DNA of 41,198 nucleotides, from positions 1 to 41,198 of the forward strand of contig SXKJ01000425.1 in NCBI GenBank assembly GCA_005778115.1, given 5' to 3'. The notes beneath the pieces are model-generated. The model was not told the DNA's origin, ran no database searches, and saw nothing but the letters and a program-made list of their open reading frames with translations. Below are positions 1 to 41,198 of this stretch, piece after piece (within the stretch, counting starts at the first letter, position 1; every line of letters starts with the position of its first letter). The DNA comes from Planctomyces sp. (GTDB lineage: Bacteria > Planctomycetota > Planctomycetia > Planctomycetales > Planctomycetaceae). The translations under genes and the position numbers were made by a program.

Positions 1-673
1 CGAGGTTGCCGTGCTGGTCTCCAAGCAATTGCACTTCGATGTGCCGCGCACGTTGAATGAATTTCTCGATGAAGATGTCCGGACTGCCGAACGCCGACAG
101 CGATTCGCGCTTGGCCTGTTCGTACTGGGGGACGAAGTCTGCGTCATCGCGGACAACACGCATACCGCGCCCGCCGCCACCATGAGCGGCTTTTAGAATG
201 ATGGGAAAACCGAGCGACTTTGCGAGCGCGAGTCCTTCATCCGCGTTGACGATCGCTCGCTGGCTGCCGCTGAGGACCGGCACTCCGGCCGCCTGCGCGA
301 TCTCGCGCGCGATTGTTTTGTCGCCGAGCTTGTGCAGCGCCTCGACGCTGGGACCGACGAACGTGATGCCGTTGTCCGTGCAGGCCTGAGCGAGGTTCGG
401 GTTCTCGGAGAGGAAACCGTAGCCGGGATGGATGGCATCGACGCCGTGCTGGCGGCAGATGTCGATGATCGCGTCGATGTTGAGGTACGACTTGATCGGC
501 TCCCCTTTCTTGCCGATCTGATACGCCTCGTCCGCTTTGAAACGATGCAGGGCGAAGCGGTCTTCGTGCGTGTAAATCGCGACGGTGCGAATGCCTAACT
601 CGTAGGCCGAACGGAAGACGCGAATCGCGATTTCGGAGCGATTCGCCACCAACAGTTTTTCGATTTTGCTCAT
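1..673 (-). CDS. pyc: Pyruvate carboxylase, N-terminal biotin-carboxylase part (partial)
   Basis: The gene reads leftward from the ATG at 671-673 and runs off the left edge with no stop, so about 224 N-terminal codons are visible. The protein starts MSKIEKLLVANRSEIAIRVF, followed by HPGYGFLSENP and a Gly-rich segment (KAAHGGGGRGMR), which are the preATP-grasp and ATP-binding motifs of biotin carboxylases. The stretch around THEDRFALHRFKADEAY is more typical of pyruvate carboxylase than of acetyl-CoA carboxylase AccC. The family carboxylates pyruvate to oxaloacetate using ATP, bicarbonate and biotin. NRSE replaces the usual NRGE. The carboxyltransferase and biotinyl domains lie outside the window, so an AccC or propionyl-CoA carboxylase alpha subunit cannot be fully excluded. 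Confidence 0.85.
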   Translation of the reverse strand, partial: MSKIEKLLVANRSEIAIRVFRSAYELGIRTVAIYTHEDRFALHRFKADEAYQIGKKGEPIKSYLNIDAIIDICRQHGVDAIHPGYGFLSENPNLAQACTDNGITFVGPSVEALHKLGDKTIAREIAQAAGVPVLSGSQRAIVNADEGLALAKSLGFPIILKAAHGGGGRGMRVVRDDADFVPQYEQAKRESLSAFGSPDIFIEKFIQRARHIEVQLLGDQHGNL

Positions 674-720
674 GGGAACCTGACAGGGAAGCCGGGTTTG
701 GGGCCGACTGAGAAGCGGAC

Positions 721-756
721 GGGCACGTTAGAAACGTGCCCCGCGAATGCGCGGGG
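721..756. repeat. Two abutting perfect hairpins
   Basis: GGGCACGTT (721-729) pairs with AACGTGCCC (733-741) across a 3-nt loop. CCCCGCG (739-745) pairs with CGCGGGG (750-756) across a 4-nt loop. The two stems share three bases, so they compete for them. There is no T-run, so a canonical intrinsic terminator is unlikely. Confidence 0.8.
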
Positions 757-901
757 CGGTACGTTATGGGACGTTGCGCGCGGTCGCAATTCAGATGCCG
801 TCAGGCAGCGAGTCTGGCAGGGGAATGGGGCCAGTGGAATGATTTGGTGGCAGAAGTACATCAGGAGGCAAGGCCGTACCCGAAACGATTCCTATGCTGA
901 A

Positions 902-997
902 ATTGAAAATTGAGGATTGCCGGAAAACAGCCGGTTCATGTCGTTGTTTGGTGCCGACCATTTTGCATTCTTCAATTTCCAATTCTCAATTTTCAAT
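902..997. repeat. A/T-rich inverted repeat, 18-bp arms
   Basis: Positions 902-919 and 980-997 are inverted copies matching at 17 of 18 bases, separated by about 60 bp. The arms are built from ATTGAAAATTGAG-type units, similar in style to the ATTGCAAATTGCAA arms found at 15087-15156. It lies just downstream of the multiheme cytochrome gene. Confidence 0.75.
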
Positions 998-1043
998 GCC
1001 TCCCAAATGTGCGTAAAAAAGCCTGCTGGGATTAACTCGGTAG

Positions 1044-2693
1044 TTAGTCCAGGCCGGAGTGCTTGATCTTTTCCCAATAAGCATCGGCCTTGAACTTGGG
1101 GCTGTTGTCGCCGTCGTGGCAGGTGTAGCACTGCGTTTTCTTGGACTCGGCGAGCGTGATGCGGACCTCTTTTCGGGCTTCTTCCTTTTTGTCTTCGTTG
1201 ATCAGTGCGATGTGTTTGCTGCCGGGGCCGTGACAGTTTTCGCAACCGTTGTCGAGCAAGAGCGGCGTCTTCTGTTTGCTCTCGAAGCCGCTGACGTAGC
1301 GCAGGACATCTTGAGCGTGCCAGCCAGTCACGTGACACGCGAGACATTCAGGGTCGTGAATGCGAGAGACCCAAGTGGCGGCCCTCTCCGGCCGACCTTT
1401 GATGAGGCTGTCGTAAGCGTGAGCGTGTCCGGACTTCTCCCAGACGGCGAACGCTTTGGTGTGGCACTCGCCGCAGACCTTTGAGCCGACGAACTTCGCT
1501 CCGTTCGCCGTCTTGATCGGCGGTTCGGTCTCGGCGAGCTGCGAGGTCATCAGCAGTTCTTGGTAGAACTTCATGTGCTCGATCATCTTGTCCGAGTCTT
1601 GGAAGCGGTCCTGAGTCAGTTTGATGAGTTCAAAGCGAACTCGGTTTTGCGAGTCCTCCGGGAAGAAGCCGATGACTCCGGTGTATTTCCCTTTGTGGCC
1701 AACTTGGACGACCAGCGACTGCCCGACCTTCTGCGGATTGTCGAACTCCGGGTCTTCAGCACCGCCGGAAGTCAGCACCACCGCGAACTGCGGAAACTTG
1801 GTCGCCAAGGCTTTGCCTTCGGCGAGCGTGCCGTGAGACAGCAGCACTAGCAAGTCGGGCTGCTGAGCTTGCATCTCTTTGAGTACAGGGGGAAGCGCGG
1901 TCGCGGGGTCGTCGATGGTGATATCGACGTTGGCACCGGCCGGAGCGATCTCGTTGCGGAAGCTCGCGCCGAGCACGGATGTCACACCGACCTTGTGTTT
2001 GCCGAGCGTCAGCACTTTGGAACGGACCGGTGTGCCGAGTTCAGGCGAACCAAACAGCGTCACGTTCGCAGAGACGAACGCCAGACTGTTTTGGTCTTTT
2101 GGATCGGGTGCGTGATACGCCAGCAAGTCAGCCGCACCGAGCTTTAATTCCTCTGGGCCGAGGTTGAGAACGCTGTAGCGCATGTCCTTCATCGCCGCGA
2201 GAAACGTCTGGAATTTCAGTTTCGTCTGCGGGCGATTGCGATTGACGGTACCGCCGAGATCAAAGCTGGTCAGCGGCCAGTCTTTTGCTTGCATCTTTTT
2301 GATGAGGTCATGTCGTCGCGACACTCCACCCGATTGGTTCTCGGCACAGCCGCACGGTTCAAAGTAGCCGTGTTGTTCGCCAGAGAGGACCAGCGCGAGC
2401 GCCGGTTTGTTCCAATCATCGAACAGTGGCTTGTCGGCGACGGCTGGTTTCTTGGGGTCGGACTTTGGTTGATCGTTCGACGTCAGTACGACGTTGGCTG
2501 AAGCCGCATCCTCGGTGTCGAGTTGGAGATCGCCGGGCTTCTCGGTCGTGACCAAAGTCTGCGCGGGAGATTCGAGGCTCGGTGTTTCCGGCTTGGCGGA
2601 TGGAGCGGAAACGGGCGCTTCATTGCAGCCGCTCAAGCTGCCGAGCGAAAGGCTTAGCAAGCTTGCGACCAATCCCTGTCGAAGGCGGCTCAT
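1044..2693 (-). CDS. Lipoprotein tetraheme cytochrome c with N-terminal 5'-nucleotidase-like region
   Basis: A 549-residue exported protein. It has a short hydrophobic signal ending in a lipobox (LSGC, Cys23), so it is probably anchored as a lipoprotein on the outer face of a membrane. Residues about 95-380 resemble the UshA/metallophosphatase-like region seen in planctomycete proteins, including a FEPCGC motif and SGGVSRRHD. Four CxxCH heme-binding motifs follow at 407-411, 450-454, 484-488 and 522-526, indicating covalent hemes and an electron-transfer role. The start has an AAGGA ribosome site 8 bp upstream. It lies 17 bp after the DUF1573 gene and is almost certainly cotranscribed with it. 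The redox partner and any hydrolase activity are unknown. Confidence 0.85.
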   Translation of the reverse strand: MSRLRQGLVASLLSLSLGSLSGCNEAPVSAPSAKPETPSLESPAQTLVTTEKPGDLQLDTEDAASANVVLTSNDQPKSDPKKPAVADKPLFDDWNKPALALVLSGEQHGYFEPCGCAENQSGGVSRRHDLIKKMQAKDWPLTSFDLGGTVNRNRPQTKLKFQTFLAAMKDMRYSVLNLGPEELKLGAADLLAYHAPDPKDQNSLAFVSANVTLFGSPELGTPVRSKVLTLGKHKVGVTSVLGASFRNEIAPAGANVDITIDDPATALPPVLKEMQAQQPDLLVLLSHGTLAEGKALATKFPQFAVVLTSGGAEDPEFDNPQKVGQSLVVQVGHKGKYTGVIGFFPEDSQNRVRFELIKLTQDRFQDSDKMIEHMKFYQELLMTSQLAETEPPIKTANGAKFVGSKVCGECHTKAFAVWEKSGHAHAYDSLIKGRPERAATWVSRIHDPECLACHVTGWHAQDVLRYVSGFESKQKTPLLLDNGCENCHGPGSKHIALINEDKKEEARKEVRITLAESKKTQCYTCHDGDNSPKFKADAYWEKIKHSGLD

Positions 2694-2710
2694 GCGAACA
2701 TTCCTTGGCT

Positions 2711-4045
2711 TCAGAACGAAGTGAACTCGATGTCAAATTTGATGGTCTTGGCGTCTGGATGGTTGGTTTGCAGGACGACCGAGCCGGCGCGTTCGCCACC
2801 ACCCAAGCTCAGCGGTACTCCGTCAGAAGGAACCTCGACGACGATCTCATACTTGTTGCGGCCGGGAGCGTTGAAGTTTTCATCTTTGCGGAATTCGTAC
2901 TTCAATTGTGGTGGGTCCAACTTGGCTTCCGTGATGACCAATTCATGTTCCGTTTTCTTCACGAACACGACCAGCTTGGCCTTCTTGCCCACCTTGGCGG
3001 GAAAGCGTCCCAGCCGCAAAATACCGTCTTCTGGCGACCAACTTATGCCGGGCGTGCCGAGTATTTGGACCGGCCCCGAGCGAGTTCCCGTGAATGAAAC
3101 AAACACTGGCTGACCGGCGGGGGCATCGGCTTGCGTCCCCGTGGAGATGTTGGTGTGGATCTGCAAGGCCTCGCGCACCTTGCCGATGGAAAAGCCGGGC
3201 TGAAACGTGACTTTCAATTCATAACCGCACTTGGCATCGGGCGATTTGCCGGCAAGGTCATCGACAGGATGATCGTGTGCGGACTCTGCGGGGCCGTGGG
3301 AACCCGGAATCGCCGGGGGGGTGGGTGCGTCCGCCGCCATTTGCGCCATCATCGCGCGGGACTCTTCCGTTAGCGGATCACGCGTGACAAGTTTCAATTG
3401 CTCGGCGGTCAACGGAGTGGCCGTGGTCACGATGAGAGGATTGCTGGGCTCCAACTTGGTGATCTCGAACGCATCGACGATCTCGGAAAACAGAATTATT
3501 GTCCGTTCGGTCGGTAGTTTTTCAGAGAGCGTTCCCAAATTGATTTCGTTGGACGGCTTGACCACCAGTCTTTTGCCGACCAAGCCGCGAACACGGAAAG
3601 TCGTCACCGGGTTCTCTGGATCGTCCGTACGAATCTTGGCCGAATGCTCGAACAAGGTACTTGGGTTCTTGATGGTCCAGGACAGCTTGACGACGGTTTC
3701 TTCGCCGGGTTTCAGGCCGTCTTTGCCCAAGCTGCCGAGTGTGCATTGGCAGGTCTGGTCTCTTTTGAGAGCGACCATCTTGATGGGCGCTTGCCCGTCG
3801 TTGCGAATCTTGAATTCGTGCTGCCCCTCCTGCAGGTGCTCCATCACCCCAAAGTTATGCACGGCTTCGCCGACGATGACAAACTTGCCGTACGGTCCGA
3901 TCAATGGCGGCACCGGAATGTCGCTGACATCGACCGGATTCGGGGGCGGACCATGATCTGTCATGGACTTCTGACGGAAATGCACTGCCAGGCCACCGCC
4001 TGTCAGCAATAGGAACACCACAATTGCAACCGCTCGGATATTCAT
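2711..4045 (-). CDS. DUF1573 domain protein, membrane-anchored
   Basis: A 444-residue protein with one N-terminal hydrophobic segment (residues about 4-21) serving as signal or anchor. An immunoglobulin-like DUF1573 domain follows: HNFGVMEHLQEGQHEFKIRN, a Cys pair in QTCQCTLG, then the strand pattern of Hydin/ASH-type domains ending near VRGLVGKR. The second half holds further beta-rich sequence without a clear family. DUF1573 proteins are abundant in planctomycetes and Bacteroidetes, usually exported, and of unproven function. The start is supported by GGAGG 5 bp upstream of the ATG. It is the first gene of a two-gene unit with the tetraheme lipoprotein, so a role with that cytochrome in the envelope is a reasonable inference. 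Confidence 0.85.
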   Translation of the reverse strand: MNIRAVAIVVFLLLTGGGLAVHFRQKSMTDHGPPPNPVDVSDIPVPPLIGPYGKFVIVGEAVHNFGVMEHLQEGQHEFKIRNDGQAPIKMVALKRDQTCQCTLGSLGKDGLKPGEETVVKLSWTIKNPSTLFEHSAKIRTDDPENPVTTFRVRGLVGKRLVVKPSNEINLGTLSEKLPTERTIILFSEIVDAFEITKLEPSNPLIVTTATPLTAEQLKLVTRDPLTEESRAMMAQMAADAPTPPAIPGSHGPAESAHDHPVDDLAGKSPDAKCGYELKVTFQPGFSIGKVREALQIHTNISTGTQADAPAGQPVFVSFTGTRSGPVQILGTPGISWSPEDGILRLGRFPAKVGKKAKLVVFVKKTEHELVITEAKLDPPQLKYEFRKDENFNAPGRNKYEIVVEVPSDGVPLSLGGGERAGSVVLQTNHPDAKTIKFDIEFTSF

Positions 4046-4179
4046 GAAGCCTCCGCTGAGGTAGGGCAGTTTTTTAATCAGCCCGTCGAGTTCTAAGTTC
4101 TGAAAAATTTAGAGAAAAAACCAAACCAAACAACGACTCATCAATCGTCGCGGCATTGTGATGGCCTCGCGAAAACCGG

Positions 4180-6576
4180 TCAATTCGGTTCCGACGGCTC
4201 GGCCGCCAGGCGTTCCATCCGACTCCGCGTCTTGTCGTCGAGGAACTTGTCGGAGTGCCCCGCGTTCCGATTGAGATCGTCTTGCCGAACGGCTCGCCGC
4301 GCCATTTCGCGAGCCTGCTCGATCATTCCCGCCTGCTCGCTTGCGGTCGCTGATTCGGAGAGTTGCCCCGCATGATGCGGATAATGCAGGACCGCAACCG
4401 CGTACGCATCGACGGCCCGCGCTGCGTCTTGTGTGCTGCGAGTGCGTTCGAAGTGAGCCATCCAGAGCTGTCCCAATCGTCGAAACGGGCGTGAAGCGAA
4501 TGGCAACCGAGTGTTGACCGCTTGCAGGTGTTCCACGGACTCGTCGAAATCGCGCTCTGCCTGTTTCGCTTGCCAGCGTTGAAACGCGGCTTCGGTCAAT
4601 CGTTCGAGCGGTTCAATCGCATACGGATCGGCGCGAAGTGCCTCTAGATATTGTTTGCCCGCTGATGCGAATTGACCGCGACCCCACTCGGCATCCCCGA
4701 TTTGTAAGGACGTGCGACAGACAATCTCCGGCATGGTTGCGGTCCACCAACACAAGACAAACAGTCCTCCGGCGGCCAACGTCAAGGCTCCTGCCGGAAG
4801 TCGTCCGGCCATTACGCCTCCGCTCGCCGACTCGCTGGGCGATTTCTCGTCTTGTCCAATCCTCGTTGACTCGAAACAGGTCGCTCGCAGCGCCCACACC
4901 AGCCACAACAACTGCGTGATGGCCGGCATCGCGATCCCGCCAGCGCCCAATAGATGCACCAGCAACGCGACATTGGCCGCTTCCAATGACCAGCGGACCG
5001 CGACCGTTTGTACGCAACCGGCCTCCGAAGATCGCTCGGCCGAAGTTCGCTGTGCAACCAAGACACCGATCAACCACAGCCCCCACCAGATCCCACCCAG
5101 CCACCACAACCGCTCATCGGTCCCGTGTCCCATCAACTCCATGCCAACCGCGCTTAGAGGAAACGCTAAGCCGACGCCCCACGCGCCGGCCGACAAAAGG
5201 GGGCGGGAGTCTCTTTCGGAGCGGCGATCGATCACTCGCGATTGGACGTGAAAGCTTCCGCCGCTCTGAAAAAGACTACCGACCCCGTCACGCCGCTTGA
5301 AAAAACCTCGCAACATCAGACCCAGGCACGTCAGCAATCCGATCAATCCGAGCGTCCCCGCGTTGGCCCACACGTCGAATATCAAATTATGCGGATCGGC
5401 AATCTCCTCACTCGACTCCGGCAGCTTGTGAGCCAAGTAGAAATCGCGAAAGTTGCCCGGCCCAGTCCCCAACCAGAAGTGCTCGCGGATGGTGGCCCAA
5501 GTCGCTTGCCAATACTCCAGCCGATATCGCACGGACTTCGGAGCCTCCGACAATACCGCCTTGTCCAAGCCGCCACTGACGACAGCAATCGTCACCGCGA
5601 TTCCCAGCACGACCGCTCCGCCGGAGATCCACCGAACGAACGCCGAACTTTGCGGCGTCGTTGAGTCGCCACGCCGCCAGCGAGCAGCCACGATTCGGAA
5701 CGTCCACCAGCCGATCCCCGCGAGCAATCCAACCCATGCCGTGCGGCTCTTTGTCAGCACCAGGCAATAGCCGATGACGAGCACCACGCACGCCGTCGCG
5801 ATCCAATCCCAATACTTCGTGCCGCTGGGGATTGTTCCGGCGGCGGTCAGCAACATCACAGCCAGCAGTCCTGCGAACGTGTTTGCCAGCGCGAATAGCC
5901 CGAACGGTTCGCGACTCGCTTTCAATCGCTGCTCCAGCGATTGCCGAGCGGCCGGTTCGACAGGAATGCCTTGGCGAGACATCTCGGCTCGCAAGGACTG
6001 CAAGCGGCGTCCATCGGACGGAGACTGGCTTAGCCGATCATGCTCCGTCGTGAGTCGGTCGTAATCGCGGCTCATCTCGTCGTACCAGACGTAATGCTGC
6101 CAAAGCCCATATCCCGCCAGCACGCCCGCCATCAACGACAAACCCAGGCAGAGCGGCAGGACGGCGCGAGACGTTCTCAGTTCTTGGCGCAACATCCAAA
6201 TCAACAAGCCCGAACCAACCCACTCCCACGCGAGATTGATCGCCGCGCGCGAGTTGCCAACCCCCATCACCACCGCCACTGCCGATACGACTTGTGCCAC
6301 GATCAACAACGCGATCGCGCCATCCATCGCATCGAAACGAAAAGACTGCTCGCCAAACCGCCACGCCCACGCCATCCGAGCCACCGCAGTCAGCAGCATC
6401 AACTGCACCAGCCACAGAGTCATTCCCTCAGCGGCACCTTCGGTCGGGATCAGCCAGCGACCGGCGAGCAGCGCGGCGAGCCATGCCAGCATCAGACCGC
6501 CAGTGCGGGGAGGAGACGCGGGGAGAAGGGGAGGTGGAGAGGGGGCGGGGAGGACGATTGGTTGTTTGCGCGACAT
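4180..6576 (-). CDS. O-antigen ligase/polymerase-family membrane protein with C-terminal repeats
   Basis: A 798-residue protein with a Pro-rich N-terminus, then about a dozen hydrophobic segments. The loop with GTGPGNFRDF and ADPHNLIFDVWANAG (residues about 368-405) matches the Wzy_C/O-antigen ligase signature, in which the PHN region is characteristic. The last roughly 170 residues are soluble and helical, with TPR-like spacing (GQFASAGKQYLEALRADPYA). Members of the family polymerise or transfer lipid-linked oligosaccharides at the outer face of the cytoplasmic membrane. The ATG lies 5 bp after the stop of the MraY/WecA-like gene, so the two form one transcription unit for envelope polysaccharide. 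Ligase versus polymerase cannot be decided from sequence. Confidence 0.85.
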   Translation of the reverse strand: MSRKQPIVLPAPSPPPLLPASPPRTGGLMLAWLAALLAGRWLIPTEGAAEGMTLWLVQLMLLTAVARMAWAWRFGEQSFRFDAMDGAIALLIVAQVVSAVAVVMGVGNSRAAINLAWEWVGSGLLIWMLRQELRTSRAVLPLCLGLSLMAGVLAGYGLWQHYVWYDEMSRDYDRLTTEHDRLSQSPSDGRRLQSLRAEMSRQGIPVEPAARQSLEQRLKASREPFGLFALANTFAGLLAVMLLTAAGTIPSGTKYWDWIATACVVLVIGYCLVLTKSRTAWVGLLAGIGWWTFRIVAARWRRGDSTTPQSSAFVRWISGGAVVLGIAVTIAVVSGGLDKAVLSEAPKSVRYRLEYWQATWATIREHFWLGTGPGNFRDFYLAHKLPESSEEIADPHNLIFDVWANAGTLGLIGLLTCLGLMLRGFFKRRDGVGSLFQSGGSFHVQSRVIDRRSERDSRPLLSAGAWGVGLAFPLSAVGMELMGHGTDERLWWLGGIWWGLWLIGVLVAQRTSAERSSEAGCVQTVAVRWSLEAANVALLVHLLGAGGIAMPAITQLLWLVWALRATCFESTRIGQDEKSPSESASGGVMAGRLPAGALTLAAGGLFVLCWWTATMPEIVCRTSLQIGDAEWGRGQFASAGKQYLEALRADPYAIEPLERLTEAAFQRWQAKQAERDFDESVEHLQAVNTRLPFASRPFRRLGQLWMAHFERTRSTQDAARAVDAYAVAVLHYPHHAGQLSESATASEQAGMIEQAREMARRAVRQDDLNRNAGHSDKFLDDKTRSRMERLAAEPSEPN

Positions 6577-6581
6577 TGCTA

Positions 6582-7754
6582 TTACCTCGCACCATCATCC
6601 GTAAGACATTCTGGTGCCGCCCCGCTCGCCTGCTCGCTGACTCGGTCCACCGTCCCGCGCCCGATGGTCTCCAAGATGGCAATGATCGCCAACACGCAGA
6701 CCACCAGTGCGATGACCAACCAAGCTCCGGACCAATCGGGAACGAGATACAGCAGCAACGCTCCCAGACCGGTCGTCAGAGTTGCGAGATGCACCGTCAG
6801 CACGGCGTGCTTCGACTTCAAACCAAGCTGTACGAGCCGATGCGAGAAGTGACTCTTGTCTGGCTTGAACGGACTGCGTCGTTCGATCAGCCGAATCAGC
6901 AGCACCGAAGCGAAGTCATACAGAGGCACCGCCAGCACACACAGCGGCGCGAGAATCACATGCCGGCCATGCTGAGCCGCTCCGCCATGCTCGTAGAACG
7001 TCCCCAGTACCACCATCGACGCCAGCACTACTCCGATGAAATAGCTGCCGGTATCTCCCATGAAGATTCTCGCTGGCGGCCAGTTGTGACACAGAAATCC
7101 CAGCAGCGATCCCGCGAGCACTAGCAACGCTCCGCCGACCAACCAGCGTGGCTCTGACAGAGACGTCAGCATGATGATCGCGAAGATTACCGACGCGATC
7201 AGCGCGATGCCCGACGACAACCCGTCCATGTTGTCGAGAAAGTTAAACGAGTTCATCAGCACCACCAGCCACAGCACGCTGATGAGAAACTCCAGCGCCG
7301 GTATCCCTAGAAACGCCGTTCCGCGTACGCCCGCCCAAACCAGCAGAACCGCCACACCAAGCTGAATCACCAACCGTGGCTGCCACGGCAAGTCGCGCAG
7401 GTCGTCGATCAATCCCATGATCGACAATACGGTGCCCCCCGCCAGCACGGCCCACATCCGACCCGATCGATACATGACACCGTTCAGATGCGGACGAAGT
7501 TCCGCCGGAATCCATGACTCTGGCAAATGTCCGTGAGTGATCAGCCATGCCGCCAACTGCACGCTCGCCAGCGGCAAGACGACGCCCAGCCAGATCCCAA
7601 TACCGCCTCCCAACGACGTGGGAGCCTTATGAACTTTCCGAGCCGCCGGATGATCGATCAACCCGATCTTTGGAGACAGGACTCGCATTGCTCCCGTCGC
7701 CACCACCGACACCAGGAATGCCGGCACCACACACCCAATGACAAACAAAATCAT
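6582..7754 (-). CDS. MraY/WecA-family polyprenyl-phosphate sugar-1-phosphate transferase
   Basis: A 390-residue polytopic membrane protein. It carries the family hallmarks in order: HPAARKVHKAPTSLGGG near the N-terminus, FLDNMDGLSSG (catalytic Asp region, residues about 171-181), FMGDTGSYF (about 230) and a final cytoplasmic loop with HFSHRLVQLG. The HKxxT...GG segment and late HxxH-like loop fit the WecA/TagO branch better than MraY. This branch moves a HexNAc-1-phosphate from UDP-sugar to undecaprenyl phosphate, starting polysaccharide assembly. I start at 7754 because GAGG lies upstream at good spacing; a longer ORF to 7865 would overlap the Rieske gene and adds residues foreign to the family. 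It lies directly upstream of the O-antigen ligase-like gene. Confidence 0.87.
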   Translation of the reverse strand: MILFVIGCVVPAFLVSVVATGAMRVLSPKIGLIDHPAARKVHKAPTSLGGGIGIWLGVVLPLASVQLAAWLITHGHLPESWIPAELRPHLNGVMYRSGRMWAVLAGGTVLSIMGLIDDLRDLPWQPRLVIQLGVAVLLVWAGVRGTAFLGIPALEFLISVLWLVVLMNSFNFLDNMDGLSSGIALIASVIFAIIMLTSLSEPRWLVGGALLVLAGSLLGFLCHNWPPARIFMGDTGSYFIGVVLASMVVLGTFYEHGGAAQHGRHVILAPLCVLAVPLYDFASVLLIRLIERRSPFKPDKSHFSHRLVQLGLKSKHAVLTVHLATLTTGLGALLLYLVPDWSGAWLVIALVVCVLAIIAILETIGRGTVDRVSEQASGAAPECLTDDGAR

Positions 7755-7855
7755 CACAGCCCCCGCCTCGAAATTGTTCGGCGCATCGTCGCAGGTTTCG
7801 AGACGAAACGGGACTGCTCCGCGTTGGATGATCTCGAACGAATTTGAGACTTCCT

Positions 7856-8899
7856 CTAACTGCACCAGTGCAGTGTGGTCTCTGGGACCGGGTTGACGAA
7901 AGGACGCTGCTCGGTGCGAGACTGCTGATATTCCTTTTTGAGCTGGTGATACCAGCGGGCCGGGCGGTCGGCGTCGTTGATGAGCATGAGCTGCGGGTCT
8001 TCGTTGAGGCCCTGCTGCTGCTTGTTCACGACGTCGCGGTCTTGCTCGATGAACGTGCGGACGAACGGACGCATCAGCGGACGAAAGACTGTCAGCCAGG
8101 GGATCGTCCAGTAGAAGACTTGATGCAGCTCAATCTGCTTGTCGGCCAGCGGAGTCAGTGTTGTCAGTCCGCAGATGTGGTGTCGGCCCGCGATGATGGA
8201 TTCGATGCGTGTACTGGGTAGCTCGAATCGAATCTCGGTCGAGACTTCGCCGCCGAGCAGTTTGTACGCCTTCGAGTTGGACGAAGGCTTGTGGCGAACC
8301 ATCGTGAAGCCCAGATGCGATGGAGCAAACGCTTTCGACTTCTGGTGTATCGAGCGAAGTGAACGCCACCACCACGAGCGATGCACGAACGGGCCGTGGG
8401 CCGGGTCCATCAGGCCGACAACGGCATGGTCGATCGAGCAGGGAAAGATAGCTCGTTCTACCAGCCCATGGTGGCATGCTTCGATTCCCGGGATTTTGGG
8501 AATCTCCGGCAGCGGATCGGGAATGTTGCGCTCGTCTTCCGGGAAGAAAACCCAGACGTTGCCTTGGACCTCGCGGCAGGGAAAGCGCGTGACGAACACT
8601 CGGTCGAGATCAAACTTCTGGTTGGGCAACAAAGAAGGAATCTGGGTGCAACCGCCACTGCAATTGAACCGCCAGCCGTGATAACAGCACTCGATCTCGC
8701 GGCCATCGAACTGGCCGTGACTCAGGGGTATGCCGCGATGCGGACAGATATCGCGAAGCGCAAAAACCTCGCGGTTGGCGTCACGGCCCAACACCAGCGA
8801 TTGGCCAAGCAGAATCTTCCCCAGCATCTGCCCACGCTTGAGCTGCTGACCTGGCACCGCCATGTACCACAGGTCGCGAAGGATCTCCGACTCAGGCAT
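7856..8899 (-). CDS. Rieske [2Fe-2S] ring-hydroxylating oxygenase, alpha-subunit type
   Basis: A 347-residue soluble protein. The Rieske cluster ligands are CPH (Cys52, His54) and CCYH (Cys71, His74), separated by 16 residues. The catalytic domain keeps the mononuclear-iron motif as LMDPAHGPFVH (Asp165, His168, His173). The pattern resembles the pheophorbide a oxygenase / vanillate demethylase type of oxygenases, which need a separate reductase; none is encoded nearby. The substrate cannot be named. It ends 101 bp before the MraY/WecA-like gene and may share its transcript, but no functional link is visible. Confidence 0.85.
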   Translation of the reverse strand: MPESEILRDLWYMAVPGQQLKRGQMLGKILLGQSLVLGRDANREVFALRDICPHRGIPLSHGQFDGREIECCYHGWRFNCSGGCTQIPSLLPNQKFDLDRVFVTRFPCREVQGNVWVFFPEDERNIPDPLPEIPKIPGIEACHHGLVERAIFPCSIDHAVVGLMDPAHGPFVHRSWWWRSLRSIHQKSKAFAPSHLGFTMVRHKPSSNSKAYKLLGGEVSTEIRFELPSTRIESIIAGRHHICGLTTLTPLADKQIELHQVFYWTIPWLTVFRPLMRPFVRTFIEQDRDVVNKQQQGLNEDPQLMLINDADRPARWYHQLKKEYQQSRTEQRPFVNPVPETTLHWCS

Positions 8900-8941
8900 C
8901 GCGGCCGCTCCTCAAGGGGGACGTCCCTGTTCCCGACGCGC

Positions 8942-9904
8942 CTATTTCAATTCGGTCTGGCTGGTGATTGTGAATTCATATCCGTCCTTTGCTGACCGGA
9001 CGGAGAAGTAAGTGCGTTTGATTTGGTTGGCTTTGCGGCCCTTGTATTGCTGCTCCAACACGGCCAACTGATTCTCTGTTTGCGGCGGATAGAAGTGCAT
9101 GACGAGCGCGTTGTTCCCGTCGATGCCCGCCTTTTGAAGGATTTGCAGATCGACTCCTTTGCGGGTGCCTCCCTTCCAAGTGAAGTACAACCGCTTCTCT
9201 TCCTGTCCGTTGGTCACAGTGCGCTTCACCGGCGATGGGGTGTTGAGCTTGTTGACCAGGATCAGCTTGCCGTCAGGCATGAGTGCTCCGAGTTCAATCC
9301 CGAAGAACTCCAATTGCGAGGCGTACTCATCGAGCGTTCCGCGTTCGGTGAACTTGATGAACCATCGCATCTCGCGAGGGAAGCCACCTTTGCCGCTGCC
9401 GGACCCCAATGGCGGACGACCAGTCCCGCCCGGCTTCCCAAACGGACTGCCGGGTCGAGTGGGTACCAGAGAAGCCTGCGCGAATTGTTGATTCACCACG
9501 GGACCATCCGCCGAGTCCGACGTGTTCATCTCGGTGGCATCGGAAACATCGGCCACCGCGTCGAGCGATTCGGTCGGGGCTTCGGCATTGTCCGGCAGCG
9601 CTTCTGCTTCGGCCATCACGGGGTCATTCGCATCGGCGTCTGGCGAGCCGAGCGCCAATGTTTCGCCGGGCGTGCCGTCGATGAAGCCGTTTGGATCGCC
9701 GCCGGGATCTTCTTCCAACAACGTCACCTGCGGTGGCAGCTTGGGGGACGGCTGCATGTTGGCAATCCAAGCTGTGACCAGCAAAATCGTCAGCGTGCCG
9801 AGCAACATGCAGACGGCCAGCAACCCCGACGAGACTTTGTCGTGCTGCGAAAGCGCGATCGGCGGCGGGCGTGTGCGAGTTGAACTTTCAGCGGTGGTGC
9901 TCAC
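8942..9904 (-). CDS. Single-pass membrane protein of unknown function
   Basis: A 320-residue protein that I cannot assign to a named family. It has about 25 polar N-terminal residues, one hydrophobic helix (about 28-49, LLAVCMLLGTLTILLVTAWI), then a low-complexity acidic and Ala-rich linker (about 60-135), a Gly/Pro-rich turn (GKPGGTGRPPLGSGSGKGGF) and a compact C-terminal domain of about 150 residues. The layout of anchor, disordered linker and globular periplasmic-type domain resembles TonB/ExbD-like or other envelope proteins, but no ExbB partner is adjacent. It ends 42 bp before the Rieske gene and follows the prenyltransferase-repeat gene by 71 bp. Confidence 0.75.
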   Translation of the reverse strand: MSTTAESSTRTRPPPIALSQHDKVSSGLLAVCMLLGTLTILLVTAWIANMQPSPKLPPQVTLLEEDPGGDPNGFIDGTPGETLALGSPDADANDPVMAEAEALPDNAEAPTESLDAVADVSDATEMNTSDSADGPVVNQQFAQASLVPTRPGSPFGKPGGTGRPPLGSGSGKGGFPREMRWFIKFTERGTLDEYASQLEFFGIELGALMPDGKLILVNKLNTPSPVKRTVTNGQEEKRLYFTWKGGTRKGVDLQILQKAGIDGNNALVMHFYPPQTENQLAVLEQQYKGRKANQIKRTYFSVRSAKDGYEFTITSQTELK

Positions 9905-9975
9905 AGTGTGGAAACTTTCTTAACGTCTCGATTTCGCAACGGGCGGTTCTCGCTCGCGCGCGGAAACGTCCTCGT

Positions 9976-11748
9976 TCAATCGAGTAATTTGTCCCGCTCG
10001 GAGTACGGTCGGACTTTTTGATACCAGTCGCGCCATTCGCGAACGTCGTTCTCACGCCACTTTTCGAACGCAGCGTCCTTCTCGGCGGGAGTCGCATTCG
10101 CCGGGAATTTGGCTTCCAGATCGCTTGGCAGCCCGAATCCGCGCGGGCGACGGCTGAGCACGCACAGCGCATTGCGAGCCTCCACGGCAGCATCGTAGTC
10201 AACATCCTCCAGGCCTTTGATCAACACCTGCGCGACGAGCAGATCATTGCAGCGTCCCAGCGCCCAAAACGCCGTTCGGCGGACTTCGACTCGCTGATCC
10301 TTCGCCAGCTTCAACAACAGACTTTTCTGGCCGATCAGTTCTTGCCGCTGACCAACTTGGATCGCGTCCACAAGAGCCTTCTGAGCCGCTTCGACTCGAT
10401 CGGACTTCGGATCACCCAGTTCTGCCAGCACCTTGTCGAGTTCCGTATCCGGCAACTTCTGAGCGGAAAGTTGTCCGCCTTGCTTATCGACCTTTCCCAA
10501 ATCACTGGGCAGGCCGCGTCCTCCTTCCAGAAGACCGCCGCCATAAGTGGCGGCGCGCACGCGAGCAACTTGCGGAGTAACAGGAACGAGCTTTTCGGTG
10601 GCACGGGTCATGAACAAGATTGCGAAGCACGTCGACACCGTGGTGCCGCCCAAATCCTGGAAACTCCCGTCGGCTTGTTGGCTCTTGATCAGGAAAGCAC
10701 AGCCTTCCTTATACCAGTCGCGGCCGCCGATCTTGTCCGAGTTCGTCAGCGAGCCGACCCTTTCAAGTCCATACAGATAATACAAACCCCAACCGGATGG
10801 CTTGTCGATGGTATAAAAGCGATTCAGCCAACCCATGCCACCGCCGATGCTCCGGTCCAATTCCGCACGCGTGGACTTCGGCCTGTATTTGGTATCTTGT
10901 GGCGAGGTTGGGGCGGCCGATGTGTCGGTCGCCTCCTGCGGAGTGACTCGTTCCAGGACGCCGAATGCCTTGTCGTTTTTCTTGGTCTTCGAATCCCCCC
11001 CTGTTGTCGCGGCAACTGGCTCTGGAGCTGGCAGATTCGACAACATGAGCTTGATGACGGCCAAGCTGCCGACTCCCGCGACGGTCATGCTGTGCTTTGC
11101 TGCCGGATCTCCCCCCAACGGGTGGTATCCGAAGGCGCCTTCTTTGAGCTGGGTCCGTATGTGCCACTGCGCTGCGTCATCCCACACCTTGGTGGGGACT
11201 TGAATTCCCGCGCGAGCGGCTGCCCAGAGCCCCAAGATTCCATACTGGGAAATGCTCGTGTCTCCCTTACTATCGCCGGTGGCATAATCCCAGGCACCGT
11301 ACGGCTTCTGCTCTTTGGTCAAGAAGTCACCGATCATCTGAATTTGATCTTTGTACTTCACGCGGTCGGCGGCCACCAAACCCATCAGATCCACGCCTGC
11401 TTCGTAATTGTGATGGAGGGCCGGCTTATAGAAGCTGGTACACTTTCTCAGAATGTTGTCCGTTTGAGTTTTGACAAGCGGACTGTCGGCAGACTCTCCC
11501 GCGGACATGCAGGCATACACGACCAAGCCCGCTTCCGTCTCGACGATGCTGCGAATGCCGGAGAGGAATTTCACTCCGCGTTGAATGGCCGCTTCCACTT
11601 CGGGTGGGCGATCCGCGCACCAAGCTGGCGAAGCACACGCAGTCACCGCCGCGAAAGTCATCGCTAGCAGCAACAATCGACGGCGGATCGACGGTCGAAG
11701 ACGGCCGGGAACACAGCGCTGCGGAGAGAAATCGCGATCGTCAGACAT
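9976..11748 (-). CDS. Exported prenyltransferase/squalene-oxidase-repeat protein with HEAT-like repeats
   Basis: A 590-residue protein with an N-terminal signal (LLLLAMTFAAVTACASPAWC followed by AD). The middle contains alpha/alpha-barrel repeats of the terpene cyclase/prenyltransferase superfamily (AIQRGVKFLSG, YGILGLWAAARAG, WLNRFYTID, FLIKSQQADGSF). The C-terminal quarter carries HEAT-like helices (VEVRRTAFWALGRC, DYDAAVEARNALC). Such exported proteins are common in planctomycetes and lack the DxDD/DCTAE residues of true squalene cyclases as far as I can read, so an enzymatic role is not supported. I start at 11748 because AGGGA lies upstream and the signal peptide fits; the ORF stays open to 11835. 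Confidence 0.8.
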   Translation of the reverse strand: MSDDRDFSPQRCVPGRLRPSIRRRLLLLAMTFAAVTACASPAWCADRPPEVEAAIQRGVKFLSGIRSIVETEAGLVVYACMSAGESADSPLVKTQTDNILRKCTSFYKPALHHNYEAGVDLMGLVAADRVKYKDQIQMIGDFLTKEQKPYGAWDYATGDSKGDTSISQYGILGLWAAARAGIQVPTKVWDDAAQWHIRTQLKEGAFGYHPLGGDPAAKHSMTVAGVGSLAVIKLMLSNLPAPEPVAATTGGDSKTKKNDKAFGVLERVTPQEATDTSAAPTSPQDTKYRPKSTRAELDRSIGGGMGWLNRFYTIDKPSGWGLYYLYGLERVGSLTNSDKIGGRDWYKEGCAFLIKSQQADGSFQDLGGTTVSTCFAILFMTRATEKLVPVTPQVARVRAATYGGGLLEGGRGLPSDLGKVDKQGGQLSAQKLPDTELDKVLAELGDPKSDRVEAAQKALVDAIQVGQRQELIGQKSLLLKLAKDQRVEVRRTAFWALGRCNDLLVAQVLIKGLEDVDYDAAVEARNALCVLSRRPRGFGLPSDLEAKFPANATPAEKDAAFEKWRENDVREWRDWYQKVRPYSERDKLLD

Positions 11749-11845
11749 GAGCCAATCCCTCCGAAAAAATCCCCACAAAACAGCGGTCAGGATGCTAGAC
11801 CTGCTCCGAGAGGGTGTCAACGTGCTCGATTTCACCAGCGGTTGA

Positions 11846-12292
11846 TCACGGGCGGTCGAGTCGCTCTTCCTGCCACTCGCCTTGCAACGTCAGGACCAGT
11901 CGGCGCGAGCCGCCGTGATTGCGGTGCTCGCACAAATAGATTCCTTGCCACGTCCCCAGCACGAGCCGCCCATCGGCGACCGGCACCCAGACCGAGCTTC
12001 CCAGCATCGCGGCCTTCACGTGAGCCGGCATGTCATCCGGTCCTTCGACCGTGTGACGATACGGAAACCGCTCCGGCGCGAGATGATTGAACGATGCTTC
12101 GAGATCCGCCGGGACATCGGCATCCGCGTTCTCGTTGATCGTGATGGATGCGGATGTGTGCTGAATAAAGACGTGCAACAACCCGACTTTGACCTTCGGC
12201 AGTTCGGGCAACGCGCCGAGCACATGTTCGGTCACGATGTGAAACCCGCGCGGGAACTCTGGCAAACGGAGTTGTTTCTGAAGCCACGGCAT
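11846..12292 (-). CDS. YjbQ/UPF0047 family protein (secondary thiamine-phosphate synthase type)
   Basis: A 148-residue protein of normal family length. It keeps the diagnostic core LLHVFIQHTSASITINENAD and the C-terminal GTWQGIYLCEHRNHGGSR, with the conserved His residues of the family's active-site-like pocket. E. coli YjbQ has weak thiamine-phosphate synthase activity in genetic complementation; the physiological role is unclear. It follows aroC by 43 bp on the same strand, so cotranscription is likely. Confidence 0.88.
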   Translation of the reverse strand: MPWLQKQLRLPEFPRGFHIVTEHVLGALPELPKVKVGLLHVFIQHTSASITINENADADVPADLEASFNHLAPERFPYRHTVEGPDDMPAHVKAAMLGSSVWVPVADGRLVLGTWQGIYLCEHRNHGGSRRLVLTLQGEWQEERLDRP

Positions 12293-12335
12293 GAGTTTTC
12301 AAATCTCAACTTTCGTGTGATACGCATTCCGATCA

Positions 12336-13481
12336 TTAGCCGCGCGACTCGGATGACTGCCCCTTCCAGCGGAGCCAGTGATCGGCGAGCACGATCGCGA
12401 CCATCGCCTCGGCCATCGGGACGAAGCGCGGCAGCAGACAGGGATCGTGGCGGCCTTTCGTTTTGATGGTGGTCGGCTCACCCTCGTGTGTCACGGTGGC
12501 TTGCTCGATCGGCAAGCTGCTGGTCGGCTTCACTGCGGCGCGGAGCACGATCGGCAAGCCGGTCGAAATCCCGCCGAGCATTCCGCCGTGGCGGTTGCTG
12601 GACGTCGTGACTAAATCGGATGGAGATGCAGGCGAGCCGCCGGCACTACGTTTGGGGACGAACAAATCGTTGTGCTGGCTGCCGCGCATCGTGACACAGC
12701 CGAAACCGATGCCGTACTCAACTCCCAGAACCGCCGGCAGGCTGAACAACGCTTTGGCGAGGTCCGCTTTGAGTTTGTCGAAGACAGGCTCTCCGAGTCC
12801 TGGCGGGACGTTGGTGGCGATAATCTCCGCCGCGCCGCCGATCGAATCGCCGTCTTTGCGAACCGCTTCGATCAGCTCGATCATTCGCGTCGCCGCGGCG
12901 GCGTCGGGACAGCGCACGATGTTGGGGTCGCCATTGGGAAGCGTTTCCACTTGAGACAACGTGATCGCGGCGGGATCGGGAATGTTGGCTTTGATGTTCC
13001 CCACTTGCACGACATAGCCGACAACCTCGCCGCCAAATGCTTCGCGCAGAATCTTCTTCGCCACGACCCCGGCGGCGACTCGCACGGTTGTCTCGCGAGC
13101 ACTGGAACGTCCGCCGCCGCGGTAATCTCGGAAGCCATACTTCGCATCGAAGCTGAAGTCGGCGTGGCCGGGGCGATATTTGTCTTTGATGTCTTCGTAG
13201 TCGCGGCTGCGCTGATCGCTGTTTCGGACCAGGATCGCCAAGCTGGTTCCGGTTGTGCGTCCCTCGAAGACGCCGGCGAGAATCTCTGGCAGGTCGTCTT
13301 CCTGCCGCTGAGTCACGATCTTGCTCTGCCCCGGCCGGCGGCGTCGCAAATCGACCAGCAGGTCATCAACGCTCAGCGGGATGCCCGGAGGCACGCCGTC
13401 GATGATGACGACGTTGCCTGGCCCGTGACTCTCACCCGCCGTAGTAATCCGCAACGCTTGTCCGAAGGAATTTCCTGCCAT
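12336..13481 (-). CDS. aroC: Chorismate synthase
   Basis: A 381-residue full-length enzyme of the shikimate pathway, converting 5-enolpyruvylshikimate 3-phosphate to chorismate with reduced FMN. Signature motifs are clear: ITTAGESHGPG (residues about 12-22), RPGHADFSFDAKYGFRDYRG and GGRSSARET, and the late HGGMLGGISTG and LKPTSSLP-type segment (here VKPTSSLP). A short Ser/Ala/Pro-rich stretch (PKRSAGGSPASPSDL) sits between NDLFV and SNRHGG, where most homologues are shorter. It is upstream of the YjbQ-family gene and 51 bp downstream of the 13533-15173 gene. Confidence 0.96.
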   Translation of the reverse strand: MAGNSFGQALRITTAGESHGPGNVVIIDGVPPGIPLSVDDLLVDLRRRRPGQSKIVTQRQEDDLPEILAGVFEGRTTGTSLAILVRNSDQRSRDYEDIKDKYRPGHADFSFDAKYGFRDYRGGGRSSARETTVRVAAGVVAKKILREAFGGEVVGYVVQVGNIKANIPDPAAITLSQVETLPNGDPNIVRCPDAAAATRMIELIEAVRKDGDSIGGAAEIIATNVPPGLGEPVFDKLKADLAKALFSLPAVLGVEYGIGFGCVTMRGSQHNDLFVPKRSAGGSPASPSDLVTTSSNRHGGMLGGISTGLPIVLRAAVKPTSSLPIEQATVTHEGEPTTIKTKGRHDPCLLPRFVPMAEAMVAIVLADHWLRWKGQSSESRG

Positions 13482-13499
13482 GATGCGGTCAGTGTAGGC

Positions 13500-13515
13500 C
13501 GGGCACTCTTGCCCG
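13500..13515. repeat. Small hairpin between two minus-strand genes
   Basis: CGGGCA and TGCCCG form a 6-bp stem with loop CTCT, flanked by imperfectly complementary GTAGG and CATCTAC. It sits in the 51-bp gap upstream of aroC and has the same short-core design as the larger palindromes of the window. Confidence 0.6.
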
Positions 13516-13532
13516 TCATCTACAAGCCCCGT

Positions 13533-15173
13533 TCATTGCACGGCCACGACTTTGTTGGTGCCGCGGTGAGTTAGACGCTCGACCGTGATCCTGTACCTGA
13601 CCGTCACGCCGTCGCGATACGTCCAGGTCTCGATGATTTGTCCGGAGGTTGCGACTCGCGTGAGCGATTGGGGTGAACCCAGGCACTTCAGCAACTCCGC
13701 TGCCGTCATGTCAGTGGTGGGGACACCTAAGCGAATGTTGCGTTCGCGTTCCGTATCAGCTCCGGCCGGTGGTGGTGAGTTCGGCACCAGAGGAGTCGCC
13801 TGTGGTTGGACCCATTGGCCATTGACCTTTTGATAGCCCAACTTCGTGAGTCGTTCGAAAATGTCCTCGTTCGTTGGCGCGAGCTGTAGCGCTTCGAGCA
13901 GCAGCAATCCGGCTCCCGGTTGATCCTGCAGCAGAGCCAGACGGTCGTCAGCGATCTGGATTAGGCCGGTGACGCCATCCTTTCGCAGCGACTGTTCGCG
14001 TCGTGTCAGCCAGAGAGTGATCGCCTCCTTGGCGAGTGCTTCCTGTTTTCGGTCTCGACAGCGTTGCACCAGTTCGCCGAGCCGATTGCGCGACAGCGTG
14101 GCCGAGTTCTTGGAGAGAAACGCCAGTTCGCGGTCTCGATGCTGTTCGGCCAAGTCGTGTTGTTCGGGAAGAAACTCATCAATCCGATTGGCGACTTCGC
14201 CGCCGTTGCTGTCATCGGGCTTCGTGATCCGCCGGATCGCCGCCGTGGCGACTTCGACATGGAGCAACCGCTCGAACTTGCGACGGCGTGAATCATCGGC
14301 ATTGCGGTACGAGATCACGGAGTTCCGACGGTACTCGTTGATCTCCAAAGGCAAGACGTTGTCCGCGCGAGTCAGCGCGCCCGGCAAGTCTTTGTCGATC
14401 TTTTGGAGGAACTGAAACAACGGATCCTTCGTTGTGTCGAATTCGTCCGCGGTCAGGTCGGGCTTTGGAGCGGACTTTTGCAAGCTCTCCCATTCCAGAG
14501 ACAGCGACTCGTGCAGCCAGTCGAGCCGCAACGCATCCTCTAAGCCTAACGCTGGCACACGTGCCGACAGTTGCCGCAGCGCTTGCGGAGTGAGTTCTTT
14601 CAACTCCTGCCGTTCGATTTGCAGTCCTTTGCGATTGAGAACCTTGGCGCGCTCCAGCAGTTCATCGTCGCTGTAGAACTTGCCGCGTGCTGTCGCCCAG
14701 TCCGCCAACTCGTACCACTGCTTGGCCGCGCCGCGTGAGATGGTGCGTTCCCGTTCCGTCAGCGACTGCAGATCGGTGGGCAGGAATCGAATCTGGTCGA
14801 CTTCAAAGTACAGCTTGCCACTGGTGGTCTCTTTTGCCAACCGTCCTGAGACCTCGATCACTTTGGAAATGCCCGATGCCTTCGGTAGCTGCAAGGACTT
14901 AAACGGCAGGTCGCAGTTCCTCATCCGCAATGACTCGCGAGTGAGGATGGCGTAGCGCCCTTCAATGCGAAACGTAGAGTCAACCAGTTCGGGCCACTGA
15001 GGCTTGAGCGCGATGAAGCTCTCCAGCGACTGTGCACCGGCGGCTTGCGTGGTGGTCGGGAAGATCAAAGCGAGAATGAGGAGGCAATTGCAAATTGCAA
15101 ATTGCGAACGGCGAAGCAACGTCGCTGGCCGTGTCTTCCAACTTGCAATTTGCAATCCGCTTTTTCCGTTCAT
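13533..15173 (-). CDS. Exported helical protein of unknown function
   Basis: A 546-residue protein that I do not recognise. A hydrophobic segment (LLILALIFPTTTQAAGA, about residues 31-47) looks like a signal peptide with an unusually long n-region. The mature part is rich in Arg, Glu and Leu and largely helical (for example RTISRGAAKQWYELADWATA and RNRLGELVQRCRDRKQEAL). A small C-terminal domain (about 490-546) has the pattern of planctomycete proteins ending in a beta-rich module (LLKCLGSPQSLTRVATSGQIIETWTY, split here for reading). The start is fixed by an ATGA overlap with the upstream gene's stop. Codons 7-30 lie inside an inverted repeat. Confidence 0.75.
   Translation of the reverse strand: MNGKSGLQIASWKTRPATLLRRSQFAICNCLLILALIFPTTTQAAGAQSLESFIALKPQWPELVDSTFRIEGRYAILTRESLRMRNCDLPFKSLQLPKASGISKVIEVSGRLAKETTSGKLYFEVDQIRFLPTDLQSLTERERTISRGAAKQWYELADWATARGKFYSDDELLERAKVLNRKGLQIERQELKELTPQALRQLSARVPALGLEDALRLDWLHESLSLEWESLQKSAPKPDLTADEFDTTKDPLFQFLQKIDKDLPGALTRADNVLPLEINEYRRNSVISYRNADDSRRRKFERLLHVEVATAAIRRITKPDDSNGGEVANRIDEFLPEQHDLAEQHRDRELAFLSKNSATLSRNRLGELVQRCRDRKQEALAKEAITLWLTRREQSLRKDGVTGLIQIADDRLALLQDQPGAGLLLLEALQLAPTNEDIFERLTKLGYQKVNGQWVQPQATPLVPNSPPPAGADTERERNIRLGVPTTDMTAAELLKCLGSPQSLTRVATSGQIIETWTYRDGVTVRYRITVERLTHRGTNKVVAVQ
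15087..15156. repeat. Inverted repeat inside a signal-peptide coding region
   Basis: ATTGCAAATTGCAA at 15087-15100 is inverted at 15143-15156 (14 bp, perfect) with a 42-bp spacer. Both arms are translated as part of the N-terminus of the 13533-15173 gene, giving peptides like LQIAS and SQFAICNC. Confidence 0.8.
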
Positions 15174-16360
15174 TCGATGGCTCCGATCCAGCGGCCTTGT
15201 TCGAGCAGTAGTGCGCGTAACTGCGCTTCGGTGCGAAGTTCATCGGGCTGAAAACCAGTTGCCAGCAGCAGGTCGTAGTCGGTCCACAGGAAGCCGGACG
15301 AAGACCTGAGCGTCAGCACCCAGGCGGATTGCTCCGCGTTCCATTTCAGCGATTCGACTTGTGCGGCAAACAGAACTTCGCGTTGCCCCAAATCATTGAG
15401 CGTGATTGTGGTTTGCGGCGGGGCATCGGGGGCGGCATTCTCATCGGGAGCGGCAGGGGGAGGAGGCGTCGCGGAAACTTTCGCGAAGATCGACATCGCT
15501 CCGGTCAGCACCAGCGTTTCCCCGTCGAATACCACTCGCTGTTCCCACACCCGATCCGCGCCGGAATTGGAAGGAGCGGACGGAGGTGTGACTTCACTTT
15601 GCAAGACGATCCAGTGGCCAGCGTAGAGGCTGGTGAATTCCGATTCGACAGCGGCGATAGCATCCTGCTCTCGTCGGGTCTTCGCCGCTTTCAGTAATTC
15701 GATCAGTGAGCGGTTCAACTGCGAGTTGATCGCGGTTAGTTGTCGAAAGCGTTGCCGAGCTTGCTCGGCGGGCACGTCGTGTCGTCGCAGCAGATCCACC
15801 GCGTTGGCCGCGCGAGAGAACTGCTGCGCGGCTTCGACGAAGTCCTTCTTTTGAATCGCGACCTGTCCTGCGTCGTTGGCAGTTTTGAATTCAAACTCCG
15901 CACCGGATCGAGCCGCACGAGTCCACTGCCACCAACCGGTCAGGCCGATGACCGCCAGCAGGCTCAGGACCATCAACCGCAGCGGCGTGAACTGGCGAAG
16001 AACCCGGCTGCCAACGACCGAAAGATCTTTCCGCAGGTCGATACCCGGCCGAGCCGGAGCGGTCGCGGCCTGAGGGTCCGACTTGGCCGAGGTCGATTTC
16101 GACCCGGCGGCGGACTTGGTTTTGAGGTCGGGCTTGGGGGGCTTGACCTTGCGGACCTTCATGACCGGTCGCGGGTAGACGTCCAGCGGCAGCAGAAAAA
16201 ATGGCTCGCCACAGTTTTTGCAGAGGACGCGCTGAAAGTCACGACGGCGTGTGGCTTCGACTTTGCGGCCGCAGGGGCAGGCGATCTCGATCGGTTCGGG
16301 ACTGATTTCAGCCTCACGACCGCCGAATGCGCCTTTTGCTCGCGAGAGCCACCCCGACAT
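15170..16360 (-). CDS. Zinc-ribbon membrane protein of unknown function
   Basis: About 396 residues from the preferred start at 16360 (TTGAGGATC upstream at good spacing); an in-frame ATG at 16384 lacks such a site. A Cys4-type ribbon lies near the N-terminus (CPCGRKVEATRRRDF then CKNCGEPFF). It is followed by a basic, Lys/Pro-rich linker, one transmembrane helix (LMVLSLLAVIGLTGWWQW) and a soluble domain of about 230 residues with helical repeats and beta strands. The stop overlaps the next start as ATGA, so the downstream exported protein is translationally coupled and probably works with it. The zinc site is inferred from Cys spacing only. Confidence 0.8.
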   Translation of the reverse strand: MSGWLSRAKGAFGGREAEISPEPIEIACPCGRKVEATRRRDFQRVLCKNCGEPFFLLPLDVYPRPVMKVRKVKPPKPDLKTKSAAGSKSTSAKSDPQAATAPARPGIDLRKDLSVVGSRVLRQFTPLRLMVLSLLAVIGLTGWWQWTRAARSGAEFEFKTANDAGQVAIQKKDFVEAAQQFSRAANAVDLLRRHDVPAEQARQRFRQLTAINSQLNRSLIELLKAAKTRREQDAIAAVESEFTSLYAGHWIVLQSEVTPPSAPSNSGADRVWEQRVVFDGETLVLTGAMSIFAKVSATPPPPAAPDENAAPDAPPQTTITLNDLGQREVLFAAQVESLKWNAEQSAWVLTLRSSSGFLWTDYDLLLATGFQPDELRTEAQLRALLLEQGRWIGAIE

Positions 16361-16454
16361 GGCATTGATCCTCAATTCGGCCATGAGTCTGACTTGCCGA
16401 TGGACGATTATGGAGGTGTGGAATTCCGATGGTCAATGAGACCAAGCAAGTCGC

Positions 16455-17093
16455 ATGGCCGCGATAACTGATTTGATTCCTTCAATTCGTGCGACCCGCA
16501 AGGTTGAAACCCTGATGGTTCTGTCTCCGCTCACGACATCACTACCGAAGCTGCAGTTGAAGCCCGGTCGTTGGACCGTCGGCTCGGCGGCGACTTGTAG
16601 TTATCGAATCGTGGCCGAAGGGGTCCGACCTCGTCACGCGTTGCTGCTGTGCGGAGGCCAGACGACGCTGCTCAAGGCGTGGGACACTCACACTTGGCAC
16701 AACGGTCAGCCGGTGCATGGCGAAGTGCGTCTGCAAACTGGCGACCGTGTGACTGTCGGCTCGGTGGAGTTCACCGTTGAGCCCGCCGGCCCCGTGGTCG
16801 TGGAACGTGCGCCGTCCCCAATCAGATCGTCATCAGAGCCAGACGGCTGGGACTTGGAACGCCTGCGCGGGCAAATCCAAGATTTGAGAGACGAACTCTC
16901 TCAGCGAGTGAGTCGACGGCAAGCAGCCATCCCTGCGGAGCCGCTCATCGAGACAACACACCCGGATGTCGAGCGAATGTCTGCTCGAGTGGTCGAACTG
17001 GAACATTCGGCGGACGAAGCCCGGCGACTCTTGGAGCAAACTCAGCAAGAACTTTCCTCCCTCCGCGCGGAGCAAGCCGAGCGCGACGCGTAA
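16455..17093 (+). CDS. FHA-domain protein, N-terminal part of a gene interrupted by TAA
   Basis: 212 codons before a TAA at 17091-17093. Residues about 30-115 form a forkhead-associated domain: GRWTVGSAATCSYRI, RPRHALLL, HNGQPVHG and LQTGDRVTVGS give the Gly-Ser, Arg-His and Asn-Gly landmarks of phosphothreonine-binding FHA domains. After a short linker the protein enters a coiled coil (DLERLRGQIQDLRDEL onward). The stop falls inside this coiled coil, and the same frame continues with more coiled coil at 17094, so this is best read as the first fifth of one long protein. It is divergent from the zinc-ribbon gene. Confidence 0.8.
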   Translation: MAAITDLIPSIRATRKVETLMVLSPLTTSLPKLQLKPGRWTVGSAATCSYRIVAEGVRPRHALLLCGGQTTLLKAWDTHTWHNGQPVHGEVRLQTGDRVTVGSVEFTVEPAGPVVVERAPSPIRSSSEPDGWDLERLRGQIQDLRDELSQRVSRRQAAIPAEPLIETTHPDVERMSARVVELEHSADEARRLLEQTQQELSSLRAEQAERDA

Positions 17094-17117
17094 TGGCAAC
17101 GCGCTCGCGAGCAACTC

Positions 17118-19604
17118 GTGGCTGAAAGCGCCGAGCGAGAGCGAGCCTGGCAACAACAAGCGGACGCTTGGGCCGTCGAGCACGAGCAATGGCAAGACGA
17201 ATTACTGTCGCTCGCAAACGCACGGCAGCAGTTGGCGACGAGGTTGGAGCAACGACAGTCGGAACTGCAAACCGAAGTGACGCGCTGGCAGACGGAATGT
17301 GACGAACTGCGTGCGGATCGGCAGCAGCAACTCGCTGCTCAAGAAATCGAACGACAGCAATGGCAACAGGAAATGGCGTCGCTCGCCAATGCGCGACAGC
17401 AGTTGGAGGCGGAGTTCGAGCAACGGCAAGCCGAGCGACAAACCGCGGCATCACGCTGGCAAACGAAATGCGAAGCGTTGCATGTCGATTGGCAACGGCA
17501 ACAAGCTGCCTGGGCGGAAGAGCGCACGCAGTTGTTGGAAGAATCACAGCGGCAAAAGGACGAGGCGGCTCAGAATGCGTTGCAAGCCGTGACTCGGCGC
17601 GAGCAGGAACTGGCGGAGCAAACGCAGACATTGCTCACTGAGCGTCAGCAGATCGAAGCGGAACGCTTGCAGCTTCAATCTGCGCGACTGGATTCGGAGC
17701 AAACGCTCGCGGATTTGTCAGCGGAACGTCAGCGTCTCGAAGACCGCGCGGTCGAGGTGCAGTCCAAATCCGACGAACTCACGCGACACTTGGCCGAGTT
17801 CGAGCAACAACAAGCTCAGCTCGCTCGCGATCAACAGGTGCTGGAGCATTCTCAGAACTGGGTGCAATCCGATCGCCGCAAACTCGTCGAAGAGAAAACA
17901 CAGTGGCAGCAGCAAGCCACCGACCGGCAAGTCGAACGCGAAGCCTGGAAGGCTGAGAGCGAACTACAACGACTCCAGCTCGAAGAACTTGAAAAGACTC
18001 GTGGGCGGTGGCGCGAGGAGCGTGACGAGACGCAGCATCATGCGGCCAAGCGTGACCAGCTCACTGCCGAGCGCGATCAGCTCACAGTGGAACGCGATCA
18101 GCTCACTGCCGAGCGAGAACAATTCGCCGCGGAACGATTGGCTTGGTCCCGGCAGTGCGAGCAGGCACAGTCCGAGCTGCAAGACAACGCCACGAAATTG
18201 GAAACCGCATACGCCGAGCTGCAAGCACAACAACAACAAACGCTTCAAGACGAACAGCACCGGCTGCAATTACTGCATGCCGATTGGGAAGCTCGCACCG
18301 CCGAAGTTCAGATTGAGCGTGAAGCGGTGGACTCGGAACGCCAGGCGTCTTCGGAGATCCAACGTGCTTGGGAGGACGATCGCTCGACGTGGGAAAGTGA
18401 TTTGCCACCGGCGCGTCCACAGCCGCCAACTTTCGCCGAGGAACCGTTGCGGTCACTGACAGATGATTGGAGTATCGGTGTCGATTTGACCGCGCCACGC
18501 GAGACGCCTGGAGTCGATCCATTGATTGAGCCGGCGACCAACTCCGATTGGCCGGTAGCCTCGTGGACTCAACCGCTCGCAGAAACGACCTCGCTGGATC
18601 GAGTCGGCGCGAACGAGGATTTCTCACCCGCAGCCGAATGGGAGAGTCCCTCTCGCCCCAATGATATCACCGACATCTCCGACACAGAGGTATCTCAACC
18701 TCCAGCTTTGGAAAGTCTGCCGGAGACAGCGGCAGACAGGCCGCTGTCCGCAATGAAAACTCTCGACTTCGATGTGGCCGCCTTGCGCGCGGAACTCGCC
18801 GAGAAGTTTCAACTTCCCGGCCTGCGCGAAACGTTGCCGGCATCGTCGGTCGTCGACGAACCGACTGACAGCGAACCTGCGATGGACGAACTGGCCGCGT
18901 CCGAGCCGACTGACAGCGAGCCGACTGTCACCGAACCGGCTGCCGTTGAATCGACGGTCGCCGAATCGGATGCGAGTCCAAACTCCGGAGCGTCGATCGG
19001 CGACATCGGATCGCTGGCATTCTCAGAGGATGAGCCGATTGACGATTCCGTGTCGCGCTACATGCAACACTTGCTGGCTCGATCCCAAAAACCCGGGGAC
19101 AATGGAGGCGAGCGATTCGCTTCGACCAGCACTCGCAATGCACCGGCAACGGAGCGTCCGCAACCATCGCACGTCGCCGCGCCGATCAAGGTGGCCGAAT
19201 TCGACATCACGGACGAGTCGAGTTCGTCGGATGTCGAAAGCCCCTCCAACGCCAAGCTACGGGCGCTGCAAGCCGAACCGGCTCACAAGCAGGACAAAGA
19301 TGCGATCCGCGCGGCGACTGAGCGGATGCGTCAAGTCGCCAATCAGCAGACGCTCAACATCGTGCAAGCCTCGAATTCGTCTCGCCTGAAACGTTCGCTC
19401 AAAACGAAGTCGTGTCTCGCGGCGTTCTCGTTCGTGCTGAGTGCGGGATTGCTGTTCCTGGGCTACTCGTCTCAACCGGACTTTGTGGTCCTGAGTGTGT
19501 GCGCGGCGGGGCTGGGTGTGATGACCTGGGTCGACCTGTTCTTCGCGATTCGCGAAGCCCGCCGCCGCACCTCGCAGCTCGCCGGACGTAAGAAGAAAGC
19601 GTGA
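17118..19604 (+). CDS. Coiled-coil protein with two C-terminal TM segments, C-terminal part of the interrupted FHA gene
   Basis: 828 codons from a GTG, in the same frame as the FHA ORF and 24 bp after its TAA; the intervening codons (WQRAREQL) also fit the coiled coil. Residues about 1-440 are Gln/Glu/Arg-rich heptads, with a tandem unit (LTAERDQLTVERDQLTAERE). Then comes an acidic, disordered region with TDSEP repeats (about 440-700), and two hydrophobic helices near 760-805 (LAAFSFVLSAGLLFLGY and VVLSVCAAGLGVMTWVDLFF) before a basic tail. The full-length product would be about 1050 residues: cytoplasmic FHA domain, long rod and membrane anchor. Separate translation from the GTG would lose the FHA domain. 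Confidence 0.75.
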   Translation: MAESAERERAWQQQADAWAVEHEQWQDELLSLANARQQLATRLEQRQSELQTEVTRWQTECDELRADRQQQLAAQEIERQQWQQEMASLANARQQLEAEFEQRQAERQTAASRWQTKCEALHVDWQRQQAAWAEERTQLLEESQRQKDEAAQNALQAVTRREQELAEQTQTLLTERQQIEAERLQLQSARLDSEQTLADLSAERQRLEDRAVEVQSKSDELTRHLAEFEQQQAQLARDQQVLEHSQNWVQSDRRKLVEEKTQWQQQATDRQVEREAWKAESELQRLQLEELEKTRGRWREERDETQHHAAKRDQLTAERDQLTVERDQLTAEREQFAAERLAWSRQCEQAQSELQDNATKLETAYAELQAQQQQTLQDEQHRLQLLHADWEARTAEVQIEREAVDSERQASSEIQRAWEDDRSTWESDLPPARPQPPTFAEEPLRSLTDDWSIGVDLTAPRETPGVDPLIEPATNSDWPVASWTQPLAETTSLDRVGANEDFSPAAEWESPSRPNDITDISDTEVSQPPALESLPETAADRPLSAMKTLDFDVAALRAELAEKFQLPGLRETLPASSVVDEPTDSEPAMDELAASEPTDSEPTVTEPAAVESTVAESDASPNSGASIGDIGSLAFSEDEPIDDSVSRYMQHLLARSQKPGDNGGERFASTSTRNAPATERPQPSHVAAPIKVAEFDITDESSSSDVESPSNAKLRALQAEPAHKQDKDAIRAATERMRQVANQQTLNIVQASNSSRLKRSLKTKSCLAAFSFVLSAGLLFLGYSSQPDFVVLSVCAAGLGVMTWVDLFFAIREARRRTSQLAGRKKKA

Positions 19605-19615
19605 CCGAACCGCGA

Positions 19616-19801
19616 TCAACGCCGCCCCTTCGCCGCACGCTTCGTGCGAGCTTTCCCCTTCGCTTGCCCTTTTGCGGTTCCGCTCACGGCCCCCTTCTTG
19701 GCGTTTCCTTTGGCGGACTTGGCGGCCCGCTCTTCAAAAATGCGGTCCCAACCTTCCGAAAACTTTGGCGTCGTCCCTGAGTGAACCGTGTAACCCGTCA
19801 T
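19616..19801 (-). CDS. Small basic Lys/Ala-rich protein
   Basis: 61 residues from MTGYTVHSGTTPKFSEGWDR, chosen because AAAGGA lies 8 bp upstream and small planctomycete proteins I recall begin this way. An in-frame ATG at 19837 overlaps the DUF58 stop as ATGA and would add 12 residues. The C-terminal half is almost only Lys, Ala, Gly and Arg (KGNAKKGAVSGTAKGQAKGK), as in histone-like or RNA-binding tails. Nucleic-acid binding is an inference from charge. It is coupled to, or closely follows, the DUF58 gene. Confidence 0.7.
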   Translation of the reverse strand: MTGYTVHSGTTPKFSEGWDRIFEERAAKSAKGNAKKGAVSGTAKGQAKGKARTKRAAKGRR

Positions 19802-19833
19802 GCTGCGTTCCTTTCGTGAAACGAATTTATTGC

Positions 19834-20769
19834 TCATCTACCGCCACGCCGGCCGCGAGATCGCGAATCGAGATACTGACCCAACGCGCGGTCATAAGGA
19901 TCAGTCGTTTTGAGTTTGAAGTAATCGCAACCCAACGCTCCGCACCCCGCCGACAGTGCCGCGCAGAACCGACGGTAGTTTTCCAAGTAGTGCTTCCGCA
20001 ATCGATGCGGATCGACGAGCACTCGATTCGTCAGCCGTTCGAGATTCCGAAACTGCGTCGGCCGAGCGAAAGGAAACTCTTCTTCCTCCGGCGCGACCAC
20101 GTGCAGCAACACAACCTCGTGCCGCGAGTGCCGCAACTCCTTCATCGCCGCCAGCACCTTCTCGACCTCATCGAACATGTCGCTGACAACGAAGACCAGG
20201 CTCCGCCGCTTGAGCGTTGGCACGATGCTGGAGAGCACTTCGCCAAGGCTCGTCTCACCCCCCGGTTCTCGCTCGCCGAGCAAGTCCGTAATGCGTTGAA
20301 AGCTGTGGGCCGCCGTCGAAGGCTGAGCAATGTCGCGCACCACCGTGTCGAACGTCATCAACCCCACTGAGTCACGCTGCGACAGCAACAGGTAGCCCAT
20401 TGCCGCCGCGACCTGCCGAGCGTAATGCCACTTGCTGAGCGTCTTCCCCGCGTAGGCCATGCTCCCCGACGCATCGACCAGCAGGTAAGACCGCAGGTTG
20501 GTCTCGTCTTCGTACTCTTTGATGTAGTAATGACCGGTCTTGCCGAACGCTCGCCAGTCGATGTGCCGAATCTCGTCGCCGGGGTAGTACTGCCGATGCT
20601 CAACGAATTCGACGCTGGCCCCTTTGAACGGACTCTTGTGCTGTCCGATCAAGTAACCCTCGACAACCAGCTTGGCAACGACCTCCAACTTGCCAAACTT
20701 GGCCAACGCCGTCGGATCCGACAGCGGCACATCATCGCGAGCATTTTTACCGAAGATCGTTTGCATCAT
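19834..20769 (-). CDS. DUF58 domain protein (vWA-like)
   Basis: A 311-residue protein of the DUF58 family. It carries the core YYPGDEIRHIDWRAFGKTGH and a following LLVDASGSM that matches the MIDAS-type DxSGS of von Willebrand A folds. DUF58 proteins usually stand next to a MoxR AAA ATPase and TPR/vWA membrane proteins; no moxR is visible here, so the partner must be elsewhere. No TM helix is present, consistent with a cytoplasmic form. The ATG lies one base after a long palindromic repeat, and the stop overlaps the next reading frame (ATGA). Confidence 0.88.
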   Translation of the reverse strand: MMQTIFGKNARDDVPLSDPTALAKFGKLEVVAKLVVEGYLIGQHKSPFKGASVEFVEHRQYYPGDEIRHIDWRAFGKTGHYYIKEYEDETNLRSYLLVDASGSMAYAGKTLSKWHYARQVAAAMGYLLLSQRDSVGLMTFDTVVRDIAQPSTAAHSFQRITDLLGEREPGGETSLGEVLSSIVPTLKRRSLVFVVSDMFDEVEKVLAAMKELRHSRHEVVLLHVVAPEEEEFPFARPTQFRNLERLTNRVLVDPHRLRKHYLENYRRFCAALSAGCGALGCDYFKLKTTDPYDRALGQYLDSRSRGRRGGR

Positions 20770-20851
20770 CGTAGGTCAGCCTTTCCAGGCTGACCCTTTG
20801 CGTGTTGAGAGTCGGTCGTCGTTCGGGTCAGCCTGGAAAGGCTGACCTACG
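20770..20851. repeat. Perfect 27-bp inverted repeat between the cysteine-rich gene and the DUF58 gene
   Basis: Arms at 20770-20796 and 20825-20851 are perfect inverted copies with a 28-bp spacer. Each arm contains its own hairpin, GGTCAGCC-TTTCCA-GGCTGACC. The right arm includes the stop codon of the 20847-21290 gene. Confidence 0.9.
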
Positions 20852-21290
20852 AATTCCCTTTGCACTTGAAATAGTACCGCTGAATCTCCGCCACACACGG
20901 CTGCCCGTTGGCCGACATCACCGAGCACCGAGCCTCCGGCGTCTTGGCTCGTGCAACGGCCGCCCGTGTGCGAGCGACGCTCCCTTCGGCGACATCCTCT
21001 TCGATTTCGCCGCACATCACCCCGAAGCACCCGCAGATCGGCGCGTCCGCCGACTTGGGATACGCCGGCCGAGTCAGCTTGTCGATCGTCACGACCCGTT
21101 CGAACGCGTCGAAGTAAGCGACTTCACATTCCGGTTGGATGCAGAACATCGCCGTCTCGCCAATCTGCCCGCGAGCCTCCGGCTTCAGCCAAGCATCGAG
21201 CGTAATCCGCTCGACCGCCTGCCCCAGCGAGCCGCAAAACGGGCAGTGCCGCACATCAGAATCCGGTTCGCGAACGAATGCCTTGTTCAT
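20847..21290 (-). CDS. Cysteine-rich CopZ/BFD-like putative iron-sulfur or metal-binding protein
   Basis: 147 residues with ten cysteines. The layout is CPFC (16, 19), C50 and C55, then ICGCFGVMC (86, 88, 93) followed by C122, C132 and C143. This resembles the N-terminal zinc/[2Fe-2S] module of archaeal-type CopZ and the BFD-like [2Fe-2S] fold (CxC near a helix, later Cys residues after a T-rich turn), but without the HMA copper-binding domain. A metal-handling or ferredoxin-like role is inferred. The TAG stop lies in the downstream palindrome. A 114-bp degenerate copy of its 5' end is found at 21876-21989. Confidence 0.7.
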   Translation of the reverse strand: MNKAFVREPDSDVRHCPFCGSLGQAVERITLDAWLKPEARGQIGETAMFCIQPECEVAYFDAFERVVTIDKLTRPAYPKSADAPICGCFGVMCGEIEEDVAEGSVARTRAAVARAKTPEARCSVMSANGQPCVAEIQRYYFKCKGNS

Positions 21291-21311
21291 GGAAACTCTC
21301 TGCTCCGAGAG

Positions 21312-21524
21312 TTAAGCGACGGCAGCATGACGCTCGCGAAGACGAGTGAGCAGCCGACTGGCTGCCGCTGCCAACTCGTCGTCTTCACAGTCCCACACCG
21401 CCTCCGGTTGAGGCCCACGAGCCAGCGTGGCCAAATTTGTGAGCATTTGGCCCAAACGTAACTCCGGGTCGGCGTCGCTCAACTCCGCCACTAAGCGAAG
21501 CAACTCTTCTCGGGAACTGGTCAT
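21312..21524 (-). CDS. Small helical protein, second gene of a two-gene cassette
   Basis: 70 residues starting MTSSREELLRLVAELSDADP, predicted all-helical and acidic, with no Cys or TM segment. I do not recognise a named family, but small planctomycete proteins of similar pattern (ELxxLVAELSxxxPExRxGQ) are familiar. Its ATG overlaps the stop of the 21521-21823 gene as ATGA, so the two are translationally coupled. The pair resembles a toxin-antitoxin arrangement in size and coupling only. A short hairpin (AACTCTC/GAGAGTT) follows the stop. Confidence 0.7.
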   Translation of the reverse strand: MTSSREELLRLVAELSDADPELRLGQMLTNLATLARGPQPEAVWDCEDDELAAAASRLLTRLRERHAAVA

Positions 21525-21823
21525 GGCAGCGTACTCCCAATCGTAGGTAAGTGACCGACTGGCTTTGTCAGATCGTCCACAATCTCAACGGTGATCCGGC
21601 GGCCGGGCAGAAACTTGGCAGCCCGCGTCGCTCGTGTTACCCCATTATAGACCACCAACTCTCCATCTCGACCCCGGAAAACTTCCGGGAAAGGCATGCC
21701 GTCGATGGACGTCCCAAACCGAGCAATCTGTCGTTGCAGCTTATACGCATCGGCTCCGGAGAGTCGCGTCGTGGGGAGGTGCAAGCTGCGAGGATCGACG
21801 TCAACGAACAGTCGTGGGTTCAT
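21521..21823 (-). CDS. Small ParB/Srx-like protein, first gene of a two-gene cassette
   Basis: 100 residues starting MNPRLFVDVDPRSLHLPTTR. The segment FRGRDGELVVYNGVTRATRA followed by AKFLPGRRITVEIVDD has the shape of the ParB/sulfiredoxin fold, where a Gly-x-x-Arg turn is preceded by a strand and followed by a VxVxVxDD strand. The fold is a pattern-level inference, and no CTPase or HTH domain is present. It is coupled by ATGA to the 70-residue protein downstream. The cassette sits between a complete gene (20847-21290) and a decayed copy of that gene's 5' end. Confidence 0.65.
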   Translation of the reverse strand: MNPRLFVDVDPRSLHLPTTRLSGADAYKLQRQIARFGTSIDGMPFPEVFRGRDGELVVYNGVTRATRAAKFLPGRRITVEIVDDLTKPVGHLPTIGSTLP

Positions 21824-21875
21824 GTCCGTAGGGTATCGCTTGAGCGAACTGAGGCAACCAGCGATGACCCCGAAA

Positions 21876-21989
21876 CTCCGGCTTCAGCTACGCATCGAAC
21901 GTGACTCGCTCGACCGCCTGCCTCAGCGAGCCGCAAAACAGAAAGTGCCGCAAGTCGTGATCAGATTCGCGAACGAAAGCCTTGTTCAT
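21876..21989 (-). pseudogene. Degenerate duplicate of the 5' end of the cysteine-rich CopZ-like gene
   Basis: This 114-bp stretch aligns without gaps to 21177-21290 at about 84% identity by hand count (18 differences). It reads MNKAFVRESDHDLRHFLFCG and ends in a TAG where the intact gene has TGG (Trp34). The first metal-binding Cys of CPFC is lost (LFC). Homology stops exactly at the ATG on one side and just after codon 38 on the other. It overlaps no intact gene and is almost certainly non-functional. Confidence 0.8.
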
Positions 21990-22038
21990 CGCCAGCCATT
22001 CATCAGAAAAACTCAGAGGTTCCGAGTGCAACGGCTTG

Positions 22039-22788
22039 TTAATCGAGGTTGGGGGATGACTTTCCGATAGCCGCAAGCGCATTCTGAAAGATTGCATACC
22101 ATGCTTCGACACGCGCGGGCGACGTGATGAACCACTCGACTCCCGGACTGTCAGGTACTTCCGCCTCGATTAGCCTGAGTGAGTTGTGCAAGACTTTCTC
22201 AAGAGCTGCTGAATCGTCTGTTCGGAGCACGAGCCCGACCGTTGGCAGGCGCGAGAGCGCCGTTCTTACACCTTGGCCCAAGATTCGAGGGATCGCATCG
22301 CTGCTTCCCGTGTGGCCGATCTTACACTCCCACACATCTCGCCCTTTGAGTTCTGCGAGTTCTCGGTCGTTTGGATTGAAGTACAAATAAACGCACTCGC
22401 GTCCGGTTCCAACTTCCCTTTCTGGCCGTATGGCGGGCGCCAAATCATCGAGTGCCTCGTCAATTGACGCTGTTGCGTTTGTTTCCGTTTCTTCTGGGTT
22501 TGGATGGCCTTCCTCTGATGAGCCGGTCCAGCGCCACCAGCCGTGGCCTGCGGCGGTCAGCAAGCCATCGTCTCTGAGATCCGCCAATACTCGCCGAACT
22601 GTAAAACCAGGGTTGGATGCGGTGAGACCGGCGCGTTCGCGATGCAATTGAACGACTCGTTCGACGAGGGCACCGCTCTTCCACTGCGACTGTCTGTGAA
22701 ACAACTCTTCAGTGATTTGTCGCACGATTGGTCGGGTGAATGGTAATCCCAATGCATCTCCGGCAGCTTCGTCTATGTCAGTGCTCAT
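22039..22788 (-). CDS. GIY-YIG/T5orf172-like protein with N-terminal helical (winged-helix-like) region
   Basis: 249 residues. The C-terminal part (about 125-245) reads like the T5orf172/MUG113 branch of the GIY-YIG superfamily: VYLYFNP, then WECKIGHTGSSDAIPRI, a TDDSAALEKVLHNSL helix and PGVEWFITSPARVEAWY. These correspond to the first strand, the KIGxT segment with its Arg, the LExxLH helix and the EWF strand. The N-terminal 90 residues (FTRPIVRQITEELF, RRVLADLRDDGLLTAAG) look like a winged helix similar to those in restriction-type proteins. Nuclease activity is inferred. The gene sits at the outer edge of the accessory patch next to the pseudogene fragment. Confidence 0.65.
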   Translation of the reverse strand: MSTDIDEAAGDALGLPFTRPIVRQITEELFHRQSQWKSGALVERVVQLHRERAGLTASNPGFTVRRVLADLRDDGLLTAAGHGWWRWTGSSEEGHPNPEETETNATASIDEALDDLAPAIRPEREVGTGRECVYLYFNPNDRELAELKGRDVWECKIGHTGSSDAIPRILGQGVRTALSRLPTVGLVLRTDDSAALEKVLHNSLRLIEAEVPDSPGVEWFITSPARVEAWYAIFQNALAAIGKSSPNLD

Positions 22789-22873
22789 GGCTGCATTCTC
22801 TGGCTAACTTGCTTTTATCCAACTTGATCGCGGATCAAAAAGATCGTCACGGCTTCCGCGATCATCGCGAACT

Positions 22874-23599
22874 TCAATAACTCGATGGTGGAGCACCGTT
22901 GGTGGCCGACGTGATCGGCGATAATCCCAATCGCTGGCGGCATTCGTTCAGAATCTCCGCCGTCTTGCTGGCTCCGCAGCGGGTGATGAAGGGGCGGGCT
23001 TCGAGCAGTTGGTCCAGCGTGCGGATGCCTCCGGCCGCTTTGACTTGGACGTGCGGCGGCGAGTGCTCGCGCATCAGCTTCAAGTCGGCGAGCGTCGCGC
23101 CGCCGGTGCCGTAGCCGGTCGAGGTTTTCACCCAGTCGCAATTCAGCTCGCCGCAGATTTCGCAGAGGCGAAGCTTGTGCAAGTCTTGCAAGTAGCAGTT
23201 CTCGAAGATCACTTTGATCTTCTGACCGGCCGAGTGCGCGGCGTCGGTGATCTCCTTGATCTCTTGTCGGACGTAGTCCCATTGGCCGCTGAGCACTTGG
23301 CTGATATTGACGACCATGTCGAGTTCCTGGCAGCCGTCTTTGAGTGCCTGCAACGCCTCGGCCACTTTGATCGCGGTGGTGTGGCCGCCGTGGGGAAAGC
23401 CGATTGTCGTGCTGGCTTTGACTGTGCTGCCGGCGAGGATCTCGGCGCAGCGCTTCACGGAGTACGGCAGGATGCAGACGCTGGCGGCGTCGTAGTCGCG
23501 AGCGAGTTTGCAGCCGGCTTCGAGTTCGTTCGCCGTCAGCATCGGTTGCAGCAGCGAGTGGTCGATCATTTTGGAGATGTCGGAGTAGGTATAGGGCAT
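22874..23599 (-). CDS. deoC: Deoxyribose-phosphate aldolase
   Basis: A 241-residue class I aldolase that splits 2-deoxyribose 5-phosphate into acetaldehyde and glyceraldehyde 3-phosphate in deoxynucleoside breakdown. The catalytic residues are visible: Asp94 in ELDMVVN, the Schiff-base Lys158 in WVKTSTGYGTGG and the second Lys187 in VQVKAAGG, matching D102, K167 and K201 of the E. coli enzyme. The length is normal. No other deo genes are nearby. It lies 38 bp after the ABC permease stop codon on the minus-strand map, oriented the same way. Confidence 0.95.
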   Translation of the reverse strand: MPYTYSDISKMIDHSLLQPMLTANELEAGCKLARDYDAASVCILPYSVKRCAEILAGSTVKASTTIGFPHGGHTTAIKVAEALQALKDGCQELDMVVNISQVLSGQWDYVRQEIKEITDAAHSAGQKIKVIFENCYLQDLHKLRLCEICGELNCDWVKTSTGYGTGGATLADLKLMREHSPPHVQVKAAGGIRTLDQLLEARPFITRCGASKTAEILNECRQRLGLSPITSATNGAPPSSY

Positions 23600-23637
23600 G
23601 AGGGAGTCCTTTAGTTTTGTGATCTCAAATCAAAGAA

Positions 23638-26004
23638 TCATTCGCGTGTCTTCAACACCGCGATCAGATCCAAATGATCTAACCGGCGTCGGACCAACAG
23701 GCCCGACAAGATAGCGGCGATGAGCACGACGGTCGTGGCAAACGAATACGTTGCCGGTTCGATGATCAGCGGGATGCGGTACAGCTCGGTGTCCATGAAC
23801 CAACAGACGAGTTTCGCCAGGCGGTTGCCGATGAATAGACCCAGCGGAATGGCGGCACACGTCAAGATGGCCAGCTCGCCCAGCAGGATGCGCGAGATTT
23901 CCGCGCGCGTCAGGCCGAGCACCCGCAGGCTCGCCAGTTCGCGGCCCCGTTCCGACAGAGCCACGCGCGCGGTGTTGTAGACCACGCCGAACGCGATGAT
24001 GCAGGCGAAGACGACGTTGAAGGCTTGCATGGTCAACAGGTTGTTCATCACGGTGTCGCGGAAGCCTTGAATGGACGCCCCTTTGAGCATCACGCTGGCG
24101 ACGCGCGGAGTCGCTTTCAAACGGCGGTAGAGATCCTCGGCGGCGGCCGGATCGGCGGTGATGGCGATGCTGGTCACGGCCGGGCCTTCTCCCACCAGGC
24201 GATTCAGCGCCCGTGCCTCCATGTAACAGACGGTGCCGAGATATTCCTGACTGAGCGCCGCGATCCGTACCGGACGAACGCGGCGGCTCCCCTCCATGAT
24301 TTCCAGCGTGAGGGTATCGCCGATGCGCACGCCGAGCACTTGGGCCAGTTTTTGATTGAGCACGATCCCTTCCGGCGGCACCGCGACTGGTTCGTCGTTG
24401 TCGTCAATCAAATGATTCAGCGTCGCGTTCAAGTCGATGCCGAGCAGATAGGTCCGCTTCTCGACTTGATTGTGGAAGATTTTGACGCCGACTCCCCGAC
24501 GTGGTTCGGCCAGCAGGACGCCGGGAAGCTGTTGAATCTCATTCAGCGCTTTGCGTGAGGTCGGCTCGCTGAGCGTCACGTCGATGTCGTGCCGATTGAT
24601 GTACTCGAACTGCATTCCGACCAGCCATTCCAGCGAGTCGGCGGAAAACCGGCCGAGCACCAGAATCGCCGCGGCCATCGCGATGCCGCACACGGACAAC
24701 ATCGCCTTGACCGGCCGCCGTTCGATGTTGCGAATCACGATGCGGCCGATTTGCGAGAGCCAGTGCTCAAATCCCAGACGCTCGAAGATCGTCGGATGAA
24801 ACTCTCCCGGCGGTTCCGGTCGCATCGCCTCCGCCGGCGGCAGCGAGACCGCGCGGCGCACAACGTTCAGAGTGCCGATCATCGACGCCACCACGCAAAC
24901 GCCGAACGCTCCCGCGATGACTTGCGGAGGGAGCTGATAGTGTAGTTCCGGGTATCGATAGAACTCGGCATAGATGCCCATCATCTTGCGGCCGATGAAC
25001 GCTCCGGCGATCGTCCCCGCGATGCCCCCCACCACGCAGATCAGCAGCACCAGCTTCAAGTAGTGCCGCCCGACCGCCCAGTGCGAATAGCCAAACGCCT
25101 TCAGCGCCGCGATCTGATCTCGCTGCAACGCGATGATCCGCGACAGCACGACGTTGAGCAGGAACGCCGCGACGCCCAAAAAGATCGACGGCACGATCAT
25201 GCCCATGCGTTTGAGGTTGCTGATCTCATCGTTGAGAAACCGATGCGAGATTTGATCCGCACGCGCGTGCGAACCGAAGCCGCCATGCTTTTCGATGATC
25301 TGGTCCAACCGCCGGACGACCTCTCCCTCCGACGCCCCCGGCAGCAGTTCGAGGAGCACGTCGTTGAACGCCCCCTTCATGTCGAACGCCGCTTCGAGCG
25401 CCTCGCGGCCCATCCACAGAATCCCGAATCGCTTGTCATCCGGCACGAGCTGCCCGTACTTGATTTGATAGACGTACTCCGGCGACAGCGCAACGCCAAC
25501 GATCCGCAACTTCTTCTTCTTGCCGTTGATGACCGCCGAGATCTGATCGTTGAGTTCCAGCTTATGAGCTTTGACAAACCCCTCGCTGGCGAGCACCTCA
25601 TCATCGCTGCGTGGTTCGATGAAGCGTCCTTTGCGCAGGAACAGCGAACAGAGATCGGTCGGCTGCGGATGCTCCGGGATCGACACGAGCCGTCCGGCGA
25701 CAGGTTCCGGGAACGACGGTACGTCCAACGTCACATCCTCGACCACGCGTGTCTGAATCCGCGCGACTCCGGGAATCTCTTCCATCCGCTCGGCGACCGT
25801 CAGCGGAGCACGCTTAATCCGAGCAAACACCTGCGGGAACCGATTGTCTTCATAGAAGCCATCCATCGTCCCCTGCAACGAGACCATCGCGCTGGAGGAC
25901 ATCACAAACGTCGCGACCCCGCACGCCATGACCGCGCAGATCGCCAGCACCTGCCCCTTCATCAGGAACACGTCGCGAACCAGTTTGCGATCAATCGCCC
26001 GCAT
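23638..26004 (-). CDS. ABC transporter permease, FtsX/MacB type with two FtsX domains
   Basis: About 788 residues from MRAIDRKLVRDVFLMKGQVL. One N-terminal TM helix is followed by a large periplasmic (MacB-PCD-like) region, a three-helix FtsX domain near residues 280-420, a second external region, and a second FtsX domain ending in the C-terminal helices (AILSGLLVRRRLDHLDLIAV). This duplicated layout is typical of LolC/E- or MacB-like exporters that move lipids, lipoproteins or peptides. No ATPase or membrane-fusion gene is adjacent. I place the start at 26004; the open frame continues to 26820 only because a palindromic repeat upstream is stop-free, and that extension has no protein character. 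Confidence 0.85.
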   Translation of the reverse strand: MRAIDRKLVRDVFLMKGQVLAICAVMACGVATFVMSSSAMVSLQGTMDGFYEDNRFPQVFARIKRAPLTVAERMEEIPGVARIQTRVVEDVTLDVPSFPEPVAGRLVSIPEHPQPTDLCSLFLRKGRFIEPRSDDEVLASEGFVKAHKLELNDQISAVINGKKKKLRIVGVALSPEYVYQIKYGQLVPDDKRFGILWMGREALEAAFDMKGAFNDVLLELLPGASEGEVVRRLDQIIEKHGGFGSHARADQISHRFLNDEISNLKRMGMIVPSIFLGVAAFLLNVVLSRIIALQRDQIAALKAFGYSHWAVGRHYLKLVLLICVVGGIAGTIAGAFIGRKMMGIYAEFYRYPELHYQLPPQVIAGAFGVCVVASMIGTLNVVRRAVSLPPAEAMRPEPPGEFHPTIFERLGFEHWLSQIGRIVIRNIERRPVKAMLSVCGIAMAAAILVLGRFSADSLEWLVGMQFEYINRHDIDVTLSEPTSRKALNEIQQLPGVLLAEPRRGVGVKIFHNQVEKRTYLLGIDLNATLNHLIDDNDEPVAVPPEGIVLNQKLAQVLGVRIGDTLTLEIMEGSRRVRPVRIAALSQEYLGTVCYMEARALNRLVGEGPAVTSIAITADPAAAEDLYRRLKATPRVASVMLKGASIQGFRDTVMNNLLTMQAFNVVFACIIAFGVVYNTARVALSERGRELASLRVLGLTRAEISRILLGELAILTCAAIPLGLFIGNRLAKLVCWFMDTELYRIPLIIEPATYSFATTVVLIAAILSGLLVRRRLDHLDLIAVLKTRE

Positions 26005-26337
26005 GACAAACCCTGGAGTGCTGCGGCTCGACGCAGCCCTCCTTCCATTTGGAAGAACGACGACATTGTCCGCGAAACCGACCTTCGATCTCTCGCCGCG
26101 TCTATGAGTTGCGATCGCCGCGATTCCAATCGAATGGAGGGCTGCGTCGAGCCGCAGCACTCCAGGGGTCATCATCGCGACCGCGATGACCAACCGCCAA
26201 TAACCGTCCCGAAGTTTCGCGTTCCAATTTCTTTGTTCCGTCGATTGTAAATGAACCGAGAGAGGATAATTTGCCGACCCAAGCGTTCGGGCCGCTCGGC
26301 GAATTCCGCATTGTTCCACGTAGGATTCTGAGAAGAG
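26005..26337. other. Divergent intergenic region of 333 bp
   Basis: No gene is credible here. Half of it is the 157-bp palindromic element at 26011-26167. The other half is relatively A/T-rich and should hold the promoter of the plus-strand gene at 26338; GATAAT at 26265-26270 is a possible -10 box, but I see no strong -35. Confidence 0.5.
26011..26167. repeat. Inverted repeat with perfect 32-bp arms upstream of the permease gene
   Basis: Arms at 26011-26042 and 26136-26167 are perfect inverted copies with a 93-bp spacer. Each arm contains the small hairpin GCTGCG-GCTCGA-CGCAGC. It begins 7 bp upstream of the permease ATG. Confidence 0.9.
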
Positions 26338-26808
26338 ATGGCGAGAAACGAAGCAGAGAACTCCCGGCGATTGATCGTCGGTGCCGCGATCGCAATTGTG
26401 TTGGTCGTGGTGGTTGGATTCTTCTTCATGGGAAAGAAGGAGGCCAAGGTCAGCGGCACCGTGACGTTGGATGGCACGCCTCTGTCCGCCGCGCAAGTGG
26501 TCTTCATCGGTGAGGACGCGGACAATCAATCGCCCGTCGTGGCCCAGTCCGACGAAGCGGGGAAGTTCAGCCTGACCGGCAATACCGGCGGGGGGGTGCC
26601 TCTCGGAAAGTATCGAGTCATGGTGACCAAGGAGTCGCTGGCGGATGGAACCCGTCCAGCCGGAGAAGGGTTGAAAAAAGCTCGCGTCGACGGCCTGCTG
26701 GTGAATACGCTGGCCAAGGTGTACGAGGACCAGGCCACGACGCCCTTGAAGTTTGAACTTCATCACGGGGCCAACACGATCAATCTGGAATTGAAGAAAC
26801 AGCCTTAA
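26338..26808 (+). CDS. Membrane-anchored transthyretin-like/carboxypeptidase regulatory-like domain protein
   Basis: 156 residues. One N-terminal TM helix (LIVGAAIAIVLVVVVGFFFM, about 12-31) is followed by an Ig-like beta domain that opens with AKVSGTVTLDGTPLSAAQVV and continues with DEAGKFSL and LGKYRVMVTKES. This is the compact fold that planctomycetes encode in dozens of copies as lipoproteins or anchored proteins, usually next to DUF1559 genes, as here (gene at 26956). The function is unknown. It lies upstream of the DUF1559 gene and is separated from it by a palindrome. Confidence 0.85.
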   Translation: MARNEAENSRRLIVGAAIAIVLVVVVGFFFMGKKEAKVSGTVTLDGTPLSAAQVVFIGEDADNQSPVVAQSDEAGKFSLTGNTGGGVPLGKYRVMVTKESLADGTRPAGEGLKKARVDGLLVNTLAKVYEDQATTPLKFELHHGANTINLELKKQP

Positions 26809-26830
26809 GGGGCCGGGCAAGAATTAGTTT

Positions 26831-26885
26831 GTAGTTCCGCCTTTAGGCGGCATCGGCATCCGGTACCGCCTAAAGGCGGAACTAC
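26831..26885. repeat. Perfect 20-bp inverted repeat between two plus-strand genes
   Basis: Arms 26831-26850 and 26866-26885 are perfect inverted copies with a 15-bp spacer. Each arm is itself a hairpin, CCGCC-TTTA-GGCGG. It sits 22 bp after the transthyretin-like gene's stop and may attenuate transcription into the DUF1559 gene. Confidence 0.9.
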
Positions 26886-26955
26886 GAACTTGTTTCTCCT
26901 CGCCTCAAAAATCACCAAGAGCGACGATTACTCGTTTCTGAAAGCAGGCGTGACG

Positions 26956-27897
26956 ATGACTCGAAGTCAACGACGGCACTTACAGGTTCGAGCCGGTTTT
27001 ACGCTCATTGAGTTGCTGGTGGTGATTGCGATTATCGCGATTCTGATTGCGCTTTTGTTGCCGGCGGTGCAGCAAGCGCGTGAGTCCGCGCGGCGTTCAC
27101 AGTGCAAGAACAACATGAAGCAAGTCGCGCTGGGGATGCTATCGTTCCACGACACTTACAAACGTCTGCCGCAGGCCGGAGGAAACTCGCCCTCTGGAGA
27201 GAATCCGGCCGTGCGAACGTTTTACTTCAGTTGGCCGTTTCACGTTTACCCGTTCATTGAACAGGGTGATCTCTTCAAGCTCGCCCCTAAAGACCCGCTG
27301 GTGGATATCAACACGCTTCCGAACGGGGCGGCCATTCTGGCGAAATTGGACACCTCGCCGATCAAGTCTTTTTATTGCCCGACGCGCCGGGCCGTCCGGC
27401 TGTATCACGGCGATGCCATCACCGACTACGCCGGCAATCTGGGAAGCGCGGTCAATGACGGAGTGATCGTCACCAACAGCGGTGCCACGATTTCGTCGTT
27501 TAACGGTGTCGGCTTTCAAGCCATTCGCGACGGCACGACCAACACGCTGCTCTTGGGAGAGCGGCGAATCAATACACGAGACATCGAAGCGGGCACCGAC
27601 TTCTACGACAACGAATCGGCAGTTCGACCGGCGGATGATTGCGACGTTGTGCGTCGCGCTCAGCCCATCGGCGGCAGTTGGTTGGGGCCAGCGTTCGACA
27701 TCGATGTCGCCACGACGGCCGGCTCGGGTGGTTATTTTGGCGGCGGCGGACTGTGCCAGTTTGGAGGCCCACACGCGGAGGGAATGATGGCCGCTTTGTG
27801 CGACGGCTCCGTCTGTTTTCTCAGCTATACGATCGACGTGAAGATCTTCAAAAACGCCTGCGGCCGAAACGACCGTCAATCGATCACATTCGAGTAG
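26956..27897 (+). CDS. DUF1559 domain protein with type IV pilin-like N-terminus
   Basis: 313 residues from [20 protein letters not shown]. The prepilin cleavage and methylation motif [20 protein letters not shown] is followed by [20 protein letters not shown], the standard DUF1559 opening. The C-terminus keeps the family hallmark [20 protein letters not shown] (normally HPGGxNxxxxDGSVxF). These proteins are expanded hugely in planctomycetes and are thought to be exported pseudopilin-like surface proteins. The open frame extends upstream to 26890 through the palindrome flank, but the pilin motif fixes the start at 26956. Confidence 0.92.
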
Positions 27898-27934
27898 TCC
27901 TGTCACGGCTTTGCTCTCGTTCCCTCTGGCTCAT

Positions 27935-30900
27935 CTACCTGGCCCGTGTGCGCATCGACGATCGAGACGCGGAGGTCAGTGCATGCGCTCGGACGGCTGG
28001 CATTTCCTTCACGGGGGCGATTGGTCGCTGCCCGGGACTGCCTCGCTCAAGCAACTCGACCACGACGACTTGTGACTCGTGACTGAGCGACGGTGACAGC
28101 CATTTCTCGTCGGCGATCAATGTGCCGACGCACCGTCCGTCGAGGTAGACCAGCCGATGCGCCGCGATGCAGGGGACTCGCGGTTGATCGTCGAGAACGC
28201 CCACCAAGTTCAACGGATCGGCGGCCGAGATCAACACGAATTCGCGTCCCTTAGCCTGACTCTCCGAGTCGGCTTCCGAGCCTTGTAATCCATCGCGCAG
28301 CAACCGCAATTGCCGAATCGACTCGCTCATCGAGAACTGCTCGCCCGCCACGCCGGAGATGAATCGTCCGCCACGAATCTCGCCGCGTGCTTCCAGTCGC
28401 CGATAGACCTGCAACAGCTCCCACCACGACGGCGCGCCGGATTCGCGAGCCAACAAGTCTTTGAACATCACCCCCCAACGCCGCAGCAGTTGCCACGCCC
28501 ATTGCTCGACGACTTCGTGGCAGCGAAGTGGGGAGTGGGGAGTGGGGAGTGCGGAGTGGGAGACAGGGACGAGCGTTTTGGTTTCTGTCTTCAACTCCGC
28601 ACTCCGCACTCCGCACTCCGCACTCCATTCCCGCCACAACGACCAGCGGCCCGCCGATCCCGCGACGCCGCGTTGACGCAGGAGTCCCGGCCGGCCTCGG
28701 CTCGCGCCTCGCGACGATGAACGGCACACGTCGCTGATGAGCTGTCGTAATCCAGAAAAACCGTCAGCCGTGACCAAGCCGCGCGACACGAGTTCTCCTA
28801 ATCCATCTTCAACATGAGCCGGCAACAAGCGGCTCTCGCGGAGCAGGTCGGTCAGGAACATCGCCCCCCGCGTTCGCAGCAACAACGCCAGGTCTTCTGC
28901 GGAGGAACTCAGTATTTCGTGGGGCAGGTTTTCAACCTGCCCGGACTTGGGGTCTGGCAGGTTGAAAACCTGCCCCACGACATTCAGCCACGGCAAATCG
29001 CCACGCAGGAACAACGACACCGGCACGACGCGCGTCACTCCAGACATGGGCCTGCTTTTCTCGGGATCGACACGCGGCGGATACAGCCGCCCCCACGCGA
29101 CTTCGCCCCCCAGGCACAACTCGTCGAGCCACTCCGGCCGATAGTGCTCGATTCGCGCCGGCAAGACATCTCGCTCCCATGCGACAGCGGGAATGTCCAA
29201 GCCTTGTAGCATCGCGATCACTTCAAACAGGCCGTTCGATCCTGTTCGCTTGTCGTTGCCAGTGATCCCCTGCCGCCGCGCGAGATACCGCCAGTACGTT
29301 GAAACATCGACCGGCTCAATCAACCGCCGCAAGCCTTCAATCGTCAGCCGATGAATGCGAGCGAGCAACCGACGATGGCACCATTCGTTGGGAGTTGGGA
29401 GTTCGGAGTTCGGAGTGTGGAGTTGAACGACAGATTTATCCGAGACTCCAGTCTTCAACTCCGCACTCCGCACTTCGCACTCCCCACTCTCGCGAAACAC
29501 CCCGCGTAACACCGTTCCCTCCCCTTCGAGGGCCTCCAGCGCGGACGAGACTTGTGACTCGGTGAACGTTGTTTGGTTCGCCAGTTCCGCTGACGTAATC
29601 GGCCCGCAGACTTCCAACCAACCGCGTAGAACGGCGACTCGCGCGTCGGTCGTTTCCCATGCGGTGCGGACTCCAGAGGGAGCAGCGATGACAGGATCAA
29701 TCGTCTGGTTGGGAAAAAGCACCGTGATCGCAGGCAATCGCTCGGCTGCGACCCATGCGAGTTGTCCATTCGGCAGCGTGAGCGAGGTCGCTCGGCGATC
29801 GGCGATGAGTTCGGCGAAGTCACTCTCGTGGCCGACGCTGCTAGCGTCGGCGCGGATACTGGCAGCATCCGCCACGGTGTGCGGAATGAAGAATAGGCTC
29901 AGCAGCGCGTCGTGCAGTTCGTCGGCGTTACGGATCAGCGGCTGAGCCTCACGCACGACTTGCTCGATCGCCGCCGGATCGAGCTTCGCCAGATCTCGCA
30001 CATCGTCGGGATTGAGCGTGCGGCGGTTCGCGACTGCGCGAGCACGACGCTCCTGAATCTCGCCGCCATCGAGGAACGCATACGGATTCGCGTTGAGCAA
30101 CTCGTAACAGAACGGCGATGGCTCGCGCGTGTCGCGAGCGATCAGTTCGATCCGTCCCGCCTCAATGTCTTCGAGCACTCGATGCAGCCCCGCGAGATCC
30201 ATCGCTTCGGTCAGGCAGTCGTACATCGTCTGTTGAACCAGCGGATGATCGGGCAACTCGTGATCGCCGACGATGTTCTCCTGGCAGCCGGTCAGCTTGG
30301 GAAACACGGCCGTCAATAAATCGTCCGAACGAAAGCGTTGCAGGGCAGGGGGGACTTTCTGTCCGTTCCGCATGCGCAGGACCAAGAGAGCTCGGTTCAT
30401 GTTCCAACGCCAGCGCGTCTGAAACAGCGGAGTTTGCAGAATCGCCTGCTCCAGCAAGTTGCGAGAGTTCTCGCGATTGAGCATCGGGAACATGCTCTCC
30501 AAAGGAAACGAATGCTGTGGGCCGAGCGACAAGATGAAGCCGTCATCGTCGGCGGTCGCCTGCAATTCAAAATCGAACGAGCGGCAGAACCTCTTCCGCA
30601 TCGCCAGTCCCCATGCCTTGCAGACTCGTGCCCCAAACGGAGCATGAACGACCATCTGCATCCCGCCGGATTCGTCGAAGAATCGTTCAAAGACGATCTT
30701 CTTCTGATTCGGGATCACGCCGATGGCCGCCTTCTGCGACTCGGCATAGTTCGCGATTTGTTGCGCCGCCCATTCAGAGCAATTCGTCTCCGCGAGCAGC
30801 CAGCCGGCAAGCGAGGGTGGCACGCCCTGACCATCGGGAAGGGCGTGGGTGACGGCTCCTCCACGCCCTTCCCGATGGTCAGGGCGTGCCACCCAGTCAC

Positions 30901-32830
30901 TTTGCGTCTTTGCGTCTTTGCGTTGAACATCGACCAACCATTGCTCAATCTCTTCCCGCAACCGCGACACTTCCTCAGACAACTCCCACGAGCGCCCAGG
31001 TGCTTCGCCGCGCCAGAACGGCACGGTCGGCGGCGCACCACCAGCATCGGTCACCACCACATCTAGCTTGCGAATCCCTTGAAAGCGCCACGACGTTGAG
31101 CCGAGCAAGAAGATGTCCCCCCCTTGGCTCTCGACAGCAAAATCTTCGTCGATCGTGCCGACCACGACGCCATCGGGATCGGCGACGACACGATATGAGC
31201 CGATGTCCGGGATCGCTCCGGCGTTCATCGTCGCCGCGATGCGTGCGGCGGGCCGAGCTTTGATGCGACGTTTAACGCGGTCGTGATGCAGATAGACTTT
31301 GCCGCGACCGCTCGTGTCGGTGATCCCCTCGGCCATGATTTGTACGACCGAATCGAACTGCTCGCGAGTCAGATCGCGATACGGATACGCCCGGCGGAAG
31401 ATCTCGAACAGTTCGTCCGACGACCACTCTTCCGCCGCTGCGACCTCAGCCACGATCTGTTGAGCCAGCACGTCCAGCGGCGCGACCGGAATCTGAATCA
31501 CGTCGAGTCGCCCCGCGCGAACCGCTCGCATTAGAGCCATTGCTTCGACCAACTCATCACGAGTCATCGCGAACAGCCGCCCCTTCGGAGTCGCTTTGAC
31601 CGCGTGCCCCGCTCGACCGATGCGTTGCAGAAACGTCGCGATCGCGCCCGGCGAGCCAAGCTGAATCACGAGGTCGATGTAGCCAATGTCGATTCCCAGC
31701 TCGAGCGAGGCCGTCGCCACGACACACTTCAGCTCGCCGTCCTTTAATCGCCGTTCCGTGCGCAATCGCAACTCCGCCGATAGCGATCCGTGATGACTGC
31801 TGATTTTGTCCTCGCCCAGCAACTCAGTCAGTTGATGAGCGACCCGCTCGGCCATGCGCCGTGTGTTGACGAAGACCAACGTGCTGCGGTGCGAGTTGAT
31901 GAGCTCCACCACGCGCGCATTGATCTGCCCCCAATGCTCGTAGGAACAAACCGCTCCGAGTTCGAGTTCCGGGACTTCGATGGCAAGGTCGAGGTGTCGC
32001 GAATGTCCGACGTCGATGATGTGGCAGTGGGGAGTGGGGAATGGGGAGTGGGGAGTGGATGGCATGTCATTGTCGAGAGAGTCACCAAATGGCAGCGCTT
32101 GCTGCCTTTCCGCAAGCTCTGCGTTTCCTGCCTTCTTGTCTTCACTCCCCACTCCCCACTCCCCACTCCCCACTAAAAACTCCGCCATCCGTTCAATCGG
32201 GCGTTGAGTTGCGGAAATGCCGATGCGTTGCAGCGGTTTCTTACAGAGCGATTGCAGACGTTCGAGGCTCAGCGCGAGATGCGAGCCACGTTTGTCTCGG
32301 ACGAGCGCATGGATTTCATCGACGATCACGACTTCGGTTTTTCGGAGTGCGACGCGGCCCTTCACAGAGGTCAGCATCAGGTAGAGTGACTCCGGCGTCG
32401 TGACCAGAATGTGCGGCGGCTTGCGGACGAGTGTCGCTCGTTGCGACGTCGAGGTGTCGCCGGTCCGCAGTCCGACACGGATCGGAGCCGGTTGCTCGCC
32501 GTGAATCGTCCGCAGGCCGGATTGCTCGACCAGTTCAGTGATCTCTCGCAGCGGCACGTCGAGGTTGCGGTGCATGTCGTTCGATAACGCTCGCAACGGC
32601 GAGACGTACACGACGCGAATCCCGTCGCCGAGTTTTTCTTTCAGCGAGCGTCGCAGCAGCCGGTCGATGACCGCGAGGAATGCCGTCAGCGTCTTGCCGC
32701 TGCCGGTCGGAGCGGCGATCAGCACATGCTCGCCATTCGCGATCGCCGGCCAGCCCAGCCGTTGCGGTTCCGTCGGCGCGGGGAAACGCGAGGCGAACCA
32801 TTGCTCGATGATCGGGTGGAACTGCGACAT
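27935..32830 (-). CDS. lhr: Lhr-type ATP-dependent DNA helicase carrying five in-frame repeat insertions
   Basis: 1631 residues from MSQFHPIIEQWF (start 32830; the frame is open to 32938 through a palindrome). It is an SF2 helicase: APTGSGKT (40-47), TTPES, DEIH (171-174), SAT (206-208), ATASLELGIDIG and QRIGRAGHAV. The Lhr-specific winged-helix and C-terminal core regions follow (for example MQMVVHAPFGARV and LDGGEIQERRARA). Bacterial Lhr proteins are 3'-5' helicases linked to DNA repair. Five stretches have no counterpart in the family and coincide with palindromic repeats: residues about 221-269, 634-672, 1114-1148, 1284-1305 and 1402-1436. Without them the length would be about 1450, normal for the family. 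All catalytic motifs are intact. Confidence 0.9.
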   Translation of the reverse strand: MSQFHPIIEQWFASRFPAPTEPQRLGWPAIANGEHVLIAAPTGSGKTLTAFLAVIDRLLRRSLKEKLGDGIRVVYVSPLRALSNDMHRNLDVPLREITELVEQSGLRTIHGEQPAPIRVGLRTGDTSTSQRATLVRKPPHILVTTPESLYLMLTSVKGRVALRKTEVVIVDEIHALVRDKRGSHLALSLERLQSLCKKPLQRIGISATQRPIERMAEFLVGSGEWGVGSEDKKAGNAELAERQQALPFGDSLDNDMPSTPHSPFPTPHCHIIDVGHSRHLDLAIEVPELELGAVCSYEHWGQINARVVELINSHRSTLVFVNTRRMAERVAHQLTELLGEDKISSHHGSLSAELRLRTERRLKDGELKCVVATASLELGIDIGYIDLVIQLGSPGAIATFLQRIGRAGHAVKATPKGRLFAMTRDELVEAMALMRAVRAGRLDVIQIPVAPLDVLAQQIVAEVAAAEEWSSDELFEIFRRAYPYRDLTREQFDSVVQIMAEGITDTSGRGKVYLHHDRVKRRIKARPAARIAATMNAGAIPDIGSYRVVADPDGVVVGTIDEDFAVESQGGDIFLLGSTSWRFQGIRKLDVVVTDAGGAPPTVPFWRGEAPGRSWELSEEVSRLREEIEQWLVDVQRKDAKTQSDWVARPDHREGRGGAVTHALPDGQGVPPSLAGWLLAETNCSEWAAQQIANYAESQKAAIGVIPNQKKIVFERFFDESGGMQMVVHAPFGARVCKAWGLAMRKRFCRSFDFELQATADDDGFILSLGPQHSFPLESMFPMLNRENSRNLLEQAILQTPLFQTRWRWNMNRALLVLRMRNGQKVPPALQRFRSDDLLTAVFPKLTGCQENIVGDHELPDHPLVQQTMYDCLTEAMDLAGLHRVLEDIEAGRIELIARDTREPSPFCYELLNANPYAFLDGGEIQERRARAVANRRTLNPDDVRDLAKLDPAAIEQVVREAQPLIRNADELHDALLSLFFIPHTVADAASIRADASSVGHESDFAELIADRRATSLTLPNGQLAWVAAERLPAITVLFPNQTIDPVIAAPSGVRTAWETTDARVAVLRGWLEVCGPITSAELANQTTFTESQVSSALEALEGEGTVLRGVFRESGECEVRSAELKTGVSDKSVVQLHTPNSELPTPNEWCHRRLLARIHRLTIEGLRRLIEPVDVSTYWRYLARRQGITGNDKRTGSNGLFEVIAMLQGLDIPAVAWERDVLPARIEHYRPEWLDELCLGGEVAWGRLYPPRVDPEKSRPMSGVTRVVPVSLFLRGDLPWLNVVGQVFNLPDPKSGQVENLPHEILSSSAEDLALLLRTRGAMFLTDLLRESRLLPAHVEDGLGELVSRGLVTADGFSGLRQLISDVCRSSSRGASRGRPGLLRQRGVAGSAGRWSLWREWSAECGVRSAELKTETKTLVPVSHSALPTPHSPLRCHEVVEQWAWQLLRRWGVMFKDLLARESGAPSWWELLQVYRRLEARGEIRGGRFISGVAGEQFSMSESIRQLRLLRDGLQGSEADSESQAKGREFVLISAADPLNLVGVLDDQPRVPCIAAHRLVYLDGRCVGTLIADEKWLSPSLSHESQVVVVELLERGSPGQRPIAPVKEMPAVRAHALTSASRSSMRTRAR
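28525..28627. repeat. Heptamer-built inverted repeat inside lhr (copy A)
   Basis: The left arm consists of tandem GGGGAGT-type heptamers and the right arm of ACTCCGC heptamers (four in a row), with a spacer of about 30 bp. It is translated in lhr as SAECGVRSAELK ... SALPTPHSPL. Confidence 0.85.
28918..28979. repeat. Perfect 24-bp inverted repeat inside lhr
   Basis: Arms 28918-28941 and 28956-28979 are perfect inverted copies with a 14-bp spacer. The core GGCAGGTT-TTC-AACCTGCC is itself a hairpin. It is translated as VGQVFNLP ... GQVENLPHE. Confidence 0.9.
29389..29490. repeat. Heptamer-built inverted repeat inside lhr (copy B)
   Basis: Same family as 28525-28627 but more diverged. The left arm has GGGAGTT/CGGAGTT units and the right arm ACTCCGC/ACTCCCC units. 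It is translated as GECEVRSAELKTG ... HTPNSELPTPN, sharing VRSAELKT with copy A. Confidence 0.85.
30815..30894. repeat. Perfect 34-bp inverted repeat inside lhr
   Basis: Arms 30815-30848 and 30861-30894 are perfect inverted copies with a 12-bp spacer. Each arm contains CACGCCC and GGGCGTG, which pair with each other. A short TTTGCGTC tandem lies at about 30900-30925 and is translated as RKDAKTQ. Confidence 0.92.
32025..32174. repeat. Heptamer-built inverted repeat inside lhr (copy C)
   Basis: GGGGAGT heptamers at 32025-32058 are mirrored by ACTCCCC heptamers at 32143-32174, with a spacer of about 85 bp. It is translated as GSGEWGVGSED ... STPHSPFPTPH, between the SAT motif and the second RecA domain. 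Confidence 0.88.
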
Positions 32831-32888
32831 CCACGAGTCCTTCCAGTCGTAGCTTGACTCTCCGAGTCGGTAAACGAATCGACGTATA

Positions 32889-32965
32889 GGCGAGCGGGAT
32901 GGCGTCAGCCCCCGGTTTTTTGCGGAGAACGTGACCACCGGGGGGCTGACGCCGCCCCGCTCGCC
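32889..32965. repeat. Near-perfect 28-bp inverted repeat upstream of lhr
   Basis: Arms 32889-32916 and 32937-32965 are inverted copies differing by two bases and one insertion. It lies between the lhr start and the SGNH gene's stop and keeps the lhr frame open upstream of the true start. Confidence 0.85.
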
Positions 32966-32988
32966 AATTTCTTCTTAGGCTCGCCGCG

Positions 32989-33762
32989 TCAGTATAGCCA
33001 GAGCTTGGACCCGTCCGGCTGTCTCAACACGGGTTGTGAGGAATACTGCTCGCGGCCGAACCAGCGCCGCTCATAGGGTCGTTGACGCCAAAAATGCAGC
33101 GAGTCGTTCGGACTGACGGCTCGGAAGTCAGCAGCTTGTGTCTCGTCGAACCACGAAGCCAGCAATTCTTGCCAAGCCGCCGCGCGATGACGCCGGAGAA
33201 TGTGAATCGGGTCGAAGCCATACCACTCGCCGCGCAGCTCGGGAGTTGGGATCTCGAACTGCCGGCCGAGATCGATGAGGTGTTGATTGAGTCGCGTCGT
33301 CTTGGATTCAAGTTCCTCGAACTGAATTTGGCTGTTCGGAAAGAACAGTTTGCGAAAGAACTGAAACCGTGTGCGGCCCAGTGTCCGCGCGCTGGCGAGC
33401 GGCAGTTGAGTCAGCACGATTCTGGCTCGCATGGCCCGCAACCGTTCCAAGCAGGTCGCGACCCAAGCGGCGATCTGGTCTGGTTCGATCCCGTACATCA
33501 AGTCGTTGCCGACGTCGGTGATGAGCGTTCGCGGCGGCTCATCGGACGTCGGCTGCGCGGCGAGGTCATCCCATACGCGACAAGGCACGATGCCGGGCAA
33601 CTCGCGCGGTCCGATGCGATTCCAAATCCCGAATGAGCGGCCGTGTCCATGCGCGGCGAAGAGTTCCAGCGGCTCAGGAAAAGCTCGATGCAATCCGCGA
33701 ACCAATCGCGGAAACGAAAGCGTCACGTTGCTGGCACCAAGCAGAATGATTCGCGGCATCAT
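32989..33762 (-). CDS. SGNH/GDSL-like hydrolase family protein
   Basis: 257 residues without a signal peptide. The N-terminal LLGASNVTLSF resembles the GDSN block I with the nucleophile Ser11, DVGNDLMYG matches the GND block III, and FDPIHI near residue 190 matches the DxxH block V. A GHGRSFG segment occupies the block II position. The family hydrolyses esters or acetyl groups; the substrate here is unknown. Using Ala at the position before Ser is slightly atypical. It is followed by the palindrome upstream of lhr, and lhr lies downstream on the same strand. Confidence 0.75.
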   Translation of the reverse strand: MMPRIILLGASNVTLSFPRLVRGLHRAFPEPLELFAAHGHGRSFGIWNRIGPRELPGIVPCRVWDDLAAQPTSDEPPRTLITDVGNDLMYGIEPDQIAAWVATCLERLRAMRARIVLTQLPLASARTLGRTRFQFFRKLFFPNSQIQFEELESKTTRLNQHLIDLGRQFEIPTPELRGEWYGFDPIHILRRHRAAAWQELLASWFDETQAADFRAVSPNDSLHFWRQRPYERRWFGREQYSSQPVLRQPDGSKLWLY

Positions 33763-33771
33763 TCATCCCGT

Positions 33772-33838
33772 GTTCGTAGTTCTGCCTTGAGGCGATGCGA
33801 TGGGTGAAAACATTCCGCCTGAAGGCGGGACTACGAAC
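33772..33838. repeat. Imperfect 23-bp inverted repeat at the end of the aldolase gene
   Basis: Arms 33772-33794 and 33816-33838 match at 20 of 23 positions. The right arm contains the TAG stop codon of the 33831-34601 gene. The outer GTAGT and the inner GCCTT/AGGC are shared in style with the element at 26831-26885, so the two may be relatives. Confidence 0.8.
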
Positions 33839-34601
33839 GCTCAACTTCCGTCAGGAACTTCCGTGACTCCGTCATCACATATTGCTCGGCACCAGCGAAG
33901 CCGATCAGGCGATAGCCTTGCGCGGCGGCTTTTCGTGCATCCTCAACACTGCGTGCTGGATAACCGCAAGCGACGTTGTTCTTCAAACACGCGGCGAGGA
34001 TTCGCTCGGCCGCTTGCTGGACCTTCGGATGATCTCGCTCGCCGCCGACTCCGTAACCGAGCGCGAGGTCGCCGGTGCCGACCCACAAGCCGTCGAGCCC
34101 CGCTGCGGCAATCGCCTCAACGTTCTCGACTCCCTCCGGGTCCTCAATCAATGCCAGCAACACGACTTCATCATTCGCGGCTTTGAGATAGTCCGGCCCA
34201 CTGACTCGCCCCCACATCGCGGCTCGGCCAGGGCCGAATCCGCGAGTTCCACGCGGTGGAAACATCCCGGCCGAGATCAACGCATGCGCATCCGAGACCG
34301 TTCGGCAATGTGGAATCAAAACGCCTTGTGCTCCGAGATCGAGCGCGTGCATGACCGCTTCCGGATCGTTCGGTCGCAGCACGCGAACAATCGGAGTCGT
34401 GTTGCCGGCGTAGCACCCGATGACGAGGCCTTCCAGCGATGAAGCATCGACAGCACCGTGTTCGCCATCCAGCAGCACGAAGTCCCAGCCGGCATAGCCA
34501 AGCAACTCGCAGAGGCCCGGTTCCGGCAAACGAACGGAACTCGACCATACGGTCTCTCCAGCCATCAGTTTTTGTTTGACGCGATTCGGTCGGATCATCA
34601 T
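33831..34601 (-). CDS. HpcH/HpaI aldolase/citrate lyase family protein
   Basis: 256 residues from MMIRPNRVKQKL. The class II pyruvate aldolase barrel is recognisable from LLDGEHGAVD (early acidic motif), PIVRVLRPND (substrate Arg), GAQGVLIPHCRT (metal-side segment), FPPRGTRGFGPGRAAMWG, and LIEDPEGVENVEAIAAAGLD (the metal-binding Glu). Relatives are 4-hydroxy-2-oxoheptanedioate, 2-keto-3-deoxy-rhamnonate and 2-dehydro-3-deoxyglucarate aldolases, which cleave 2-keto-3-deoxy sugar acids. The substrate is not determinable. The start at 34601 has AAAGG 8 bp upstream. The stop codon lies inside a palindromic repeat. Confidence 0.9.
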   Translation of the reverse strand: MMIRPNRVKQKLMAGETVWSSSVRLPEPGLCELLGYAGWDFVLLDGEHGAVDASSLEGLVIGCYAGNTTPIVRVLRPNDPEAVMHALDLGAQGVLIPHCRTVSDAHALISAGMFPPRGTRGFGPGRAAMWGRVSGPDYLKAANDEVVLLALIEDPEGVENVEAIAAAGLDGLWVGTGDLALGYGVGGERDHPKVQQAAERILAACLKNNVACGYPARSVEDARKAAAQGYRLIGFAGAEQYVMTESRKFLTEVERS

Positions 34602-34631
34602 GAGTAATACCTTTCTGATTAAAGACTGCAT

Positions 34632-34705
34632 CCGTACCGCGACCGTCAGGGAGCGGCCTGGTACGAGCGTTCGCCGTGAGCCGCTCCCTGACGGTCGCGG
34701 TACGG
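34632..34705. repeat. Perfect 26-bp inverted repeat, copy 1 of a pair flanking a gene
   Basis: Arms 34632-34657 and 34680-34705 are perfect inverted copies with a 22-bp spacer. The arm sequence is nearly the same as that of the element at 35257-35330. Confidence 0.92.
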
Positions 34706-34713
34706 CTCAGAGG

Positions 34714-35205
34714 TCACCGTTTCCCTGCAATCGCCGCCGCGAGCGGCAGTCCCTCGCTGAGCGACGCTCGCAGAGCAACGCACAAGTCGAGGATGACGTC
34801 ATCTTCTTCGGGCACTTGTCGTAACCGGACCGCTTCACCCAGGTCGATCGCCTGCAACAGCAGCCTCAGCCACGAACATGCTTGCACGCGAAACGCAGCC
34901 AGTTCGCTGTCGTTGAGATCGTGGCGAACAAGCTGCGTCTCTTCAGGCGTGCGCGTGCGTTTCAGCCGAGCCAACGTGCTCCCTTGAGTGCGAAACATGA
35001 ATCCCTCGAAGAACGCACGTCGCAAACAGCCGGCGGCGTCGAATTGCAGAACCGGTTCGGCCCCGAAGTAAACCGAACACGCGCCGTTCTTTTTGAATCC
35101 GGCGACGACTGGATCGGGGACGAACGACACCTGCCACTCCACTCGGCGTGCCAGGCCGGTCGCTTCCTGCATCAAGTCTTCGCGGTCGGATTCGTGTTGA
35201 GCCAT
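34714..35205 (-). CDS. Conserved hypothetical protein bracketed by paired palindromes
   Basis: 163 residues, no TM segment, and no family that I can name. It contains KKNGACSVYFGAEPVLQFDA and RRAFFEGFMFRTQGSTLARL, a beta-rich first half and a helical second half (ELAAFRVQACSWLRLLLQAI). Similar short planctomycete proteins with a VYFGxxPVxQFD pattern are familiar, but their function is unknown to me. The gene is enclosed by two copies of one palindromic repeat, 8 bp from its stop and 51 bp from its start. It could be cotranscribed with the downstream aldolase. Confidence 0.75.
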   Translation of the reverse strand: MAQHESDREDLMQEATGLARRVEWQVSFVPDPVVAGFKKNGACSVYFGAEPVLQFDAAGCLRRAFFEGFMFRTQGSTLARLKRTRTPEETQLVRHDLNDSELAAFRVQACSWLRLLLQAIDLGEAVRLRQVPEEDDVILDLCVALRASLSEGLPLAAAIAGKR

Positions 35206-35256
35206 GAGGAAGAAGGTGTCAGAGTTCAGGGCTGTGGGAATATTCCTGGCGCAGTA

Positions 35257-35330
35257 GCCGTACCGCGACCGTTAGGAAGCGGCCCCGATCAGCCAGCGAT
35301 TCGGCCGCTCCCTAACGGTCGCGGTACGGC
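35257..35330. repeat. 28-bp inverted repeat, copy 2 of a pair flanking a gene
   Basis: Arms 35257-35284 and 35303-35330 match at 27 of 28 positions with an 18-bp spacer. Arms share CCGTACCGCGACCGT and AGCGGCC with the element at 34632-34705, but the spacers differ. Confidence 0.92.
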
Positions 35331-35478
35331 TTGTTCGCAACGATTTGTTGGCACACCGAGGATCAGGGCAGGATAAACCCCAACTTGAATTTGCACAGCC
35401 GCAGCCGGACACTGATGCCCTACGCCACGGTTTTGCTGACCTCTGAATCCTGACCACTGGCCCCTGCGAGGCTCCATC

Positions 35479-35781
35479 ATGATCGCCGCCGTTCAAACCG
35501 CTCCCGAAGTGTTCGAGCAAACGTTTTTGCTCACCCGCGCCAAGATTCTGGAAATCGCGGCCACGCTCGATCGGCTGGACCGGGCCGACGCGGCGGAATC
35601 GGTGCGTTCGGATCCTCGCTTTCGACAAATCCAGCAAGGTCTCGAAATCCTCTTGAGCGACGGCTTCCACCGTGCCGCTCAGGTTCAAGAACTCTTCAGC
35701 GATCAGTACGACCCGACCTGGATGAAGAAGTACCTGACGACGGGAGAGCGTCCGGCCCTTTCTCCAAGCGTGCCGCATTGA
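35479..35781 (+). CDS. Small soluble protein of unknown function
   Basis: 100 residues, helical, starting MIAAVQTAPEVFEQTFLLTR. Its middle shows a helical repeat (RFRQIQQGLEILLSDG), and the C-terminus has DQYDPTWMKKYLTTG. I do not recognise a family. GCGAGG lies upstream of the ATG. It is followed, after about 210 bp containing an inverted repeat, by the TatD-like gene on the same strand. Confidence 0.65.
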   Translation: MIAAVQTAPEVFEQTFLLTRAKILEIAATLDRLDRADAAESVRSDPRFRQIQQGLEILLSDGFHRAAQVQELFSDQYDPTWMKKYLTTGERPALSPSVPH

Positions 35782-35828
35782 CCGAAGAGCTGACAAGCTA
35801 TTGAGCAAACCACAACCAGAAATCACGC

Positions 35829-35951
35829 AGTGCAAAGTGATGAGTGAAGACTGCATAGTGCAAAGTGAGAGGCGGAAAGTGCCTCCGCGATTGAAATGAC
35901 TAACGCCTGACTTTCATTCTTCACTTTGCACTCATCACTCTGCACTTTTCA
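35829..35951. repeat. Imperfect inverted repeat upstream of the TatD-like gene
   Basis: AGTGCAAAGTGATGAGTGAAGA on the left is mirrored by CTTCACTTTGCACTCATCACT on the right with small gaps, around a short inner hairpin. The arms consist of AGTG/ATGAGTG-type short tandem units, like the heptamer elements in lhr but with different words. Confidence 0.7.
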
Positions 35952-35991
35952 CATTCCCCCCAACCTTACCACTTCAAGCGACGCACCCACC

Positions 35992-36846
35992 ATGTACTAC
36001 ATCGACCCTCACATCCACATGGTTTCCCGCGTCACCGACGACTACGAACGGATCGCTCGCATGGGCTGCGTCGCCGTCAGCGAGCCCGCTTTCTGGGCCG
36101 GCTTCGATCGCGGTAGCGTGGATGGCTTCCGCGACTACTTCCGGCAGCTCACCGAATTCGAGCCGAAGCGTGCCGGTTGGAGCGGCATCCAGCATTACAC
36201 ATGGCTCTGCATCAACGCCAAGGAAGCTGAAAACGTCGAACTCTCACGCGAGGTCATCAAGATGATCCCGGAGTTCATCAACAAGCCGGGAGTGCTCGGC
36301 ATCGGAGAGATCGGCCTCAACAAGAACACGAAGAACGAGTCGATCATCTTCCAAGAGCACGTCCAGTTGGCGATGCAGCTTGATGAGTTAATCCTAATTC
36401 ATACGCCACATCTTCAAGACAAGTTGAAGGGAACGCGGATGATCATCGACATGCTGATGTCCGATCGCCGCGTGCAGCCAGAGCGAGTGCTGATCGACCA
36501 CGTCGAGGAGCACACTGTCGGCTTGGCGAAGGAAGAGGGCTTTTGGTGCGCGATGACGCTGTACCCGATCACGAAATGCACGCCGTCGCGAGCCGCCGAC
36601 ATCATCGAAGCCTACGGCGACGATCGCATCATGGTGAACTCCGCCGGCGACTGGGGCCCATCCAACCCGATCGCCGTCCCTGACTTCATCCAAGAATTGC
36701 GTCGCCGTGGTCATCCAGAATCGAAGATCAAGAAAATCGTCTACGACAACCCGCTCGAATTCTTCCGCCAGTGCAAGCGGTTCGAGTTCACCCCGCCGGA
36801 CACGTTGGCGGACAATGCTGCTCTGGCGGAATCGCAGAAGGTCTAG
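35992..36846 (+). CDS. TatD-family metal-dependent hydrolase
   Basis: 284 residues from MYYIDPHIHMVSR. TatD-type metal ligands are visible: HIH (7, 9), GIGEIGLN (Glu), LIHTPH (His), IDHVEEHT (His) and NSAGDWGPS (Asp). The sequence resembles the TatD-like proteins of the cyanobacterial/planctomycete ebo cluster (EboB type), but no other ebo genes are seen here, so that is only a similarity. Nuclease or other phosphohydrolase activity is inferred. No ribosome site is evident before the ATG. An open frame upstream (from 35926) reads through the repeat and is not credible. Confidence 0.85.
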   Translation: MYYIDPHIHMVSRVTDDYERIARMGCVAVSEPAFWAGFDRGSVDGFRDYFRQLTEFEPKRAGWSGIQHYTWLCINAKEAENVELSREVIKMIPEFINKPGVLGIGEIGLNKNTKNESIIFQEHVQLAMQLDELILIHTPHLQDKLKGTRMIIDMLMSDRRVQPERVLIDHVEEHTVGLAKEEGFWCAMTLYPITKCTPSRAADIIEAYGDDRIMVNSAGDWGPSNPIAVPDFIQELRRRGHPESKIKKIVYDNPLEFFRQCKRFEFTPPDTLADNAALAESQKV

Positions 36847-36929
36847 TTTTCAGCAGCGTTTTGTGTCGTCGTGACTTTTTGAATTGAACGCTTGGTTGAG
36901 GCACGAAGGGGCTTTTGGCGAGGCAATTG

Positions 36930-37211
36930 ATGACGCTCAAAAACGACATGCCGATGGATCGAACGGTTGTCCGTAAAATGACTCTGGCCGAGGCCGAAGA
37001 GGATTACTCGGACGTTGATTACTGGCTGTCGCAGCCACCCTCGAAGCGGCTGGAGGCTTTGGAACTCTTGAGGCAGATTGCCTATGGCTACGACCCAGAT
37101 ACCGCGCGACTTTCTGGACCTACTCAAGTTGTTAAATCAGCATGGAGTGAAGTATCTCGTCATCGGCGGGTACGCGGTGGTCCTGCACGGCCACAACCGC
37201 ATGACCGGTGA
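36930..37211 (+). CDS. Small acidic protein, putative partner of the nucleotidyltransferase
   Basis: 93 residues from the ATG at 36930 (GCGAGG 6 bp upstream). Its first 60 residues (EAEEDYSDVDYWLSQPPSKR and LEALELLRQIAYGYDP) have the pattern of small proteins that precede DUF6036/AbiEii-like nucleotidyltransferase genes, where a WxxxxPxxRLxAxExLR segment recurs. The last third overlaps the nucleotidyltransferase gene in another frame by about 128 bp and looks like shadow sequence (Arg/Pro-rich), so a frameshift shortly after YDPDTARL is possible. The function is unknown; antitoxin-like is a guess from context. Confidence 0.6.
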   Translation: MTLKNDMPMDRTVVRKMTLAEAEEDYSDVDYWLSQPPSKRLEALELLRQIAYGYDPDTARLSGPTQVVKSAWSEVSRHRRVRGGPARPQPHDR

Positions 37212-37572
37212 TCTGGATCTGTTCATTGAGTTGACCTCCGAAAACGCCGAAGCGTTCTGCGCCGCCTACCACGAATTTGGTTTGGCCCGTGGCGAAGTTA
37301 CCGCTGCGGATTTTCTGGAAGAGGGCAAGATGATCCGCGTCGGAGTTGAACCGATGCGACTCGAAATCCTCAACCGCATTTCTGGCGTGACATTTTGGGA
37401 ATATTATCCTCATCGCGTGGAGATCGAGGTTGAGGGAGTCCCCGTCAATTTCATCGGTCGCGACCAATTGATTGCCAACAAGCTCGCCAGCGGTCGAGAC
37501 AAGGATTTGTTGGATGTCAAGAAGTTGACCAAGGCGGCAGTCAAAGGTCGGAGCCACCGCAAAAAGGGCTGA
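37084..37572 (+). CDS. Nucleotidyltransferase (DUF6036/AbiEii-like, MNT fold)
   Basis: 162 residues from the ATG at 37084. The core is YLVIGGYAVVLHGHNRMTGD followed by LDLFIE: a Gly-Gly turn and the catalytic-type DxD (Asp43, Asp45) of polymerase-beta-like nucleotidyltransferases. VPVNFIGRDQLIANKLASGR and DKDLLDVKKL at the C-terminus are typical of DUF6036 and related AbiEii toxin-type proteins. Such proteins act as toxins or antitoxins that modify RNA or proteins with nucleotides; activity here is inferred. It overlaps the small upstream partner. Confidence 0.8.
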   Translation: MATTQIPRDFLDLLKLLNQHGVKYLVIGGYAVVLHGHNRMTGDLDLFIELTSENAEAFCAAYHEFGLARGEVTAADFLEEGKMIRVGVEPMRLEILNRISGVTFWEYYPHRVEIEVEGVPVNFIGRDQLIANKLASGRDKDLLDVKKLTKAAVKGRSHRKKG

Positions 37573-37638
37573 GCCGGTTGGCTCTGAGGCCCGGTAATGC
37601 TGACACATGTACTTCGCGGGATTGACAAGGCAGCGCAG

Positions 37639-37836
37639 TCAGTCGGCTTCTAAGGCGACTTCTTCGCTGCTGGCGATCGTTCCCAGGCCGCCCCAGATTC
37701 CGTAGGGGCTTTCTCCGTTGGCGAGTGCCGCAATGGCGGATTGGTCGCCGGCAAAGATGCTTTCGTTGATGAACCGCACGGCTCCGTCACACATCATCAC
37801 GTTGACGCCGCCTGTGTGTCGGCTGCTGGCGGTAAT
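37639..37836 (-). other. 3' remnant of the DUF1559 gene beyond an in-frame TGA
   Basis: In the same frame as 37837-38676, immediately after its TGA, 65 codons follow that still encode the expected C-terminus: ITASSRHTGGVNVMMCDGAV, then RFINESIFAGDQSAIAAL, ending at TGA 37639-37641. There is no further stop, and the hallmark GGVNVxxCDGAVRF is intact. Confidence 0.85.
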
Positions 37837-38676
37837 TCAGATGCCGTAATTGCGATTACTGAGACTGTCACCGGAGTAACAAGTACGACTGTTGGGCGGC
37901 ATGGCAGTCGTGAAGCCACCCCAAATCGGATGTCCGAGGGCAAACAAACTCTCGGAGGGAGACAGAGCAGGACCAGGGGCCGGAGGCGGAATGGGATACC
38001 AAAGCGCCGTCGTGCAGTTTGCTGGACTACTTGAATAGGTCGTATGCCAACTATGCGAAATGGGAGTGCCGAAGCGCTCGCTGACGGCAATTGTTGTCCC
38101 TGTGCCGTCGGTGATTTCCTTGATCTTCACGCAACGTTGAAAGCCAAATGGGCCACGCGTGCGACGGAGCCCTGCCAATCCGAGAAACTCCTCCATTGGT
38201 AGCGGAATGGGATTGGGATAGCTGGGTTGAAGGTCGCCCAAGTTGAATGCGTAATATCGGTGCCCGCTGCCGTTCACTTTGTCGCCCACAGACGCGGACG
38301 GGCAGAGGTACATTTCAATTTCTCCATTGATGGCGATTGTTGAGGGATCGCCCCCTTGCATCGGAGCCGATCGAATCCGTTGCCAGATGATGTTCTTCTC
38401 TAGGTTTGGCAGCAGCATGGCAAATCCGGAAAGAACATTTCCGTTGCCCCCGCTAGTACCAGTCCCGCCACTGCTCGGTGGGAAGCACGCATGCGTATCG
38501 TGGTAGCTGTGGATCGCGATGCCGATCTGATGCAGGTTGTTGCGGCAACTGGTCCGGCGAGATGCCTCGCGGGCGTTTTGCACCGCCGGCAGCAGCAGGG
38601 CCATCAGCGTGGCGATAATTGCCATCACCACCAATAGCTCAACCAAGGTGAACCCGGAGCGACGAGTAATTCTCAT
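37837..38676 (-). CDS. DUF1559 pseudopilin-like protein, truncated by an in-frame TGA
   Basis: 279 residues from [20 protein letters not shown] (AAAGG 7 bp upstream of the ATG). The pilin-like motif and [20 protein letters not shown] are standard for DUF1559. The frame closes at TGA 37837-37839 after SNRNYGI, before the family's conserved C-terminal motif, which is present intact downstream in the same frame (37639-37836). The full-length protein would be about 345 residues. It follows the GYF protein on the same strand. Confidence 0.85.
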
Positions 38677-38810
38677 GGCTTGCCTTTCTGGTCGCGGGCT
38701 AGCACAGCCGAAGTGAAGTCGAACCGAGACGGGCGACGACTCGCGAGACACATGGCCCCTGAAGAATTTCGGAGCAACGCACGGCCGTTCACCAGGAGGC
38801 GGACGCCGGT

Positions 38811-40202
38811 TCAATTCTGACCATCATCTTCGACGGGCTGAGGTTTGGACTTGGTCTTTGCCGACGGCGGCGGCAACTCCGCTTCGACTGGCTCCACTGG
38901 TTCACTGGACTTGCCAAATCCCAGCGGCTTCGCCGATGGCGAAACTGGCAACGACTCGGCACCCGAGTCTGAAGTTTCCGGTGTCTCTGAAACCGGTTCG
39001 ATATGGTGTGTGCGGTCCCACTGAGCGAGCAGCTTTTTCAACATATCTTCGTGCTTGGTATTTCGCATTCGCGGACTCTTCAGCATCGGTTTCAGACAGT
39101 CGCGTCCAATCCAATACAACAATTGCGTGTCCGAGTCTTGAGAGGTTGCTCGTCTTTTCAACTTTGGCAACAGCTCGTCGAGTTCCCCATGAGAGCGGCT
39201 CACGAATTCCTCCATGCTCGATTTGTCGAGCGGCAGGTCGCGTAGCCGACGTAGCTCCGAATACATGGAGCGATAGTTCTTCGCGATGCTCCCGTTGGAA
39301 ACAGGCCAGATGCTCCAAATCAACCATGGCAACAGGAGCAACGGCAAGGCGAATCGCCAATCGGGGACCGATCTTCGCCAACGAGCTAGGGTCTCCTCCC
39401 AAGTCTCCTGGCGTTGATGGGGAGCGGTGCGCTGGGGCAATTGTGGTTCAGCCACGTCAGGCACAGAGGTGTTCCCATTGGCCGCTATCTCGACAAGGGG
39501 ATCTTGTTCGGGGGTGTTTGCCTCTGGGCACGTTACCGCGGCCGCGAGTTTGGCGGCTTCCGCCTCACGAGCAACCGCGGCTTCACGGTCCGCGACGATT
39601 TTCAGCAACCGATCGAGACGCACCTTGCGCTCGCGTTTCCACTCATTCAATTCAGTGAATCGTCCGTCGGAGTCCAAGTCGCGACTTTCCTGCGAGGCGT
39701 ATTCTGCTTCGACGAAGGTGTCATTCGTGCTGGTTGGTTCGTCGTCATCCGGAGCTACGGCCGGCGTTGCCAGTGTGTCGACAGCGTTCGCGGACGACTC
39801 AGTTGTCAATGCGAACTGTCGCTGCAAAGGTGTCGTTGCGGCGTCGCTGGTGCCGGGCGCCCAATAGGTACTCCATCCGGGGAGCGATGTTCGACGAGCT
39901 GGTTTGATTACGGGGCGATCAGCAACATCGGAAGGCTCTGGCATCACTTCCGAGGCGATCTCATCGGGCGGCTCCGCGGAGACTTCTTCCAATTCATTGG
40001 CAAAGGCCGGCGGCGCCCCAGATCGCATTGTCTCCAGCACAGCAATGACAGGTTGCCAAGCATCATCGACTCCGCAGCGTGCGACGTCGTCACTGGCGAA
40101 CGAACCGTCGTCAGCCATTCGCAAAAACGTTTCGGCCGACATGGGCCCCCACTCGGCACCAAAGCTGGCTTTTACGTACCACGATGATTCGTCGCTCGAC
40201 AT
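38811..40202 (-). CDS. GYF-domain (DUF4339) membrane protein
   Basis: 463 residues from [20 protein letters not shown] (GAGG 8 bp upstream). Residues about 6-60 form a GYF_2/DUF4339 domain (WYVK..., [29 protein letters not shown]), a peptide-binding module. A long acidic, Pro-rich linker with an Ala/Glu/Arg coiled-coil-like section (about 195-235) leads to one TM helix ([20 protein letters not shown]) and a helical C-terminal domain of about 160 residues. The arrangement is typical of planctomycete envelope proteins of unknown function. It is upstream of the truncated DUF1559 gene. Confidence 0.85.
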
Positions 40203-40301
40203 CCAAGGTTCCTCGCTGGCAGACAGCGAGCACGATAACCCGGTGCAACATGGATTCAAGACGTTGACCGTCCCTTTGTCGGCAGCCTTGTCGCTCGGAC
40301 A

Positions 40302-40336
40302 ACAAAAAGGGCACCTCCCCGCTGAGGGAAGTGCCC
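40302..40336 (-). terminator. Intrinsic terminator of fba
   Basis: On the minus strand GGGCACTTCCC and GGGGAGGTGCCC form a strong stem at 40309-40336 with a short loop. It is followed by TTTTTGTTG (A-run 40302-40308 on the plus strand). It lies 44 bp after the fba stop codon and is the clearest Rho-independent terminator in the window. Confidence 0.88.
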
Positions 40337-40379
40337 AGAGTCGTCCGAGACGTTTTGTTGCGAGTTCAGCGACCCGTGG

Positions 40380-41198
40380 TTATCTCACTAATCCGGCCGC
40401 ACGCATCTTGCTGGCGTTGCCGGCTTGGCCGAACGCGGTCATGCGGGCGATGACGACCTGTCTCATAGCGTCGCGCGCGGGTTTCATGTAATCGCGCGGG
40501 TCAAAAGCTTTGGGGTTCTCGGCAAAGACCTTGCGGATTGCTCCCGTGATGGCCATGCGACAGTCGGTATCGACGTTGATCTTGCGAACTCCGTGCTTGA
40601 TGCCGCGCTGAATCTCCGAAACGGGCACGCCGTAGGTTTCTTCCATCTTTCCGCCGTATTTGCGGATGATTTCTTGCAGGTCTTCAGGAACCGACGAGCT
40701 ACCGTGCATGACGAGGTGCGTATTTGGAAGACGGCGGTGGATCTCTTCGATGAGCGTCATCTTGAGAACTTCGCCGGTCGGCTTGTGCTTGAACTTGTAG
40801 GCTCCGTGGCTGGTTCCAATCGCCACCGCCAGCGCATCGACTTTAGTGGCCGCGACGAACTGCTCGGCCTCGTCGGGATCGGTCAGGTGCGAACTATCCA
40901 TCCCGCCGGTCGAGGATGTCGGGGCGTGGCCATCAGTGTCTCCCGGTTCTTTTTCGAGCGACAGGTCATGTCCGTCCGTGTCTCCCGGCTCTTTCTCAAG
41001 GTCGGCATCGTGAGGCTTCGATGTACCAGGCTTCGGGGCCACCGGTGCGTGTCCGACCTGACCGAGACATCCGATCTCACCTTCGACGGACACGCCCATT
41101 GAGTGCGCGACCTGCACGACTTCTCTCGTCACGCCGACGTTGTAGTCAAAAGAAGAGGGTGTCTTCGCGTCGTCCATCAGCGAGCCGTCCATCATCAC
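40380..41198 (-). CDS. fba: Class II fructose-bisphosphate aldolase, CbbA type (partial)
   Basis: The right edge of the window cuts the N-terminus; 272 codons are visible, beginning in VMMDGSL. It reversibly joins dihydroxyacetone phosphate and glyceraldehyde 3-phosphate in glycolysis and gluconeogenesis using a divalent metal. Family motifs are clear: VEGEIGCLG, AVAIGTSHGAYKFKHKPTG, HLVMHGSSSVP, GIKHGVRKINVDTD and MTAFGQAGNA. Between GCLG and SHLTDPDEAEQFV lies an unusually long loop (visible residues 47-100) containing LEKEPGDTDGH twice. The CbbA-type enzymes I know have about 25 residues there. It ends in an intrinsic terminator. Confidence 0.95.
   Translation of the reverse strand: MMMDGSLMDDAKTPSSFDYNVGVTREVVQVAHSMGVSVEGEIGCLGQVGHAPVAPKPGTSKPHDADLEKEPGDTDGHDLSLEKEPGDTDGHAPTSSTGGMDSSHLTDPDEAEQFVAATKVDALAVAIGTSHGAYKFKHKPTGEVLKMTLIEEIHRRLPNTHLVMHGSSSVPEDLQEIIRKYGGKMEETYGVPVSEIQRGIKHGVRKINVDTDCRMAITGAIRKVFAENPKAFDPRDYMKPARDAMRQVVIARMTAFGQAGNASKMRAAGLVR

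What the first reader, a model, noticed from the sequence alone, without database searches (positions are those of the whole stretch)
27935..32830. Five different palindromic elements inserted in frame within one Lhr helicase gene
The lhr frame is uninterrupted for 1631 codons, yet five separate inverted repeats lie inside it: 28525-28627, 28918-28979, 29389-29490, 30815-30894 and 32025-32174. Each is stop-free in the coding frame and sits outside the helicase motifs, and together they add roughly 180 residues with no counterpart in the Lhr family. Similar elements otherwise lie between genes. The nearest precedent is the Rickettsia palindromic elements, which insert in frame into genes, but here at least three unrelated sequence families share one gene. 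This suggests a mobile repeat system able to colonise surface loops of proteins.
Basis: partly seen in the sequence, partly recalled or inferred. Interest (0 to 1): 0.8.

Follow-up and report, generated by a model that had tools for sequence, protein, structure and literature searches.

The report
Palindromes recurrently occupying Lhr helicase linkers
In a planctomycete DNA helicase, the floppy linkers between folded domains are filled with in-frame DNA hairpin repeats of several kinds, and related species carry different hairpins in the same linkers, so these linkers look like long-lived refuges for repeats that the cell has to translate.

Summary
The lhr frame (32830-27935, minus strand) is open for 1631 codons and holds five strong inverted repeats at the stated places, plus a decayed sixth at 29827-29876. 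The repeats are of three kinds: hairpins with arms of tandem 7-mers (three), a REPIN-like doublet (arm with 167 genome matches) and a palindrome with 8 arm matches. In a 277 kb sample such repeats also lie in frame in other genes (HrpA, DnaE2-type polymerase, TrpE/PabB-like), not only between genes. They are not five simple insertions peculiar to this gene: in nine congeners the same six places vary, and 25 of 26 repeat-bearing lhr sites have a different palindrome in another congener; 26 of 90 lhr genes fetched from the family carry strong palindromes there. AlphaFold2 confidence is low at all six; the core evolves at dN/dS 0.05-0.09, so it is no pseudogene. Intragenic REPs and Rickettsia palindromic elements are precedents. 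What appears new is re-occupation of fixed linkers by unrelated families, and heptad arms that change in concert. Best mechanism: arrival and turnover of dispersed repeats, filtered by selection for stop-free, in-frame copies in tolerant linkers.

The parts
27935..32830 (-). lhr (large helicase-related) coding sequence, 1631 codons from the conserved MSQFH start; the open frame continues upstream to a GTG at 32938
32025..32174 (.). site A: hairpin with arms of tandem heptads (GGGGAGT)n and an 85-nt core; linker between the two RecA-like domains (aa 258-304)
32087..32104 (-). QQALPF inside the site A core; resembles a beta-clamp-binding motif (consensus recalled, from no call)
30815..30894 (.). 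site B: perfect 34-nt-arm palindrome, aa 682-708; arm has 8 matches in the genome, two of them these arms
29827..29876 (.). site C: decayed palindrome (score 9, shuffle maximum 8); clear in congener G008 (score 19)
29389..29490 (.). site D: heptad-arm hairpin, aa 1150-1183
28917..28980 (.). site E: REPIN-like doublet, two inverted GTGGGGCAGGTTTTCAACCTGCC units around a 14-nt loop, aa 1320-1341
28525..28627 (.). site F: heptad-arm hairpin, aa 1439-1471

Best explanation
The gene encodes a working Lhr helicase whose six variable, probably disordered inter-domain linkers are tolerance sites for dispersed palindromic repeats. Shown: the repeats are multi-copy in the genome, lie in frame, cluster in six linkers, and at these linkers related species hold different palindromes or nearly none, while the folded core is under strong purifying selection. 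Inferred: new palindromes keep arriving (REPIN-like ones perhaps moved by REP-associated Y1 transposases; heptad hairpins by 7-nt slippage plus copying between arms or between loci), arrivals that break the frame, add a stop or disturb a folded domain are mostly purged, and linker arrivals persist. Linkers therefore turn over their repeat content while keeping the reading frame.
For: Clustering: 55 of 62 strong repeats (score 16 or more, loop up to 200 nt) in the lhr set lie in six site windows holding 11.2% of residues, in 26 of 90 genomes; the windows were drawn after seeing the repeats, so the binomial P of about 1e-44 is descriptive. Congeners: 25 of 26 repeat instances in lhr (at six linkers, counted once per species) have a different palindrome at the matching place in at least one other congener, against 3 of 52 random repeat-free lhr positions; other genes 3 of 5 against 0 of 170; between genes 12 of 28 against 2 of 28. 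Structure: low-confidence segments 225-265 and 652-667 of the N model (add 36) and 314-323, 443-468, 613-629, 729-758 of the C model (add 711) overlap sites A-F. Selection: dN/dS 0.051-0.087 over 1185 codons, 7 pairs with G000. Dispersal: site-E arm 167 matches at up to 3 mismatches, backwards control 0; site-B arm 8, control 0. Other in-frame hosts among 9 genes looked up: HrpA, DnaE2-type polymerase, IMS polymerase-like, TrpE/PabB-like, sulfatase-GDSL, two PSD1/PSCyt2, FGE-sulfatase/WD40, FtsX-like. 16 Y1_Tnp matches in the genome, five with a palindrome within about 200 nt of the transposase frame (L136-L140).
Against: Not linkers only: of 17 repeats in the 9 other genes looked up, 12 lie outside Pfam matches, 3 inside one (two in PSD1, one in FGE-sulfatase) and 2 at an edge or split of one. 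Seven of the 62 lhr repeats lie outside the six windows, three of them at a further variable place near aa 1057. No Y1 locus held the site-E arm within its 2-3 kb stretch at up to 3 mismatches. No clean empty site with a target duplication was found for any lhr element; 'empty' alleles at site F still hold one-sided heptads. Frame test on 138 repeats in 35 stretches: 18 in frame and open, 5 out of frame, 2 in frame with a stop, 3 with flanks on opposite strands, 110 undecided; whether the out-of-frame ones lie between neighbouring genes was not checked, and only one of the five G000 lhr elements was decidable by that test. None of 13 single-contig genomes in the lhr set has such a repeat (7 of the 13 are one genus), so the evidence comes from multi-contig assemblies. 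Both models also have low-confidence segments without palindromes (4 short ones in N, 7 in C; C model pTM 0.40), and low confidence partly reflects poor alignment of variable segments.
Confidence: 0.72

Rival explanations
1. Existing palindromes attract new ones: the sites are insertion or recombination hot spots (hairpin-targeted insertion or replacement), so same-site turnover reflects targeting rather than selection alone.
For: A different palindrome at the matching place is also common between genes, where linker constraint does not apply: 12 of 28 sites against 2 of 28 control. Insertion sequences are reported to target REPs (PMC1525189, seen only as a search listing with the start of its abstract).
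Against: Clustering in linkers within lhr needs selection anyway; the intergenic control is small (28).
Confidence: 0.3
2. The heptad hairpins are not mobile: they are linker sequence expanded by 7-nt slippage, with the two arms kept complementary by hairpin-templated (quasipalindrome) correction.
For: In repeat arms only periods 7 and 14 stand out. At site A, own arm pairs of 10 species score 19.3 on average against 8.0 for cross-species pairs, 0 of 20000 permuted pairings as good, while the core motif stays. Arm length differs between congeners at an intergenic heptad hairpin. Cores differ from locus to locus.
Against: The unit in lhr partly matches the unit common in that genome: (GGGGCGA)3 gives 107 overlapping matches in G002 and 46 in G010, 0 in G004; (GGGGAGT)3 40 in G000, 0 in G010, which suggests exchange between loci; but G009 has both units. 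Some cross pairs equal or beat own pairs (G007 with G008, G002 with G010, G011 with G000), as shared descent predicts. Site D is not significant with 4 species (1666 of 20000).
Confidence: 0.3
3. The palindromes are selected for a function of the linker, of the mRNA hairpin or of partner binding.
For: Host genes in the sample include helicase and polymerase genes, as also reported for intragenic REPs (PMC3733652).
Against: Sequence, length and kind change freely between congeners, and many relatives have short plain linkers; the sample of host genes is small.
Confidence: 0.08
4. Assembly artefact or decayed gene.
For: The window is a whole contig of a 515-contig draft; no single-contig genome in the set shows the repeats.
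Against: In-frame repeats of score 14 or more at the same sites in eight of nine congener assemblies (the ninth, G006, reaches 12), with differing sequences; dN/dS below 0.09.
Confidence: 0.03

Closest known systems
Intragenic REPs (GTAG- and CGTC-tagged palindromes; PMC3733652: section 15 read whole, other passages seen)
   Same: Dispersed palindromes inside open frames, some genes with two, in repair genes including DnaE2 and helicases, most in Opitutus terrae (Verrucomicrobia); different REPs at about the same site of recB in two Xanthomonas species; flexible linkers suggested by the authors.
   Different: Here five or six per gene, three kinds in one gene, re-occupation of the same six linkers in 13 genera, and heptad-arm hairpins (the word 'heptamer' does not occur in that paper).
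Rickettsia palindromic elements (Ogata 2002 not held; known here through PMC3733652 and recall)
   Same: Palindromic DNA lying in frame inside open frames of likely functional proteins.
   Different: A planctomycete lineage and other hosts; sequence relation to RPEs was not tested.
REPINs (PMC3116915, passages seen)
   Same: Site-E element: two inverted REP-like units, each itself a hairpin behind GTGG, around a spacer that differs from copy to copy.
   Different: No RAYT found beside it; tag GTGG, not GTAG; 6 of 20 complete copies examined lie inside predicted genes, whereas that paper treats extragenic space.
Heptameric G-rich repeats of Xanthomonas and Nostoc (PMC4692102, passages seen) and cyanobacterial STRRs (recalled)
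   Same: Dispersed G-rich 7-nt tandem repeats, in some cases as convergent inverted pairs.
   Different: Here found as paired hairpin arms, in frame in genes, with units that differ between species and change in both arms.
Coding palindromes in nematomorph mitochondria (PMC6649704, abstract and outline seen)
   Same: Long inverted repeats within functional coding sequence.
   Different: There both arms encode conserved residues; here they lie mostly in variable linkers.

Membership tests
REP / REPIN (site-E element) | high-copy dispersed short palindromic unit | tested here: met
   81 + 86 arm matches at up to 3 mismatches, backwards control 0
REP / REPIN (site-E element) | two inverted units with a non-conserved spacer | tested here: met
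   20 complete copies in 23 loci examined, spacers 10-34 nt, differing by eye
REP / REPIN (site-E element) | GTAG or CGTC tag | tested here: not met
   arm begins GTGG
REP / REPIN (site-E element) | cognate RAYT gene flanked by the same repeat | tested here: inconclusive
   16 Y1_Tnp loci of 2-3 kb in a 94% complete draft, none with this arm at up to 3 mismatches
REP / REPIN (site-E element) | transposition | not testable with these tools
   no population data
Rickettsia palindromic elements | in-frame presence in working genes | tested here: met
   frame open, core dN/dS below 0.09, other genes; protein not observed
Rickettsia palindromic elements | sequence of an RPE family | not tested
   no RPE sequence was fetched
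Heptamer tandem repeats (STRR-like), sites A, D, F | tandem units of 7 nt | tested here: met
   periods 7 and 14 raised; 8 of 76 and 15 of 63 elements at period 7, at most 1 at any other
Known structured RNA family | Rfam gathering score | tested here: not met
   26 matches, all below the gathering score, 25 of them microRNA models

The most novel reading that the evidence does not exclude
The heptad-arm hairpins are a distinct self-renewing genetic element: two arms of a 7-nt unit with the G-rich arm first, rewritten in concert (copying between arms and between dispersed loci), that live for whole genera inside coding linkers around native motifs and so rewrite the linker peptide of each species without leaving the site. 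All 21 heptad elements of one set had the G-rich arm first; two that I saw outside that set do not (G009 site A, score 14; L234:15545-15603).
Probability: 0.22. Interest if true: 0.78.

Novelty: new variant of a known kind. Interest (0 to 1): 0.6.

Why it matters
It suggests that coding linkers, not only intergenic DNA, can be durable habitats for bacterial palindromic repeats, and it offers a natural experiment (26 genomes, six linkers of one conserved helicase) in which arrival, replacement and arm homogenisation can be read species by species. If true it is a route by which disordered linkers of bacterial proteins gain and change sequence.

Tried and rejected
Pseudogene: rejected (dN/dS 0.051-0.087). 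Chance: rejected. One-time insertion at five empty sites: rejected as a general description. Known structured RNA: no gathering-level Rfam match in 27900-33100. Transposase beside the site-E family: not found. Loop-is-native idea (arms set around old linker DNA): suggestive at sites A and E by eye only, left open. The heptad search (83 matches) has a poor control: the reversed pattern gave 26, and the reversed pattern outnumbered the pattern in some genomes, because its reading (GGGGTGA-like) is itself a heptad of this kind. Searches for print precedents; no paper that they listed, as far as its title and abstract start show, describes palindromes in lhr or in-frame palindromes turning over at fixed linkers; most subscription papers are not held. 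Coverage and dropped rows: lhr was fetched from 90 of the 151 genomes searched; a duplicate fetch of G037 was dropped; one repeat with a loop over 200 nt was dropped, 63 to 62; repeats within 250 nt of a fragment end were dropped, and 59 of the 77 left had a matching place; Pfam was run on 9 of the 12 non-lhr genes with an inside repeat. 'Different palindrome' counts heptad hairpins with different units as different. Gene calls are my own codon-usage calls.

Full report
What is there. The window is the whole contig C411 of a 7.43 Mb, 515-contig draft genome. Four near relatives found by protein are planctomycete or planctomycete-like draft records by their titles or by kinship (L120-L123; one is titled Kuenenia), a fifth is a distant gammaproteobacterial record; no call names this genome. 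lhr runs 32830-27935 on the minus strand with the Lhr domains. Five strong inverted repeats lie in it where reported, each folding far better than shuffles, plus a decayed sixth at 29827-29876. In protein order they are sites A, B, C (decayed), D, E, F.

What the elements are. Sites A, D and F are hairpins with arms of tandem 7-mers. Among strong repeats only periods 7 and 14 stand out: 8 of 76 elements of the own-genome sample and 15 of 63 of the lhr family set pass a 68% self-identity test at period 7, at most one at any other period. Their cores differ from locus to locus. Site E is two inverted 23-nt units, each itself a hairpin, with 167 unit matches in the genome at up to 3 mismatches and none to the backwards control; 20 complete copies seen in 23 loci have differing 10-34 nt loops, the REPIN arrangement. 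One of them (L030) pairs a CACG unit with a CAGG unit. Site B is a perfect palindrome whose arm has 8 matches.

Genome context. In 20 evenly numbered contigs (first 20 kb at most) plus the window, 277 kb, there are 76 repeats of score 16 or more and none in block-shuffled sequence. By a simple codon-usage gene call (87% coding) 25 lie inside genes, 40 between genes and 11 over gene ends. Nine of the twelve host genes other than lhr were looked up: HrpA with three repeats, a DnaE2-type error-prone polymerase with three, an IMS polymerase-like gene with two, a TrpE/PabB-like gene with the site-E family, a sulfatase-GDSL fusion with one, two PSD1/PSCyt2 genes with two each, an FGE-sulfatase/WD40 gene with two and an FtsX-like permease with one. 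Of these 17 repeats 12 lie outside Pfam matches, 3 inside one and 2 at an edge or split. Of the 20 complete site-E-family copies, 6 are inside predicted genes, 5 of them read in the VGQV or VGQL frame.

Relatives. Strong lhr matches were found in 10 of 12 genomes of the genus, the own included; G001 and G005 gave only weak matches. In the nine congeners, where covered (G002 and G010 are partial), the same six places show the largest length differences; smaller ones lie near aa 1550, at aa 1400 and at the C-terminus. They hold palindromes of changing kind: site A heptad units GGGGAGT, GGGGCGA, GTCGGCT or GGGCAGT, with weak or no repeat in some species; site B unrelated palindromes in G000 and G008 and weaker ones in G004 and G011; site F heptads in G000 and G009, a palindrome with arms of about 50 nt in G008 and G011, another in G004. 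In the lhr of 90 genomes fetched from the 151 searched, 55 of 62 strong repeats fall in the six site windows (11.2% of residues), in 26 genomes of 13 genera by the labels; the windows were drawn with the repeats in view. With syntenic fragments of nine congeners, 25 of 26 lhr repeat instances have a different palindrome at the matching place in at least one other species, controls 3 of 52; these are instances at six linkers and so not independent. Other genes: 3 of 5, control 0 of 170. Between genes: 12 of 28, control 2 of 28.

Linkers and selection. AlphaFold2 models of aa 37-734 and 712-1633 have low-confidence segments over all six sites, and further ones elsewhere, four short ones in the N model and seven in the C model, whose pTM is 0.40. 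In the sequence match to solved Lhr (7lhl) the aligned pieces either side of sites A, B and D are 9, 21 and 5 residues apart. The aligned core shows dN/dS 0.051-0.087 against seven congeners. The site A core has a QxALPF-like motif in the congeners (QLPLPF and QRVLPF occur too) and QRxLF-like sequences in several other genera; its likeness to a clamp-binding motif is recalled, not tested.

Arms change in concert. At site A the two arms of a species fit each other better on average (19.3) than arms of different species (8.0), 0 of 20000 permuted pairings as good; near relatives share units and some cross pairs equal or beat own pairs, so this is not a strict probability. Site E passes the same permutation, mainly because G010 and G004 differ from the rest and three species have no element; site D with four species does not (1666 of 20000). 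The form of the site-E element follows the majority form of the genome in 5 of 5 carriers, counted at one mismatch as CAGG to CACG matches: G000 107 to 10, G007 201 to 42, G008 103 to 82, G009 334 to 62, all with CAGG in lhr; G010 72 to 255, with CACG in lhr. Heptad units follow the genome only in part. This points to exchange with dispersed copies or fresh arrivals as well as arm-to-arm copying; I cannot separate them. All 21 heptad elements of one set have the G-rich arm first, against 69 to 30 (12 equal) for other palindromes; two contrary heptad hairpins were seen outside that set.

Mechanism. Shown: dispersed families, in-frame placement, clustering in linkers, different palindromes at the same places, purifying selection. 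Inferred: arrival by RAYT-type movement for the REPIN-like family (16 Y1_Tnp matches, none seen beside that family) and by slippage with hairpin-templated copying for heptads; purging of harmful arrivals. Whether old palindromes attract new ones is a live rival, favoured by the intergenic result.

Novelty. In-frame palindromes in Rickettsia and intragenic REPs in repair genes are in print, with one case of different REPs at about the same site of recB (PMC3733652). The multi-site, multi-family, multi-genus re-occupation and the concerted heptad arms were not met in my searches (listed under Tried and rejected). I file it as a new variant of a known kind.

Noticed in passing
window 26011-26167: In-frame palindrome with a 93-nt core in an FtsX-like permease frame (23638-26529); the matching places of G007 and G010 lack it, a like palindrome lies at L224:1303-1460 of G008.
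   Followed up: partly
L203:1746-6269 and L210:1626-7225: HrpA helicase with three in-frame palindromes, and neighbouring DnaE2-type and IMS polymerase-like genes with three and two.
   Followed up: partly
window 32087-32104: QQALPF in the RecA1-RecA2 linker, with QxALPF- or QRxLF-like counterparts in relatives, resembles a sliding-clamp-binding motif (recalled).
   Followed up: no
L142 and L147: lhr of G096 and G048 appears as two frames parted at site B by 1.2 and 2.3 kb; one search gives a 2322-aa open frame for G048, which I did not reconcile.
   Followed up: no
L232 (G002) site C against L226 (G009): The site-E family appears at site C as a collapsed 27-nt palindrome in G002 and a full doublet in G009.
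   Followed up: no
L030:1452-1523: A site-E-family doublet whose two units belong to different subfamilies (CACG and CAGG), which suggests that units are exchanged singly.
   Followed up: no
L136, L137, L138, L139, L140: Y1 transposase matches with strong palindromes of other families within about 200 nt (possible RAYT-REP pairs); 11 of the 16 Y1 stretches hold a palindrome somewhere.
   Followed up: partly
window 34632-34705 and 20769-20852: Intergenic palindromes; the matching place holds a heptad hairpin or array in G010 and G008 (first) or an unrelated palindrome in G008 (second).
   Followed up: partly
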